Of a stretch of DNA of 64,000 nucleotides, positions 1-64,000 are shown one piece after another. The position numbers and the translations under genes were made by a program. The stretch comes from Sulfuricurvum sp. GTDB lineage: Bacteria > Campylobacterota > Campylobacteria > Campylobacterales > Sulfurimonadaceae. The stretch is from positions 186,001 through 250,000 of the forward strand of contig JAQTTG010000003.1 in assembly GCA_028710885.1 (NCBI GenBank). The letters are read 5' to 3'. Every line of letters starts with the position of its first letter. Positions within the stretch are counted from its first letter, which is position 1. The notes beneath the pieces are model-generated. The model made no database searches. It was not told where the DNA came from and saw only the letters and a program-made list of their open reading frames with translations.

Positions 1-2096
<2,096 letters not shown>

Positions 2097-2112
2097 GATT
2101 ACCTTATTCTCT

Positions 2113-2140
2113 TTCCCGCTTCGGCGGGAATAACATTTTC
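2113..2140 (+). terminator. GC hairpin with TTCG tetraloop after rpoC
   Basis: A perfect 7-bp stem TTCCCGC/GCGGGAA (2113-2119 and 2124-2130) closes a TTCG loop 17 bases after the rpoC stop. The following bases (taacatttt) are only moderately T-rich, so termination may be partial. The stem also belongs to the dispersed CCCGC/GCGGG palindrome family of this window. Confidence 0.6.
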
Positions 2141-2270
2141 TTCCGCTCTCTTACAACTTCCTTAAAATAAGCTCAAATTAATCAAAAATTAGATACCATT
2201 GCGCGTTTATTAGTCCCCTTGAATTAGCGGATTATATATTCTACTGGAACATTTCAACAAAGGAGATTGT

Positions 2271-2651
2271 GTGCCAACAATCAACCAACTTATTCGTAAA
2301 GAGCGACAAGCGGTAGTGAAAAAATCAAAATCACCCGCTTTGGTGTCATGCCCACAACGTCGTGGTGTATGTACTCGTGTATATACTACAACCCCTAAAA
2401 AACCGAACTCGGCGCTTCGTAAAGTTGCTAAAGTTCGTTTGACTTCAGGGTTTGAAGTTATTAGTTATATCGGTGGTGAGGGTCACAACTTGCAAGAGCA
2501 CTCTATTGTTCTTGTTCGTGGTGGTCGTGTAAAAGACTTACCAGGGGTAAAATACCATATCGTACGTGGTGCTCTTGATACTGCAGGTGTTAAAGATCGT
2601 AAAGTATCTCGTTCTAAATACGGAACGAAAAAAGCTAAGGCTAAAAAATAA
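2271..2651 (+). CDS. rpsL: 30S ribosomal protein S12
   Basis: S12 sits at the decoding centre of the small subunit and monitors codon-anticodon pairing. The 126 residues match the family length. The signature [12 protein letters not shown] is intact with the usual Lys that streptomycin-resistance mutations replace, and [17 protein letters not shown] follows. The start is GTG at 2271, preceded by AAAGGAG at suitable spacing; translation then reads [10 protein letters not shown], the classic S12 N-terminus. It is the first gene of the str cluster rpsL-rpsG-fusA. Confidence 0.98.
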
Positions 2652-2703
2652 TCAATTAGTCTGACAAGATTCGGTTTTTGATGACCGTTTTTTGAGTAAA
2701 TGA

Positions 2704-3192
<489 letters not shown>

Positions 3193-3210
3193 GATTATTC
3201 GTAATTTTAT

Positions 3211-3230
3211 GATGACCCTTTTGGGTTATC
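3211..3230 (+). promoter_or_regulatory. Intercistronic hairpin rpsG-fusA
   Basis: GATGACCC and GGGTTATC (3211-3218, 3223-3230) pair around a TTTT loop in the 81-base gap before fusA. No long T-run follows, so it is better read as an mRNA-stabilising or attenuating hairpin than a full terminator. Confidence 0.45.
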
Positions 3231-3273
3231 ATTCTCCTATATCCACATATAAACTCTATTAAGGGCTATTATC

Positions 3274-5358
3274 ATGGCAAGATCCCATAAACTTGAAGAC
3301 GTAAGAAACATCGGTATCGCCGCTCACATCGACGCGGGTAAAACGACAACAACGGAACGTATCTTGTTCTACACCGGTGTATCACACAAAATCGGTGAAG
3401 TTCACGAAGGTGCTGCAACTATGGACTGGATGGAGCAAGAGCAAGAGCGTGGTATCACCATTACTTCTGCTGCAACAACCTGTGAATGGGCTGGAAAGCA
3501 AATCAATATTATCGACACTCCGGGCCACGTTGACTTCACGATTGAAGTTGAGCGTTCTATGCGTGTACTTGATGGTGCTGTAGCGGTATTCTGTGCAGTT
3601 GGCGGGGTTCAACCACAATCTGAAACAGTATGGCGTCAAGCAAACCGTTACGGGGTTCCTCGTATGGTTTTCGTTAACAAAATGGACCGTACCGGTGCTG
3701 ATTTCTACAACGTAGAAGAGCAAATCCGTGCACGCCTTAAAGCGAATCCAATCGCTATCCAACTCCCTATCGGTGCAGAAGATCAATTTAAAGGGATCGT
3801 CGATCTCGTTAAAATGAAAGCGATCCTTTGGGATGACGATGCTGCAATGGGTTCAAACTATCATGAAGCAGAAATTCCTGCTGATATGGTAGAAATTGCA
3901 AATAAATACCGTGCTCAGATGATGGAAGCGGCTGCTGAAGGTGACGATTCTTTGATGGAGAAATTCTTCGAAGAGGGTGAGCTTAGCAACGAAGAGATTA
4001 TGCACGGGATTAAAGCCGGATGTCTTAAAATGGAAATTATTCCTATGACATGTGGAACTGCGTTTAAGAACAAAGGGGTACAAACTCTTCTTGACGCGGT
4101 TGTTGATTATCTTCCATCTCCATTGGAAGTTGCGGCGATCAAAGGGACTAAAGAGGACGACGAAGAGGTAGAAGTTGAAGTAGAATCACGTGATGATGCT
4201 CCATTCGCCGGTCTTGCGTTCAAAATCATGACTGACCCATTCGTTGGACAATTGACATTCGTACGTGTTTACCGTGGTGTGTTAGAGTCAGGTACTTATG
4301 CTTACAATACCATCAAAGGTAAAAAAGAGCGTATCGGACGTATCGTTAAAATGCACGCGAACAAACGTGAAGAGATCAAAGAACTTTTCGCCGGTGAAAT
4401 CGGTGCGGTTGTCGGTCTTAAAGATACAACTACCGGAGATACTTTATGTTCAGAAGCGGATCGCATCGTTCTAGAGCGTATGCACTTCCCTGAGCCGGTT
4501 ATTTCGGTTGCGGTTGAGCCAAAAACCAAAGTTGACCAAGAAAAAATGGGTATCGCGCTTGCTAAACTTGCTGCAGAAGATCCATCTTTCCGTGTTCACA
4601 CAGACGAAGAGACAGGACAAACCATCATCAGCGGAATGGGTGAGCTTCACCTTGAAATTCTTGTTGACCGTATGTTCCGTGAATTTAAAGTCGAAGCGGA
4701 AGTGGGTGCACCTCAAGTTGCATACCGTGAATCTATCCGTAACGAAGTTAGCCAAGAGTACAAATACGCAAAACAATCGGGTGGACGTGGACAATTCGGT
4801 CACGTTTATATCCGCGTTAAGCCGGGTGTACCTGGAACTGGTTACATCTTCCACAACGAAATCAAAGGTGGGGTTATTCCTAAAGAATATGTTCCTGCAG
4901 TTGAAAAAGGGTGTAGAGAAGCAATGCAAAAAGGTGTTCTTGCCGGTTATCCGATCGAGGACGTTGAAGTTGCATTGTACGATGGGTCTTACCATGAGGT
5001 TGACTCGAATGAGATGGCGTTTAAACTCGCTGCATCTATGGGATTCAAAGAAGCTGCGCGTAAAGCGAACCCAGCTATCCTTGAGCCTATGATGAAAGTT
5101 GAAGTTGAAGTTCCTGAGAACTTCATGGGTGACGTTATCGGTGACCTTAACCGTCGTCGCGGACAAGTTAACAATATGGGTGACCGTTCTGGTAACAAAA
5201 TTGTTGACGCGTTCGTACCGTTGTCTGAAATGTTCGGTTACTCAACTGACCTTCGTTCTGCAACACAAGGACGTGCAAGTTATTCTATGGAATTCGATCA
5301 CTACGAAGAAGTTCCACGTAACGTTGCCGAAGAGATCATCAAAAAGCGTAATAGCTAA
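3274..5358 (+). CDS. fusA: Elongation factor G
   Basis: EF-G is the GTPase that drives translocation of tRNA and mRNA on the ribosome. The 694 residues are full length. G1 is [10 protein letters not shown] (about residues 17-26), G3 DTPGHVDF (about 85), and G4 NKMD (about 140). Domain IV begins around [15 protein letters not shown], and domain V contains [15 protein letters not shown]. Start ATG 3274 gives [20 protein letters not shown], the usual N-terminus. It ends the str cluster and is closed by a strong terminator. No tuf gene follows, in line with Campylobacterota, where tuf lies elsewhere. Confidence 0.98.
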
Positions 5359-5371
5359 GTTATCTTTTGCA

Positions 5372-5400
5372 GATGTGCCTTTTTGGCACATCATTTTTTA
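5372..5400 (+). terminator. Rho-independent terminator of the str cluster
   Basis: A perfect 8-bp stem GATGTGCC/GGCACATC (5372-5379, 5385-5392) with a TTTTT loop is followed by ATTTTTTA, starting 13 bases after the fusA stop. Confidence 0.9.
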
Positions 5401-5451
5401 ATTCTCTCTTTTTTTTAATTCCCACTAATTTTAATCATAAAACTTCTATTT

Positions 5452-5484
5452 GTTCACACTAAGTTCACCCTTATTCGCTATACT
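5452..5484 (+). promoter_or_regulatory. Promoter region with GTTCAC direct repeat
   Basis: GTTCACAC (5452-5459) and GTTCACCC (5463-5470) form a direct repeat spaced 11 bp, about one helical turn. A TATACT hexamer (5479-5484) lies just downstream. Tandem repeats of this spacing upstream of a -10 box are typical of OmpR/PhoB-type operators. The promoter assignment is inferred. Confidence 0.35.
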
Positions 5485-5561
5485 TAATCAAAATACAAAA
5501 CCATGTATGATTTACGCAGATATTTTTTCTTACGTAGAATGTGGTGAAAAAAAGGAATAAT

Positions 5562-5660
5562 ATGCCTGCTACAGATTGGTTAAACGTAGGAATTTTAGTG
5601 CTGGTTGTCGGAGGAGGCTTAATTGCTTTTGTTTGGGAATCAATGAAAGAAAATAAGTAG
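5562..5660 (+). CDS. 32-residue single-pass membrane protein
   Basis: A short gene preceded by AAAGGAAT at good spacing and by its own putative promoter. The product begins MPATDWLNVG, has one hydrophobic segment of about 16 residues (ILVLVVGGGLIAFVW) and a charged end ESMKENK, so it should be a single-pass membrane peptide. It stands alone between the fusA terminator and the convergent bpt gene. Size and build resemble small accessory subunits such as CcoQ or CydX, but no oxidase gene is nearby and there is no clear sequence match. Function unknown; that it is real is inferred from its start signals and amphipathic layout. Confidence 0.5.
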   Translation: MPATDWLNVGILVLVVGGGLIAFVWESMKENK

Positions 5661-5722
5661 ATTAATACTCTTTGGGTATTATTTGAACACTTTGCCGATT
5701 TATCAAATCCTTTTAGTTAATA

Positions 5723-6481
5723 TCAAAAAATAGATTTGTTTTTATTTTTTAGCATCCAATGTGGAATATCATTTTCTTCAGGCCTTCCTATAAGTTCTAG
5801 AGAAGGGAAATAAGAAGCTTTATAGGACAAACTTTGGCATTCTTCAACATAATAACCCAAATAGACCCATTTAAGCCCTAAACGCTGTGCTAAAGCTATT
5901 TGTTCTAGAAGGGTATAACGTCCAAGTGATTGGGGACCGTATTCTGGGTCATAATAGCAATAGAGCGAACTAATTCCCTCATCGAGGATATCAACAAGAT
6001 CAACAGCGATTAGTTTATTGTTATCAAAATAGAGGATCTCGTATCCAAAATCTCCATGACCCTGTACAAATGAGGAATAATAATTTTTTGGGTCTACTTT
6101 AGGTGCATCCCAATTACGAGTGTAATGTTTGTATCGGTGATATCTTTCAAATAAATTTAGATGATCTCTTGTGAGTGTTGGATGGCGAACAATGGTGGTT
6201 AGATGGTCATTTTTTCGAAGGATGCGCCGTTCTGACTTACTAAAGTGGTAACTATTTACAGCGATTTTAAGGCTTTCACATGCTTTACATTCTTGACATA
6301 TTGGGCGGAAATACATCGCGCCAAAGCGTCTCCATCCACGCAAAATTAATGCTTCACATTGTTCTTTGCTGCACTCTTGAATAACTTTATAGTGGATACT
6401 TTGAGTATTTCCACTGATATAAGAGCATGGCTCATGGAGTGCACACTCTTTTAGAAGAGTATTTTGGTTATTCGTCGTCAT
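5723..6481 (-). CDS. bpt: Aspartate/glutamate leucyltransferase (arginyl-tRNA-protein transferase family)
   Basis: Bpt transfers leucine from Leu-tRNA to proteins with N-terminal Asp or Glu, marking them for ClpS/ClpAP. The product has about 252 residues. The N-terminal ATE domain carries the cysteine cluster [17 protein letters not shown], and the C-terminal domain the [16 protein letters not shown] and [20 protein letters not shown] blocks. An upstream ATG (6508) is possible, but ATG 6481 fits the family N-terminus better and gives a 14-base overlap with prfB. Cotranscription with prfB is likely. Bpt rather than Ate is the usual assignment for short bacterial members; acceptor specificity was not tested. 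Confidence 0.88.
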
Positions 6482-7577
6482 CTTTGCGGCTGAGGGAGAT
6501 GAGAACACCTTCGATCATTTCATCGATGTCCCCATCCAAAATATTGCTGATGTTCGAGTAGGGGATACCTGAACGGGTATCTTTGACTTGTTGATAAGGG
6601 GCTAGAACGTAAGAGCGGATTTGGTGCCCCCAGCCGTTTTCACTTTTTTCGATCCCGTCAACTGCCGCTTGTTTTTTCTCCATTTCCAGTTCATAGAGAC
6701 GGGATTTGAGCATTTTAAATGCAGTGGCTTTGTTTTTGTGCTGAGAACGGTCATTTTGACACTGTACGACGATGCCGGTCGGGATATGGGTAATACGGAT
6801 TGCCGATTCGGTTTTATTGACGTGTTGACCACCTGCACCAGATGCACGGTAGGTATCGATACGGATGTCGCGGTCTTCGATCTCAATATCGATGTCATCA
6901 TCAAGCTCTGGAGAGACCATGACGGAGGTAAAACTGGTATGACGTTTAGCTGCAGAATCATAAGGACTGATACGAACAAGGCGATGAATACCATTTTCAT
7001 TTTTGAGGTAACCGTACACATTGACCCCTTTGATAAGGAGCGCAGCATCTTTGATCCCTGCCTCTTCACCAGCTTGGTAGTCAAGCATCTCTACAGTGAA
7101 GTCACGTCTCTCGGCCCAGCGGGTGTACATTCGAAGCAGCATGGATGCCCAGTCTTGCGATTCTGTCCCTCCTGCCCCTGGATGGATGGTGACGATCGCA
7201 TTATGGCTATCATGTTCACCGGAGAGGAGTACTTCAACTTCCATCGATTTTACATTGTTTTCCAGTGCCCCCGCATCAGCAAAAAGAGATTCAATGGTCT
7301 CTTCATCCCCTTCGTCTTTTGCCATTTCGTACAAATCGAGCGCATCTCCAAGAGTGTTAAACGTTTTGGAATATTTAGCAAGACGACGTTCAAGCTGAGT
7401 TTTCTCTTTTTGAATAACCCCTGCAGCTGTCGCATCATTCCAAAAGCCATCGGAATTTTCAAGTGCTTCAATCTCACCCAACCGCGCTGTAATCTCTTTT
7501 GGACGAACAACATCGGTGACGTTTTGCATTTTGATGGTCAAAGTTTTAAGTAATTCGGTATATTCGTAATGATCCAC
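6468..7577 (-). CDS. prfB: Peptide chain release factor 2
   Basis: RF2 terminates translation at UGA and UAA. The 369 residues are full length with the catalytic GGQ at 249-251 ([14 protein letters not shown]). The stop-codon tripeptide, SPF in E. coli RF2, reads SPY here (204-206, in [15 protein letters not shown]). The whole protein is encoded in one frame from MDHYEY onward, so the programmed +1 frameshift that controls prfB in many bacteria is absent. It is divergent from panC across a 56-base AT-rich promoter region, with bpt overlapping its 3' end. Confidence 0.96.
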
Positions 7578-7633
7578 GTATTATCCCTGTGGTTATATTA
7601 TAATTGCGATTATATTCTATAGAGGCTAAAAGC

Positions 7634-8455
7634 ATGATTATCGCACGCAGTGTATCGGAACTTCGTAAGGCTTTAGATATTAAAGGGGGAAGTATTGGAT
7701 TTGTTCCGACGATGGGAGCGCTCCATATCGGGCACCGTACTTTGATTGATGCGGCACGCAAAGCCAATGATATGGTTGTCGTTTCGATATTTGTGAACCC
7801 GACACAGTTTTTACCTGGTGAAGATTTGAGTAAATATCCTCGTCGAGAAGAAGCTGATTTTAAAATTTGTGAGCTTAGTGGTGTTGATATTCTCTTTTAT
7901 CCCGATGTGAGCGCGATGTACGGTGAAGATGAGGTGCGTATCTGCGCTCCCGATGTGAGAGGGTTTATCCTCGAAGGAGCTTCTCGTCCCGGACATTTTG
8001 ACGGTGTGTTGACGGTAGTGATGAAACTTTTCAATATTGTTCGTCCGACTCGTGCCTATTTCGGGAAAAAAGATGCACAGCAATTGGCATTAATCACCCA
8101 AATGGTCAATAATTTTTTTATGGATATCGAGATCGTCCCGATGGAGACGGTTCGAGAGAGTGATGGATTGGCGTTATCCAGCCGTAATGTCTATCTCAAT
8201 GCACAAGAGCGTCAAGAGGCGTTAAAACTCTCCTCAGCGCTTAAAAAAGCGACAGAGATAGTGATGCAAGGGAATACAAAGAGCGATTACATTAAAGCGC
8301 GTATGGAAGAGACCCTATTGCCGTTGGATGTTGAATACGTAGCAATCGTTAATCGTGCATTTGAATCGCTCGATGAGGTGGTAATCGGGGATACGATTGT
8401 TCTTGTCGCCGCACGTGTCGGTTCGACCCGCTTGATTGATAATGTGTGGATGTAA
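7634..8455 (+). CDS. panC: Pantothenate synthetase
   Basis: PanC joins pantoate and beta-alanine with ATP, the last step of vitamin B5 synthesis. The first motif [13 protein letters not shown] carries the HxGH nucleotide-binding signature; later blocks are [20 protein letters not shown] (KMSKS-like loop) and [16 protein letters not shown] 7634 is chosen over an in-frame TTG at 7604 because it gives the normal N-terminus ([11 protein letters not shown]) and follows an AGAGG site; the TTG lies inside the likely promoter (TATATTCTAT). Length is 273 residues. A lipoprotein gene starts directly after its stop codon. Confidence 0.96.
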
Positions 8456-8980
8456 ATGAAAAAAATAATAGCTTTAGCCCTCGCAGTGTTTTTAATCGGA
8501 GGATGTGCACCGAAAATCGGAGAAGATATTTTTATAGAGCCTCAAGGTAACGTGCATTTGGAAAATAGTGGTAGTGAAGTAATGTTGGGATTGCTTTCTT
8601 TGATGGGAGTATCTGTAGGAAAAACAGAAATTCGTATTGGTGGAGATTTAAAAGTTACCAATCGATGGCACAGTGACATTAAAGTAGTCTCTCTCACGTA
8701 TAGTCTGAATGATGAAAATGAATTAATTGCTAATGGAGAGGTGAAGAACTATCAAAATCCAATTGTGATTACAGCAGGCGAGGGGAAAATCATCCCTTTG
8801 GTTTTACGGATTGATCCTGAACGTTTAAATGCCAATCGTCTTTTAGGACTTATCCAATCTAAGCATAAGTGGTTTGTTAAAGGAGAAGCTGTCATAGAAG
8901 TATGGGGATTCCAAAAGCATTATCGATTTGAAAAAGAGATGACAAAGATAATGCAAAAAGCGCTTAAGGATGGTGTGTAG
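8456..8980 (+). CDS. Putative outer-envelope lipoprotein
   Basis: A 174-residue protein whose ATG touches the panC stop, implying translational coupling. It has a signal peptide and lipobox LIGGC with Cys17 as the lipidated residue. The rest is a predicted beta-rich soluble domain (IEPQGNVHLENSGSEVML, then GGDLKVTNRWHSDIKVVSLTY) reminiscent of LEA14/WHy-like domains. That similarity rests on pattern only. The 3' end overlaps the convergent ftsI by 17 bases. No enzyme motif is visible; function unknown. Confidence 0.8.
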   Translation: MKKIIALALAVFLIGGCAPKIGEDIFIEPQGNVHLENSGSEVMLGLLSLMGVSVGKTEIRIGGDLKVTNRWHSDIKVVSLTYSLNDENELIANGEVKNYQNPIVITAGEGKIIPLVLRIDPERLNANRLLGLIQSKHKWFVKGEAVIEVWGFQKHYRFEKEMTKIMQKALKDGV

Positions 8981-10763
8981 GGGCTGGTTCAGCCTCTGCT
9001 GCTGCAGCCGCAACAGGATCAACGGTAAGATATTTTTCCTCGATCATCATGTCAACAATTCCTTTGAATACAGGTACGGCAGTAATAGAAGCGAAATAGA
9101 CCGTACGCGGGTTGATAACCATGATGCCGATAGTATAGTTGTGTTTTGCATCATTGGCAAAACCGATAAATGAGGTGTGATAGCTGTTTGAATAGCCACC
9201 ATTTTTGGCAATATGTGCTGTTCCGGTTTTGCCGCCGACTTCGATGCCTGCTGTTTTAGCAACGGTTCCCGTCCCTTCATTGACAGTTTTGATTAATATT
9301 TTTTTCATTTGTTGTGCAGTTGCAGGAGAGATTACTTGGATGGGTGCTTGCACCTGCATGGGGATAACCCGACCGTTATCATCATAAAGAGCATCAACAA
9401 CCATCGGATTAACCAATTTTCCACCATTATTGAAAACATTAAATGCTTTGACTAGCTGCATAGCGTTTGCACGCATACCATATCCATAGGCAGTAATCGC
9501 TTTGTAAAGATAGTTGTTAAGCTGTGTAGCTGTGGGGACTGATCCGCGTTTTTCATAAGGAAGATCAATTCCGCTAAAATGGGTAAATCCAAAACGTTTG
9601 AGTCCTTCAGTAAATTGGGTACCGTTTAATTTTTGGGCGAGCTGAGCGATACCAATGTTTGAGGAGTAAACAATAACATCTTCGGCACTGATCATATTAA
9701 ATTTATGTTCGTCCCTAATGGTTTTACGACCCATTGTATAACTTCCTCCGTGGCCATTGACCATATCGTAAGGGTTGATAAGATGTTGTTCTAATAATAA
9801 TGAAAAAATAACCGGTTTTATAACTGATCCGGGTTCGTAGCTGTACTCAATTGCATTGGTGTTGAGTGAAGGGTAATCTTCACGTTGGATATGGCTTGGA
9901 TCAAAACGGTTAGAACTTGCTAGGGCAAGGATTTTACCTGTTTTTGAGTCCATTACTGTAGCGATGATTTCATCAGCTTGGAGTTGTTCTTTGATACGAT
10001 CAGTTATGGCTTCAACACGGGCTTGGAGTTTAATCGGTATGTTTAGTTTTACGGTGAGACCATTTATTTGACGTTTAATATCGCTTTGTCGATTTAGGAT
10101 AAGGTATCCATTAACATCGCGCAAAGCTTTTTGCGCTTTATTTTGTTGAGGGTTTAGCTCTTCATCAAAGTATTTTTCCAGTCCTTTGATACCATAAACG
10201 CGTGTATACCCATCTTCTTCCATTTTACGAGGATATCCTAACAATGGAGTCAACAGTTTCCCATAGGGATATTCGCGTGCTTCGCCGCTTTCGATAATAC
10301 TAAGTCCTTGTAATACACGTTGTCCGCTTGGAGTTTCATACTCGATAAATACTCCGAGTCGGCGCAGTTCGAATGCGAGTGTTTTAAGGTACATCGCCTC
10401 TTTTGGACTGATGTGATAACTCAGGGTAACCGTCCCTTTTCGTGTATGTATCCTTTGGCGAATTTCTTCGGGTGTAAGTCCACTGTAAATACTAAATAAT
10501 TGGATAAACAGTTCTTCTTTTTCTGGATCGATATTGCGGGTATTAACGACTGCTTTGTAAAGTTTTTGAGTCGTGGCAATATGAAATCCATCTGCACTTA
10601 CAATGCAACCGCGCTGTGCTTTGGTTGTCTCTTCGGAATAAATAGAGGGGATTACTCGTGCATGCACAGCGGTATAAAGCATCACAGTTAGAAAAATGAT
10701 GAAACCAAGCATCAAGACGAGAAAAAGGGCTAATATTTTTTTAGATTTACTGGAATTTCTCAT
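8964..10763 (-). CDS. ftsI: Cell division transpeptidase FtsI (PBP3, class B penicillin-binding protein)
   Basis: FtsI cross-links septal peptidoglycan with FtsW. The 599 residues comprise one N-terminal membrane anchor (about 10-32), a pedestal domain (about 50-220) and the transpeptidase domain. Active-site motifs are SVIK (Ser313, Lys316), SSN (367-369) and KTG (512-514). The C-terminus is Ala/Glu/Pro-rich. It lies 105 bases downstream of fliE in the same direction, giving the order flgB-flgC-fliE-ftsI with ftsW divergent upstream, an arrangement known from Helicobacter. Read-through from the flagellar promoter is possible. Confidence 0.95.
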   Translation of the reverse strand: MRNSSKSKKILALFLVLMLGFIIFLTVMLYTAVHARVIPSIYSEETTKAQRGCIVSADGFHIATTQKLYKAVVNTRNIDPEKEELFIQLFSIYSGLTPEEIRQRIHTRKGTVTLSYHISPKEAMYLKTLAFELRRLGVFIEYETPSGQRVLQGLSIIESGEAREYPYGKLLTPLLGYPRKMEEDGYTRVYGIKGLEKYFDEELNPQQNKAQKALRDVNGYLILNRQSDIKRQINGLTVKLNIPIKLQARVEAITDRIKEQLQADEIIATVMDSKTGKILALASSNRFDPSHIQREDYPSLNTNAIEYSYEPGSVIKPVIFSLLLEQHLINPYDMVNGHGGSYTMGRKTIRDEHKFNMISAEDVIVYSSNIGIAQLAQKLNGTQFTEGLKRFGFTHFSGIDLPYEKRGSVPTATQLNNYLYKAITAYGYGMRANAMQLVKAFNVFNNGGKLVNPMVVDALYDDNGRVIPMQVQAPIQVISPATAQQMKKILIKTVNEGTGTVAKTAGIEVGGKTGTAHIAKNGGYSNSYHTSFIGFANDAKHNYTIGIMVINPRTVYFASITAVPVFKGIVDMMIEEKYLTVDPVAAAAAEAEPAPTHHP

Positions 10764-10868
10764 CTATTAGGGCTTTAATTATAAAGTTTTATATTGAATT
10801 GGAGTATAGCGTAAGGATGTTGAAATATTGATTGTATGAAGAAAGGGGATACTTTCTTATGTGTACGG

Positions 10869-11174
10869 TTACATTTGAGTTCGTGTGATCTCTTTGTAAG
10901 CACTAAGCGCTTTATTACGCACTTCAAGCATTAATTTCATGCTAATTTCAGCTTTATCAATCGCAATAGCAGCTTGGTGTAAATCTTTTACGGAACCAGT
11001 AGCAATGTCACTCATTGCTTTCTCGCTGTTAACTTGCATCTGATTAACATTACCTAGCGCATTTTTGAGTTCTTGGGCAAAATCGGTTGAACTACCGTTG
11101 ATGTTTGTATCTGAACTTTTAGATTTGAGTAAATCGGCGGTAGAGAGCGATTTAATGGCTTGGATATTAGACAT
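10869..11174 (-). CDS. fliE: Flagellar hook-basal body protein FliE
   Basis: FliE is the small export-linked protein joining the MS ring to the proximal rod. The 101 residues match the family. The C-terminal half has the conserved core HQAAIAIDKAEISMKLMLEVRNKALSAYKEI (given in part here: AEISMKLMLEVRNK, then AYKEI). It starts 16 bases after flgC and is the third gene of the flgB-flgC-fliE operon. Confidence 0.95.
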   Translation of the reverse strand: MSNIQAIKSLSTADLLKSKSSDTNINGSSTDFAQELKNALGNVNQMQVNSEKAMSDIATGSVKDLHQAAIAIDKAEISMKLMLEVRNKALSAYKEITRTQM

Positions 11175-11190
11175 AATTACTTTTCCTTAC

Positions 11191-11685
11191 TTAATTCTGC
11201 AAAATACTGATTGCGCTGCTAGCAATATTTTTAGCACTTTCAAATGCAGCGACATTTGCTTGATACGAGCGTGTTGCTTCGACTAAATCGGCCATTTCGA
11301 CAACAGGATTAATATTAGGGTATGCAACATACCCTTTCGCATCTGCATCGGGATGAGACGGATCAAATTTCATTTTAGGAGCTTTGTCATCACGGGAGAT
11401 TTTATCAACAACAACACTCATGATGGCTGGATTTGGTTTGAGACCTGCTAACCCTTCTTTGAGAGGGTCACTATATCCCATAGCTGAGGTTTGTTGCTCA
11501 AGTGCCTTGTTATAAACGCTGTTAAAATCAACCGCTTTAAATACAACTTCTTGGCGGCGGTATGGCCCCCCCTCATCAGTGCGAGTTGTTTGGGCATTAG
11601 CAATGTTGGAACTGATAGTATTTACACGGACACGTTGAGCTGAGAGCCCGTAGCCACTAATATCAAAACTGTCTAAAAATGCCAT
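11191..11685 (-). CDS. flgC: Flagellar basal-body rod protein FlgC
   Basis: FlgC is a proximal rod subunit of the flagellar motor. The 164 residues include the N-terminal rod signature SAQRVRVNTISSNIANAQTT and the C-terminal coiled segment VEMADLVEATRSYQANVAAF, both diagnostic of the rod/hook/filament axial family. It sits 10 bases after flgB and 16 before fliE. Confidence 0.97.
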   Translation of the reverse strand: MAFLDSFDISGYGLSAQRVRVNTISSNIANAQTTRTDEGGPYRRQEVVFKAVDFNSVYNKALEQQTSAMGYSDPLKEGLAGLKPNPAIMSVVVDKISRDDKAPKMKFDPSHPDADAKGYVAYPNINPVVEMADLVEATRSYQANVAAFESAKNIASSAISILQN

Positions 11686-11695
11686 TGCTTATCCC

Positions 11696-12127
11696 TTATG
11701 ATGTTTTCGCACTAGCGTCAATAACGCTTTTAAAAATAGCGGAATCTTTTTTAAGAGCCGCAGTAATAGCATTGTACATAGTCGAATTTTTTGCCATTTC
11801 TGTTGTTTCTACATCCAAATCAACACTATTGCCATCATTGCGCGCCATGTGGCCGTCTCGGAAGAAGGTAGTTGGTTTGGTATCTTTTAAGTTACCTTCT
11901 CCTCCTAAATGAGCACTATTTGTTTGAGTCATCTGAAGTGTTTCGGATTTATCCGCAAAAGTTGCAGCGCTTTTTTGCGCTAATACTTCTTCGAAACGGA
12001 TATCTCTAGGGCGATAAAAAGGGGTGTCGGCATTGGCAATGTTTCCAGCTATCATGTCTTGACGTGCTGCACGAAAATTCATGGCACTTTCCATCAAGCT
12101 GTGCGCGCGTGAAATATTTATAGCCAT
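11696..12127 (-). CDS. flgB: Flagellar basal-body rod protein FlgB
   Basis: FlgB is a proximal rod subunit. The 143 residues include the axial-protein motif MIAGNIANADTPFYRPRDI (residues about 25-43) and the C-terminal segment DLDVETTEMAKNSTMYNAIT. It is the first gene of the flgB-flgC-fliE operon; ATG 12127 is preceded by AAGGGGG and by a good sigma-54 promoter 35-52 bases upstream. Confidence 0.97.
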   Translation of the reverse strand: MAINISRAHSLMESAMNFRAARQDMIAGNIANADTPFYRPRDIRFEEVLAQKSAATFADKSETLQMTQTNSAHLGGEGNLKDTKPTTFFRDGHMARNDGNSVDLDVETTEMAKNSTMYNAITAALKKDSAIFKSVIDASAKTS

Positions 12128-12161
12128 AATGTCCCCCTTTCTTGAGATATTTGGAATACGT

Positions 12162-12179
12162 AAGCAAAAAACATTCCAA
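12162..12179 (-). promoter_or_regulatory. Sigma-54 (RpoN) promoter of flgB-flgC-fliE
   Basis: On the minus strand the sequence reads TTGGAATGTTTTTTGCTT: GG and GC are separated by exactly 10 bases, and GGAA plus TTTGCTT match the RpoN consensus described for Campylobacter and Helicobacter. It lies 35-52 bases before the flgB ATG, so transcription would start about 25 bases upstream of the gene. Class 2 (rod/hook) flagellar genes are RpoN-dependent in these bacteria. Confidence 0.8.
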
Positions 12180-12204
12180 ACACCTTTTATCGAACTCTTT
12201 TATA

Positions 12205-12330
12205 AAGAACGATATACTATGTTCAAATTATACATCAAAATTAAAATTTTCTGCCTCGAAAGAGGCTAGCTTTAGTGCCCAAGCGGCTAGTGTAGCTATT
12301 TCGGGATGTATTTTGAAATAGCGTTTTTAA
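12205..12330 (+). ncRNA. Possible structured RNA or 5' leader upstream of ftsW
   Basis: Downstream of a TATACT box (about 12212-12217) lie three adjacent helices: GCCTC-GAAA-GAGGC (12253-12266, GNRA tetraloop), CTAGC/GCTAG (12266-12270 with 12286-12290), and GCTATTTC/GAAATAGC (12295-12302 with 12315-12322) followed by GTTTTTAAAT, terminator-like. It ends about 15 bases before ftsW. It could be a small RNA or an attenuating leader. It matches no riboswitch class I know; assignment is from folding by eye. Confidence 0.35.
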
Positions 12331-12342
12331 ATAAGTAGTAAT

Positions 12343-13521
12343 ATGCCTGATAAAAAATTATTTATATTAACAACTGCACTGATTACAATAGGGATTATTT
12401 GCTCGTATACTCTTTCAGCATATACCGTAATCTTGTTTGAATACGATGATTTCCATTTTGTATTGCGTGAATTAATCGTCGGTATTATCTCTATTTTATT
12501 GATGTGGTCGCTTGCACAACTCGATCCAGATATATGGCTTCATCGCTTAGGGTTAGGGCTTTTCTTTGGTGGAATCGTTTTGATGCTGATTATGCCGTTT
12601 CTCCCTGCATCGTTGGTTAGTGAAGTTGGAGGAGCGAAACGCTGGATTAAATTGTTTGGTTTTTCTCTCGCTCCGGTAGAATATTTTAAAATAGGATTTG
12701 TTTACTTTTTGGCATGGAGTTTTTCCAGAAAACTTGGACATCACGCTAATATTGGTGTAGTGGAAGAGTTTAAACGTTTTTTCCCGTATGCGGCCATATT
12801 CGTTTTGGTGATGTTTTTGATTGCATTTTTGCAAAATGATTTGGGTCAGGTTATTGTTTTAGCTTTGACATTGGCTTTTATGCTTTTTTTTGCAGGGAGC
12901 AGTTTCCGTTTTTTTATGACACTGATTGGTGGATCAGTCTCTTTTTTCCTCTTTTTTATTCTCACTTCTGAACATCGTATTAATCGGATTCTCTCTTGGT
13001 GGGCTACGGCACAAAGTACTGTGTTAGCTTTTTTCCCCGAATCGATTGCAAAGCATTTACGAATAGAAAATGGCGAAGAGGCATATCAAATTGGGCATTC
13101 ACTCAATGCGATTCACAATGGTGGAGTATTCGGTACAGGTTTAGGTGGTGGAACATTTAAATTGGGATTTCTAAGTGAAGTTCATACCGACTTTGTTCTA
13201 GCTGGTATCGCAGAAGAATTTGGTTTTATTGGTGTATCGGTTGTTACGCTCATTTTTATTATGATTCTCCATCGTCTCTTTAAAATTGCCAATCGATCTC
13301 ATAATGATACGGCTTATTTATTTAGTTTGGGTGTTGGGTTATTGATTACTTTTGCCTTCATGGTTAATGCGTATGGAATAAGTGGATTGACTCCGATCAA
13401 GGGGATATCTGTTCCATTTCTAAGTTATGGAGGATCGACAATGATGGCTTCGGCTATCGGAATCGGGATGGTATTAATGCTTTCAAAAAAGATTAAATAT
13501 CAAGCAGGTGATAAAAAGTGA
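12343..13521 (+). CDS. ftsW: Septal peptidoglycan polymerase FtsW (SEDS family)
   Basis: FtsW polymerises septal glycan strands from lipid II together with FtsI. The 392-residue protein is polytopic (about 10 membrane segments). SEDS signatures are GAKRWIKLFGFSLAPVEYFK, FLQNDLGQ, and near the end GLTPIKGISVPFLSYGGST. FtsW rather than RodA is preferred because murG follows and ftsI is nearby. ATG 12343 has only a weak ribosome-binding site (AGTAGTAAT), which fits control through the leader just upstream. Confidence 0.92.
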   Translation: MPDKKLFILTTALITIGIICSYTLSAYTVILFEYDDFHFVLRELIVGIISILLMWSLAQLDPDIWLHRLGLGLFFGGIVLMLIMPFLPASLVSEVGGAKRWIKLFGFSLAPVEYFKIGFVYFLAWSFSRKLGHHANIGVVEEFKRFFPYAAIFVLVMFLIAFLQNDLGQVIVLALTLAFMLFFAGSSFRFFMTLIGGSVSFFLFFILTSEHRINRILSWWATAQSTVLAFFPESIAKHLRIENGEEAYQIGHSLNAIHNGGVFGTGLGGGTFKLGFLSEVHTDFVLAGIAEEFGFIGVSVVTLIFIMILHRLFKIANRSHNDTAYLFSLGVGLLITFAFMVNAYGISGLTPIKGISVPFLSYGGSTMMASAIGIGMVLMLSKKIKYQAGDKK

Positions 13522-13616
13522 TCAATGCATTTAAACGTGTATGATCTTCTTGCGGGATAAAATTTAGTGTCAGTGTAGTCAAAGGGATATATATCGATGA
13601 CATGTAGGAGTAAACT

Positions 13617-14642
13617 GTGAATATTGTTTTTACCGGAGGGGGGACTGGAGGTCACTTGGTCATTGCTTTGGCATTAGCTGAAGCAGCAAAAGCAAGAGGA
13701 CACCACGTTATGTTTATCGGTTCCATGTCGGGACAAGATCATCAATGGTTTGGAGAAAGTACACTTTTTGAAGAGACCCATTTTTTGGATACAACCGGTG
13801 TTGTCAATAAAAAAGGATTTGCTAAAGCAGGTGCTTTGTGGAAGATTTTAAAAGCAGTGAAAATCTCAAAAAATTTAATAAAAAGTTTTAAAGCTGACGC
13901 CGTTGTAAGTGTAGGGGGCTTTTCAGCAGCACCAGCAGCGTTGGCCGCGCTGATAAGTAAAACACCTCTATATATTCATGAACAAAATGCAATTACCGGA
14001 AAATTGAATAAATTACTACGTCCATATGCAAAAGGTTTTTTTAGTTCGTATGAAGAGGGAAAATCTAAGTGCGATTATCCTGTCAGTGATCGTTATTTTG
14101 CAAATGCACGTGATCGTACTGAAGTTAAAACAGTTATCTTCTTGGGGGGATCACAGGGGGCAAAGTTTATTAATGACTTAGCACTGAAAATCGCTCCATG
14201 GATGCATGATGGGATGATAAATATTATTCATCAATGTGGTGTCAAGGAAGAAGATCGGGTAAAAGCGGCTTATCGAGAGCTTGGGATAGATGCTCAAGTT
14301 TATGGTTTCACGACAAAAATTGCTGAACTGATTGAACAGAGTGATTTGGCTGTTAGCCGTTCGGGGGCAAGTACCCTTTGGGAATTGTGTGCAGCACGTG
14401 TTCCTGCTTTTTATATTCCATTTCCTTATGCTGCAGCTGATCATCAGTTTCACAACGCCCAATATATTCTTAAAAATGATTGTGGGTGGTGCGAACGTCA
14501 AGATGAGGGGTTGATGGCAAAGTTACAAAAAGCCATTCGTAGTGATATCGCACCCAAAAGTCAAAGACTTTCTGAACTTATACAGCCAAATGGTGCGATG
14601 CATATTATTAAGAAAATAGAAGAGAGAACGATATCCCTTTAA
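13617..14642 (+). CDS. murG: UDP-GlcNAc:undecaprenyl-pyrophosphoryl-MurNAc-pentapeptide GlcNAc transferase
   Basis: MurG makes lipid II from lipid I on the inner face of the membrane. The 341-residue GT28 protein starts with the glycine-rich loop FTGGGTGGHLVIALALAEA and has a second one, FLGGSQGAKFIN (about residues 170-181). The UDP-GlcNAc-binding block AVSRSGASTLWELCAARVP and PFPYAAADHQ follow. The start is GTG 13617 after TAGGAG. It follows ftsW by 95 bases in the same direction. Confidence 0.96.
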   Translation: MNIVFTGGGTGGHLVIALALAEAAKARGHHVMFIGSMSGQDHQWFGESTLFEETHFLDTTGVVNKKGFAKAGALWKILKAVKISKNLIKSFKADAVVSVGGFSAAPAALAALISKTPLYIHEQNAITGKLNKLLRPYAKGFFSSYEEGKSKCDYPVSDRYFANARDRTEVKTVIFLGGSQGAKFINDLALKIAPWMHDGMINIIHQCGVKEEDRVKAAYRELGIDAQVYGFTTKIAELIEQSDLAVSRSGASTLWELCAARVPAFYIPFPYAAADHQFHNAQYILKNDCGWCERQDEGLMAKLQKAIRSDIAPKSQRLSELIQPNGAMHIIKKIEERTISL

Positions 14643-14668
14643 GGGGATGATTTACGGGACCTTTTTGC

Positions 14669-14674
14669 TATAAT
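14669..14674 (+). promoter_or_regulatory. Extended -10 element before leuA
   Basis: TTGCTATAAT contains a perfect TATAAT with a TG extension, 60 bases before the leuA ATG and in the gap after murG. No convincing -35 hexamer is seen at 17 bases; extended -10 promoters often lack one. Confidence 0.5.
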
Positions 14675-14733
14675 TGCGCCACTTATTGCCACCAGCAAGG
14701 GCAGTGAGGAGAGAAAATAGCAAGGAGTTTCTT

Positions 14734-16401
14734 ATGAAACACGCATCTGCGGGCAAATATCGCCCTTATCCTCAAGTTGATTTGCCGAATCGTATTTGGC
14801 CATCCAATACCATCACGCACGCCCCTATCTGGTGCAGTGTCGATCTTCGCGACGGAAACCAAGCGTTGATTACCCCGATGAATTTGGAACAAAAACTCTC
14901 TCTCTTCAATCTCTTGCTGAAACTCGGATTTAAAACCATCGAGGTGGGATTTCCCTCCGCGTCCAAAGTCGAATTTGACTTTTTGCGCACATTGGTCGAT
15001 CAAAAACTGATTCCCGATGATGTGACGGTGCAGGTGCTCGTCCAAGCGCGCGAACACTTGATCGATAAAACGTTTGAAGCGCTTGCAGGGGTCAAAAAAG
15101 CGATTGTCCATCTGTACAACTCTACCTCTGTGGCACAGCGTAAAATCGTCTTCGGAAAAGAACAGGACGAAATCATCGCCCTCGCTATGGAGGGGGTCGA
15201 TATGGTCAAAGCCCGCGCCCTTAAACACGACGGCGAAATTATCCTCGAATACTCCCCTGAGAGTTTTACGGGGACGGAACTCGAATTTGCCGCCCGTATC
15301 TGTAATGCGGTTACAGATCGTTGGGGGATCAGTGCTGAACGTCCTGTGGTCATTAATCTCCCCGCAACGGTAGAGATGGCGACGCCGAACGTCTATGCCG
15401 ATCAGATTGAGTGGATGAGCCGTCATTTGAGCAACCGTGAGCACGTATTGATCTCGACCCATACCCACAACGACCGAGGAACGTCGGTTGCGGCAACGGA
15501 GCTTGCTTTGTTGGCGGGAGCGGATCGTGTCGAGGGGACATTGCTCTCCAACGGTGAGCGTACCGGAAACGTCGATATCATCACCTTGGCACTCAATATG
15601 TATACCCAAGGGGTTGATCCGCAGTTGGATTTCAGCGATTTGGAGACAGTTGTTCGCGTCGTCGAAGAGTGCACTGACATGAAAACGCATGAGCGCCATC
15701 CGTACGTGGGCGAACTCGTCTATACGGCGTTTTCAGGATCACACCAAGACGCGATCAACAAAGGGTTGGCGTATCAGCGTTCCAAAGAAGATGCGTTTTG
15801 GGAAGTGCCGTATCTCCCTATCGATCCGCAGGACGTGGGGCGCAACTATGAGGGGATTATCCGTATCAATTCTCAATCGGGGAAAGGGGGCGTTGCGTAC
15901 GTCCTCGAAGATAAATTCGGCTATTCGTTGCCGAAGAAAATGCACCCTGAAATCGGGACAATCGTTCAAAAGGTGACTGACGAAGCGGGACGCGAGTTGA
16001 GCAGTGAAGAGATTTTGGATATTTTTGAAAAAACGTACTTCGGTGAACCGCATGACATCGAGTTTGTCGATTATTCAGTAGTCTCTGAGAGTGCAAAAGA
16101 GCATTTAGCAAAATGTGTCCTTGAGTATACTCATAACGGCAAGACAATTAAGAGCGAAGGGCAGGGGAACGGTCCGATCGATGCGTGTAAGAATGCGTTG
16201 ATGGTGGAATATTCACACGGATTTAAAATCCTCTCCTACTCGGAGCATTCACGCGGAGAACTCTCCAGTGCTGAAGCGGTCGCCTACATCGAGATCCAGA
16301 GCGATGGAATGGAGAAATTTTTCGGTGTCGGATGTGATAACGACATTACTGTTGCATCAATCAAAGCGATGTTTAGCGCTCTTAATCGGGCGTTTTCGTA
16401 A
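14734..16401 (+). CDS. leuA: 2-isopropylmalate synthase, yeast/actinobacterial type
   Basis: LeuA condenses acetyl-CoA with 2-oxoisovalerate, the first committed step of leucine synthesis. About 555 residues from ATG 14734, which follows CAAGGAG. The N-terminus KYRPYPQVDLPNRIWPSN and WCSVDLRDGNQALITPM are typical of the TIGR00970 (fungal/actinobacterial) subfamily, not the E. coli type (TTLRDGEQ). STHTHNDRGTSVAATELALLAG supplies the HxH metal ligands. The C-terminal regulatory (LeuA dimer) domain is present, so feedback by leucine is likely. Codon use is more GC-rich than in murG before it and the cassette after it; uvrB, alaS and dnaB show the same style, so this alone does not prove transfer. 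Confidence 0.93.
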   Translation: MKHASAGKYRPYPQVDLPNRIWPSNTITHAPIWCSVDLRDGNQALITPMNLEQKLSLFNLLLKLGFKTIEVGFPSASKVEFDFLRTLVDQKLIPDDVTVQVLVQAREHLIDKTFEALAGVKKAIVHLYNSTSVAQRKIVFGKEQDEIIALAMEGVDMVKARALKHDGEIILEYSPESFTGTELEFAARICNAVTDRWGISAERPVVINLPATVEMATPNVYADQIEWMSRHLSNREHVLISTHTHNDRGTSVAATELALLAGADRVEGTLLSNGERTGNVDIITLALNMYTQGVDPQLDFSDLETVVRVVEECTDMKTHERHPYVGELVYTAFSGSHQDAINKGLAYQRSKEDAFWEVPYLPIDPQDVGRNYEGIIRINSQSGKGGVAYVLEDKFGYSLPKKMHPEIGTIVQKVTDEAGRELSSEEILDIFEKTYFGEPHDIEFVDYSVVSESAKEHLAKCVLEYTHNGKTIKSEGQGNGPIDACKNALMVEYSHGFKILSYSEHSRGELSSAEAVAYIEIQSDGMEKFFGVGCDNDITVASIKAMFSALNRAFS

Positions 16402-16412
16402 CCCTCTCAATT

Positions 16413-16430
16413 ATTCCCGCGTTGCGGGAT
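16413..16430 (+). repeat. GC palindrome (CCCGC/GCGGG family) after leuA
   Basis: TCCCGC (16415-16420) and GCGGGA (16424-16429) form a 6-bp stem with a GTT loop, 12 bases after the leuA stop. It probably helps end leuA transcription and is one of several related palindromes in intergenic gaps. Confidence 0.55.
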
Positions 16431-16459
16431 CTAAACTTCTATTTTAAATCTACATCAAC

Positions 16460-16488
16460 TTGACTTTTGTGTAAAATCAAACTAAAAT
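16460..16488 (+). promoter_or_regulatory. Sigma-70-type promoter of the AT-rich cassette
   Basis: TTGACT (16460-16465) and TAAAAT (16483-16488) are spaced by 17 bases, the optimum. They lie about 50 bases upstream of the ATG at 16536. This suggests the three cassette genes have their own constitutive-type promoter. Confidence 0.6.
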
Positions 16489-16535
16489 CCATGACTATTT
16501 ATTAAGAATAATAAAAGTTATTCAGAAGGAGAATT

Positions 16536-17672
16536 ATGGAGTTGTTACCATTATTGCTTGGCTACAGATTAATATTATTGAGTGCAATAGGAGCAATTAC
16601 ATTTTTATTTTTTGTTTATAAAAAATGGAAATATATTGTAGAAACTTGGGATGGAGTTATGTTTTGGAATATGAACTTTTTTTATAGATGGCCATTGATA
16701 GGTAGAATGTCATCACACAAAAGAAGTTTGCATTTAAACAGTGAGAATGGTTGGTATGACGGTGAACGAAAACTTTGTGAAGATTTTTTTCCAAGATATA
16801 AACGATATGCAAGTTATACAGAAAAAGATTATATTAATTGCAAAAATTATTTAGCAAAAGCTGGAGAAACAGGTAGAAATCCAAGACCTTTGTGGATGTG
16901 GCTAGTTTTAATAGCATTTGTTGTCGGTGAAGCTGCTATTTTCTCAAAATTGATTCTCTCTTTTGCTGGGGAACTTTCAAACAACGATATTAAATGGGTC
17001 TCTTGGGTTATTGCATTTTTATTAGCCATGGTGCTACTTTTTTTGACAGAAAAAACAGGTCATGAACTCTATGTCAATACACTGATTAAAAAAGTAAAAA
17101 TTTGGCATAGTGATGATGTGAAATCAGAGTATAAGATTCCAAGACCAAATTTAAAAGTTAGTTTACTTAATAATGATTTTGATGACAATGATCCAGACTA
17201 TCAACAAATTTTAAATAGATTAAATGGTGTAAATGTGGAATTGAAGCCAATGTACGCTTGGGGTATTGGAACGGCGGTTATTGTAGGGATAATCGCTGTA
17301 ATAGCTTTTATAGAAAGATCTGCACTAAATAGTGACATGATAGAAACTTCTGAAGTAGGCGCTTATAGTAGTTATCTTTTTTATAGTGTGGTGTTTTTGG
17401 CAATTCAAGCGATGGGTGTAGGATTTGCTTATTTGTATAGTTTTGCTAGCAAAGAGGGTATGATCGCATGGAACTTGTCACATAAGTTTGTAAGTGTAGA
17501 AGATTATCTCAAATGGCCACATAGAAAAGCTGATAAGATAGCAGAAGTAGCGCAAGATAGACTAAGTCATTTACAAAAGTTTATCCTTAAAAAAGCTTCA
17601 AGTGATGAAATCAATTTAGCGCAAATGCATAAACGAACATTCAGAGCTTATGCGACGCAAGAGAAAGTATAA
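16536..17672 (+). CDS. Polytopic membrane protein of unknown function (cassette gene 1)
   Basis: 378 residues, start ATG 16536 after AGAAGGAG. About five hydrophobic segments are visible: residues about 5-28, 118-145, 153-172, 243-263 and 285-308. Between the first and second is a charged region with aromatic pairs (WNMNFFYRWPLIGRM), and a polar C-terminal tail of about 60 residues is rich in Lys and Gln. No enzyme or transporter motif is recognised. The gene is visibly AT-rich, favouring TTA/ATA/AAA codons. It overlaps the next gene by one base (TAATG), so the two are probably translationally coupled. Not identified. Confidence 0.75.
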   Translation: MELLPLLLGYRLILLSAIGAITFLFFVYKKWKYIVETWDGVMFWNMNFFYRWPLIGRMSSHKRSLHLNSENGWYDGERKLCEDFFPRYKRYASYTEKDYINCKNYLAKAGETGRNPRPLWMWLVLIAFVVGEAAIFSKLILSFAGELSNNDIKWVSWVIAFLLAMVLLFLTEKTGHELYVNTLIKKVKIWHSDDVKSEYKIPRPNLKVSLLNNDFDDNDPDYQQILNRLNGVNVELKPMYAWGIGTAVIVGIIAVIAFIERSALNSDMIETSEVGAYSSYLFYSVVFLAIQAMGVGFAYLYSFASKEGMIAWNLSHKFVSVEDYLKWPHRKADKIAEVAQDRLSHLQKFILKKASSDEINLAQMHKRTFRAYATQEKV

Positions 17673-18529
17673 TGAATACAAGATTATTATTGGTAGCTTT
17701 TTTGTTTGGATTGCTAACCGCTGGGTGCGGTAATACAGATAAAAAAGATGCAGTTGTTAAAGTTGATCAAAGTTGTTATGAACAATACTTCATTAAAACT
17801 GACAATTCCAATCCCATACGACAGGTTTTTATTATAGTTGATCAAACTACAGTTTTTAATGATGCTATCTTGAAAAATTTACTTGAAAAGGTGCAACCGC
17901 TTTTTATTGCAGGAAGTAAAATCACTTTGGTAAAATTTTCGACATTTACTGATAAATATTACACTTCTGTTGTCAAAGAAACATTTGTTGATACACCGTT
18001 AAGTCAAGAAGTAGAAGATGATACTCCGATAGCAAAAGTTAAAAAATTTAAGAGATGTATTGATATGCAATCGAACGATATAGCTAATGAAATGCCAACA
18101 ATGATAACAGAAACCATGAAAGATTCAAATAGCTCTATCGAGCAATCGGAAATTTTGAAAACATTAAAGGACATTGCAGATACAAAGGTACAAAAATCAA
18201 AAGCTCAAGAAAAAATTATTATTTTAGTTTCTGATATGGTAGAAAATTCTAGCATGACATCGTTTTATCAAAATAATAATCTGAAAGTAATTAACCCTTC
18301 TATTGAGCTGTCAAAAACAAAGGCTGCTGGATTGTTAAGTGATTTTGATGGTGCAAAAGTTTATGTTGTTGGTGCAGGCTTAGTAATGAATAGCCATACT
18401 AGCAGATCAATAGCTTCTATAAAAGAGCTAAAAGAGTTTTGGACAAAATATTTTGCTACGTCAAATGCAACATTGGTTGGTTTTGGAACGCCTGAACTGA
18501 TGGAAGACATTGTAGTTGATAAAAAATAA
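17672..18529 (+). CDS. Lipoprotein with VWA-like fold (cassette gene 2)
   Basis: 285 residues. A signal peptide ends in the lipobox LTAGC (lipidated Cys19), so the protein is exported and membrane-anchored. Residues about 50-60 (RQVFIIVDQTT) and 181-190 (KIIILVSDMV) resemble the first strand and the SDG-like strand of von Willebrand A domains, but the metal site is degenerate: D57-x-T59-x-V61 instead of DxSxS, and SDM instead of SDG. A further strand VYVVGAGL follows. It is cotranslated with the membrane protein before it. A sensing or adhesion role is conceivable, not shown. Confidence 0.72.
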   Translation: MNTRLLLVAFLFGLLTAGCGNTDKKDAVVKVDQSCYEQYFIKTDNSNPIRQVFIIVDQTTVFNDAILKNLLEKVQPLFIAGSKITLVKFSTFTDKYYTSVVKETFVDTPLSQEVEDDTPIAKVKKFKRCIDMQSNDIANEMPTMITETMKDSNSSIEQSEILKTLKDIADTKVQKSKAQEKIIILVSDMVENSSMTSFYQNNNLKVINPSIELSKTKAAGLLSDFDGAKVYVVGAGLVMNSHTSRSIASIKELKEFWTKYFATSNATLVGFGTPELMEDIVVDKK

Positions 18530-18534
18530 TTTTC

Positions 18535-19065
18535 ATGCAATTTCAAGATAATAAATCTTTTACAGCTCATCAAAACTATTGGATTTCTTTAAGTCTACTT
18601 TTTATTGGATCAATGCTTTTAGTAGCTTTGTATATGACTTATAATGAAGAGTATTTTCTTTACGGTGCTTATAGCACCTTTATATTTTTTCTTTACAAGT
18701 TTTTAGGTGGAAAATATATTATACGGTTTCTTCAAAATGGATTCAATACTTTGAAAATCATTTTTCTAAGAACTAAAGAGTTTTCATCGGATCATAGCAG
18801 AACCCTTGTTTTTATATTCGGTTCATTATTGACTGCACTTTTTACTTGGTATATTTTTTATAGTGGAAATTACTGGATAATTTTTTTACTTGCATTTATA
18901 ATTTATATTTTTTATCTTATAGCAACACATATTTCAGAAATAGTAAGATTCGTAATAACATTATTAATTATTCTTAGTGTTATATTTATGATAGGAATAT
19001 TTTCTTCTGACTCTTCAAATGATACTAATACTTCTAATGTAAATGTTATTAAAAAAGAAAAATAG
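18535..19065 (+). CDS. Small polytopic membrane protein (cassette gene 3)
   Basis: 176 residues starting ATG 18535, six bases after the preceding stop. Four hydrophobic stretches: about 17-36, 41-58, 95-110 and 114-150. The C-terminal tail is short and Ser/Asn/Lys-rich (SSDSSNDTNTSN). It is strongly AT-rich. No homologous family is recognised. Its place directly behind the lipoprotein suggests that all three products act together at the envelope. Confidence 0.62.
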   Translation: MQFQDNKSFTAHQNYWISLSLLFIGSMLLVALYMTYNEEYFLYGAYSTFIFFLYKFLGGKYIIRFLQNGFNTLKIIFLRTKEFSSDHSRTLVFIFGSLLTALFTWYIFYSGNYWIIFLLAFIIYIFYLIATHISEIVRFVITLLIILSVIFMIGIFSSDSSNDTNTSNVNVIKKEK

Positions 19066-19110
19066 CAATAAACAAAGTACATGATTTTTTTAGCGTGAAA
19101 TTTTGAAGGT

Positions 19111-19192
19111 AACTAGATTCTCAATCAAGTTAGGAATGACGAATAATATCTTCTTTCTCGATAACTGAGAGTGTTTCCGCCATTGGCGGGAA
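19111..19192. repeat. Paired palindromes between cassette and pbp1A
   Basis: An imperfect palindrome ATTCTCAA-tcaag-TTAGGAAT followed by GACG (about 19117-19141) is followed by TTCCGCC-att-GGCGGGAA (19175-19192) and ATGAGGAT. The last element resembles the palindromes after rpoC, after leuA and at 42398, the last of which is also followed by ATGAGGAT. Both cassette gene 3 and the convergent pbp1A end here, so it may act as a bidirectional terminator. Confidence 0.5.
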
Positions 19193-19200
19193 CATGAGGA

Positions 19201-21201
19201 TTAAAATACTAATTGTTCGTTCGTTTTAGGGGTAGATTCATCGGTGGCATCGGGTGCTTTTGATGTATCGGTATAGGTTTCGGTGTTATTTCCCTCATCA
19301 CTAGGAGCTTGATATACCCCTGCAGGAATTCCAAAATAACGTTTTGTATTTGGATAAATACGTAATAAGTCTTCATAAAAATATCGGAAAACAGGGGCGG
19401 CAGCTCGTCCACCGGTTTCACTTCGGCGCATAGGTGTATTGTTATCATAACCCATCCAAACAATTGTTTCAACTGTAGGTGAATATCCTGCAAACCATGC
19501 ATCAACGTTTTTATTTGTAGTTCCTGTTTTTCCTGCTATATCCATTCCACCAACACGTGCACCTGTTCCGGTACCGTGACGGACAACATCTTGCAGTATG
19601 GATGTCATAAGATAAATTTGTTCCGGTGTGTTCACTTGGCGGTGTTTAGTTTCATAGCGTATAGTTTCCCCTTTTGGAGTAATGACTTCACGTATTAAGA
19701 TAGGGTTGGTAAGTACCCCTTCGCCCGCGAACATTGTGTAATATTTGGCTAAATCGATAGGTGAGATAGAAATTGTTCCCAATGCAATAGAGAGATCAGG
19801 CGGGATATTTTCTACGATACCATAGCGTCTCAGCCCTTCTGTAATTTTAGAAAAGCCCATATCGCTAACCATATTAATTGTTGCCAAGTTGCGTGAATGA
19901 GTTAGGGCATCACGGATAGTGACCATACCTTTGTATTCATTTTTAAAATTTTTCGGTTGCCAAGTTTTTTCTTCACCGTCTTCACCAGCATAGGTATAGG
20001 TGCGGGCAATATCGGGGACTAGGGTTGATGGAGACATCCCGCTATCGAGCGCTACCTGATAAATAAAAGGTTTGAAAGCGGAACCCGGTTGACGTTTTGC
20101 TTGTGTTACACGGTTATAAGGGCTTAGGGAATAATCATATCCTCCAACCATAGCTAAAATCTCTCCACTGCGTGGATCAAGACTAATAAGCGCACCATTG
20201 AGCTGACGTTGGATATTTTCATCTAATTCGCCTGCATCTTGTGCTCGTTTCAAAATTTCATTACGCCCTGATTGAAGAGCTTTGTATGCAGACTCTTGAA
20301 GTTGTAAGTCGATGGTTGTATAGACTTTATACCCTCCGCTTCGGATATCGGGAAAAGCATCTCCAAGTTGGCGCATGACTTCATCGATAATATACGGACC
20401 AGAATTTTTGCTCAATGTGTCATTATAGACTTTTGGGCGTTCTTGCGTCGCTTTATCATAAGTTGCTTGATCGATCCAACCTAACTCATACATACGTCCA
20501 ATAACACGATTTGCTCGTCCCAAAGAGAGCTCATAATTTTTTGTAGGAGAATAAAAGTTAGGAGCTTTTGGTAGTCCGACTAACATTGCCATCTCTTTGA
20601 GCGTAAGCTCTTTCAGTGGTTTACGGAAATAGCCATCTGCTGCGGTTTTAATTCCGTAGTATCCGTGTCCTAAATAAATTTCATTAAAGTATCGCTCTAA
20701 AATTTGTTCTTTAGTCAATTCTTGTTCAATACGGATTGAATAGAGGACCTCTTTAAATTTACGGGAAAACTTTTTTTCGCGAGTGAGCAGGGTGTTTTTT
20801 ACCAATTGTTGAGTTATAGTACTCGCACCCTCTTTGAGTTTACCAGCCGTGAGGTCTTTGATGATAGCCCGCATAACCGCATCGGGATTGACACCATGAT
20901 GTTCAAAAAATGTTGTGTCTTCAATCGCTAACAATGCTTCAATGAGTCTAGGGGGGATATTTGGATAAGAGACATAGTAGCGGTGTTCATCACTGAAAAG
21001 GTTAGCGATTTTATTCCCATTACGATCGTATACTTCCGTCGTTAATCGTGGTTGATAGTTTATAAGACGTTTAGTTTCATATTCAAAAGAGTAGATAATA
21101 TACCCCAAGAAAACGACCGGAATCAAAATAGCGATCCCTATTGTAATTAATATATATTTTTTCACTCTTTTCCTTAGTGGTACTTCTTCATACAGTTGCA
21201 T
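19201..21201 (-). CDS. pbp1A: Penicillin-binding protein 1A (bifunctional class A PBP)
   Basis: Makes and cross-links peptidoglycan. The 666 residues have one membrane anchor (about 15-38), then a GT51 transglycosylase domain with IEDTTFFEHHGVNP and EGASTITQQLVKN, and a transpeptidase domain with GSAFKPF (SxxK), SRN and KTGTTNK. The C-terminal tail is low-complexity, Thr/Asp/Glu-rich. Its ATG overlaps the stop of the ABC ATPase gene by one base. It is the last gene of the leftward uvrB-to-pbp1A cluster. Confidence 0.95.
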   Translation of the reverse strand: MQLYEEVPLRKRVKKYILITIGIAILIPVVFLGYIIYSFEYETKRLINYQPRLTTEVYDRNGNKIANLFSDEHRYYVSYPNIPPRLIEALLAIEDTTFFEHHGVNPDAVMRAIIKDLTAGKLKEGASTITQQLVKNTLLTREKKFSRKFKEVLYSIRIEQELTKEQILERYFNEIYLGHGYYGIKTAADGYFRKPLKELTLKEMAMLVGLPKAPNFYSPTKNYELSLGRANRVIGRMYELGWIDQATYDKATQERPKVYNDTLSKNSGPYIIDEVMRQLGDAFPDIRSGGYKVYTTIDLQLQESAYKALQSGRNEILKRAQDAGELDENIQRQLNGALISLDPRSGEILAMVGGYDYSLSPYNRVTQAKRQPGSAFKPFIYQVALDSGMSPSTLVPDIARTYTYAGEDGEEKTWQPKNFKNEYKGMVTIRDALTHSRNLATINMVSDMGFSKITEGLRRYGIVENIPPDLSIALGTISISPIDLAKYYTMFAGEGVLTNPILIREVITPKGETIRYETKHRQVNTPEQIYLMTSILQDVVRHGTGTGARVGGMDIAGKTGTTNKNVDAWFAGYSPTVETIVWMGYDNNTPMRRSETGGRAAAPVFRYFYEDLLRIYPNTKRYFGIPAGVYQAPSDEGNNTETYTDTSKAPDATDESTPKTNEQLVF

Positions 21202-21899
21202 TATTCTCTAAATCCTCGGTTGCTAAATTCAGCGTCAATTAACGCCTGTGTATATGATTCTTTTGGATTGCGCATCACATCGGCTATATTACCTTCTTCG
21301 ATTAGTTGACCATTTCGTATAACACAAATTTCTTCGCATAATTGTGAGGCTACGCGCATATCATGGGTAACAAATAGCATCGAAAACTCCATTTTTTCTT
21401 GTAATGTTTTTAGTAATGTAATCATAGCTTCTTTTGAGTCAGGATCAAGTGCTGTGGTCGGTTCATCCAGCAACAACAGTTTCGGGTTGGATCCCAGTGC
21501 TATTGCAACAACAACACGCTGAAGCTGTCCACCGGATAGTTCAGGGGGAAATCGATGTAGCAAGGATTTGTCTAATCCTAAGAATCCAAACAGCTCTTGC
21601 GCACGTTTATCGTCTAGAAACAGTTGATCTTTAATTCTGGTTAATGGCGACAAAGCAGTAAATGGATTTTGAGGAACCAGAGCGACTGTTTTTCCTAAAA
21701 TCCATTCAAAGTCTGATTTTTTTTCAAATTCGATAGCAAGTGTTGAATCTAAAAGTCCCAATAAGGCTTTGAGTGTCAATGATTTGCCGCTTCCACTTTG
21801 TCCGACTAATGCTAATGAACGATGAATTTTGAATTTTATATCGAGTAAAATGTCCGTTTGATAAGTGATTTTGAGCCGATCAATGGAGATGACATTCAT
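21201..21899 (-). CDS. Orphan ABC transporter ATP-binding protein, peptide/nickel type
   Basis: 232 residues, one ABC ATPase domain: Walker A GQSGSGKSLT (about 34-43), Q-loop LVPQNPFTALSP, signature LSGGQLQRV, Walker B KLLLLDEPTTALD and switch His in FVTHDMRV. The Q-loop QNPFTALSP and the C-terminal style resemble DppD/OppD ATPases. No permease or binding-protein gene is adjacent, so its partner must be elsewhere or it acts otherwise. It lies between bioF (4-base gap) and pbp1A (one-base overlap). Substrate unknown. Confidence 0.85.
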   Translation of the reverse strand: MNVISIDRLKITYQTDILLDIKFKIHRSLALVGQSGSGKSLTLKALLGLLDSTLAIEFEKKSDFEWILGKTVALVPQNPFTALSPLTRIKDQLFLDDKRAQELFGFLGLDKSLLHRFPPELSGGQLQRVVVAIALGSNPKLLLLDEPTTALDPDSKEAMITLLKTLQEKMEFSMLFVTHDMRVASQLCEEICVIRNGQLIEEGNIADVMRNPKESYTQALIDAEFSNRGFRE

Positions 21900-21903
21900 A
21901 GTG

Positions 21904-23010
21904 TTATTTTACACTAATCGAGCTAAATCGCTCACATACATGACGCAAAGTATTTTCCTCTATATCAACTCTGGCTATAAGACGAATAATTGCTTTTTCG
22001 ACGGTAGGTTGTCGTATCGCTCCGACAACAACTCCCATCTCATTTTTAAGTGATTGTTGCAATTCGATGACGCGGCGGTTATCTCCGATCTCAATAGGGA
22101 CGATAAGCCCTGCACAGATTATTCCGAGCGTTTCATGGACAATTGCTTGATTGGTCATGATTTTTTTGGACAAACTTGAATTATTGTTTTGAATATAGGT
22201 TAATGCATGGTGTGCCAACGCAGTATCGTAAAGGGAAGGGGCTGTAGCATAAATGACATTTTTAGCACGGTTAATCAAATATTGACTAATGTGGCGAGAA
22301 GAGAGCACATACGCACCGAAACTCCCGTATGCTTTGCCGAGTGTCCCCATTTTAATCATCATAGGTGTCGGAGCAATGCGATAATAATCCAGTATACCCA
22401 TAAGTGATTCGCCGATAACACCACTGCTGTGTGCTTCGTCTAAAATTAAGATAGCCTCATGAGCGATGGCGAGATCGATGATTTCTCGCGGTACCAGATC
22501 ACCACCCATTGAATATATTCCCTCGACGGCAATAATAGTCCGTTTTCCACGGATATTTTCGAGTTCTTTTTGAAGTGCTAAAAAATCGTTATGAGGGAAA
22601 AAAATAACTTCTCCTTCACACATTCGTGCACCGGCAATTCCACTAGCATGATAATGTTCATCCATAAGCAGAACATCACCTTTGCGTACCAATGATTCGA
22701 TGAGGCCGATATTAGCATTGAATCCGCTTCCCATAACGATTCCTGCTTCAAATCCATTGGCTTCGCACAGAGCATCTTCAAAAGCATTATGGATGGGATG
22801 ATAGCCGTTAACAAGCATTGATGCTTTAGGGGAATACTGAGAATATTGAGACAATGTCTCACAGGCTTGTAGATGAAGTTCTTTGTGATGTGCCAACCCT
22901 AAATAATCGTTTGATGCCATATCGATTAGGGTTTCATCGCTGATGATACGCTCGCGAAAACGTCCGGAACGTTTTAGAGCCTTTAGTTCACTTTCGTATG
23001 GATTTATCAT
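21904..23010 (-). CDS. bioF: 8-amino-7-oxononanoate synthase (alpha-oxoamine synthase family)
   Basis: Condenses pimeloyl-ACP/CoA with alanine in biotin synthesis, using PLP. 368 residues. Features: SNDYLGLA near the N-terminus, HYHASGIAGAR (ring-stacking His region), DEAHSSGVIG (Asp191, His194) and the Schiff-base Lys226 in TLGKAYGSFG. Related enzymes (Kbl, HemA, serine palmitoyltransferase) share these motifs, so BioF is the most likely but not the only possible activity. Its start overlaps maf by four bases. No other bio genes are in the window. Confidence 0.85.
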   Translation of the reverse strand: MINPYESELKALKRSGRFRERIISDETLIDMASNDYLGLAHHKELHLQACETLSQYSQYSPKASMLVNGYHPIHNAFEDALCEANGFEAGIVMGSGFNANIGLIESLVRKGDVLLMDEHYHASGIAGARMCEGEVIFFPHNDFLALQKELENIRGKRTIIAVEGIYSMGGDLVPREIIDLAIAHEAILILDEAHSSGVIGESLMGILDYYRIAPTPMMIKMGTLGKAYGSFGAYVLSSRHISQYLINRAKNVIYATAPSLYDTALAHHALTYIQNNNSSLSKKIMTNQAIVHETLGIICAGLIVPIEIGDNRRVIELQQSLKNEMGVVVGAIRQPTVEKAIIRLIARVDIEENTLRHVCERFSSISVK

Positions 23011-23555
23011 GAGAGAAACGGCTTTAAGACTTCAGTACAAAGACCCATTGCGGTACTCTCGAATCCTCGAACTTCACGAATATAGGGTTTACAGAAACCT
23101 TCGACCATACACGCCCCTGCTTTGCCTCTCCACTCGCCGCTTTGGAGGTATTTTTCAATGGCTTGCGGATCGAAAACATTGAAAAAATAGTGGGTGGAGG
23201 AGATATCGATCAGTTCCAACCTCGGAGTTTTATAAATCATGCAGGTGATAATAGCAACGTCCGAACCACTTTGCATTTGTAAAATAGTTCGTGCATCGGT
23301 TTCATCTTTGGCTTTACGCAAAATTTTGCCGTGAGCGGTAACCACAGTATCGGCTACAAGAAGTGGATAATCCTCACACCCGAATTTTTCCAAATTTATT
23401 TTGTACTTTCCGAGTGTCGCTTGATAGACAAAATTTTTGGGTGACGTAGCAAGTATAGAGTCTTCGTCGAAATCGAGTGACTCTTGAAGAAATGGGATAC
23501 CTGCCGAGGACAAAAGCTCAGCACGGGTAATAGAAGCAGATGCTAATCGGAGCAT
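23007..23555 (-). CDS. maf: Maf-family nucleoside triphosphate pyrophosphatase
   Basis: Maf proteins hydrolyse dTTP/UTP or modified nucleotides to monophosphates and pyrophosphate. 182 residues: LASASITRAELLSSAGI (the usual LAS.SPRR motif with Thr for Pro), LLVADTVV with the catalytic Asp, KAKDETDARTILQMQSG, and EWRGKAGACMVEG. The last motif reads GACMVEGF where many members have GGYGIQG. It overlaps bioF by four bases and starts four bases after the CopD-like gene. Confidence 0.88.
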   Translation of the reverse strand: MLRLASASITRAELLSSAGIPFLQESLDFDEDSILATSPKNFVYQATLGKYKINLEKFGCEDYPLLVADTVVTAHGKILRKAKDETDARTILQMQSGSDVAIITCMIYKTPRLELIDISSTHYFFNVFDPQAIEKYLQSGEWRGKAGACMVEGFCKPYIREVRGFESTAMGLCTEVLKPFLS

Positions 23556-23559
23556 TAAC

Positions 23560-24096
23560 TTAATGTACGTCTCTCAATACGACGCCGATGAAAATAGCGA
23601 TCACACTGAGAGTGATATTGACTGGAACCATATATTTTGAGATCATACCAAGGATGTTTTTTGCCTCTTCAATATTCCCATTGCGCAATGCGATATCGGC
23701 TTTATTGCGACGAAATGTCATCACTGCAAGATTCAATGTCATAATAATCCAGATAGCCTCTTTGATATGAACGGTATTGTAAATACTCATCATATAATCG
23801 TTAATTACAGTACCGTTAGCATCCATTGCCGCTGAACGAAATTGAAAACCGACCGCCATTAGCACTGCAGTAATAATCAATACAATAACAAAAGGCCAAA
23901 CGATCATAAAAAGACGTTTGAGGGTATAAGAAGCACGTTCTAATCGAAGTTTCGGATCAGTGATAAGCTGCATCGATTGGTGAGCCGCAAAACGGATCGC
24001 GATCATTCCTCCCACCCAGATAACGGCACTAAGTACGTGTAAAAAGACTATTAGGAGACGATGGTGCGCAAAAGTTTCGATCAAAAAATCTTTCAT
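23560..24096 (-). CDS. CopD-like integral membrane protein
   Basis: 178 residues with four predicted membrane helices (about 13-33, 63-85, 110-130, 152-175). The first helix has HVLSAVIWVGGMIAIRF, like the start of CopD/DUF2269-type membrane proteins with a conserved His and W-x-G-G. A short helix-loop with basic residues (TFRRNKADIALRNGN) lies between helices 3 and 4. It overlaps the alaS stop by one base. Function is not established; heme- or copper-related roles are only suggested by family resemblance. Confidence 0.65.
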   Translation of the reverse strand: MKDFLIETFAHHRLLIVFLHVLSAVIWVGGMIAIRFAAHQSMQLITDPKLRLERASYTLKRLFMIVWPFVIVLIITAVLMAVGFQFRSAAMDANGTVINDYMMSIYNTVHIKEAIWIIMTLNLAVMTFRRNKADIALRNGNIEEAKNILGMISKYMVPVNITLSVIAIFIGVVLRDVH

Positions 24097-26648
24097 TATA
24101 AAAGTTCCTTCGTAACATACGCCATTGCCGCTTCTTTGGCATCGCTGATTTTTGTGATATCTTTTCCGCCCGCTTGAGCAAAATCAGGACGACCGCCTCC
24201 GCCTCCGCCGAGGATTGGAGCGATTGCTTTGATCCAATCTCCCGCTTTTACACCGGTATTTTTAGCCCCTGCCGCGAGAAGCACTTTGTCGTCTTTTACT
24301 TGGAACAAAATCACCGCAACCGAATCATGCTGATTTTTAAGCTCATCGATACGTTCTTTGATATCTCCGGCACCCAGTTCAGCAACGACAACCGCCGTAT
24401 TACCCATCATGGTCACACTCAGTTCTTCTTTGGCGGAAGAAGCCAACGACGACATTTCGTGTTTGAGGGTTTTGACCTGATCTTTCAGACGCTCGATTCC
24501 AGCCAATACATCGCGATTTTTGACCGATGTTTCGACCTCTTCGAGGAGATGGCGCTGAGATTTAAAGAGATTGTACGCCGCATTGCCGCACACCGCTTCG
24601 ATACGGCGGACACCCGCACTCACGCCGCTCTCTTTGACGATCACAAACGTCCCGATGGTTGCGGTGTTATCCACGTGGATACCGCCGCAAAATTCGACCG
24701 ATGCGGTGCCGAAGTTGACAACACGTACCGTATCGCCGTATTTTTCACCGAACTGTGCTTTCGCACCGCTTTTTTTCGCTTCGTCAATGCTCATTTCTCT
24801 CGTCATCCCTTCCAACGCATGGAAGACATGATAGTTAACCCGCTCTTCAACCAAAGCGATCTCTTCATGAGACATCGCTTTCGGGTGGGAGAAGTCAAAA
24901 CGGAGACGATTATGCTCGACCAACGAACCCGCTTGAGAGATGTGCTCGCCCAAGATTTCGTACAACGCCGCATGGAGCAAATGGGTTGCCGAGTGGTGTT
25001 TGGCTACCTCGTTACGGACAACATCGACAATGGCATCAACCGTATCACCGACACTGAGTGTCGATGAGGTCTCGATGTGGGAGAGATTTAAGCCGTGGAA
25101 TTTTTTGGTGTCCAAAACAACCGCTTTATCGCCGAGAGTTCCGATATCACCGCATTGTCCGCCGCTTTCCGCATAAAATGGGGTCTCTTCAAGAAGAACC
25201 CAGCCGTTTTGATGCGCATGGAGTTGATCAACCCGCTCAAAACTCTCACTTAAAAGGGCTTGGATTTTTACCGGAGCTTTGGTGTAAGCATAACCGATAA
25301 AGGCATTCACACCGAAGGTTTCGAGAAGTGCTTTGAAATCCCCTTCTACGTGTGCATCCCCTGAACCTTTCCACGCCGCTTTTGCACGTTTGCGCTGTTC
25401 ACTCATCAACGTTTCAAACGTCTCCACATCAAGGGCAAGATTTTTTTCGCGAAGCATATCTTCGGTCAAATCGAGTGGAAAACCGAACGTATCGTAGAGT
25501 TTAAACGCCACTTCGCCGCTGAACGTCTCTTTGGTATTTTTGAGCTCTTCATTGAATAGTTCGATCCCTGATGCAATCGTTTTGAAAAAACGCTCTTCCT
25601 CGAGCATGATTTGCTCTTTCAAAACGCTCAGTTTTTCGACGATGTAGGGATATTGTTTCCCCATTAGCTCAGCAACACTGTCGGCGACCTCAAACATAAA
25701 CGGTTTGGTAAATCCGAGCAAATATCCGTGACGAACCGCACGGCGCAAAATACGGCGAAGAACATATCCGCGCCCTTCGTTAGAGAAATTTGTCCCCTGT
25801 GCGAGGAGGAAAGTAACGGTGCGGATATGATCGGCGATAACGCGGTATGATGCACCGCTCGCATAGCTATACGGTTTGGCGATGAGGGCTTCGACTTTAC
25901 GGATGATCGGCATAAATAATGTCGAATCGTAGTTGCTTAATGCCCCCTCTAATACCGCCGTCGCACGCTCTAACCCCATCCCCGTATCGATGGACGGTTT
26001 TGGCAACGGTTTCAACTCACCCTTAGCATTACGCTCATACTGCATAAATACGAGATTCCAGATTTCGAGGAAACGGTCTCCGTCTCCCCCCATGTAATCC
26101 TCAGGGCCGTTAAAGTGTTCCGCTCCCTGATCGATAAAGATTTCCGAACACGGTCCGCATGGTCCGGTATCTCCCATCTGCCAGAAGTTATCTTTGTCTC
26201 CAAGACGCATGATGCGATCCGCGGCGATATGTTTTTTCCAAATCTCTTCGGCTTCGTCATCGCTCTCATGAACAGTAACCCAGAGCTTTTCCGTCGGCAA
26301 TTTCATAACTTCTGTTACAAACTCCCACGCGTGAGAAATTGCTTCTTCTTTGAAATAATCGCCGAAACTGAAGTTTCCAAGCATCTCGAAAAAGGTATGG
26401 TGACGCGCTGTATGACCAACGTTTTCTAAGTCATTGTGCTTTCCGCCGGCGCGGATGCAGGTTTGCGCACTGGTGGCACGCGGATTGGATGGGATAGGGA
26501 TATCGCCAGTAAAGATTGATTTAAACGGAACCATACCCGCATTGGTAAAAAGCAAGGTTGCATCATCGGGAACGAGTGGGGAACTCGCGGCACGTTCGTG
26601 TTGTTTTGATTCAAAAAAGGCTAAAAAAGCTTCGCGGACATCCATCAT
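24096..26648 (-). CDS. alaS: Alanyl-tRNA synthetase
   Basis: Charges tRNA(Ala) and edits Ser/Gly. The 850 residues contain the class II core ([58 protein letters not shown]), the editing domain with [11 protein letters not shown] and CGGIHV, and the C-Ala domain ending [15 protein letters not shown]. Two ATGs stand in tandem at 26648 and 26645. It follows dedA by 61 bases in the leftward cluster. Length and motifs are complete. Confidence 0.97.
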
Positions 26649-26709
26649 AGGTTACTCACTGTGTTGGTAAAAATTGCGCGATTATAGCGAAGATGGCGTT
26701 AAAGAGAAA

Positions 26710-27270
26710 TTATCTCTTTTTGGTAGCCGCAGAAAGATAGAACCATACACTTCCACCGACTATAATAAGCATCAGCGGAGCGAGATAAGGTTTGTCTGAA
26801 ATCAAGTCATAACCTTTGATTAATGCTCCTCCGAAAAGATAGCTCATTTCTCCGATCATAAGTGCCCAAAATGCAGCACCAAGCGCATTATAGGCGCTAA
26901 ATTTCCAAAAACTATATTTTGTCAGTCCTACTGCCAATGGTACAAGTGTTTTAAGACCATAGATAAATTTTTTGATAACGATGATCCATGAACCGCGTCG
27001 TTTGAGTAACAAATGGGAAAATGCAAGTTTACGCCGATGTTTACGTAAATATTCCATCATCTCCCGCTTGTGATAGCGAGACATGTAAAAAAGGAGTGAA
27101 TCACCGATAACGTTGGCAATAAAGGCAATAGAGATAGAGAGGGAGAGATCCATTTTCCCCTGAGAACTGAGGACCCCGGCAACTAAGAGAGCGAGAAATC
27201 CACCTCCGAGTGAATAAATAAATACAACGATGTATCCATAGGTAGCGAGATTATTTAACATGTCTTGCAT
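26710..27270 (-). CDS. DedA-family membrane protein
   Basis: 186 residues with four to five membrane segments. The core (GDSLLFYMSRYHKREMMEYL, then KFIYGLKTLVPLAVGLTKYSFWKFSAYN in pieces) matches the SNARE-associated/DedA family, members of which act as lipid scramblases or flippases for undecaprenyl phosphate or phospholipids and support envelope integrity. It starts four bases after uvrB and precedes alaS. Confidence 0.85.
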   Translation of the reverse strand: MQDMLNNLATYGYIVVFIYSLGGGFLALLVAGVLSSQGKMDLSLSISIAFIANVIGDSLLFYMSRYHKREMMEYLRKHRRKLAFSHLLLKRRGSWIIVIKKFIYGLKTLVPLAVGLTKYSFWKFSAYNALGAAFWALMIGEMSYLFGGALIKGYDLISDKPYLAPLMLIIVGGSVWFYLSAATKKR

Positions 27271-27274
27271 TGAG

Positions 27275-29248
27275 TTATAACTTCCTTATTTTTGCTATTT
27301 CATCACGTAGGCGTGCTGCTTCTTCAAATTCGAGTTTTTTCGCGGCTTCTCTCATTTTCATCGAGAGTTCTTCAACCAGTTTTTTACGCTCTGCCGCAGG
27401 GAGTGTTTTGGCTTTTTTACTTCGGTTATACAGTTCTGCAGGGTCTTCGAGTTTGAGGTTTTCATCGAGAGAGCGTTTGGTCGTTGTCGGTGTGATGCCG
27501 TGTTTTGTATTGAAAGCTTCTTGAACCGCACGTCGATCGGTTGTCGTCTTAATTGCTCGTTCCATTGATCCGGTAATCTTTTGGGCATACAGGATAACCC
27601 GTCCGTGTTCATTTCGTGCGGCACGTCCGATGGTTTGGATGAGCGCCGTTTCGGAGCGGAGAAATCCCTCTTTATCGGCATCGAGGATAGCGACGAGGCT
27701 CACTTCTGGGAGATCCAATCCCTCCCGCAAGAGGTTGATCCCGATGAGGACATCGAAATCTCCGACCCGCAGACCTCGGATGATCTGGTTGCGCTCGATC
27801 GCATCGATCTCAGAATGCATGTACTGCACTTTGATCCCTAAATCGGCGAGGTATTTGGTGAGTGCTTCCGCCATTTTTTTGGTCAGAACGGTGACGAGAA
27901 CCCGATCTCCCAGCGCGACCGTTTTTTTGATCTCATCATGCAAATCTTCGACCTGATTTTCACTCGGCTTGATCGTGATGATCGGATCGAGCAACCCCGT
28001 AGGGCGTATGATTTGATGGGCGAGTGTCGTGCTGACATCGAGCTCCTGTGCCGAGGGGGTAGCGGAGACAAACATATAGTGCGGTGCTTTCTCCATAAAC
28101 TCATCGATCATCAGAGGGCGGTTATCGAGGGCGCTCGGAAGACGGAAACCGTAGTCGACGAGTACCTCTTTACGGCTCCGATCCCCCGCAAACATTCCGC
28201 GAAACTGCGGCAAGCTCACATGGCTCTCATCGACGATGATGAGAAATTTATCATGATGGAGGAGAAAATAATCGAGGAGGGTATAGGGTGCTTCTCCCGG
28301 CAATTTGTCGGTGAGAAGACGTGAATAGTTCTCGATCCCCTTACACATCCCCGTTGCTTGAAGCATTTCGAGGTCAAATTCGCATCGTTGTTTGAGCCGT
28401 TGTGCTTCAACAATTTTTCCTTCTCGCTCAAACTCCGTGAGACGTTCTCCGAGTTCATCTTCGATCCGTTTGATGGCACGGGAGAGCTTCTCCGCTCCGA
28501 CGGCAAATTGGCTCGTTGCATAGATGGTGATGGTGTCGATTTTCTCCAAAACAGAATTGTTGAGAGGCTCGAAAATACTAAGACGCTCTACTTCGTCACC
28601 GAAAAACTCGATCCGAACCGCTTGATCTTGCCAGTACGGGGGAAAAATATCGACTACTTCGCCGTTGACCCGAAAATGTCCCCCGTCGAAATAGCTGTCG
28701 TTGCGGGCATATCCCATCTCGACGAGACGGAGGAGGAGCTTTTTTTGGTTGATTTCATCGCCGACGGCGACGACTTGCACCATCTTTTCATACTCTTCAG
28801 GGTCTCCCAATCCGTAGTTGGCGGAGACGGAGGCGACAACGATGACATCATCATAGCTGAGGAGGTTCGCGGTCGCTGATAGGCGAAGCCGCTCTAACTC
28901 ATCATTGATGGAGCTGTCTTTTTCGATAAAGAGATCTTGACGGGGGATGTACGCTTCAGGCTGATAATAATCGTAATAGCTGATGAAATACTCGACATGA
29001 TTATCGGGGAAAAAGGCGCGAAATTCACTGTAGAGCTGTGCTGCGAGGGTCTTGTTGTGGGTCATGATGATGGTCGGTAGCTGTACGCTCTCGATCACTT
29101 TTGCCATCGTATAGGTCTTACCGCTTCCCGTTACACCCTCTAGGGCTACGTAGCGTTCTCCGTTTTTGATGCCGGACGCTAATGCTTCGATGGCGACGGG
29201 TTGATCACCGGCAGGCTGATAAGGGGTATGGACTTTAAAAATCGGCAA
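27275..29248 (-). CDS. uvrB: Excinuclease ABC subunit B
   Basis: UvrB is the damage-verifying helicase-like core of nucleotide excision repair. 657 residues: Walker [15 protein letters not shown], the beta-hairpin [21 protein letters not shown], helicase motifs [27 protein letters not shown] and [15 protein letters not shown], and a C-terminal UVR domain ([24 protein letters not shown]). Complete. It is the first gene of the leftward cluster running to pbp1A. Confidence 0.97.
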
Positions 29249-29342
29249 TGAATGACCCTAAATTAGTTTAATTTATATTAGCGGAATTATAGCGGAAATG
29301 CTGTTTTTCATGTTGTACGAGTACTTATCGTCTGCTAAGATT

Positions 29343-29798
29343 TTAATCAATTGCAGATTTAGCCAATCCTTTTGGAAGTTCGATCCAAAGGGCTTTTAGT
29401 GAGAGGTCAAGATCGTAGATAAATAAAAAGAGAGAAAGTATCAGGCTGATGATACTGAGGATGAATAGGGCTACAAGTAGATGAGTAATATTTAGGTGAT
29501 ACAAAGCGGATCCAAAAAGACCGATAATAAGGATCGAAACGAATAATACGCTCACTACAGCTAGAAAATTACTGCTTCGGATCACTTTTGCTCTGAGGGT
29601 CAGTATTTTGAGTTCCAATAAAATACGCTCTTGATCTGCGCTCTCAGAACTGCGATATTCAACCGAGAGTTGGCGTGTTCTATCGACTATCCGTCCGAAG
29701 CGGTTCGTTAGACTTAAAAGGATTAAGCCGATTCCTGAAATCAAAATGACAGGGCCAACTGCCAATTGCAAGGTGGGGATAAGATTAGCGAGTAACAT
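29343..29798 (-). CDS. DUF2721-family membrane protein
   Basis: 151 residues, three predicted membrane segments (about 10-30, 75-100, 106-130). The N-terminal motif AVGPVILISGIGLILLSLTNRFGRIVDRTR, given here in parts (AVGPVILISGIGLILLS and TNRFGRIVDRTR), is characteristic of DUF2721. Its ATG directly abuts the stop of the aminopeptidase gene, suggesting an operon. Function of the family is unknown. Confidence 0.82.
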   Translation of the reverse strand: MLLANLIPTLQLAVGPVILISGIGLILLSLTNRFGRIVDRTRQLSVEYRSSESADQERILLELKILTLRAKVIRSSNFLAVVSVLFVSILIIGLFGSALYHLNITHLLVALFILSIISLILSLFLFIYDLDLSLKALWIELPKGLAKSAID

Positions 29799-30839
29799 TT
29801 AAACCACCCACGCGCCATCTCGATAGACCACTTCATCTCCGAGGCTAAAGGTATGGGTATCAGCAAAAACATCGACATGGTATATCCCATCACGGCGTTT
29901 AAAGCCGGGTTTTCCGTAGGTACCGTGTTTGGCTCCCAGAGAGAAATGGATGCCGCACATACGCTCATACGTTCCCGTGTCGGCGACGGTGCGTGTTTTG
30001 CTAAACGCACGGTTCAACCCAAATCCGAGTTCCCGTACCCACACGGTACCCTCATCGCGACGGATGTTGGAGAGGATGGTATCAAACGCCGGAGTGGAAT
30101 TTTCAGCATCCACGACCTGCCCCTCCTCGATGATGAGAGTGATGGGTGTTTCGGGGGTGTTAATTTTATAATCTACGTCCCCGAAACAATAAATCTTGAC
30201 ACGCCCGTGAACGGCGCGTAAATCGAGTGCTTCGGTAAAGACTTCACCGAGTGGAAACTGCCCTCCCATATTGGCGATTCCGGTGTAATCTCCGACGTTG
30301 ATTTTGGCAGGCTCAAAAGGGGAGCCGTACACTAAAAAATCGCCTCCGGTGTCAAGTGTTCCTGAGGGTGCGGCATTGATTTTCTCTTTTAGCGCACGAC
30401 CTAATGGGCGGTAATACTCAGGATCATAGGCTAATGAGTCGATAAAGAAAGGGGCTTCATCCTCCGACATACGGATGAGGTGCGGGTGTTCGATTACTTT
30501 TAATCCCAGTTTGAACAACTCGACCCGCAGGCGAAACGCATCGAGACGAAAACTCTTCGATTGGACGAGTGCCACGAAATCATGAGGCTTGAGTTCATTT
30601 AACATACGGCGAATCTCTTCAGGGGGGAACTGATTAAAATCGATAAATAGCCCATTTGGCAGTGCGCGTTTATACGCTTCGCTCAAAAGAGTGGATATAT
30701 AGGAATCGGTATCATAGACCACGACGGCACGGTGTTGATCGCTATGGTGAAAGACCATTGTTAAAAGGTCATTCAAATGACCTTGAGCGGTTATGATTAG
30801 TGTTTCGATATCGAATGAAGAGGGTATGCTTTTATCCAT
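29799..30839 (-). CDS. M29-like metallo-aminopeptidase
   Basis: 346 residues. The C-terminal half has blocks typical of the thermophilic aminopeptidase (M29, AmpS/PepS/aminopeptidase T) family: GGQFPLGEVFTEALDLRAV with a metal-binding Glu, VRELGFGLNRAF, TYERMCGIHFSLGAKHGTYG, and HVDVFADTHTF. The N-terminal half binds little that can be recognised. Such enzymes remove N-terminal residues from peptides using Co or Zn. It is read together with the DUF2721 gene. Exact substrate unknown. Confidence 0.78.
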   Translation of the reverse strand: MDKSIPSSFDIETLIITAQGHLNDLLTMVFHHSDQHRAVVVYDTDSYISTLLSEAYKRALPNGLFIDFNQFPPEEIRRMLNELKPHDFVALVQSKSFRLDAFRLRVELFKLGLKVIEHPHLIRMSEDEAPFFIDSLAYDPEYYRPLGRALKEKINAAPSGTLDTGGDFLVYGSPFEPAKINVGDYTGIANMGGQFPLGEVFTEALDLRAVHGRVKIYCFGDVDYKINTPETPITLIIEEGQVVDAENSTPAFDTILSNIRRDEGTVWVRELGFGLNRAFSKTRTVADTGTYERMCGIHFSLGAKHGTYGKPGFKRRDGIYHVDVFADTHTFSLGDEVVYRDGAWVV

Positions 30840-30864
30840 TTGTTTTTATCTTATCCATGATATT

Positions 30865-31134
30865 TTAATTGTTTTCGACACCATCGAGTGAATACCAACT
30901 TTTATGCTCTGGGTTTGACTCGTCTGCATTGCTACTTTTGTCCAGTAATTTTCGAATTGTTTTAATATTATCAACCCAAGTATTGGTGGGATTTGTTTTG
31001 GATCTATTTTGATCGAGCTTCGTATTTTGATCATTCATAATAGACTCGATGGGTATCCATTTTTTGTCTGCATAGAGATTGGCAGTGATAGCAATAAAAC
31101 ATGTTAAAGATATAAAGGCTTTATAAACGGGCAA
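30865..31134 (-). CDS. Small secreted protein, hypothetical
   Basis: 89 residues starting at TTG 31134; no ATG is available upstream of the signal peptide. Residues 1-22 (hydrophobic AFISLTCFIAITANLYA) form a signal peptide with a cleavage site after YA. The mature part is about 65 residues, polar, Asn/Lys/Asp-rich, without Cys or known motif. It precedes the aminopeptidase gene by 25 bases on the same strand. The gene is plausible because of the signal peptide; function unknown. Confidence 0.5.
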   Translation of the reverse strand: MPVYKAFISLTCFIAITANLYADKKWIPIESIMNDQNTKLDQNRSKTNPTNTWVDNIKTIRKLLDKSSNADESNPEHKSWYSLDGVENN

Positions 31135-31198
31135 TACCTACATCCTGAGCTAATGTGTGTTAGAATTATAACCAAGACTCTATCACTCAAGGTTAATC

Positions 31199-31471
31199 AT
31201 GCTTTTTAATCCTACACCGTTGGAAAAATTGACCACTCTCGTTACCGATTTGATCGAAAAACAAACAGCACTTCAATCAGAGATTGAAGCTTTACGCAGT
31301 GAAAGTGCTTCAGTTCGTACAAATGAGCAGAGCAAAGATGCGGAAATTCAACGTCTAAATATAGCTTTAGCTTCTAAAGATGAAGAGATTAAAATGTATG
31401 GTGATGAACTTGCGGCAAAAGACGTAGAAATTGAAGCGATCGTTTCGAAAATCGAAAGCTTGCTTGGATGA
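31199..31471 (+). CDS. Small coiled-coil protein
   Basis: 90 residues, ATG 31199. Almost the whole protein after residue 8 is a heptad-rich coiled coil (TTLVTDLIEKQTALQSEIEA, later SKDAEIQRLN and EDEIKMYG-like repeats KDEEIKM, KDVEIEA). No catalytic motif. It overlaps the next gene by four bases (ATGA), so the two are translationally coupled. The build resembles ZapB-type division accessories, but that is only an analogy. Confidence 0.68.
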   Translation: MLFNPTPLEKLTTLVTDLIEKQTALQSEIEALRSESASVRTNEQSKDAEIQRLNIALASKDEEIKMYGDELAAKDVEIEAIVSKIESLLG

Positions 31472-31689
31472 AGACCAAAATAGCCCTTACGCTCAATGCC
31501 AAGCGATATGACATTGATGTAGAGGAAGATTTTGCCCGTTTTTTAACGGCACAGATGAAACAGGATTTTGAGTTGTACGGTAATAACGATCTCAAACTTC
31601 TTCTTCAAGCCTATGTGCGTAAAAGCTTTGCGCTGTATGAACAAGAGAAACAAATCGGTGAGTTAATCGACCGAATTCAAAACCTTTAA
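31468..31689 (+). CDS. Small conserved-type protein, possibly ZapA-like
   Basis: 73 residues starting in the ATGA overlap with the coiled-coil gene. It begins with a predicted beta-strand pair (KIALTLNAKRYDIDVEEDF) followed by helices and ends in a short coiled segment (EQEKQIGELIDRIQNL). A beta-hairpin followed by a long helix is the layout of ZapA, an FtsZ-ring protein, but the protein is shorter than ZapA and the match is structural only. Function unknown. Confidence 0.6.
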   Translation: MKTKIALTLNAKRYDIDVEEDFARFLTAQMKQDFELYGNNDLKLLLQAYVRKSFALYEQEKQIGELIDRIQNL

Positions 31690-31779
31690 TTCTCTCCACA
31701 ATATCTTCACAATAACTTTTTATACTGCTCTCATCAAAAGGGAATCTCGCAAGAGAATCTCTCAAAAAAGGAGTTTCCA

Positions 31780-32109
31780 ATGAAAAAGTTTTTACTGTTG
31801 CTTGCTGCTGTTGCTATTACTGCCTCTACGGCTCAGGCCGATGTCGCAATGGGTCAAAAGGCGTATCTTAAAACACTCAAATCGAAATTTGGGATTAACG
31901 GTCAACAGTTTGCCGCACAGCATACGGTGAGTGAATGGGAAGACCTATTTGCCGATGGAGCAAAAGGATTTATTAAAGAGTACGGCGATAAATATCCCGC
32001 TGCGACACCGATGTTAAATAGTCCGACGATGCAGGATAAACTGCAAGATATCGGTGATTTTGCCAAACAATACGGTTCGGACAGTGGAAATGTTCCGAGT
32101 TGTGGGTAA
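31780..32109 (+). CDS. Periplasmic protein resembling a cytochrome c without heme motif
   Basis: 109 residues with a clear Sec signal peptide (MKKFLLLLAAVAITASTAQA, cleavage before DV) and AAAAGGAG ribosome-binding site. The mature part (MGQKAYLKTLKSKFG, then FAAQHTVSEWEDLF) has the GxxxYxK layout of small cytochromes c but no CxxCH; its only Cys is the penultimate residue (SGNVPSCG). It precedes a genuine mono-heme cytochrome by 64 bases, so the two may share a redox role. Function unknown. Confidence 0.65.
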   Translation: MKKFLLLLAAVAITASTAQADVAMGQKAYLKTLKSKFGINGQQFAAQHTVSEWEDLFADGAKGFIKEYGDKYPAATPMLNSPTMQDKLQDIGDFAKQYGSDSGNVPSCG

Positions 32110-32120
32110 TTAGGTTAGTC

Positions 32121-32145
32121 GTCATCCCTGCCTTCGCGAGTATGA
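32121..32145. repeat. Degenerate GTCATCCC palindrome
   Basis: GTCATCCCTGCCTTCGCGAGTATGAT resembles the CATTCCCGC...GCGGGAATGA element at 42398 with several mismatches. It lies in the gap between the two small periplasmic genes. Confidence 0.4.
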
Positions 32146-32173
32146 TAAATCAAATATATCTTAAGGGTAAACT

Positions 32174-32467
32174 ATGAAAACGTTAATTGCAATTTTAGGT
32201 CTTAGTGCAATGTTGAGCGCTGCCGATGGTGGTGCTTTATTTCAAAAATGTGTCGCATGTCACGGCGCCAAAGCAGAGAAAGCGGCACTTGGAAAATCGG
32301 AAGTAATTGCTGGATGGAAAGCAGATAAAACGCTCGATGCCCTCAAAGGGTATAAAGCGGGGACACGTAACACTAAAGGCATGGGTGCTATCATGAAAGG
32401 TCAAACTGCCTCTTTGAGTGAAGCTGACATGAAAATACTCGCCGATTACGTCGCAGGGTTAAAATAA
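32174..32467 (+). CDS. Mono-heme cytochrome c (class I, c553-like)
   Basis: 97 residues. A short signal peptide (MKTLIAILGLSAMLSA) precedes the mature protein, with the heme-attachment motif CVACH at about residues 26-30 and a C-terminal Met ligand in the GAIMKGQ segment. The last helix (EADMKILADYVAGL) is the conserved class I helix. Such small periplasmic cytochromes shuttle electrons, for example from bc1 to a cbb3 oxidase in Campylobacterota. The physiological partner is not shown by context. Confidence 0.9.
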   Translation: MKTLIAILGLSAMLSAADGGALFQKCVACHGAKAEKAALGKSEVIAGWKADKTLDALKGYKAGTRNTKGMGAIMKGQTASLSEADMKILADYVAGLK

Positions 32468-32524
32468 TTTCTCTTCGCTGCTGCGAGCTGTCGTAGTCAA
32501 TACTTTCTTATGTTTTTCGTCTCT

Positions 32525-32545
32525 CCCCGCGAATGCGGGGTTTAT
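32525..32545. repeat. CCCCGC/GCGGGG hairpin between cytochrome and HD-GYP gene
   Basis: CCCCGC (32525-32530) and GCGGGG (32535-32540) with loop GAAT, followed by TTTATATTG. It separates two convergent genes and could terminate the cytochrome transcript. Confidence 0.55.
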
Positions 32546-32551
32546 ATTGCA

Positions 32552-33583
32552 TTATGCTTCATCTTTGAATTGTGCCATAACTGTTTGGATCTGATCCATA
32601 CACGATAAAAAAGCATCTACTAGTTCCCCGTCAAAATGGAGCCCTTTTTGTTCCATTAAATAATTAATAGCATCTTCAACACTCCATGGTTCTTTATAGG
32701 GACGTCTGGAAGTTAACGCATCAAATACATCCGCAATTGCTACTATTCTTCCAACAAGCGGTATGTCATATCCTTTGATTTTATTGGGATAGCCTGTACC
32801 GTCGAATCGTTCATGATGGGTCAATGAGACGACGCGTGCCGTTTGGAGTAGTAATGAGTGGTGATTACCGATAATATCAGCTCCTTGAAGGGGGTGCTTT
32901 CGGACAATTTCCCATTCATCTTGTGTGAGCGATCCCGGTTTTTGGAGAATAGCATCAGGGGTTCCGATCTTTCCGATATCGTGCATTGGAGCCGCTAGAT
33001 AGATGAGCTCAATTCGTGCATTATCCAAACCTATTTTTTGTGAAATGATTTTTGCATAAGCGCTCATACGGAGGATATGTGTTCCAGTTTCATTGTCTTT
33101 AAATTCTGCAGCACGCCCAAGTTGTCGGATCACCTCCATACGAGTAAGAACAATCTCTTCGGTGCGGGCTTGAAGCTTTTGTTCAAGGTCATGCTGATAA
33201 CGCAATAGGGAAATTTGGGTGTTAACGCGCGCTAAAACGATGGAAGAATTGATCGGTTTGGTAATGTAGTCAACCGCACCGAGATTCAGTCCTTCGGCTT
33301 CATCGGTATAATCGCTGAGAGCCGTAACAAAGATGATAGGGATATTTCGGGTTAGCGGATCAGATTTGAGCTTTTTGCAGACATCATATCCGCTGATGTC
33401 GGGCATCATAATGTCCAATAAAATGAGATCCGGAAAATCGCCTGAGGCAATCATATTAAGAGCTTTTTTTCCGTTGTTAGCCACTTTAACTTTGTAAAAA
33501 GGTTTTAATGTTTCGCTCAAAATGATGAGATTGTCCGGTGAGTCGTCTACAATGAGAACGGTTTCAGTGGTAAAAGGGGTCAT
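32552..33583 (-). CDS. Response regulator with HD-GYP domain (probable c-di-GMP phosphodiesterase)
   Basis: 343 residues. The receiver domain (1-125) has the phospho-acceptor Asp57 in [10 protein letters not shown] and acidic pair VDD. A coiled linker leads to the HD-GYP domain, with [41 protein letters not shown] (GYP motif) and [23 protein letters not shown] domains of this kind hydrolyse cyclic di-GMP. Its ATG overlaps the stop of the hybrid kinase by four bases, so the kinase is the obvious upstream partner. Confidence 0.93.
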
Positions 33584-36500
33584 AGGTTTTCCTTTTGAAG
33601 TTTTTGCTTGATTATTTGGGCTGCTTTGTCAAATTCGAATTTTTGGATCAACTGATAGGCACTGATCAACGTTTCATCGTTTGAATCCTCCAAAAAGAAA
33701 GAATCACTGTATGCCGCAGCATCAGCATTTTGTAGTTTTTCGAGAAGATGATGTAAATTTTTTGGATCGGAACGAGTTGAAAAATGGATGGGGATATTTT
33801 GGTTTTCCAGTGCATTAATTAGAATGCTGAGACGTCTGATTTCATTATTGATTGCGATCAATAAAGGGCTTCCCTTAGCGATAGGGTGTTTGGCAATTTC
33901 AGCTTCACGAGTGAGATCGGTGAGATCCTTCATGCCGAGTAATGCCGCAACACTTTTGAGGGTATGGCACAGACGTTTCGCTTCTTCGGTCGTTTCCTCG
34001 GATGACAATGCATAGCGCTCAAGAAAATTCTTTTGTTCTTCAGGAAATTTTTTCAATAATCGGAGATAAAGTTGCTCATTGCCATTCATTCTCTGTATTG
34101 CACTGTCACTGTCAATGCCGTCTGTTTGGAGTGGCAAAAGATTCTTTTTTGGCTGTTGGTTAACGTCAAGTTTTATATGGCAATGGGATGCGATTTCCTG
34201 ATACAGTTTTGTGGAATCGACAGGTTTTGTAATATAGCCATCCATTCCTGCTACACGGCAAGATTCTTCATCTCCTTCCAAAACATTGGCCGTCATGGCG
34301 ATAATTGGAATATGTGGTAGAGCTGTATTACTTCGAATTTGGCGGGTTGCTTCATACCCATCCATAACCGGCATTTGACAATCCATCAATATAGCATCGG
34401 GCGTAGGATGGCTCGCGAGCCAATCGAGAGCTTCTTTACCATTAGAGACAATGGAAACGATCACACCGATTTGATTTAGCATTTCATAGGCGACTTCCTG
34501 ATTGCTTTCATTGTCTTCAACCAGTAAAATGGAAAGGGCATTAAGGGATGAAAAATGGGTATTATCTGATGAACTTTGCATACGTTCAGTCGATAGACGG
34601 GCATGCCCGTAAATCCCAATGAGGGTATCAAAAAGATGGGATGGGGTTATGGGTTTGATTAGAATTTTTTCAGGATAATCACCTTCAAATTCCTCGATCA
34701 ATTCCTCTTTTTCATAGGCTGTAACCATAATAATAGAGGTGATTTGTCTGGAATAGCGTTCATTAATTCGATGATATAGGGTAACACCGTCCATCCCTTC
34801 CATTTTCCAATCCAGTATCGCGATATCAGCACTAAAACCATTATCAAGCAGAGCCAGCGCTTCACTACCGTTTTGGCATATGGCACTTTCAATACCGAAC
34901 CGTAAGAGCATCTCATGAAAAATTTCCCGTGCGGTTTCGTTATCATCAACAATTAAAACCTTTAACTGCTCGATAGGAGGGGTGTGGAGAGATGGATTTT
35001 CCATGATAAATGCATCGGTTTGAATTTCAAACCAAAAGGTACTCCCTTCGTTTTGCCGGCTTTCAAATCCGATGGTTCCGTCCATCATGGTGACCAGCTG
35101 TTTAGCGATGGCGAGTCCGAGACCCGTACCCCCGAATTTGCGCGTTGTGGACATATCGGCTTGGGTAAATGCTTTAAAAAGTAAATTCTGTTGTTCAGAG
35201 GAGATTCCGATTCCGGTGTCTTTGATTTCGAATCGGAGCATGAGCGGATCGGTTTGCGTATCAAATAGACGTATCTTGATTACCACTTCCCCTTTGGAAG
35301 TAAATTTAACTGCATTGGAGACCAGATTGAGAAGAATTTGTTTGATTCGTAACGGGTCTCCTTTGAAATTTTGCACGTCTCTGGTTTCCAGATCGATCAA
35401 GAGTTCAATCCCTTTTTGCTGAGCACGTATTCCAATCATATCCGTCACGGAGATAACCAGTTCTTCGAGATTGAACGGTATGGACTCAATTTGCAGTTTC
35501 CCTGCTTCAATCTTAGAAAAATCGAGAATATCGTTGATAATATCGAGCAATAGGTGGGAAGCTTCAGCGGCTTTTACGATAAAGTGGCGCTCTTTTTCAG
35601 GTAATTTTCCTTTTAAGGCGAGTTCATTCATCCCAATGATGGCATTCATAGGAGTTCGAATTTCATGGCTCATATTGGCAAGAAATTCACTTTTTGCTCT
35701 CATAGCTGCATGCGCCGTATTTTTGGCTTCAATAAGTTCGCTGATATCGACAATCGCACCGATCAACCCTGCAGGATTCCCCTCTGGATCGGCAAACCCC
35801 CGTACCCAATAGAGCGTTTGGTGATTTTTTCCATCGGCGAAAGGGATATCTATCTCTTTATGTGAAGTTCCTATCGTTTGAATAATCCTCTCATCTTCTG
35901 CTTGATAGCCTAGTCTGTCTTCGAGTGGCAGATATTCCAGATCTAAAACCTGTTTGCCGATGAGATCATTACGAGAAATGCCAAATGTCTCTTCGTAGGC
36001 TTTATTCACACCGATAAAACGGCAATCTTTTCCTTTGTAAAAAAGAGGATATGGGATTGTATCGATGAGCGCTTGCTCAAACGCTATTTGATGATTGAGC
36101 TGTTTTTGAAGCTTTTGTTGTGTCAGCATGTTATGGTGACTGAGAACTTCGCGCTCTTTTGTCCGATTGTAGCGTTGGAGCAATACGATGGTAGGAATGA
36201 GTACAAGAAGAAAGAGCAGCGCTATGCCGAGGGTTTGGAAAAAGACATTCAGCAATAGTGCATGAATCGACTCTACGGAGATATCGGCTCCCACGATATA
36301 TGTTTTTCCCTGAGGGGATATCATTGGTACAAACACGGAATGAAATGTTCCCCATTTATCAGTATAAACAGGGCTGAAAATTAATTGTTTTGATTGTACT
36401 GCTTGGATAAGCTCTGGAGCAGGTTTATCATAGCGATCCCAAAATTTAACTTCCAGTCCTTTGATACGATCATCACCGTGTTCATTTGAAATTGTAAAAT

Positions 36501-36834
36501 AGTAATCATTTTGATCTTGTACAACGATGTAAATATACGATGCATTCAGCTGTTGTGCCAAATGATTGGCATAGCGAATCATGGATTGAAATTCTTCAGA
36601 TGAAGGGGGTGTATTTTTAGTGTATTTATCAATAGTTTTATGACCAAAAGCACTGTCTGTTGTATAAATTGCTTTTAGCAACTGAGCATCGATTTGTGCC
36701 AGTTTAAGTGAACTTTCTCTTTCGTAAATACTCCATGAAACCAATATTACAATACTCAAATAAGCAAAAAGGGTATAACGAAAGAGGGGATATTCTCGAA
36801 AACGCCGAAGAAGCGAGAGGAGATTTCGTATCAT
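33580..36834 (-). CDS. Hybrid sensor histidine kinase (BarA/EvgS-like, two receivers and HPt)
   Basis: 1084 residues. Order: membrane helix about 19-38; periplasmic sensor about 40-190 (Cache-like, [19 protein letters not shown]); second helix about 195-220; PAS domain about 250-365; HisKA with [18 protein letters not shown] (about 385-400, His phosphorylated); HATPase with [13 protein letters not shown] and [15 protein letters not shown]; receiver 1 (VLIVDDNE; Asp in AILDWKMEG); receiver 2 (LLVEDNES; Asp in [18 protein letters not shown]); HPt with [13 protein letters not shown] full intramolecular phosphorelay is therefore present. It is translationally coupled to the HD-GYP regulator. Signal unknown. 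Confidence 0.93.
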
Positions 36835-36994
36835 AATGTTTTAATCCAATGATGCCAACCGAGCATGGAGATATCCTTTGGACGAAAGTTTATAAACCAT
36901 TTTTGTTAAATTATACCAAATAAATATTCTTTTTAGGGGTTTGGATATTTACAATTTTAGGTAATAATACTCTAGATAATATTATGGGAGAAAA

Positions 36995-37819
36995 ATGCTC
37001 AAATTACTCATCTTCTTTTTTCTTCTGTGTATCACTTCTTTACATGCCGAAATTGATGCTGAAAAGCTTGATAAATTAAATGTTGAAGCTCTTTTGGTGA
37101 AAAACCTCGCGAGTAATGAAATCCTTTATTCTAAAGAGGCTCTGCGTGAGGTACAGCCAGCGAGCCTAACCAAAATCATGACGACCATATTGGCAATAGA
37201 ACAAGGGGATTTAAACCGCTCTGTCGTTATTACCAAAGAGATGCTGCAAGTGGAACCTACCAAAGCAGGGTACAAAGAGGGAGAAGTTTTCGTATTGGAT
37301 GATCTCATCAAGGCTGCACTTATTAAATCAGATAACGATGCAGCGATGGCCATTGCAATATCAGTCGGCGGAACATTGGAAAACTTTACCAAAATGATGA
37401 ATGAAAAAGCTTCAAGCATAGGAATGATCGATACCGTGTTTACAAACCCATGCGGATTTGATATTGGTAATCACCACTCTACACCGCAAGATCTTCTTGT
37501 TCTAGCTGAATATGCCATCAAAAATTCTATTTTTAACGATATTACCCGTCTGAATCAGCATATTTATTATTCACTTAACACTTCTCGAAAATTTGTTGCT
37601 CTCACACACAATCAACTACTTAATCAGTACGAATATGCTGTAGGAGTTAAAACAGGGTATACCTCTAAAGCAGGGCCGTGCTTAATCGCACGTGCCAAAA
37701 AAGATGGGAATGATTGTCTCATTATTATGCTCAATTCGAAAGAGAATCGCTGGAAAGCGGCAAAAGAGATATTTGAGCAGGTTTTTGTGCCAAAAGAGGA
37801 TGTTTTAGCATCGTTATAG
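36995..37819 (+). CDS. dacA: D-alanyl-D-alanine carboxypeptidase (low-molecular-weight PBP, S11)
   Basis: Trims the terminal D-Ala from peptidoglycan pentapeptides in the periplasm. 274 residues: signal peptide (LLIFFFLLCITSLHA), SxxK motif PASLTKIM (Ser57, Lys60), SDN (112-114) and KTGYTSKAG (219-221). Shorter than E. coli PBP5 (about 400 residues): it stops soon after the catalytic domain and lacks a recognisable membrane-anchoring amphipathic helix, so it is likely soluble. It stands alone between two oppositely directed signalling operons. Confidence 0.9.
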   Translation: MLKLLIFFFLLCITSLHAEIDAEKLDKLNVEALLVKNLASNEILYSKEALREVQPASLTKIMTTILAIEQGDLNRSVVITKEMLQVEPTKAGYKEGEVFVLDDLIKAALIKSDNDAAMAIAISVGGTLENFTKMMNEKASSIGMIDTVFTNPCGFDIGNHHSTPQDLLVLAEYAIKNSIFNDITRLNQHIYYSLNTSRKFVALTHNQLLNQYEYAVGVKTGYTSKAGPCLIARAKKDGNDCLIIMLNSKENRWKAAKEIFEQVFVPKEDVLASL

Positions 37820-37826
37820 GAAAAGG

Positions 37827-39011
37827 CTACTCCCATCCTACACAAATCTTTGTCCCTTTTTTCTCTTCGGAATCAATCGTTATTTGAAGATTGTAATCTT
37901 TGGCGATCATTGCCACGATGTTGAGGCCTATACCGAATCCCCCGACACTTTTATCAGCACGTGTGTAACGTTCAAATACCCGTTCAATCATCGATTCTGG
38001 AATACCGATACCATTATCTTTAATGCATAAAATACCCTCATTTAGAGTAATGAAAATTTCCCCTCCTATCGTATTGTATTTAATGGCATTAGAGAGAAGA
38101 TTATCGATTAAACGTGTTGCTTTTGTGGTATCGATGGTTAAATAAATCTGCTCATGCACGTTAAGCTCAAGAGAGATTTTCTTTTGCTCAATACGATGAC
38201 GGAAATATTCCAATCGCTCATGTAAAAGGAGCGTAAGATCAAGCTTAGTGTTTTCAATAGCTAAGTCGTGATTTAATACCAGATAGGTCAAATCATCATA
38301 CAAGGTTGAAATAGTTCGAGAAGCAATTTCGATCCGTTTGATCTTTTTTTGCACAGAGGGAGAAAATTCGGTTGTCTCCAGAGCTTCGATATTTGTTAGG
38401 ATAGCGCTGACTGGAGTGTTCAGTTCGTGGGTTGTGTCTTTGATAAAATCATCGAGCAGGGCGATCGCTTCATTCATGGGGCGTAAAATTAAGCGAGAGA
38501 GGAAGAAACCGACTCCAACGAGCATTAAAAATAAAATTGCTCCGGATATTAGGGTGATTTCAAGTGTTTGCTGTTGCCATAAACCATCATCTCTGGTTTC
38601 AAAGATCAAGTAATATTCACCCATTTCATACGGGGAGAGAGGAATTATCAGATAAACATATTTGGATGAGAGATAGATATTTTCTTTGAAATTAATTTTG
38701 GCAGTATGAAGTTTGGAAACGATAGGTTTTTGATCGTATCCGTAAAGAGCGGTAGAATAGGCTAAATCTTTTGGAAATGTACTGATATTTCGGTCATTTT
38801 CGAGCCATTGTTTTAGTTTTGGGACGTAACTTTCACTCTCTAGTTGCATCGCTAGACGCTGGGATGAGAGCATAACAGTTTTTGCATATTGAAAATAGAG
38901 GGTTGCCAACAAGGCAAGGATTAAGACAGACATGACTCCATAAAGTGCTAAGAAACTTTTGAGTGTCTTGTATTTAGCGAAATTGATACCCGAGGCGCTT
39001 GTGGCTGACAA
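37827..39011 (-). CDS. Sensor histidine kinase of an OmpR-type two-component system
   Basis: About 395 residues from the proposed start. Two membrane helices (about residues 23-45 and 155-180) flank a periplasmic domain; then an H-box FIKDTTHELNTPVSAILTN, N-box RLIDNLLSNAIKYN, and G boxes IKDNGIGIP and GFGIGLNIVAMIA. The frame stays open upstream to an ATG at 39086, but most of that segment lies inside the regulator gene. TTG 39011 has a good ribosome-binding site (GGAAAGGA) and gives a 38-base overlap, so it is preferred. Partner of the regulator encoded just before it. Confidence 0.85.
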   Translation of the reverse strand: MSATSASGINFAKYKTLKSFLALYGVMSVLILALLATLYFQYAKTVMLSSQRLAMQLESESYVPKLKQWLENDRNISTFPKDLAYSTALYGYDQKPIVSKLHTAKINFKENIYLSSKYVYLIIPLSPYEMGEYYLIFETRDDGLWQQQTLEITLISGAILFLMLVGVGFFLSRLILRPMNEAIALLDDFIKDTTHELNTPVSAILTNIEALETTEFSPSVQKKIKRIEIASRTISTLYDDLTYLVLNHDLAIENTKLDLTLLLHERLEYFRHRIEQKKISLELNVHEQIYLTIDTTKATRLIDNLLSNAIKYNTIGGEIFITLNEGILCIKDNGIGIPESMIERVFERYTRADKSVGGFGIGLNIVAMIAKDYNLQITIDSEEKKGTKICVGWE

Positions 39012-39642
39012 TAGAATCCTTTCCGAGAAGTTTTCGAAGGGTTTTGATGTAAGTGCGCAGACTCCCATCACTGGGTGTTTCATCATAATCCCATAAATGT
39101 TCCATGATTACTTCATGAATTAGGAGTTCATTTTTGTGTTGGATAAAGAGTTTCAGGAGTTTATGTTCTTTGAGCTGGAGGTTTTGTTCCTCTCCATCAA
39201 TCATGAGAATCTGATTTTCGATATCGTATGTTATCCCTTCTCCTAGAATGAGAGTATCGACAGGATTGTGGTAAAAATTACGTTTGAGGATGGTTTGTAT
39301 TCGAAGCAAAAGTTCTTTTAGTGCAAAGGGTTTACGGAGATAATCATCCGCGCCACTTTCGTAACCTTCTTCGACATCATTCATTGCATTTCGCGATGTA
39401 ATAAAAATGGCCGGAGTAGAGTTTCCTCCGCTGCGACTTTGCTTGAGAAGGGAAAACCCATCTCCTCCTGGGATATTGACATCGAGGAGCAAAAGATCAA
39501 ATTTTTGTTCATAAAGAGCATCTTCGGCAGAAGCAGCATCGTATACGGATATGACATCGTATCCTTGATCTTCGAGATACTCACTGACACTTTCAGAGAG
39601 GTTAGGATCATCTTCTAGGAGGAGTAATTTTGCTTTTGTCAT
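38974..39642 (-). CDS. OmpR-family response regulator
   Basis: 222 residues. Receiver domain with acidic pair LEDD near residue 10, phospho-acceptor Asp54 in LLLDVNIPGGDG, Thr/Ser switch in IFITSRN and Lys in YLRKPFALKELL. The C-terminal winged helix (LKEHKLLKLFIQHKNELL, then DGSLRTYIKTLRKLLG) is the OmpR/PhoB DNA-binding domain. Its ATG overlaps the antiporter stop (ATGA) and its 3' end overlaps the kinase. Targets unknown. Confidence 0.93.
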   Translation of the reverse strand: MTKAKLLLLEDDPNLSESVSEYLEDQGYDVISVYDAASAEDALYEQKFDLLLLDVNIPGGDGFSLLKQSRSGGNSTPAIFITSRNAMNDVEEGYESGADDYLRKPFALKELLLRIQTILKRNFYHNPVDTLILGEGITYDIENQILMIDGEEQNLQLKEHKLLKLFIQHKNELLIHEVIMEHLWDYDETPSDGSLRTYIKTLRKLLGKDSIVSHKRLGYQFR

Positions 39643-41015
39643 GTTAGAGTTATCCCAAAAATAATAAAGAGTATAAAAGCGATCGCTGCTGATATAAGGG
39701 CATATGGAAGCTGTGTTTGGACATGTTCAGCAACTTCACATCCTGATGCCATAGCAGAAATAATTGTCGTGTCAGAGATGGGAGAACAGTGATCACCGAA
39801 TACTCCTCCTGAAATGACTGCTCCCATACACAGAGCAACAGGGGCATCGAGTCCTACTGCCAATGGGACGGCGATTGGAAGCATGATACTAAACGTTCCC
39901 CAGCTTGTTCCAGTCGCAAATGCGATGATTGCTCCCAAAATGAAAATAGCTCCTGCCAAATATGCAGGGCTGAGGTAATCACCGATAAACGAAGCAAGAT
40001 ATTTCCCCACCTGCATGTCGGAACTTACTCCGCCGATGGCAAATGCAAATAGTAAAATAGCAGCAATCGGAGCCATTGATTTCGCTCCACTGTAGGCACT
40101 GGAAAAAAAATCATGAGAGGTGAGGGCATTTTTAAATCGATAGTATCCCCACATCAATATCAGTGTAATGATCAAAGTATAAAAAATCGAAGTGGAACCG
40201 GAACCTTTGAAGATATTTCCCCCACCGGTTGTTATCATGAAGCTTATGACCCCCCCGATCATCCATACCATCGGCCACAAGAAAAGTCCGATATGCCCAT
40301 GTTCATCTTCGCACTTTACAGTAGATGCAGCTTCAATTGTAGCATGACGCATTGGACCGATGTCGATTTCAAACCATATTGCGATGAAGGTAACAATAAG
40401 AGCAATAAAAGCATAAAAATTAAATATGACCGCTTGAACCAGCCATGTGGCGCTTTCGCCACTGATAAGACCTGCAGTGATTTGACCGCCGATCAGCCCT
40501 AACAAAAGTGCTCCCCAACCATTGAGCGGAATGAGAGAGCATACGGGAGCGGAGGTAGAGTCGCAGACAAAAGCGAGTTTTGCACGTGAAACGCTATAGC
40601 GGTCGCAAAATGGTCGTCCGATAGCTCCGGCAACGAGAGATGTAATGGAGGATTCAATAAAAACAATGATCCCTGCAATAAAGCTCGGCATTAAAGCTCC
40701 CCGTTTACTTTTAACCCATGTACGTTTGACACTCAGCTCATGTACCAGGCCATCCACTCCGCCACTGCGTTCAATCAGTGCCATAACTGAACCAACCATT
40801 ATTGCAAATGCGAGAGTTTTGAGTACCCACCCTTCATTGAGCAGTGTGCCAAATCGTTCTACCATCAGCATTAAGGCACTGAGTGGATTAAAATCGGCAA
40901 TGATGAACTCTCCAACGAGGACAGCCATTGCCAACGCAACAAAAACAGAACGACTAAAAAATGCGAGAAGAATAGCAATAAGAGGCGGGATTAACCCAGA
41001 AATACCATATTCGAT
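39639..41015 (-). CDS. NhaC-type Na+/H+ antiporter family protein, probable non-canonical start
   Basis: Polytopic transporter of the NhaC/ion-transporter superfamily: GALMPSFIAGIIVFIESSIT, APVCSLIPLNGWGALLLG, FATGTSWGTFSIMLPIAVP and GGVFGDHCSPISDTTIISAM are family blocks. The first usable TTG/ATG (40934/40928) would delete the first helix, but the same frame continues upstream with YGISGLIPPLIAILLAFFSR, a typical N-terminus of these proteins. No ATG, GTG or TTG exists there. ATC at 41015, 7 bases after AAAAGG and 11 after the GNAT stop, is proposed as start (458 residues). Ion specificity is not shown. Confidence 0.8.
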   Translation of the reverse strand: MEYGISGLIPPLIAILLAFFSRSVFVALAMAVLVGEFIIADFNPLSALMLMVERFGTLLNEGWVLKTLAFAIMVGSVMALIERSGGVDGLVHELSVKRTWVKSKRGALMPSFIAGIIVFIESSITSLVAGAIGRPFCDRYSVSRAKLAFVCDSTSAPVCSLIPLNGWGALLLGLIGGQITAGLISGESATWLVQAVIFNFYAFIALIVTFIAIWFEIDIGPMRHATIEAASTVKCEDEHGHIGLFLWPMVWMIGGVISFMITTGGGNIFKGSGSTSIFYTLIITLILMWGYYRFKNALTSHDFFSSAYSGAKSMAPIAAILLFAFAIGGVSSDMQVGKYLASFIGDYLSPAYLAGAIFILGAIIAFATGTSWGTFSIMLPIAVPLAVGLDAPVALCMGAVISGGVFGDHCSPISDTTIISAMASGCEVAEHVQTQLPYALISAAIAFILFIIFGITLT

Positions 41016-41026
41016 GGAAAAGCCTT

Positions 41027-41650
41027 TTAGAGAATAATCTGCAGACGCATAATACCGGCTCTGCCAAATTGTTCTTTGTAATATTCGCTTCGTTTTTCAT
41101 CGATAACGCTAAAACCGAGTTTTTTATACATCATTTCTGTCTCCACAGAGCCTATCTCAACAGGAGTTTGAACTTTACGATATCCTTTTAGACGTGCAGT
41201 GAGCATACTTTTACCGATAAGTTCTTTGAGTACATCGATGTTTTTAAATCCATCTTTAACCATGATGAAATCAAGTACAAATGTTTTATTGTCCACATCT
41301 CCTTCGCATAAGAGATAGGCGGCTATTCGTTCATGGTAGGTTTCATCGAATCCAATCTCTTCCAAGGCTTTTGAAAAAATTTCATGGGTTGCGATACGGG
41401 GTTCATATCCGCAAATGACACCGACACTTTCACCACCTGCAACAGCAATAAAAAAATTTGAGATATGACAATAACATTTAGTTGTAGTAAGTGCTAAGCG
41501 CTTGAGATTAGTGATTAATTCCTGTTCATCAGAGGTATTGAATACCAAATCAAATAAACCAATCTTTTTGCCCGATCGTGAACTTTCTAATAAGGCCTTA
41601 GAAACAATATCAATATCCGTCTCTGATGCCTTACGAACTGTTATTGTCAT
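41027..41650 (-). CDS. GNAT-family N-acetyltransferase
   Basis: 207 residues. Begins MTITVRKASETDIDIVSKAL, the usual GNAT first strand and helix. The acetyl-CoA-binding strand and loop (KTFVLDFIMVKDGFKNIDVLKELIGKSM) and the late segment RKVQTPVEIGSVETEMMYKKLGFSVIDEKR (in parts: MYKKLGFSVIDEK) support the call. First gene of a leftward operon with the antiporter, regulator and kinase. Substrate unknown. Confidence 0.8.
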   Translation of the reverse strand: MTITVRKASETDIDIVSKALLESSRSGKKIGLFDLVFNTSDEQELITNLKRLALTTTKCYCHISNFFIAVAGGESVGVICGYEPRIATHEIFSKALEEIGFDETYHERIAAYLLCEGDVDNKTFVLDFIMVKDGFKNIDVLKELIGKSMLTARLKGYRKVQTPVEIGSVETEMMYKKLGFSVIDEKRSEYYKEQFGRAGIMRLQIIL

Positions 41651-41718
41651 CTGTGCCTCTATTCGCGAATTTTCAATATGCTATACTACCTAACTTTAAA
41701 ATAAACTAAGAACAATAC

Positions 41719-42396
41719 ATGTTTAAAACAATTTCATCTTTTTTGATATTTTCTCTTCTTTCTTGTGCTATTGCATCAGAACAATTAGTTGTTGTACTTT
41801 CACCCGAATTAAATGCGACAGCTGCAGTTATGCAAAGATATATTAAAGAGACAAAATGGGAAAAGGTAGGGGAAAAATTTTCAGTTACATTGGGCCGTAA
41901 CGGCTTAGGATATGTTGTTGAAAAAAATCCCCTTAAAAATGAGGGAGATGGGAGATCTCCAGCAGGAATATTTCCGATACTCTCTACTTTTGGGTATGAT
42001 GAACATCCAAACTCGCTAATGCCTTATTATCATGCTGATGAAAAATTGATTTGCATTGATGATGTGAATGACACACGTTACAACACGTTTGCCCAACTCA
42101 ATCCCTTATATCCACCAAAAAGTTTTGAAATGATGCATCGCAATGATGAGGTATATCGCAATGGTGCGGTAATCGGCTATAACCTTATGGGGGAAAAAGG
42201 ACGAGGTTCTTGTATCTTTATTCATCTCAATCATCCTGATTATCGTCCTACATCCGGATGCACAGCGATGGAAGAGTCATCGTTAAAAGTATTATTGAAA
42301 TGGCTCGATCCTAAAAAAAGTCCACAAATTTTACAGATACCTAAAAATGAGTGTTTGAATTATCAAAAAGAGTTTAAGGGGATAGAGTGTGAGTAA
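41719..42396 (+). CDS. L,D-transpeptidase (YkuD-family) protein
   Basis: 225 residues with a signal peptide (FLIFSLLSCAIA, cleavage before SE). The catalytic domain shows DGRSPAGIFPI and the motif IFIHLNHP...TSGCTAMEE with His and catalytic Cys in SGC. YkuD-fold enzymes form 3-3 cross-links in peptidoglycan or trim peptides (Csd6 in Helicobacter is a carboxypeptidase of this fold). Which reaction applies cannot be told from sequence. Single gene with its own ATG after AACAATAC; a palindrome follows the stop. Confidence 0.85.
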   Translation: MFKTISSFLIFSLLSCAIASEQLVVVLSPELNATAAVMQRYIKETKWEKVGEKFSVTLGRNGLGYVVEKNPLKNEGDGRSPAGIFPILSTFGYDEHPNSLMPYYHADEKLICIDDVNDTRYNTFAQLNPLYPPKSFEMMHRNDEVYRNGAVIGYNLMGEKGRGSCIFIHLNHPDYRPTSGCTAMEESSLKVLLKWLDPKKSPQILQIPKNECLNYQKEFKGIECE

Positions 42397-42397
42397 C

Positions 42398-42423
42398 GTC
42401 ATTCCCGCTTTCGCAGGAATGAT
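42398..42423. repeat. GTCATTCCCGC...GCAGGAATGAT palindrome
   Basis: GTCATTCCCGC (42398-42408) pairs with GCAGGAATGAT (42413-42423) with one mismatch, followed by GAGGATAAA. It lies between convergent genes. It is the fullest copy of the dispersed palindrome family in this window. Confidence 0.6.
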
Positions 42424-42432
42424 GAGGATAAA

Positions 42433-43452
42433 TTATGGATTAACTACATCTACTTTAGGGGTAGATGGATTGGATGTTGGAAGCATTGGATAAACGATTA
42501 CTGGTTTTTTACCATCGAGAGCTTTTAAAAAGCTCTCGATTGATGCAGTTTCCTCATCCGTGAGGGTAATTCCGAGTTGGATCCGTCCCATTTCTTTGAT
42601 TGCTTCTGGTAATGTTGCAATTTGACCGTTGTGGAAATACGGAGCGGTTTCGGTGATATTACGTAGCGTAGGTACACGAACTAAACCGTTTGCATCCCCT
42701 TTGAAATCTCCTACATTCATATGCTTGTACGGTGCAACTACCCCAAATGGCTGCATAGTTCCGCCGAGTGCGATGTCATTATGGCAGGTTGTACACCCTT
42801 TATCGATAAAAGTTTTAAGCCCTTTTTGCTCTGTAGCACTCAGTGCTTTTTTGTTTCCATTAAGAAAATTATCATAGCGAGACGGTGTTACGAGGGTACG
42901 TTCAAACACAGCGATGGTATCGGCTACTTTTTCAAACGTGATTTGCACATTTTTTCCGTACGCTTTTTGGAACATTTTGACATATTCAGGCATTGAATTG
43001 ACAACACCTGTTACGAAATCTTTTGGTGCAGCCATTTCCGGTCCTGCTTGAATTGGTCCTTGTGCTTGTTCTTCGAGGTGAGGAGAGCGGCCATCCCAGA
43101 ACTGTTGGTTGTAGAATACGGCATTATAGACGGTTGGTGAGCTTAACCCGTGAGGGTTACTTGTCCATTTATGACCAATTGCAGCACTCATACCGTCTGT
43201 TCCGCCGATAGCAAGATTATGGCAGGTATTACAGCTGATAAGACCACTTTTAGAGAGACGTGGTTCAAAATAGAGCATTTTCCCGAGTTCAACTTTGGTT
43301 GCTGTTGTTGGATTGTTAGGATTTGAGGTGAGTTTTTCAATCGCTTTTGTGTTGCCTGGGATTGCTTTTAGCCCGGCAGTTTTTGCATCATCAATCAATG
43401 TTGTAGCCATCATAGTGGTGGTCGCAACTACTGAAAGTATCAATAATTTCAT
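42433..43452 (-). CDS. ccpA: Diheme cytochrome c peroxidase
   Basis: Periplasmic enzyme reducing H2O2 with electrons from cytochrome c. About 339 residues from ATG 43452, which starts a signal peptide (MKLLILSVVATTTMMA); the upstream in-frame start would add a non-signal extension. Two heme motifs: CNTCH in LISCNTCHNLAIGG and CTTCH in DKGCTTCHNDIALGG. The segments WDGRSPHLEEQA, RVPTLRNITETAPYFHNG and the Pro-rich C-terminal tail fit the CcpA/MauG family. Single gene. Important for oxidative stress in microaerophiles. Confidence 0.93.
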   Translation of the reverse strand: MKLLILSVVATTTMMATTLIDDAKTAGLKAIPGNTKAIEKLTSNPNNPTTATKVELGKMLYFEPRLSKSGLISCNTCHNLAIGGTDGMSAAIGHKWTSNPHGLSSPTVYNAVFYNQQFWDGRSPHLEEQAQGPIQAGPEMAAPKDFVTGVVNSMPEYVKMFQKAYGKNVQITFEKVADTIAVFERTLVTPSRYDNFLNGNKKALSATEQKGLKTFIDKGCTTCHNDIALGGTMQPFGVVAPYKHMNVGDFKGDANGLVRVPTLRNITETAPYFHNGQIATLPEAIKEMGRIQLGITLTDEETASIESFLKALDGKKPVIVYPMLPTSNPSTPKVDVVNP

Positions 43453-43515
43453 AATAAGCCCTTTATGTTCGGATAAGAGCAGTAATTGTAACACCTTTAA
43501 TATAAAGGAAAATTT

Positions 43516-45762
43516 TTATCCTTTAGTTAATATTAGTTCTTGCATTACGGTCGAGCGTTTAGATTGTTCTAGTCGTCTGCATGCGGATTCAAAAGCTCCA
43601 CTCTCACCGACTAAAATACAGTGTCCTTTTGCTCTTGTAATGGCGGTGTAAAGGAGCTTTGTATTAAGCATGATATGGTGTGAAAAACTCATGACCATTA
43701 CTACCCGTTCGTACTCCATTCCTTGAACTTTATGAACACTAAGTGCATAAGAAAGATTTAAAAAGTCATTAATTTGATCAAATTTATATTGTACAATCAA
43801 CTCTTCGTTGGGATAATAGACATAACACAACTCATCATCTTCCTCGAGTCGAAAGATCAATCCGCACATCCCATTGAAAATTCTCCGTTCGCTGGCATCT
43901 GATCCTTCTTTGAACTCTTCGGGGGTATAAGATGGAAGATTTTCATTTCTAATATGGACTACTTTGTCCATCAAACGAAGCTCCCCTTTGAATGTTTTTA
44001 TCATTTTTTTCGGATTTGGGTTGAAATACTCCTGGAGGACACTGTTTAAATTTTCAACTCCTAATGCATTAGCGCGCATTGGCGAGATAACCTGAAAAGC
44101 ACTTAAATATTCCCGTATCTGTTTGGTATTGAGTTTTTCCCTGGATTCAGGGAGATATTTTAGTGTTATTTCGGCAATGGCAGCGAGAGTATTATGGGCA
44201 TGGGTTTTCAATACTTCTTCAAAATCACTGGTTGATAGGCTGTTTTTGAGTGCATGACGATTTACAATATCTACATTCATAAATGTAAAATCGGCATAGG
44301 TTTCTCGATAAGAGGGGATAATCCCTTTGCGAACGTCATTGGCTATGAGAGCAATAGCTTGATCGGGACTTTGACGATAAATTTGTGTTAACATAACAGT
44401 AGGTGCGAGGTTAAGCGCGATAGCATCACTTAGAGGATTCCCTGCACCGATCGGAGGAAGTTGAGCATCGTCTCCGACAATAATAATTGTAGCGTCTCTA
44501 TCTATTTTTGCCATTAGTCTTGCAAAAAGAAGAGAATTTATCATGGAAGCTTCATCTATCAAGACCACTTTATATGGCATGGTATCGTGGGATTCAAAGC
44601 GCACCAATAGACTTTGGATTGTGGCACTTTGATAACCGCTTCGTTCTCGTATTCTTTGCGAAGCAATTCCGCTAAGAGCACAAGTCATAATAAGACTTGG
44701 ATCATGTTTTAAGGCAAGAAGATCAAGAAGGGCTTTTGCTGTAGTACTTTTCCCCGTTCCAGCGTATCCAACAAGTAAAATTAATCCAATCCCCTGGTTA
44801 ATCAGCTCTAATGCAGAATATTGCTGTTCACCTAAAGTGAGAGTGTGATTTTTTAAAAATGCTGAAAGATCATCGCTCAAGGGCGCATGGATGCTTTTAC
44901 CTCTGCGTTTAAATTCACTCATGAGAAGCATTTCCGCTTCATAGATACGTGTAGGTGAGAGTTTTGCGCTTGGAAGTAGCGTTATGCTTCCTTCTCGGAT
45001 ACGATCTTCCAGTGCTTCGTCGTAACGACTTTGATCACCTAGTTCTAATAATCGATCCAGTTTTTCAAAGAGTGCATAACGGTCAATACAACTGTTCCCT
45101 TCCTGGTCGCAATACTCGGTTAGAGTATATTCCATTGCTGCTTGAATACGACGTGAATCATCATTTTTAAGTCCCATATTCAGAGCTATTTCATCAGCTT
45201 TTTTGAATCCAATGCCATTTATACGCATGAGAGTGTAGGGATTGTTTTTGATCGCTTCGATTGGGTCTTTGAGTTCCCTTAACGCTCCGGCTATTAGTCT
45301 AAGCAATGCAGGAGTGACTCCGAAAGGGGCTAAAAATTCTCCTAAAAGTCTCATTGAGCGAAATTGTTTCCATCCAGTAGAGAGTTTTAAGAGGCGTTTC
45401 TCATTCATCCCCTTTATCTCCATTAATTGCTCAATGTTGTTATCTAAAATATTGATAAGCCCATCAGTACCGTAACGCTCGATTAGTTCAGCGGTCAGTT
45501 TTTTTGTAAACCCTTTGACGACACGGTTGAGAAAAAAGAAAAGCTCGTTTTGATTTACAATCAGGGAGTGGGCTTTAAACGTTCGTCCATGATGAGTATG
45601 CTCTTCCCATGAGCCTTTGAGGGTAACGGCTGCATCTTTTAGATTTTCAACATCGCTTTCATAATAGTGAGCGCTAATTTTCTCACCGCTTTTGAGTGCG
45701 GCAATGAAAAAACCGCTATTTACAAAGATGATTTTATCGATTTGACCGATGAGTATTTGCAT
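43516..45762 (-). CDS. recD2: RecD2-type ATP-dependent DNA helicase
   Basis: 748 residues. An N-terminal OB-like and helix-hairpin-helix region (LIERYGTDGLINILDNN, MEIKGMNEKRLLKL, INGIGFKKADEIAL) precedes the SF1B helicase core: Walker A VGYAGTGKSTTAKAL (about 335-349), Walker B VVLIDEASMINS, VGDDAQLPPIGAGNPL, and motif V/VI LSYALSVHKVQGMEYERV and LLYTAITRAKGHCILVG. RecD2 is the RecBC-independent form of RecD, a 5'-3' helicase. No recB or recC is adjacent, which supports RecD2. Confidence 0.9.
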   Translation of the reverse strand: MQILIGQIDKIIFVNSGFFIAALKSGEKISAHYYESDVENLKDAAVTLKGSWEEHTHHGRTFKAHSLIVNQNELFFFLNRVVKGFTKKLTAELIERYGTDGLINILDNNIEQLMEIKGMNEKRLLKLSTGWKQFRSMRLLGEFLAPFGVTPALLRLIAGALRELKDPIEAIKNNPYTLMRINGIGFKKADEIALNMGLKNDDSRRIQAAMEYTLTEYCDQEGNSCIDRYALFEKLDRLLELGDQSRYDEALEDRIREGSITLLPSAKLSPTRIYEAEMLLMSEFKRRGKSIHAPLSDDLSAFLKNHTLTLGEQQYSALELINQGIGLILLVGYAGTGKSTTAKALLDLLALKHDPSLIMTCALSGIASQRIRERSGYQSATIQSLLVRFESHDTMPYKVVLIDEASMINSLLFARLMAKIDRDATIIIVGDDAQLPPIGAGNPLSDAIALNLAPTVMLTQIYRQSPDQAIALIANDVRKGIIPSYRETYADFTFMNVDIVNRHALKNSLSTSDFEEVLKTHAHNTLAAIAEITLKYLPESREKLNTKQIREYLSAFQVISPMRANALGVENLNSVLQEYFNPNPKKMIKTFKGELRLMDKVVHIRNENLPSYTPEEFKEGSDASERRIFNGMCGLIFRLEEDDELCYVYYPNEELIVQYKFDQINDFLNLSYALSVHKVQGMEYERVVMVMSFSHHIMLNTKLLYTAITRAKGHCILVGESGAFESACRRLEQSKRSTVMQELILTKG

Positions 45763-45804
45763 GGGGGGATTTTAGCGAAAAATTATATGAAGAATATTTT
45801 TTAT

Positions 45805-45822
45805 GACACCCTGTGAGGTGCC
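45805..45822. repeat. GACACC/GGTGCC hairpin between recD2 and glyQ
   Basis: GACACC (45805-45810) and GGTGCC (45817-45822) form a stem with CTGTGA loop in the 69-base gap. No T-run follows on the minus strand, so a terminator role for glyQ is doubtful. Confidence 0.35.
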
Positions 45823-45831
45823 AGATACCAT

Positions 45832-46713
45832 TTATGCTTTGACTCGTGCGTTACGTGCTTCTTCTTGTGATTTATAAAGTTCCGCACATCCTTTGGCTAA
45901 CTCGCGGATTTTAAGGATGTAGTTGGCACGTTCTGTTACAGAAATCGCTTTGCGCGCATCGAGGGTGTTAAAAGTATGAGATGCCATCATGCACAGATCG
46001 TAGGCAGGGAGTGGCAACTGGGCATCGAGGCATCGTTTGCACTCAGCGGCTTTAGATTCGAACTCGGCAAAGAGCATTGCGGTATCGGCGATTTCAAAAT
46101 TGTATTTGCTAAACTCGATTTCGCCCTCTTTGTGGATGTCACGGTAGAGGGTTTTGCCGAATTTATTTTCGCTCCACACGATATCAAAAACGGTATCAAC
46201 CCCTTGGAGATACATCGCCAAACGCTCTGTACCGTAGGTAATCTCAACGGCTACGGGATCGCACGTTACTCCGCCCACTTGCTGAAAATAGGTGAACTGA
46301 GTCACTTCCATCCCATTGAGCCACACTTCCCAACCCAATCCCCAAGCTCCGAGTGTTGGAGATTCCCAGTTATCTTCGACGAAACGGATATCATGATCTT
46401 TGAGATTCAGTCCGAGGTATTCCAAACTTTTGAGGTACAACTCTTGGATATTTTCAGGCGAGGGTTTGATGAGGACTTGAAATTGATAATAGCTTCCCAA
46501 ACGGTTTGGGTTTTCACCATAACGTCCATCTGTCGGGCGTCGGCTCGGTGCGACATAAGCGACTGACCACGGTTGTGAATCGAGTGAACGTAAAAAAGTA
46601 GCAGGATGAAATGTTCCCGCACCCGCCGCAATGTCATAGGGCTGAACGATAGCGCACCCTTGGTCATTCCAAAATTGTTGAAGTTTTAAAAGCATATCAC
46701 CAAACGTAATCAT
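45832..46713 (-). CDS. glyQ: Glycyl-tRNA synthetase alpha subunit
   Basis: Catalytic subunit of the alpha2beta2 bacterial GlyRS. 293 residues from ATG 46713 (an adjoining TTG at 46716 is less likely). Family blocks: [73 protein letters not shown] and [16 protein letters not shown]. The beta subunit gene glyS is not in the window. AGGA precedes the start. Confidence 0.97.
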
Positions 46714-46748
46714 CAAAAAATTCCTAAAAAAAAGTGCGCTATTATAGC

Positions 46749-47606
46749 TTATGAGAGCTTACAGACAATATCTCCGATCTCTCGATTGAGTGATGCGGCT
46801 ACTACTGAACATTTTACTTTGAGTAAAAAGCAAATATTATCTCGACGTTGCGGAGTCATACACTCATAATTTCCCATCCCTTTGGCGATGATAAGGTCGG
46901 CTGTATCAAAGAGTTGTTGGGCTTCAGGGGAAGCGAGTTCATACACAAATCCGGGAGTGGGTACGCCACTGTCTATGAGGGTACAGATCGATTGCATATT
47001 GGCTTCAAGTGCCTCGTCCATTGTTACATCATTGATGATGGGATTACCACGTACCATATAGGTTATTGTGAGATGCGGAAAGAGGGTTTGCAATGATTCG
47101 ATAGTCAGCATGTCAAAAACATGTTCTCCTGCATTGTCTCCGATATAAAGGAGGTGATGTGTTGTTAAAAGTTTTTTTCGCAGTGTATCGGTATCATTAA
47201 GATGAAACGGCATATCAAAAACAGAGATGATTGCTTCATGCAGATCAAAGCTCACTTCGGCAGCAAGATCGATCACATTTCCCACTACGGCTGTTTTTAA
47301 TGTTGCAAGATAGGGATCATTGCAGTTAGCAATCGTCTCTTTTAAAAAAGGTATGTAGCTAATGGCTTGTTGGGTAGCATGCTCTTTTTGCTCTTTGTAG
47401 AGATCCTCCATCGCCGCTAATTCAGCCATTTTTTCGTACAAAGGTGCAGCGATAACAGGGGGAGAAAGTGTAAAATCAGCATCTTTAAGCGATGTCTCGA
47501 CGTAATTGATGATTTGATGAGTTAATGCCTCATTGGCATGGATTGCTTGACAAACACGACGGCTTTGAGCACTGATGCATTCTATGCATTCATTTTGTAT
47601 GGTCAT
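46749..47606 (-). CDS. DUF89-family (ARMT1-like) metal-dependent phosphatase
   Basis: 285 residues. Two N-terminal Cys pairs (ECIECISAQ) and the family motifs [28 protein letters not shown] and [15 protein letters not shown] identify the DUF89 fold. Members are metal-dependent phosphatases thought to remove damaged sugar phosphates or phosphorylated cofactors. Its ATG overlaps the stop of the preceding DUF3972-like gene by four bases. Physiological substrate unknown. Confidence 0.85.
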
Positions 47607-48079
47607 ATAGCGGCATGATCATCGATCACTTTTCCCCACATTAGCTTGTATTTGCGACGCATAAATTCGACCTCTTGTTGAGAAAGACGGAGTTGTTCGG
47701 TCAGGGTTGCGATAGTACGACGATCCTCATCGTAAAGCTCTTGTAATGAGTCTAATGCTTCTTTTAAAAATTCATTTTCATTTTTGATGGATTCGATTGT
47801 TTCTTCTTTTGCGAAAAGCACTTTTTCATGGAGATTGATAATTGTTCCAATTGTTTTTTCGACGAAACTCGCCCCTAGTGTGACATCAGCATGAGAAGCG
47901 CTTAGCTCATGAAGCGATGCCGGTACGATTCCCGACATCCCTTGTCCGGGATCAATAAATACTACTCCGTCTTCAATAGTTGTAGTAAGTTTTCCTCGGA
48001 TAATTAAAGTTTCGACATCATTACGATCCATATTAGCCATTTTTGCATAATCATCGATACTCATCCAGTGTTCTTGCAT
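47603..48079 (-). CDS. Campylobacterota-type HTH/coiled-coil protein (DUF3972-like)
   Basis: 158 residues. The first 45 look like a MerR/excisionase-type helix-turn-helix (MSIDDYAKMANMDRNDVETL, then IIRGKLTTTIEDGVVFI). After a hydrophobic linker, residues about 75-150 form a long coiled coil (ETIESIKNENEFLKEALDSL). The layout fits DUF3972, a family I recall from Campylobacterota; this label is from memory of the pattern. It is translationally coupled to the DUF89 gene. May bind DNA; role unknown. Confidence 0.65.
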   Translation of the reverse strand: MQEHWMSIDDYAKMANMDRNDVETLIIRGKLTTTIEDGVVFIDPGQGMSGIVPASLHELSASHADVTLGASFVEKTIGTIINLHEKVLFAKEETIESIKNENEFLKEALDSLQELYDEDRRTIATLTEQLRLSQQEVEFMRRKYKLMWGKVIDDHAAI

Positions 48080-48130
48080 CTCACCCCGCCTATATAGTCT
48101 TAATTTTAGTGTAGCAAATGTTGTGCCCTA

Positions 48131-48625
48131 TTATAAAATAGTCTCTATTTCCAATGAATCCATTTCAACTTTTTTAGCTTTGCTAATACGATCTTCTTGG
48201 AGTTTCATTCTTAATTCTTCATTTTCGAGTGCTAATATTTGCATAGCAAGATACGCTGAATTGATCGCTCCAGCTTTACCGATTGCTACTGTTGCTACGG
48301 GCATTCCGGCAGGCATTTGGACGGTAGAGAGGAGGGCATCGATTCCGCTAAGGGCAGAAGCACTCATCGGTACACCGATGACAGGTTTGATCGTTTTAGA
48401 TGAAAGTACACCTGCTAAATGTGCCGCCATTCCTGCCGCTGCAATAAAAACTTGTGCACCTTTGGCTTCAGCTGCTACAATATAATCTTTAGTACGTTCA
48501 GGACTGCGATGTGCTGAAGATATAATTAGCTCATATTGAACACCAAAATCTTCAAGTGTTTGTGAACATGATTTCATAACGTCAAAATCACTTTTACTTC
48601 CCATAATGATAGATACAAATTTCAT
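48131..48625 (-). CDS. purE: N5-carboxyaminoimidazole ribonucleotide mutase
   Basis: Converts N5-CAIR to CAIR in purine synthesis. 164 residues with SIIMGSKSDFDVMKSCSQTL, the active-site SSAHRSPERT, FIAAAGMAAHLAGVL and GVPMSASALSGIDALLSTVQMP in parts (GVPMSASALSGIDALLS). The His of SAHRSP and the MGSKSD loop are intact. The start ATG follows AAGGAG. Partner purK is not in the window. Confidence 0.96.
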   Translation of the reverse strand: MKFVSIIMGSKSDFDVMKSCSQTLEDFGVQYELIISSAHRSPERTKDYIVAAEAKGAQVFIAAAGMAAHLAGVLSSKTIKPVIGVPMSASALSGIDALLSTVQMPAGMPVATVAIGKAGAINSAYLAMQILALENEELRMKLQEDRISKAKKVEMDSLEIETIL

Positions 48626-48650
48626 TGAATTGACTCCTTGGATTTTAAAA

Positions 48651-49943
48651 TTAACATTTTGTTACGGTTCCCATATCTTCGGTGGCAGGGATACGGAAGA
48701 AGGTGAAGTGTGGCAGAATGCATGGCAGTTTAAAGCGGTTAAGGTTCCCGCTGTGGACTTGATCCCAAACTTTACCGTTTTCAGCGAGAAGCTGTTTGAA
48801 ACTGATATGCCACTCACCATTTTCTTCCCACACTTTTCCGATTTCATTATCGATCGGCTCTAGGATACTTCCCTCAGGGAAGACGAGCTCCATCGTATCG
48901 TTCGGGAACGTTTTGTATTTGCACTCGAAATATTCACCCGATTCATCGACGATCCCGCTGACTTGGTGCGTTCCCATCATCATCGAATAGTCGAGATTTT
49001 GGGTATCGTTTTTCTCAAAAGGGCGATTGATGAGATAAGCATCGGTAAATCCCCGATTTTGCATCGTATTTAGCTCTTTTTGATACCGTTCTCCATCAAA
49101 CTTTCCTGCATAATAATCCTCGATGGCACGGCGGTATACTTTTGCAGTAATTGCCGCGTAATAGGGTGCTTTGGTACGCCCCTCGATTTTGAGTGAATCG
49201 ATACATCCTGCATCTAAAATCTCTTGAATATGGCTTGCCAGATTGAGGTCCTTAGAATTCATGATGTAAGTTCCCACCCCTTCGTCTTCGACGAGTTTAA
49301 ACAGAGTTCCCGTTTCAGGATTAGCCGCATACATCTCATACGGGAAACGGCAGTCATTTGCACAGCTCCCTCGATTAGGGACGCGTCCGCTTTGCAGCGT
49401 TGAGATCAGACAGCGTCCACTGTAGGCAAAACACATCGATCCGTGGACAAAAACTTCAATTTCAAGATCGGGAAGTTCTTCTTTAATCTGTTTGAGATCT
49501 TTGAGTGAAATTTCCCGTGCAGCGATGATGCGACGTGCGCCCATGTCGTAGTACACTTGTGCATCGAGCACGTTCATTACATTGGCTTGTGTCGAGAGGT
49601 GCAACGGTATCTGAGGGGCGATTTGGTGGGCAAGTTTGAGTACACCGGGGGTTGCAACGATAAAGGCATCGGGTTCCAATGACGCCATGGTCGCGATGTG
49701 TTCTTTGAGCAATTTGAGTTGGGAGTTGAAAGGAAATCCGTTGATCGTAACGTAGACTTTACGACCGCGCTCATGGGCATACTCGATCCCCTCTTTGAAG
49801 CTTTCTAAATCGAACTCTTTGCCCGAACGGATACGGAGTGAAAAATGGCTAACACCGCCATATACGGCATCTGCCCCGAAATCGATAGCAATTTTTAATT
49901 TTTCTAAATTCCCCGCAGGGGAGAGGAGCTCGACTTTTTTCAA
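48651..49943 (-). CDS. trhP: U32-family protein, tRNA hydroxylation protein TrhP-like
   Basis: 430 residues. N-terminal ELLSPAGNLEKLKIAIDFGADAVY... is the standard U32 start (in part: SPAGNLEKLKIAIDFGADAV). Four Cys of a probable iron-sulfur site lie in HGSMCFAYSGRCLIS and NRGSCANDCRFPY. DSLKIEGRTKAPYYAA is conserved in the YegQ/TrhP branch. TrhP is needed for 5-hydroxyuridine at tRNA wobble position 34. Older annotations call it collagenase-like protease. Upstream of purE in the same direction. Confidence 0.88.
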   Translation of the reverse strand: MKKVELLSPAGNLEKLKIAIDFGADAVYGGVSHFSLRIRSGKEFDLESFKEGIEYAHERGRKVYVTINGFPFNSQLKLLKEHIATMASLEPDAFIVATPGVLKLAHQIAPQIPLHLSTQANVMNVLDAQVYYDMGARRIIAAREISLKDLKQIKEELPDLEIEVFVHGSMCFAYSGRCLISTLQSGRVPNRGSCANDCRFPYEMYAANPETGTLFKLVEDEGVGTYIMNSKDLNLASHIQEILDAGCIDSLKIEGRTKAPYYAAITAKVYRRAIEDYYAGKFDGERYQKELNTMQNRGFTDAYLINRPFEKNDTQNLDYSMMMGTHQVSGIVDESGEYFECKYKTFPNDTMELVFPEGSILEPIDNEIGKVWEENGEWHISFKQLLAENGKVWDQVHSGNLNRFKLPCILPHFTFFRIPATEDMGTVTKC

Positions 49944-49995
49944 TATGACTCTCTTGTGGTCAAAAATAGTGAGCAGATTGTACCGTTTTGTTTAT

Positions 49996-50703
49996 TTATT
50001 TTTGCCCAAACGAAGCAAGTAATGCTTCTATATCATCACTGGTAACAACGTCTTCAGTCGATGTGTCTCCATGAATATGCACTGCCGATGAGACCCGTTT
50101 TGAATCATCGATTTTTCCAGAAAAGAGATGGTTCATATAGGTTGATAGGGCACGCATGACATTGATTACACGCTCAATTTTTTGACGGTGAATATCTTGG
50201 TATTGCATGATGTCCATAATATTCATAATCGTATCGCCGCCGTTTTGCAGTTTATCCATGATAGATTCGAGACTTTGTAAAACTTCTTCATTTTTGTCTA
50301 ATTGAGTTTTAAATGCTTCAACATGAGGAAATTTTTCGCTTAGAGTATTAAAAAGTTTTAGATTGCTATCTATGACTGCTTTCATAGATTTAACCTCTTT
50401 TTCCCCTGCAGACAAATCATCGCTTATCCCTTCGATAAGATCGAAAATTTCTGAAGCTTTTTGTTCACTCTCTTTTGTAACATCATCGAGCTGATGGACC
50501 ATTTTATTGTCATCGGTTGGCGGAGGCGGAGGCCAACTACTCATTGCCGAAACTCTATATTTATCAGCATCATGTTCATGTAAAGACTCTTCTTCTGTAA
50601 TTTCCTCTTCTTGAACTGATTCGGCAACAGGTTCCGATTCTTCGTAAGCTTCATCTAAATCTATATCACCGCTCATTAGCGCATCTAATTCTTCTTGCGT
50701 CAT
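49996..50703 (-). CDS. cheZ: Chemotaxis phosphatase CheZ (Campylobacterota type)
   Basis: 235 residues from ATG 50703. A long helical core ends in IMDIMQYQDIHRQKIERVIN, with Asp170 and Gln174 in the DxxxQ spacing of the E. coli CheZ catalytic pair (Asp143, Gln147), which dephosphorylates CheY-P. The C-terminus VTSDDIEALLASFGQ resembles the CheY-tethering peptide of CheZ. The N-terminus MTQEELDALMSGDID resembles the FliM/FliN EIDALL peptide that also binds CheY-P. A Pro run (WPPPPPTDD) and acidic linker separate head and core. Divergent from the HisJ-type gene. Confidence 0.85.
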   Translation of the reverse strand: MTQEELDALMSGDIDLDEAYEESEPVAESVQEEEITEEESLHEHDADKYRVSAMSSWPPPPPTDDNKMVHQLDDVTKESEQKASEIFDLIEGISDDLSAGEKEVKSMKAVIDSNLKLFNTLSEKFPHVEAFKTQLDKNEEVLQSLESIMDKLQNGGDTIMNIMDIMQYQDIHRQKIERVINVMRALSTYMNHLFSGKIDDSKRVSSAVHIHGDTSTEDVVTSDDIEALLASFGQK

Positions 50704-50772
50704 GACTTGTACCCTCAACGATTAAATTGCACTATAATAGCATTTAAATCTTTATTTTTTTTGGATAAAAAT

Positions 50773-51552
50773 ATGAAAGTAGATTTACACAATCACACCA
50801 TTCTATGCAATCATGCTACTGGAACCGTGAATCAGTATGTGGAAGCTGCTATAGAATGTAACACTCATTATTTTGGTTTTTCTGATCATGCTCCTATGCA
50901 TTATGACCCACAATATCGTATGACATTTGAGCAAATGGTGCTTTACGAACAATGGATTAAAGAAGCACAAGAACGTTATCAAGACAAAATCACGGTTTTA
51001 TTGGGGTATGAGGTTGATTTTCTTCCAGGGTACATGGATGATATTGTATTGAAACGACCGTGCGACTATTTGATAGGAAGTGTTCACTTTATTGATGATT
51101 GGGGATTTGATAATCCTGAGTTTATAGGCCACTATAAAAATGTAGATATTGATACCGTTTATCGGCGTTATTTTGAACTAATAGAAGATATGGCAAAAAG
51201 TGGAAAATTTGATATAGTTGGTCATTTAGACTTACTAAAGGTTTTTAAATTTCTTCCGACAAAAGATATTCGGATGTTAGCAAAAGATGCATTAAAAGCG
51301 ATAAAAAAATCGAATATGAGTATTGAAATGAATATATCAGGATATCGAAAACCGATCGCAGAAGCATATCCATCACCATTATTACTTGAACAAATTGCTG
51401 AATTTGAGATACCTATTACATTCGGATCAGATGCACATAACCCTGAGCAAATTGCTCAATTTAGTGATGAGATTGAAGTACTGGCAAAATCAGTTGGTTT
51501 CGATAAATGTGCACTGTATCGAGGGCGAGATCGAGAGATGATTAAATTTTAA
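50773..51552 (+). CDS. hisK: Histidinol-phosphatase, PHP family
   Basis: Dephosphorylates L-histidinol phosphate in histidine synthesis. 259 residues from ATG 50773, which begins MKVDLHNHTILCNHATGTV with the first metal-binding HxH. Other metal sites: YFGFSDHAPMHYD, DFLPGYMDD, DYLIGSVHFIDDWGFD, IVGHLDLLKVF and TFGSDAHNPEQI. The PHP fold and FSDHAP are typical of the HisK/HisJ class. An in-frame upstream start (50695) overlaps cheZ and adds a non-conserved stretch, so it is rejected. Confidence 0.88.
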   Translation: MKVDLHNHTILCNHATGTVNQYVEAAIECNTHYFGFSDHAPMHYDPQYRMTFEQMVLYEQWIKEAQERYQDKITVLLGYEVDFLPGYMDDIVLKRPCDYLIGSVHFIDDWGFDNPEFIGHYKNVDIDTVYRRYFELIEDMAKSGKFDIVGHLDLLKVFKFLPTKDIRMLAKDALKAIKKSNMSIEMNISGYRKPIAEAYPSPLLLEQIAEFEIPITFGSDAHNPEQIAQFSDEIEVLAKSVGFDKCALYRGRDREMIKF

Positions 51553-51582
51553 TCATTTGCATATCTGCACTTTTTGTCATAT

Positions 51583-51594
51583 TTTGATATACTG
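51583..51594 (+). promoter_or_regulatory. -10 element upstream of glnA
   Basis: TTGATATACTGC contains TATACT about 37 bases before the glnA ATG, preceded by a T-rich stretch, in the style of Campylobacterota vegetative promoters. No RpoN-type GG-N10-GC pair is seen in this gap. Confidence 0.45.
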
Positions 51595-51624
51595 CTTTAA
51601 CTTTATTATTTTCAGGAGATTTGC

Positions 51625-53055
51625 ATGGGTAAATTTGTAAATAGTGTAGAAGAGTTCTTTACATATTGTAAAGAAAATGATGTTCAATTTGTAGATTTTA
51701 GATTTACAGATATTAAAGGTGCATGGCACCATGTATCATACCGTTATAGCGCAGTAAATGCTGGTCATTTTGAGGGTGGTTTGCCGTTTGATGGTTCATC
51801 AATTGATGCATGGCAACCAATCAATAAATCAGATATGTTGCTTATTCCTGATGCAGGTTCTGCCTTTATGGACCCTTTTACTGCTGATCCAACCGTTATT
51901 GTTTTCTGTGACGTGTATGATATTTACAAAAAACAAGCGTATGAGAGATGCCCACGTTCAATTGCAAAAGCAGCGCTTAAACATGCTGAATCATTAGGTA
52001 TCGCTGATGCTGCGTATTTTGGTCCAGAAAATGAATTCTTTATGTTTGACTCTGTAACTTTTGTTGATAATATCAATGAAGCGGGCTACAAAGTTGATAC
52101 TGAAGAGGGTGGCTGGAATTCAAACAACCCATACTCAGAAGGTTTTAACTCAGGACACAGACCAGGAACAAAGGGTGGTTATTTCCCAGTAGCACCAACC
52201 GATTCTGGAGTTGATATCCGTGCTGAAATGATGCAAGTGATGGAGCAAGTTGGTCTCGAAGTTGTTCTCGGTCACCATGAAGTTGCTCAAGGGCAACACG
52301 AAATCGGTGTTGTATTCTCTGATATTATCGGCGCAGCGGATAATGTACAAAAATACAAATACGTTGTAAAAATGGTAGCACACCTTAATGGTAAAACAGC
52401 TACATTTATGCCTAAACCGATGTTTGGTGATAACGGTAATGGTATGCACGTTCACCAATCACTTTGGAAAGAGGGAAAAAACCTTTTCTATAAAGAGGGT
52501 AACTACGCAAACATCTCAGAAATGGGTCTTAACTATGTTGGCGGTATCTTTAAACATGCTCGTTCAGTTGCAGCGTTTACTAACCCAACAACCAATTCAT
52601 ACAAACGATTGCTTCCAGGATTTGAAGCACCGAGCGTATTAACATACTCTTCTCAAAACCGTTCAGCATCTTGCCGTATCCCTTATGGTGCCGGTGAAAA
52701 AGCAACACGTATCGAAATGCGTTTCCCAGATTCAACTGCATGTCCTTATCTTGCGTTTGCAACGATGATGATGGCTGGACTTGATGGTATTATTAACAAA
52801 GAAATTCCAATCGGTCCAATGGATGAAGATCTATATGAACTTACTTTAGATGAAATTCGTGAAAAAGGTATTCCTCAAATGCCTCACACACTTCGCGGTT
52901 CATTAGAATCACTTATTCGCGATAATGATTTCTTGAAACCTGTATTTACAGATGAGTTCTTGGAAGCATACCGTCATTATCGATTTGAGCGTGATGTATG
53001 GCCAGATGAAGGTCGTCCAACTGCTTACGAATTTAAAACTACCTATTCTTGCTAA
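51625..53055 (+). CDS. glnA: Glutamine synthetase type I
   Basis: Assimilates ammonia into glutamine. 476 residues: [84 protein letters not shown] and NRSASCRIP are all GSI blocks. Near residue 400 [11 protein letters not shown] holds a Tyr equivalent to the adenylylated Tyr of GSI-beta enzymes, so control by GlnE is possible. ATG follows CAGGAG. Strong terminator follows. Confidence 0.97.
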
Positions 53056-53060
53056 TCTCA

Positions 53061-53093
53061 TGTGTAGGGCGAAAGCCCTGCACACTTTTTTTC
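53061..53093 (+). terminator. Rho-independent terminator of glnA
   Basis: TGTGTAGGGC (53061-53070) and GCCCTGCACA (53075-53084) pair with one wobble around a GAAA tetraloop and are followed by CTTTTTTTCT. Confidence 0.93.
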
Positions 53094-53218
53094 TATTCTT
53101 TTTCATACATAATTTTAAAAATAAACAATGCCTTACATCATACAAAAAACAATGCCGCATGGCAGTATAGTGTACAATCGCGGTGTCAGTATTTTGGTGT
53201 GAGGAAAATTTTCTTTTA

Positions 53219-53246
53219 GTACTTTTCCTATGAAAAAGAAAAGTAC
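53219..53246 (-). promoter_or_regulatory. Hairpin after pckA
   Basis: GTACTTTTC (53219-53227) and GAAAAGTAC (53238-53246) are perfectly complementary 11 bases beyond the pckA stop. On the transcribed strand the stem is followed by TAAAAGAAAATTTTCC, without a T-run, so it may protect the 3' end rather than terminate. Confidence 0.4.
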
Positions 53247-53256
53247 GAAGAAGGAG

Positions 53257-54840
53257 TTATGGAAGTTTAGGACCTGCGGTAGAATAATCGAAATCGCTAT
53301 TGCCATTGGTATATTTTTGGAAATTTTTGATGAAAAGAGCCGCTAAATTATCACGCTGAACGAGATACGCATCACGATCTGCCCAAGCGTTACGAGGGTT
53401 AAGGATGGTAGGATTAATATCACCGAGGGTTTTAGGGATATGAAAACCGAACGTATTGGTGATGTCAAATTCGCTGTTTTGGATAGAACCGTCCAAGATA
53501 GCATTGATGCATGCACGGGTATCTTTGATACTCATACGCTTACCGACGCCGTAACCGCCGCCCGTCCATCCGGTATTGACGAGATAAACGTTAACTCCGT
53601 GTTGATCGATTTTTTCACCGAGAAGCTTTGCATAGACAGTCGGATGAAGCGGTAAAAATGCTTCACCGAAGCATGAGCTGAATGTTGCAACCGGTTCTGT
53701 AATTCCGCGTTCAGTTCCGGCTACTTTTGCAGTATATCCACTGAGGAAGTAGTACATTGCTTGCTCTTTGGTAAGACGGCTCACTGGAGGTAAAACACCG
53801 AATGCATCAGCAGAGAGAAAAATAATATTTTTTGGATGAGGAGCCTGAAGTGAGCTTTCATGATTATCAATATGCTCTATAGGATAGGAAACACGGGTAT
53901 TTTCCGTTTTTGAATCGTCGGTGTAATCTACTTTACCATCTTCATCGTAAACGACATTTTCGAGCAATGCATTAGGACGTATAGCACCAAAGATTTCCGG
54001 TTCACTGGATGGATCAAGGTTGATTACTTTCGCATAACATCCACCTTCGAAGTTAAAGACCCCTTCATCATCCCATCCATGCTCATCATCTCCAATTAGA
54101 CGACGTTTTGGATCAGTCGAAAGAGTTGTTTTTCCTGTTCCGCTAAGACCAAAGAAAAGACATGTATCATCATTTGCACCTACGTTGGCTGAACAATGCA
54201 TAGAGAGCTTGCCTTCGAGTGGAAGCCAATAGTTCATCATTGAAAAAATCCCTTTTTTCATTTCGCCGCCGTACCATGTACCACCTATAATACAAAGATT
54301 TTCTTCGACACTAAAGAGGACAAACACTTCAGAATTTAAGCCATGATTAGCCCATTTTTCATTAACTGCTTTACATGCATTTAGAACCGTGAATGAGGGT
54401 TTGAAAATTTCAAGTTCGGCTTCTGTAGGACGAATAAACATATTTTTGACAAAATGGGATTGCCACGCGATTTCTGAGACAAAACGTACTGAGCGTTTAC
54501 TCGAATCACTTGAACCACAGAAAACATCTGTAATGTAGAGATCTTTTTCAGATAATTGTTCACGAGCGACGACTAGCAGCTCATCAAAAACGGTTTTGTC
54601 AATTTTTTTATTGACATCTCCCCACGCAATGTATTGATTAGATGGGTCTTGATTGACAAAATATTTGTCTTTTGGACTTCTGCCGGTAAAAATACCGGTA
54701 TCAACCATTGTCGCACCGTTGTCGGCTCGTTTACATTCACCATTATCTAGTTCATGCTGTATTAGCTCTTCATAACCGAGGTTATGAAAAAGTTTTCCGG
54801 TATTTTTTATCCCTAACGTCTCAATTTCTGCGGAAATCAT
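53257..54840 (-). CDS. pckA: Phosphoenolpyruvate carboxykinase (ATP)
   Basis: Converts oxaloacetate to PEP with ATP (gluconeogenic or anaplerotic link to the reductive TCA cycle). About 527 residues. Motifs: [33 protein letters not shown]-like block ([17 protein letters not shown]), Walker [34 protein letters not shown] and [19 protein letters not shown] 54840 is chosen; ATG 54867 would add nine basic residues. It is a single-gene unit. Confidence 0.95.
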
Positions 54841-54963
54841 GGTATTTTTTTGCCTTTTCGGGTTCATCGACGTACTGTACTTCGATGAAAATTTGAAACT
54901 ATTGTTTCATTTATGGTGCGAATTATACGACTTCAATTTATAAACGAGAATTAAAGTGGTGAT

Positions 54964-55356
54964 TTATTTAAATAGTGATGCTAATTCTGTCAATATTTTT
55001 GGTGCCAATACTTCACTTCCATTATACTTTTGGAGTTTTACACCTACATTATTCATGCTTTTTGCCGTATTTTTACAGGCCATTTTAACGACGAGATAAT
55101 CGCAGTCTTCTATAGTATCAGCCATCGTATCATGAGCTTTAATGTGCTCCATGTCATCTGCATCATGTTCACAGGTGTGATGCTCATCGTGATCATGATC
55201 TTCTTCCCCTGCAACTTTCGGATTTACTCGAAGCCCTTCTAGTGTAAAACTTTTAAACATTCCGCCACTTAGATTAAAAATAGCAAAATATGGGGTATGT
55301 CCGGCATTTCCGGCTAATTTTAGATTATCATCCATTACGGGTACTGCAATTTTCAT
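54964..55356 (-). CDS. NifX/NifB-C-terminal-like protein with His-rich loop
   Basis: 130 residues. Start MKIAVPVMDDNLKLAGNAGHTPYFAIF and end DCDYLVVKMACKNTAKSMNN... ASLFK follow the dinitrogenase iron-molybdenum cofactor fold (NifX, NifY, C-terminal NifB), in which the strand pattern KIAVP and the G-H-x-PYF segment recur. Inserted at about residues 51-76 is a His/Asp/Glu-rich stretch (EEDHDHDEHHTCEHDADD) with eight or so His and one Cys, likely metal-binding. No nif genes are nearby, so a metal chaperone or sensor role is more likely than nitrogenase assembly. Confidence 0.72.
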   Translation of the reverse strand: MKIAVPVMDDNLKLAGNAGHTPYFAIFNLSGGMFKSFTLEGLRVNPKVAGEEDHDHDEHHTCEHDADDMEHIKAHDTMADTIEDCDYLVVKMACKNTAKSMNNVGVKLQKYNGSEVLAPKILTELASLFK

Positions 55357-55528
55357 AGTTTCTCCATTTGTTTTGGCAAATTATGCCACAGTGATCTTAA
55401 ATACCCATATTAATAGAAAACTATTGGGAAATAGTGTTTAATTTAAACGTTTTGTAAGAATAAGAAGCCCATAATGATAATTAAGATTACAAGTGTAATC
55501 GAAATTTTAATATCTCAAGGAGTAAACC

Positions 55529-56029
55529 ATGAAACGTTCAGGTTTTACTATGATCGAGCTGATCTTCGTTATCGTTATCCTAGGTATTTTGGCTGCTGTT
55601 GCATTGCCAAAATTTATCGGTGTGTCAGAACAAGCACAAGTTTCTAAACTAAAAGCGTATGTTGGAACTTTAAATCGTACTGTTTCTCCAGCATTATGGT
55701 CAAAATCTATTTCTAATGGGAATGGAGGGAAAGTAGCTTTGACTGCATTTGATGCTGATTTGGTTGCTTCTCTTCCACCACTTGAGAGTTTGGATGATAA
55801 TGGTAAAGCTTTAGCTATTACTTCATTAAATGCCAAATGTGCGGTTAATAGTGCTGCAGCTTTGTCAGCAGCAGTTCCAGGCACGACGACTATGACTAGC
55901 GCAGGGGATGTTAATAGTTCCATTACTATCGGTGGAAATGCATACAGTATTGGATGTATCGATGGTAATATGTCAAGCGCACCACAATTTTATCTTTTAG
56001 ATAGCACCAAAAAACTTATTGTAAAATAA
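55529..56029 (+). CDS. Type IV pilin-like protein (pilin 1)
   Basis: 166 residues. A short basic leader MKRSG is followed by the prepilin signature FTMIELIFVIVILGILAAVA with Glu at +5, so prepilin peptidase should cut after Gly5 and methylate Phe. The globular part has two Cys (CAVNSAA, IGCIDG) that could form a disulfide and Thr/Ser-rich segments. ATG follows CAAGGAG. First of three pilin-like genes within 3.5 kb. It resembles pilin 3 in its first 65 residues (LPKFIGVSEQA, TLNRTVSPALWSKSI). Confidence 0.88.
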   Translation: MKRSGFTMIELIFVIVILGILAAVALPKFIGVSEQAQVSKLKAYVGTLNRTVSPALWSKSISNGNGGKVALTAFDADLVASLPPLESLDDNGKALAITSLNAKCAVNSAAALSAAVPGTTTMTSAGDVNSSITIGGNAYSIGCIDGNMSSAPQFYLLDSTKKLIVK

Positions 56030-56045
56030 ATAAGTAGTTCACTAC

Positions 56046-56100
56046 CTCTCTTTTTCAATACCTTACATAAGGGTATTGAGAGAGAGTTTTTCTGTTTTTT
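56046..56100 (+). terminator. Terminator after pilin 1
   Basis: CTCTC...CAATACC (56046-56062) and GGTATTG...AGAGAG (56072-56086) form a long interrupted stem, followed by TTTTTCTGTTTTTT. Confidence 0.85.
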
Positions 56101-56167
56101 AGTATAGATTTGATTTGATTTTTGTGATTGTTGGACAATCGTATAACTCAGAACAATTAGGATAAAT

Positions 56168-56641
56168 ATGAATTTTCGTAATGCTTTTACTATGATTGAA
56201 TTGATCTTTGTTATTGTCGTAATAGGAATTTTAGCGATGGTTGCATTGCCGCGTATGGGAACTGCAGTCGATGATGCTAACATTGCCAAAGCAAAAAGCG
56301 ATGTGGCAACATTACGTTCAGTGATCGCGAGCGAACGTCAATCGAGATTTTTGCAAGGATCCAGTGGATTTATTACAAAACTCGATCAACTTTCCGGAGC
56401 AGTATCGGCTGATGGTGATAAGATATTTGATAGTAATGAAACAAATGGTAGCGCATTGTTGACGTATGGCGTTGTTACCGGAAGTGGTGAGGGGCAATGG
56501 AAAAAATCGGCTAACAATCAATACCAATTTAAAAGTGGTAGTGCAACTGCTACATTTGATTATAATAGTACAAATGGTAAGTTTACTTGTACTATTGATA
56601 CTAGTGATGCTGGAAAATTATGCGCTCAGATTATTAATTAA
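56168..56641 (+). CDS. Type IV pilin-like / pseudopilin protein (pilin 2)
   Basis: 157 residues with leader MNFRNA and the core FTMIELIFVIVVIGILAMVA. Residue -1 of the cleavage site is Ala instead of the usual Gly. The mature domain is Ser/Asn-rich (SGSATATFDYNSTNGKFTC) and ends with a Cys pair (FTCTIDTSDAGKLCAQ), like type II secretion minor pseudopilins or pilin D-regions. priA begins five bases after its stop. Which assembly system it serves is not seen here. Confidence 0.82.
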   Translation: MNFRNAFTMIELIFVIVVIGILAMVALPRMGTAVDDANIAKAKSDVATLRSVIASERQSRFLQGSSGFITKLDQLSGAVSADGDKIFDSNETNGSALLTYGVVTGSGEGQWKKSANNQYQFKSGSATATFDYNSTNGKFTCTIDTSDAGKLCAQIIN

Positions 56642-56646
56642 AGCTA

Positions 56647-58518
56647 GTGTTTTTTTTTCAAATTTCTCTTTTGGGTTCTCCTCTTGACCTTCTCACTTAT
56701 CATTCACTCAATTTATTTTCTATCGGGGATCAAATCACCGTAACTCTCTCTGCTCGGAAAATGCAAGGTGTAATCATTAGCATAGTAGATAAGCCTGCAT
56801 TTGAGACACACGCTATCGGTGATGCATCCTCTTTTTTTTATTCGGATGTGCAAATCAAAACCGCACAATTTATGAGCGAATATTATGGGTGCGCTTTGGG
56901 TGAAGCACTCAATCTCTTTGTGCCGTTTAAGGGGATATCTCCTCCGCTAAAGCCTGAGTATGACGAACTAGACGGGCAAACTAATTGGGTAAATTCAGCT
57001 ATTAATATCACCCTTTCACCTTCTCAAACACAAGCACTCAATTTTTTACGATCACACTCTGTGTCACTTTTATTTGGTGATACTGGAGCAGGAAAAAGTG
57101 AAATTTACATGCGGCGCATGGATGAGATTTTAGAGGAGGGGAAACGGTGTTTATTGCTTCTTCCCGAAATTTCTCTTACGCCGCAAATGGAAAAACGGTT
57201 TAAATACCATTTTGGTGATGCGGTGGTGTTATGGCACTCCAAAATGACGCCGAAGCAAAAAAAAGTGACATTGGAAAAAATTTATGAGGGTTCTGCACAC
57301 ATTATCGTGGGCCCTCGTTCGGCACTTTTCTTGCCGATTCGAGATTTAGGGCTGATTGTGGTAGATGAAGAGCATGATGAGAGCTATAAGTCTTCAAGCC
57401 GTCCCCGTTATAATGCACGAGATATGGCAATCTATATCGGAAATTTCATTAAGATTCCGGTAGTTTTGGGCAGTGCAACACCGAGTTTACCGAGCTATGC
57501 AAAATATCCATTTTTTCGTCTTCGTGGCGGCTATTTTGAATCGAATCGGACGTTTGTATTTGAACGCTCTCTTGAAGTGTTAACGCCAATTCTAGATCAC
57601 GCAATTATGAAAAATTATTCCAGAGATCATCAGGGTATCGTCTTTATCCCTACTCGTGCTAATTTTAAATACACGGTGTGTGAGAGTTGCGGATACCATG
57701 TAGAGTGTCCGTTTTGCAGTGTCGGGATGAGTCAGCATAAAAATTCGCGAGCTCTTAAATGTCACTATTGCAATTACACCGAAGTGTTGCCGAAAGTGTG
57801 TCCGAAATGTCAAAGTGGTGCCTTATCTACAACGCGACTAGGGACGGCGGAGGCAGTAGAACATTTTAGTAATCTCTCGAAAAGCTTGCGGGTACAGCAG
57901 TTTGATCGTGATATTATTACGACACAAAATAAGTTAATCAAAGTGCTCGAAGCGTTTAACAACCATGAAATTGATTTGTTAGTCGGCACGCAGATGCTTT
58001 CAAAAGGTCATGATTATCATGATATTACTTTGGCTGTTATAATGGGGATTGACAATCTGCTCGCACAATCTGATTATCGCGCACGAGAACGGGCACTCTC
58101 ACTTTTGGTACAAATTGCAGGTCGAAGCGGTCGTAAACAAAACGCGACTGTAATTGTACAAAGTTTCAACGAGCCGTTTTTTCGAGAATATTTGGATGAT
58201 TATGAGAAATTTTTGATTGACGAGATGAAAATTCGAGAAGGACGATATCCTCCGACAAAAAAATTGGCACGTTTGTTGTATTCCCATAAAAATGGCATGA
58301 AAGCTAAAAGCGCTATGGAAGATGCGGTATCAGTGATTCAGCAGATGCTGATGGTAGAGATTGTCGGTTTTGGTGCGGCACCCATTGAGCGGATCGCGGA
58401 TAAATACCGATTTCAAATTTTACTTCGCGGTGATAAAAGTACCGATTTAATTCGAGCGATTAAATACATTAAATCTCCTCTATGCGAGATCGATATGGAT
58501 CCAATAGAGTTTACATAG
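56647..58518 (+). CDS. priA: Primosomal replication protein N' (PriA helicase)
   Basis: Restarts stalled forks by loading the primosome. 623 residues, shorter than E. coli PriA (732), mainly at the N-terminus. Walker A LFGDTGAGKSEIY, DEEHD in VVDEEHDESYKSS, VLGSATPS, helicase C-terminal motifs DLLVGTQMLSKGHDYH and IAGRSGRKQ. Zinc-binding Cys run: CESCG, CPFCS, CHYCN, CPKCQ. The start is GTG 56647 (MFFFQISLLGSPLDLLTYH), five bases after the pilin 2 stop and without a strong Shine-Dalgarno, suggesting coupling. Confidence 0.93.
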   Translation: MFFFQISLLGSPLDLLTYHSLNLFSIGDQITVTLSARKMQGVIISIVDKPAFETHAIGDASSFFYSDVQIKTAQFMSEYYGCALGEALNLFVPFKGISPPLKPEYDELDGQTNWVNSAINITLSPSQTQALNFLRSHSVSLLFGDTGAGKSEIYMRRMDEILEEGKRCLLLLPEISLTPQMEKRFKYHFGDAVVLWHSKMTPKQKKVTLEKIYEGSAHIIVGPRSALFLPIRDLGLIVVDEEHDESYKSSSRPRYNARDMAIYIGNFIKIPVVLGSATPSLPSYAKYPFFRLRGGYFESNRTFVFERSLEVLTPILDHAIMKNYSRDHQGIVFIPTRANFKYTVCESCGYHVECPFCSVGMSQHKNSRALKCHYCNYTEVLPKVCPKCQSGALSTTRLGTAEAVEHFSNLSKSLRVQQFDRDIITTQNKLIKVLEAFNNHEIDLLVGTQMLSKGHDYHDITLAVIMGIDNLLAQSDYRARERALSLLVQIAGRSGRKQNATVIVQSFNEPFFREYLDDYEKFLIDEMKIREGRYPPTKKLARLLYSHKNGMKAKSAMEDAVSVIQQMLMVEIVGFGAAPIERIADKYRFQILLRGDKSTDLIRAIKYIKSPLCEIDMDPIEFT

Positions 58519-58656
58519 CGGTAAAATATTAGAAACAATTGCTTTTTGATTATTTGTATGTATATAATTTATTCTAATATAAAAATATTTTTTATTTTTG
58601 AAACAAAAGCTTGATTATATGATAGAATGGTTTTTTAATACAAAGTAGAGGTATTT

Positions 58657-59046
58657 ATGAGACAACGCGCAGCATTTACTATGATTGAACTTATTTTTGT
58701 GATTGTAATTTTAGGCATTTTGACAGCTATTGCACTGCCTAAATTTGTAGGAGTTTCAGAAGATTCGCATATAGCTATTTGTGAATCAGCTATCGGTACT
58801 ATGAATCGTACGATTGGCCTTAACCTTTGGTCAAAATCAATTGCTGAAGGAAATGCTGGTTTAATCACATTGGATGCTGCTGCAATGGTTAAAAATCTTC
58901 CGGATTACAATTCTACGGATTGTGGTGTATTGTTGGGATTGACAGAAGGTGCAGCTGCAGCGGGAGATGGGATATACGGAAGCCCTAGATTTATAAATGA
59001 TGGTAATATGACAACTGCACCAAAATGGGCGTGGGTTAGAAAATAA
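58657..59046 (+). CDS. Type IV pilin-like protein (pilin 3)
   Basis: 129 residues, leader MRQRAA then FTMIELIFVIVILGILTAIA; again Ala at -1. It is closely similar to pilin 1 in the first 65 residues (ALPKFVGVSEDSH, GTMNRTIGLNLWSKSI) but shorter, with two Cys (ICESAIG, STDCGVL). It has its own promoter region (TAGAAT near 58622) and AGAGGT ribosome-binding site after a 138-base AT-rich gap. Probably a duplicate of pilin 1. Confidence 0.85.
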   Translation: MRQRAAFTMIELIFVIVILGILTAIALPKFVGVSEDSHIAICESAIGTMNRTIGLNLWSKSIAEGNAGLITLDAAAMVKNLPDYNSTDCGVLLGLTEGAAAAGDGIYGSPRFINDGNMTTAPKWAWVRK

Positions 59047-59115
59047 TTCTTTTTCATTTGAATGGATATAGTTTAGTTTACGTAACTTTAACATCCGAAT
59101 AGCTACAATCTATCC

Positions 59116-60177
59116 ATGATAACACGCACCCTAACTAAACAAATTTTTGTCGGAAATGTACCTATTGGTGGAGATGCCCCTATTTCTGTGCAGTCGATGA
59201 CTTATTCACGTACGGCGGATGTTACTGCTACTGTTGAGCAAATCAATCGTCTCCATTTTGCCGGATGTGATATTGTCCGCGTTGCCGTCCCCGATGAGGA
59301 AGATGCCCGTGCTCTTAAAGTGATCAAAGAACGAATTTCACTTCCTCTTGTTGCCGATATCCATTTTAATTATAAGCTTGCTCTTATCGCGGCAGAAGTA
59401 GTCGATTGCATCCGTTTCAATCCTGGAAATATTGGTGAAAAAAGTCGAATAAAAGAGATCGTAAGAGCATGTCAGGAGCGTCATATCCCGATTCGTATCG
59501 GAGTCAATGCGGGGAGTTTGGAAAAAGAGTTCGAACAGCGTTATGGAGCCACACCTGAGGGGATGGTTGCTTCGGCGGAATACAATATCAAGTTTCTCGA
59601 AGATTTAGGTTTTACCGATATTAAAGTCTCCCTTAAAGCAAGTGACGTTCAGCGCACCGTCGAAGCGTATCGGATGTTGCGCCCTAAAAATAACTATCCG
59701 TTTCATTTGGGTGTGACCGAAGCGGGAACGATTTTTCATGCGACGATCAAAAGTGCGATTGGGCTTGGAACACTGTTGCTGGAGGGAATCGGCGATACGA
59801 TGCGTGTTTCCATCACAGGTGAACTCGAAGAGGAGATTAAAGTAGGGCGCGCGATTCTCAAAGACAGCGGTGTAGCGAAAGAGGGACCCAATATTATCTC
59901 GTGCCCGACCTGCGGGCGAATCGAAGCGGATTTGGTCTCAGCAGTTGCGGTGATCGAAGAGCGTGTGAAACATATCAAAAAGCCCCTTGATCTCTCTGTT
60001 ATGGGGTGCGTGGTCAATGCCATCGGCGAAGCCAAACATGCCGACGTCGCTATCGCTTACGGTAAAGGCTCTGGTCTTGTGATGGTACGCGGAGAAGTAG
60101 TGGCACGACTTGATGAAGACAAACTCGTCGATCGGTTCGTCGAAGAGGTGGAAAAAATGGAAAAAGAGGAAGAGTGA
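59116..60177 (+). CDS. ispG: 4-hydroxy-3-methylbut-2-enyl diphosphate synthase
   Basis: IspG (GcpE) is the [4Fe-4S] enzyme of the MEP isoprenoid pathway. 353 residues with [50 protein letters not shown] and [10 protein letters not shown]. The cluster Cys are in [11 protein letters not shown] and [12 protein letters not shown]. Its stop and the dnaB ATG overlap (TGATG), so the two are coupled. Confidence 0.97.
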
Positions 60178-61625
60178 TGGAAGAGTCATTATACAATTTG
60201 GCGTTTGAACGCTCCGTCCTCAGCTCTATCATTTTTGATCCGGCTCAGTTTGATGATTTTGATGCGGCGTTAACACCTGAGGATTTTTACCTCTCTGCCC
60301 ATCAGGAAATTTATCGTGCCATGATGAGCTTGGCGCATCGTGATCTCCCTATCGATGAAGAATTTTTGAAAAAAGAGCTAACGGGAAAACAGAAATTCGA
60401 TGAGAGGGTGATGGTCGAAATCCTCACCGCCAATCCGATCGCCAATACCAAAGCGTACGTTCAGGAGATTAAAGACAAAGCGATCAAACGCCATCTCTTG
60501 ACGTTGACGACAGAAATTAAGAGGGTAACCCTCGAAGAGGAACTCAGCGGAACCGATGTGGTCGATTTGGTGGAGCAAAAGTTATATGAGATTACCCAAA
60601 GTTCCCAAGCGACCGATTTTAAAGATGCTCCCTCTATCGCCGATGAGACACTGGCCTATATTGAAGAGATGAAAGCACGCGGGGATTCTGTCCTTGTCGG
60701 CGTCGATACAGGGTATGCGGAGCTGAACAAAATGACGACGGGATTCGGCAAAGGGGATTTGGTCATTATCGCGGCTCGTCCGGCGATGGGGAAAACGTCG
60801 TTTGCCCTCAACATGGTTCAAAATCTTCTCGACAAAGGGAAAGGGGTTGCGTTTTTCTCACTGGAGATGCCGGCGGAGCAGTTGATGCTGCGGCTTTTGA
60901 GTGTTCAAACTTCTATTCAGCTTCAAAGGCTCCGTGTCGGTGATATGAATCCTCAAGAGTATAAACAGCTCAATGATGCGGTGGATAAAATGCGCCACTC
61001 CAAGCTTTTCGTCGACGATCATGGCTCGATCAACATTCATCAGCTCCGTTCAAAGCTTCGAAAACTCAAATCCCGTCATCCTGAGATCGAAGTGGCAGTT
61101 ATCGATTACCTTCAAATCATGAACGGTACAGGGGGAAAAGATCGGCACCTTGAAGTGAGTGAAATTTCGCGGGGGTTAAAAATGCTCGCGCGTGAGCTGG
61201 GTATCCCTATCGTTGCCCTCTCTCAGCTTAACCGTGGACTCGAATCGCGTTCCGATAAGCGTCCGATGCTCAGCGATATCCGTGAATCGGGATCGATCGA
61301 GCAGGATGCCGACATCATTCTTTTCGTTTATCGCAATGACGTTTATCTCTACAAAGAGGAAAAAGAGCGTGAAAAAGATGCGATTGCTAATGGAAAAGAG
61401 TTTATCTCCAAATATGTCGAAAAAGAGGAAGAGGAAGCTGAGATTATTATCGGAAAACAGCGTAATGGACCGACGGGTCATGTAAAACTGATGTTCCAGA
61501 AAAAATTCACCCGTTTCGTCGATCGTCCAACATTTGGAGCAGCACAGATTGTTTACGAGAGTATCGATATGAAATCTGCAACGATGAATGTTAATGATGA
61601 AATGGTATCAATGCCGATTATATAG
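60177..61625 (+). CDS. dnaB: Replicative DNA helicase DnaB
   Basis: Hexameric 5'-3' fork helicase. 482 residues: N-terminal helical domain (about 1-150, NLAFERSVLSSIIFDPAQF), linker, RecA-like motor with LVIIAARPAMGKTSFALNM (Walker A), FFSLEMPAEQLMLRL, VAVIDYLQIM (Walker B), ALSQLNRGLESRSDKRPMLS and VYRNDVYLY. An upstream GTG (60174) is possible, but ATG 60177 sits in the TGATG overlap with ispG. The insert KEREKDAIANGKEF in the late region is charged. Confidence 0.97.
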   Translation: MEESLYNLAFERSVLSSIIFDPAQFDDFDAALTPEDFYLSAHQEIYRAMMSLAHRDLPIDEEFLKKELTGKQKFDERVMVEILTANPIANTKAYVQEIKDKAIKRHLLTLTTEIKRVTLEEELSGTDVVDLVEQKLYEITQSSQATDFKDAPSIADETLAYIEEMKARGDSVLVGVDTGYAELNKMTTGFGKGDLVIIAARPAMGKTSFALNMVQNLLDKGKGVAFFSLEMPAEQLMLRLLSVQTSIQLQRLRVGDMNPQEYKQLNDAVDKMRHSKLFVDDHGSINIHQLRSKLRKLKSRHPEIEVAVIDYLQIMNGTGGKDRHLEVSEISRGLKMLARELGIPIVALSQLNRGLESRSDKRPMLSDIRESGSIEQDADIILFVYRNDVYLYKEEKEREKDAIANGKEFISKYVEKEEEEAEIIIGKQRNGPTGHVKLMFQKKFTRFVDRPTFGAAQIVYESIDMKSATMNVNDEMVSMPII

Positions 61626-62888
61626 ATGTCAAAATTAGAGCGGATTGACCTTTTCGATCTCAAAAGCGGTTCGATCTTTGCTCTATTTCTCTTTTTTATC
61701 CTCACATTGAGTCTTTCGTATGAATATTACCAATTTAGTAACCTGAAAACTTTTGATGATCCTCTGATTCGAGCTTCTGTAATCGATCAAGAGGTACGTC
61801 TTATCGCGGAAAAACCGAAAACATCGATCAAGTTTAGACTCGAAAACGGTGCAAATGTCCGCTGTATCATGAGCCCCTATCTTCGTGATTTGCGAGGACG
61901 GGATGTATTGTTAGAGTTGCAGGTGGGAAAAGTGACTTTTTTGGATTATCTCAAAGGGTTTCGCTCACGCGGTCTGATCTATGAGGTTTATCCTTCTTTG
62001 AGTCTAAAAGAACAATGGTATCGACGAATCGCTTCTGCTCATGATGATCAGAGTATGAAAGAGTTATACGGAGCCCTTTTTGTAGCGACACCAATGTCTC
62101 AGGAGTTTCAAACTCTCGTCGGAGCGATGGGACTCAGTGCTGCCCTTTCTATCAGCGGATATCATTTCGGGATACTCAGTTTGATTGCCTATTTTTTCCT
62201 GCGTCCAAGTTATCGTTGGTTACAGAATCGCTATTTTCCCTATCGGCATGGAAATCGAGATCTTTTTTGGGTAGTGATCGGATTGCTTTTTCTCTATTTA
62301 TGGATTTTGGAGTTTAATCCGGCGATGGTGAGATCGTTTGGGATGATCGCAGTCGGGTATTGGCTTTATGATCGGGGGATAAAAATCGTCTCGCTTCAAA
62401 CGCTCTTGATTGCGATCGGGATTATTCTCGCATTTTTCCCTAAACTCTTTTTTTCACTCTCGTTTTGGTTTTCATCGTTCGGGGTGTTGTCCATCTTTAT
62501 TTTTATCCGCTATTACGAGCATTGGAAACCTTGGCAAATATTTTTAGCCCTTAATATCTGGTGTTATCTTGTATTGCTCCCTATTTCATTAGCGATATTC
62601 GGGACATTTAGCTGGTGGCACATCGGCTCGATCCCGATTAATTTGGTTTTTAATATCTATTATCCGAGTGTTTTGGCACTCCATTTGACACCGTGGGCTG
62701 ATTGGTATGATCCCTATCTCGTCAAAATGTTTAAATTAGGAGAGATTCAATCTGTGTATATTCCGATGGCGGTAGGAATAGGAAGTATTTTTTTAGCTTT
62801 TGGTGCTATGAGATGGAAGGGCGCATTTTGGTTATTAGGAGGTTTAGGCATCAGTACGCTTGGTAGCGCGATTTATCAAATAGCATAG
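61626..62888 (+). CDS. comEC: ComEC/Rec2-family competence membrane channel, short form
   Basis: ComEC conducts single-stranded DNA across the inner membrane during transformation. 420 residues: N-terminal helix, a periplasmic OB-like region (KTSIKFRLENGANVRC), then the competence domain with ALSISGYHFGILSLIAYF and multiple membrane helices (RSFGMIAVGYWLYD, FSLSFWFSSFGVLSIF). The C-terminal metallo-beta-lactamase-like hydrolase domain of the long Firmicute ComEC is absent, as in Helicobacter. It begins at the base after the dnaB stop. Its 3' end overlaps the convergent brkB-like gene by 45 bases. Confidence 0.87.
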   Translation: MSKLERIDLFDLKSGSIFALFLFFILTLSLSYEYYQFSNLKTFDDPLIRASVIDQEVRLIAEKPKTSIKFRLENGANVRCIMSPYLRDLRGRDVLLELQVGKVTFLDYLKGFRSRGLIYEVYPSLSLKEQWYRRIASAHDDQSMKELYGALFVATPMSQEFQTLVGAMGLSAALSISGYHFGILSLIAYFFLRPSYRWLQNRYFPYRHGNRDLFWVVIGLLFLYLWILEFNPAMVRSFGMIAVGYWLYDRGIKIVSLQTLLIAIGIILAFFPKLFFSLSFWFSSFGVLSIFIFIRYYEHWKPWQIFLALNIWCYLVLLPISLAIFGTFSWWHIGSIPINLVFNIYYPSVLALHLTPWADWYDPYLVKMFKLGEIQSVYIPMAVGIGSIFLAFGAMRWKGAFWLLGGLGISTLGSAIYQIA

Positions 62889-63641
62889 TTTCATTCCATA
62901 TATGACGATGATCCATGAGACATAAATCCATAAAAAGAAAAAAATTAGCGATGAAAATGATCCATACATCGTGGCATAGGTTTTATTATAAAAAACATAT
63001 TGTATGAAACTATTTTTTGCAATCCCCCAAATAACGGCAACAATAAATGAACTGATGGATGCAGCTTTCAGGGTAACTTTTGCATTTACGGCAATTTTAT
63101 AAATTAAAAAAAATATTCCCCATAATAAAAGAAAAGGGAATATCGATAGTGCATGTAAAGCAAAACCACTCATATTGGCTTGTAAGTAAGCTTTTAGGCT
63201 CAGTGAAGCGATGAGGACGATAGGAGTCAGGGTGATCAGTGTCCAGTAGGTAGTGATTGAATCCCAAATACCACGTTTATGAGCATTAAAAATTTTACCG
63301 ACTATGTGCTCGAAGTTTTGGAAAAATAGCATTGATGATACAATCATGGTGGTAAATCCGATTACTCCAAGCTGTACTGAGTTTCGGAAAAAAGATTCGA
63401 GATAGCCTGCTATTGCTTCCGTTTGTCCTGGCATTATGTTTTCAAAAATAAAAATCTGGATTTTGGCATATTGATCATTAAAAACAGGGACATTAGCAAT
63501 AAGACTCAGAGATATAATGAGAAGCGGAACGACCGTAAAAATCGTATAAAAGCTGAGACTGGAGGCATAGACCGTGATTTCACGGTCAAACATTAAAAGA
63601 ACAAATAGTTTTGAATGTCTCCAAGCCGTTTTTATATTCAT
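62844..63641 (-). CDS. YihY/BrkB-family inner membrane protein
   Basis: 265 residues, six predicted membrane helices. Characteristic blocks: ASSLSFYTIFTVVPLLIISLSL near the N-terminus, IFKAHKRGIWD-like NAHKRGIWDSITTYW, and MYGSFSSLIFFFLWIYVSWI near the end. The family was once thought to be ribonuclease BN; its role is unknown. Its ATG lies three bases after the glcD stop, so both are read together. Confidence 0.88.
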   Translation of the reverse strand: MNIKTAWRHSKLFVLLMFDREITVYASSLSFYTIFTVVPLLIISLSLIANVPVFNDQYAKIQIFIFENIMPGQTEAIAGYLESFFRNSVQLGVIGFTTMIVSSMLFFQNFEHIVGKIFNAHKRGIWDSITTYWTLITLTPIVLIASLSLKAYLQANMSGFALHALSIFPFLLLWGIFFLIYKIAVNAKVTLKAASISSFIVAVIWGIAKNSFIQYVFYNKTYATMYGSFSSLIFFFLWIYVSWIIVIYGMKLCYLINRATKRTDA

Positions 63642-63644
63642 TTG

Positions 63645-64000
63645 TTATTCAAGTCCCATTTTGGATGGGTTTAGAATATTATTTGGATCAAATGCACGTT
63701 TGATGGATTGAAACAGTGTCATTTCTTCGGGAGTAAATGCCATTGACATGTAGGGAGCTTTTGCCAGTCCGATGCCGTGTTCTCCACTGAGTGTACCACC
63801 GAGATCAATCGTTGCTTGAAATACTTCGCGGATTGCTTCGTAGCCAATTTTCACTTGTTCCGGGTCTTTACCATCCACCATCACATTGGTGTGAACATTG
63901 CCATCACCGGTATGGCCGAAGCATGGGATATTGATATTGTATTTTTGTGCAATTGTATCAAATCGTTCAAGCAGTTCAGGAAGGGCTGAACGGGGAACGG
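63645..64000 (-). CDS. glcD: FAD-linked oxidase, GlcD/D-lactate dehydrogenase type (C-terminal part)
   Basis: About 118 C-terminal residues; the gene enters from beyond the right edge of the window. The frame reads continuously upstream with CFGHTGDGNVHTNVMVDGKD and then GGTLSGEHGIGLAKAPYM and FDPNNILNPSKMGLE. These are the substrate-binding His motifs and C-terminus of FAD-binding type 4 oxidases (glycolate oxidase GlcD, D-lactate dehydrogenase). The substrate cannot be told from this part. Confidence 0.9.
   Translation of the reverse strand, partial: VPRSALPELLERFDTIAQKYNINIPCFGHTGDGNVHTNVMVDGKDPEQVKIGYEAIREVFQATIDLGGTLSGEHGIGLAKAPYMSMAFTPEEMTLFQSIKRAFDPNNILNPSKMGLE

Follow-up and report, generated by a model that had tools for sequence, protein, structure and literature searches.

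The Tol-Pal system (TolQRA, TolB and Pal) shares its layout with the OmpA-M-V operon described below: an inner-membrane part, a periplasmic part and an outer-membrane lipoprotein with an OmpA domain. Transmembrane (TM)-anchored vWA force transducers working with TolQ-like motors have also been proposed (PMC12204202), and Zorya (ZorA/ZorB) and the YiaD-like glycine-zipper OmpA lipoproteins offer further points of comparison at the level of single domains. Here we analyse three adjoining genes, M, V and X, that form a gene system outside every described family tested; no exotic function is claimed for it.

Organization and history of the M-V-X locus

The window, the whole stretch of 64,000 nucleotides under analysis, covers contig positions 186001–250000 of a 2.64 Mb Sulfuricurvum genome. 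The trio lies on its forward strand. Gene M (16536–17672) encodes a 378-aa inner-membrane protein with five predicted TM helices and no known family, gene V (17672–18529) overlaps it by one base and encodes a 285-aa lipoprotein with a VWA domain, and gene X (18535–19065), which follows after a gap of five bases, encodes a small polytopic membrane protein of 176 aa. The coordinates all confirm the three coupled reading frames reported in the initial annotation, including their 1- and 5-base junctions. The promoter that had been assigned to the trio as its own, TTGACT-N17-TAAAAT, is present upstream (16460–16488, + strand) and remains a sigma-70-type candidate by consensus match only (10/12); it is weak evidence, because similar matches are common in such an AT-rich stretch (24 such sites in the region vs 15.7 ± 4.3 in shuffles).

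The GC contents of M, V and X are 0.327, 0.313 and 0.242, respectively, as compared with 0.416 ± 0.038 for the other window genes, and the corresponding GC3 values are 0.238, 0.225 and 0.159, as compared with 0.366 ± 0.080. Ranked by GC3 among the 51 window genes, X and V are the two lowest and M the fourth lowest. The earlier claim of AT-richness thus holds for both measures, but not for codon likelihood, since a synonymous-codon test over the window genes did not single out M-V-X as foreign. The outlier in that test is leuA (14674–16401; z −2.1), which has a GC content of about 52% and is conserved in the genus; its codon-usage deviation probably reflects high expression rather than transfer.

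The trio had further been described as flanked by CCCGC/GCGGG palindromes marking a transferred unit. A hairpin of the form CCCGC-GTT-GCGGG follows leuA (16416–16428), and a second one, CCGCC-ATT-GGCGG, lies between X and pbp1A (19177–19189); this right-hand palindrome (CCGCCATTGGCGG) differs in sequence from the left-hand one and is not a copy of it. Genome-wide, the pattern CCCGC(N3–8)GCGGG was counted 16 times, with 3 in the window, vs 1 for a control pattern, and a similar hairpin stands after leuA in genus relatives without M-V-X as well. Being dispersed in the genome and present after leuA where the trio is lacking, the palindromes are ordinary intergenic hairpins, and their interpretation as element ends was rejected.

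In four genus relatives the gene order is leuA-alaS-(178-aa membrane gene)-maf-kbl-ABC-pbp1A-dedA. As compared with these, the block pbp1A-ABC-kbl-maf-membrane gene-alaS (19201–26648, − strand) is inverted in the window, and its leuA-side junction is occupied by M-V-X, which has leuA on one side and the inverted pbp1A on the other. The left breakpoint of the alaS-pbp1A inversion is located just past the leuA hairpin. A tRNA-Gln gene, a conceivable insertion site, lies between pbp1A and dedA in three of the four relatives; in the present genome it is found at another place of the same contig (C20:333966, contig position 333966). The leuA-alaS gap measures 103 and 112 bases in two of the four relatives, and in two relatives it holds other DNA (3.5 kb in L163/G051 and 1.4 kb in L165/G082), indicating that this junction has changed repeatedly. 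The site accepts different insertions in these two genomes.

The M-V-X genes were not found in the four examined leuA-alaS regions of the genus relatives. In the family sample of 151 genomes, M occurs in just one other genome, which belongs to another genus and carries a V of a distant branch, and no further genome of the same genus is present among the matches for M (family sample) or V (Campylobacterota sample). Because M is this rare in the family and the leuA-alaS regions of the relatives lack the trio, this lineage most likely acquired the trio, along with an inversion or close to one. The leuA-pbp1A interval, with the trio absent in four relatives and the adjoining block inverted here, and a composition below the window mean therefore speak for the transferred unit of the initial annotation, though not for its palindrome ends.

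Predicted structures of V and M

V contains the lipobox LTAGC with Cys19 and no TM segment by hydropathy. Its VWA fold is confidently predicted: in the structural model (pLDDT 88.5, from a 59-sequence alignment) the domain comprises residues 46–285, and it matches VWA structures in both Foldseek (E 3.6e-5, prob 1.0) and VIA (Z 12.8, rmsd 3.0, 159 residues). The VWA-like lipoprotein proposed from the letters alone is thereby recovered by lipobox, model and structure search. The assignment relies on the predicted fold, because Pfam sequence models miss V; the VWA models matched one of 18 V members (VWA_CoxE at E 0.088). Residues D57, T59, S90, D188, E191, C35 and C129, and also S193, F198 and Y199, are invariant in 59/59 sequences. 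Within this set, D57-x-T59, S90 and D188-x-x-E191 form a putative MIDAS-like pattern, a slight variant of the canonical DxSxS...T...D, and binding by V may be metal-dependent.

The close structural matches of V include the pilus tip VWA domains of PitA, Mfa5 and SpaC, as would be expected if the locus were an adhesion or export module in which V, as a VWA adhesin or chaperone, reaches the cell surface and M assists its placement. We consider such a module improbable: equally close VWA matches include intracellular proteins, V is small, most of its relatives have a signal sequence only and no lipobox, and the neighbour survey showed no recurrence of pilin, sortase or secretin genes next to V.

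Hydropathy places five hydrophobic helices in M, at about residues 3–21, 123–141, 152–170, 241–259 and 280–298, in agreement with the polytopic membrane protein of the initial annotation. Judged by charge, M would be oriented N-out and C-in, with the region between TM1 and TM2 in the cytosol. The predicted model (pLDDT 88.2, built from 62 sequences) has a helical C-terminal tail. Two residues are invariant, E132 in TM2 and G175 after TM3, and the TM4-TM5 loop is 18 aa long in the window vs a median of 63. Zinc ribbons are found at the tail in 4 of 17 M members and are lacking in the window protein. Double zinc ribbons close M in Aliarcobacter, Sulfurospirillum and relatives (L005, L030, L031, L032), and the examined Pseudomonadota tails are long and variable in sequence.

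Neither sequence nor fold clearly connects M to a known protein family. Comparison with PDB sequences gave noise only, the fold search against the PDB and viral models returned no match at E ≤ 0.001, and the VIA structure comparison reached Z ≤ 6.5 at most, which is noise for a helical protein. Nothing above cut-off was obtained for M, V or X in Pfam, NCBIfam, PHROGs or PADLOC, and V had no match among PDB sequences; profile-HMM searches, in short, assign none of the three to a known family.

The long, presumably cytosolic TM1-TM2 loop of M and the invariant glutamate E132 in TM2 would also suit a force transducer powered by the PMF, of the Tol/Ton/Mot/Zorya type, in which M would be the ion channel and V or an OmpA protein the rotating or pulling arm. 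The proposal of vWA force transducers with TolQ-like motors and the matches of the OmpA partner (see below) to ZorB models point in the same direction. Nevertheless, the family listings of 17 M members do not include MotA_ExbB (PF01618), a profile comparison (hhalign) with four MotA/ExbB proteins encoded in the window genome gave a probability of 0.1%, and no ExbB or MotA appears among the Foldseek and VIA matches listed for M. Moreover, a TM segment is lacking in V, and in most OmpA partners a lipobox takes the place of a TM anchor of the MotB/TolR type. A motor role for M is therefore assigned a low probability.

Relatives of the trio and the OmpA-M-V operon

By plain sequence search, plasmid-borne homologues were identified in Pantoea, Paraburkholderia, Caballeronia, Acidiphilium, Aliarcobacter and Aeromonas. 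The homologous operons on the Pantoea, Paraburkholderia, Acidiphilium and Aliarcobacter plasmids consist of an OmpA-family gene, M and then V. A scan of genomes with one M protein as query gave no matches; a later scan with the V alignment over one genome per species succeeded and yielded 159 relatives (at least 159 loci), of which 80 were kept for analysis. These relatives include Pseudomonas, Aeromonas, Shewanella, Photobacterium, Burkholderiales and Methylophilaceae, as well as Alphaproteobacteria, Sulfurospirillum, Sulfurovum and Campylobacter. Among 397 sampled Campylobacterota genomes, V is present in 15, the window's own included. No V was found in the viral contigs or phages searched, and no Pantoea M-V DNA in the E. 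coli genomes searched. The distribution of M-V in many Gram-negative bacteria is patchy and accessory, and the pair has most likely spread horizontally.

M accompanies V in 77 of the 80 related loci from other genomes; of the three remaining loci, two have short upstream sequence and one has no detected M. That three unrelated AT-rich genes were joined by chance would suit a region that is itself a rearrangement junction, but this is very improbable: the M-V pairing spans two phyla, which refutes a chance association of M and V, and the identical M-V-X order recurs in a genome that belongs to another family. An OmpA gene is adjacent in 59 of the 80 loci (56 Omp-M-V, 2 M-V-Omp and 1 with M split in two), and M-V stands alone in 11 loci with enough upstream sequence, mainly in Sulfurovum. 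Beyond M, V and OmpA, the related loci share no constant further gene.

The OmpA partner combines a glycine zipper, a peptidoglycan-binding OmpA domain and a C-terminal domain that bears two invariant cysteines, and most members also carry a lipobox; Pfam detected OmpA and glycine-zipper domains in 11 of 12 partners. V in the OmpA form has a signal sequence and generally no lipobox, and V of the OmpA-less Sulfurovum M-V loci is also without one. An S41-family peptidase gene follows these Sulfurovum-type loci (L049, L055, L061, L069, L085) and is perhaps part of the M-V system of that branch. A divergent V-like protein of 406 aa is encoded in a genome of the same family as the window's (L039, 3408–6849, G003), where it is flanked by proteins of 537 and 203 aa that have no match to M; this locus is possibly a distant sister system.

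An M-V-X locus of the same gene order lies in a Sulfurovaceae genome (G382), from a family other than the window's. The V proteins of the two loci form one clade with 100% SH-aLRT support and a long stem. The M-V-X variant, which is known from these two loci only, is further characterized by a very short TM4-TM5 loop of M and by a lipobox in both V proteins (LTAGC in the window and LSGC in G382), and at both loci X is present and no OmpA gene adjoins M-V. The N-terminal 60 aa or so of X are common to the third gene of the G382 locus, and no other match to X was found. In the window genome, only the OmpA and glycine-zipper parts of the partner find matches, and none of the matching proteins has its C-terminal domain. 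The window M-V-X is a reduced, OmpA-less variant of the wider OmpA-M-V operon. Across loci, the lipobox of V is present where the OmpA gene is missing in M-V-X and is generally lacking in the OmpA form; most simply, this would mean that in the M-V-X branch V took over the outer-membrane anchoring from OmpA.

A patchy, horizontally moved unit of three genes, partly plasmid-borne, also resembles an anti-phage or anti-plasmid envelope defence, that is, an alarm or entry-exclusion complex that would block DNA injection or kill the cell. Inspection by eye pointed to a type I R-M-like gene in the vicinity of one related locus and, next to another, to an HTH gene with a HipA-like gene after it. By comparison, the close same-strand neighbours of M-V are mostly housekeeping genes. 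Among the 72 examined, envelope-type genes recur at a low frequency (five LemA, two SHOCT and two mechanosensitive channel genes), in favour of the envelope role proposed below, and defence models matched, in an uncontrolled count, at most one IetA/AAA, one TRIP13 and one mads_8. Such associations are few and partly due to relatedness within genera. PADLOC gave no match for the window proteins, one noise-level ZorA match (E 0.095) and otherwise nothing above noise for the M relatives, and for the OmpA partner only ZorB, matched through the OmpA domain. A defence function is thus unlikely on present evidence.

Proposed function and comparison with known systems

We tentatively favour, with somewhat less than even confidence, the reading that M-V-X is a horizontally acquired, reduced trans-envelope complex that acts as a sensor or tether of envelope state. 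In such a complex, M would span the inner membrane and expose its tail and most of its loops to the cytosol, where the zinc ribbons on the M tails of some relatives would also be found. V, in the periplasm, would use its metal site to bind a ligand or the other subunits. OmpA would, in the common form, hold the complex to the peptidoglycan and the outer membrane, whereas in the window form the lipid on V itself would fix V to the outer membrane. With V or OmpA anchored to the outer membrane and M in the inner membrane, the complex would join both membranes and could report envelope state to the cytosolic part of M.

The initial annotation had proposed an undescribed inner-membrane complex working with a periplasmic lipoprotein. 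Its core, a transferred and undescribed unit, withstood the comparisons with relatives, composition and family coverage; that M, V and their partners associate physically is what we infer. The broader idea that M-V(-OmpA) constitutes an undescribed class of trans-envelope machine, in which a polytopic family without recognised relatives would be coupled to a metal-dependent VWA protein reading the state of the outer membrane or peptidoglycan, and whose anchor would have moved from a dedicated OmpA lipoprotein to V in M-V-X, is put forward as a possibility of which we are rather unsure.

The M-V(-OmpA) system, of which the window trio is a variant, itself appears undescribed. No published description of M or V was found in the open-access literature, although a description elsewhere is possible, and both proteins are missing from the curated family libraries searched despite at least 159 loci with V homologues at one genome per species. 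If the complex is indeed a trans-envelope sensor or tether, it would be a new, horizontally moving piece of the Gram-negative envelope. Moreover, the absence of OmpA together with the lipidation signal of V in one branch would, if true, offer a convenient way to test the anchoring of such complexes.

The YiaD-like lipoproteins agree with the OmpA partner in their N-terminal and central domains, and the window genome encodes a short one elsewhere; they lack the two-cysteine C-terminal domain of the partner and are unlinked to M-V. In Zorya, the resemblance lies in the peptidoglycan-binding OmpA domain of the partner, which scores against ZorB models, whereas no ZorA homologue accompanies M-V and the partner is a glycine-zipper lipoprotein. 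The vWA force transducers (PMC12204202) and M-V both couple a periplasmic vWA fold genetically to an inner-membrane protein. They differ in that V has no TM helix, being a signal-peptide protein or lipoprotein, and in that neither sequence nor profile comparison places M with TolQ. Tol-Pal differs in several respects: M has no homology to TolQ, V has a VWA fold and not that of TolB, no TolQ-TolR-TolA motor-transducer gene recurs in the neighbour survey, and the window trio is without the OmpA part. Furthermore, M-V is a patchy accessory system, whereas Tol-Pal belongs to the core.
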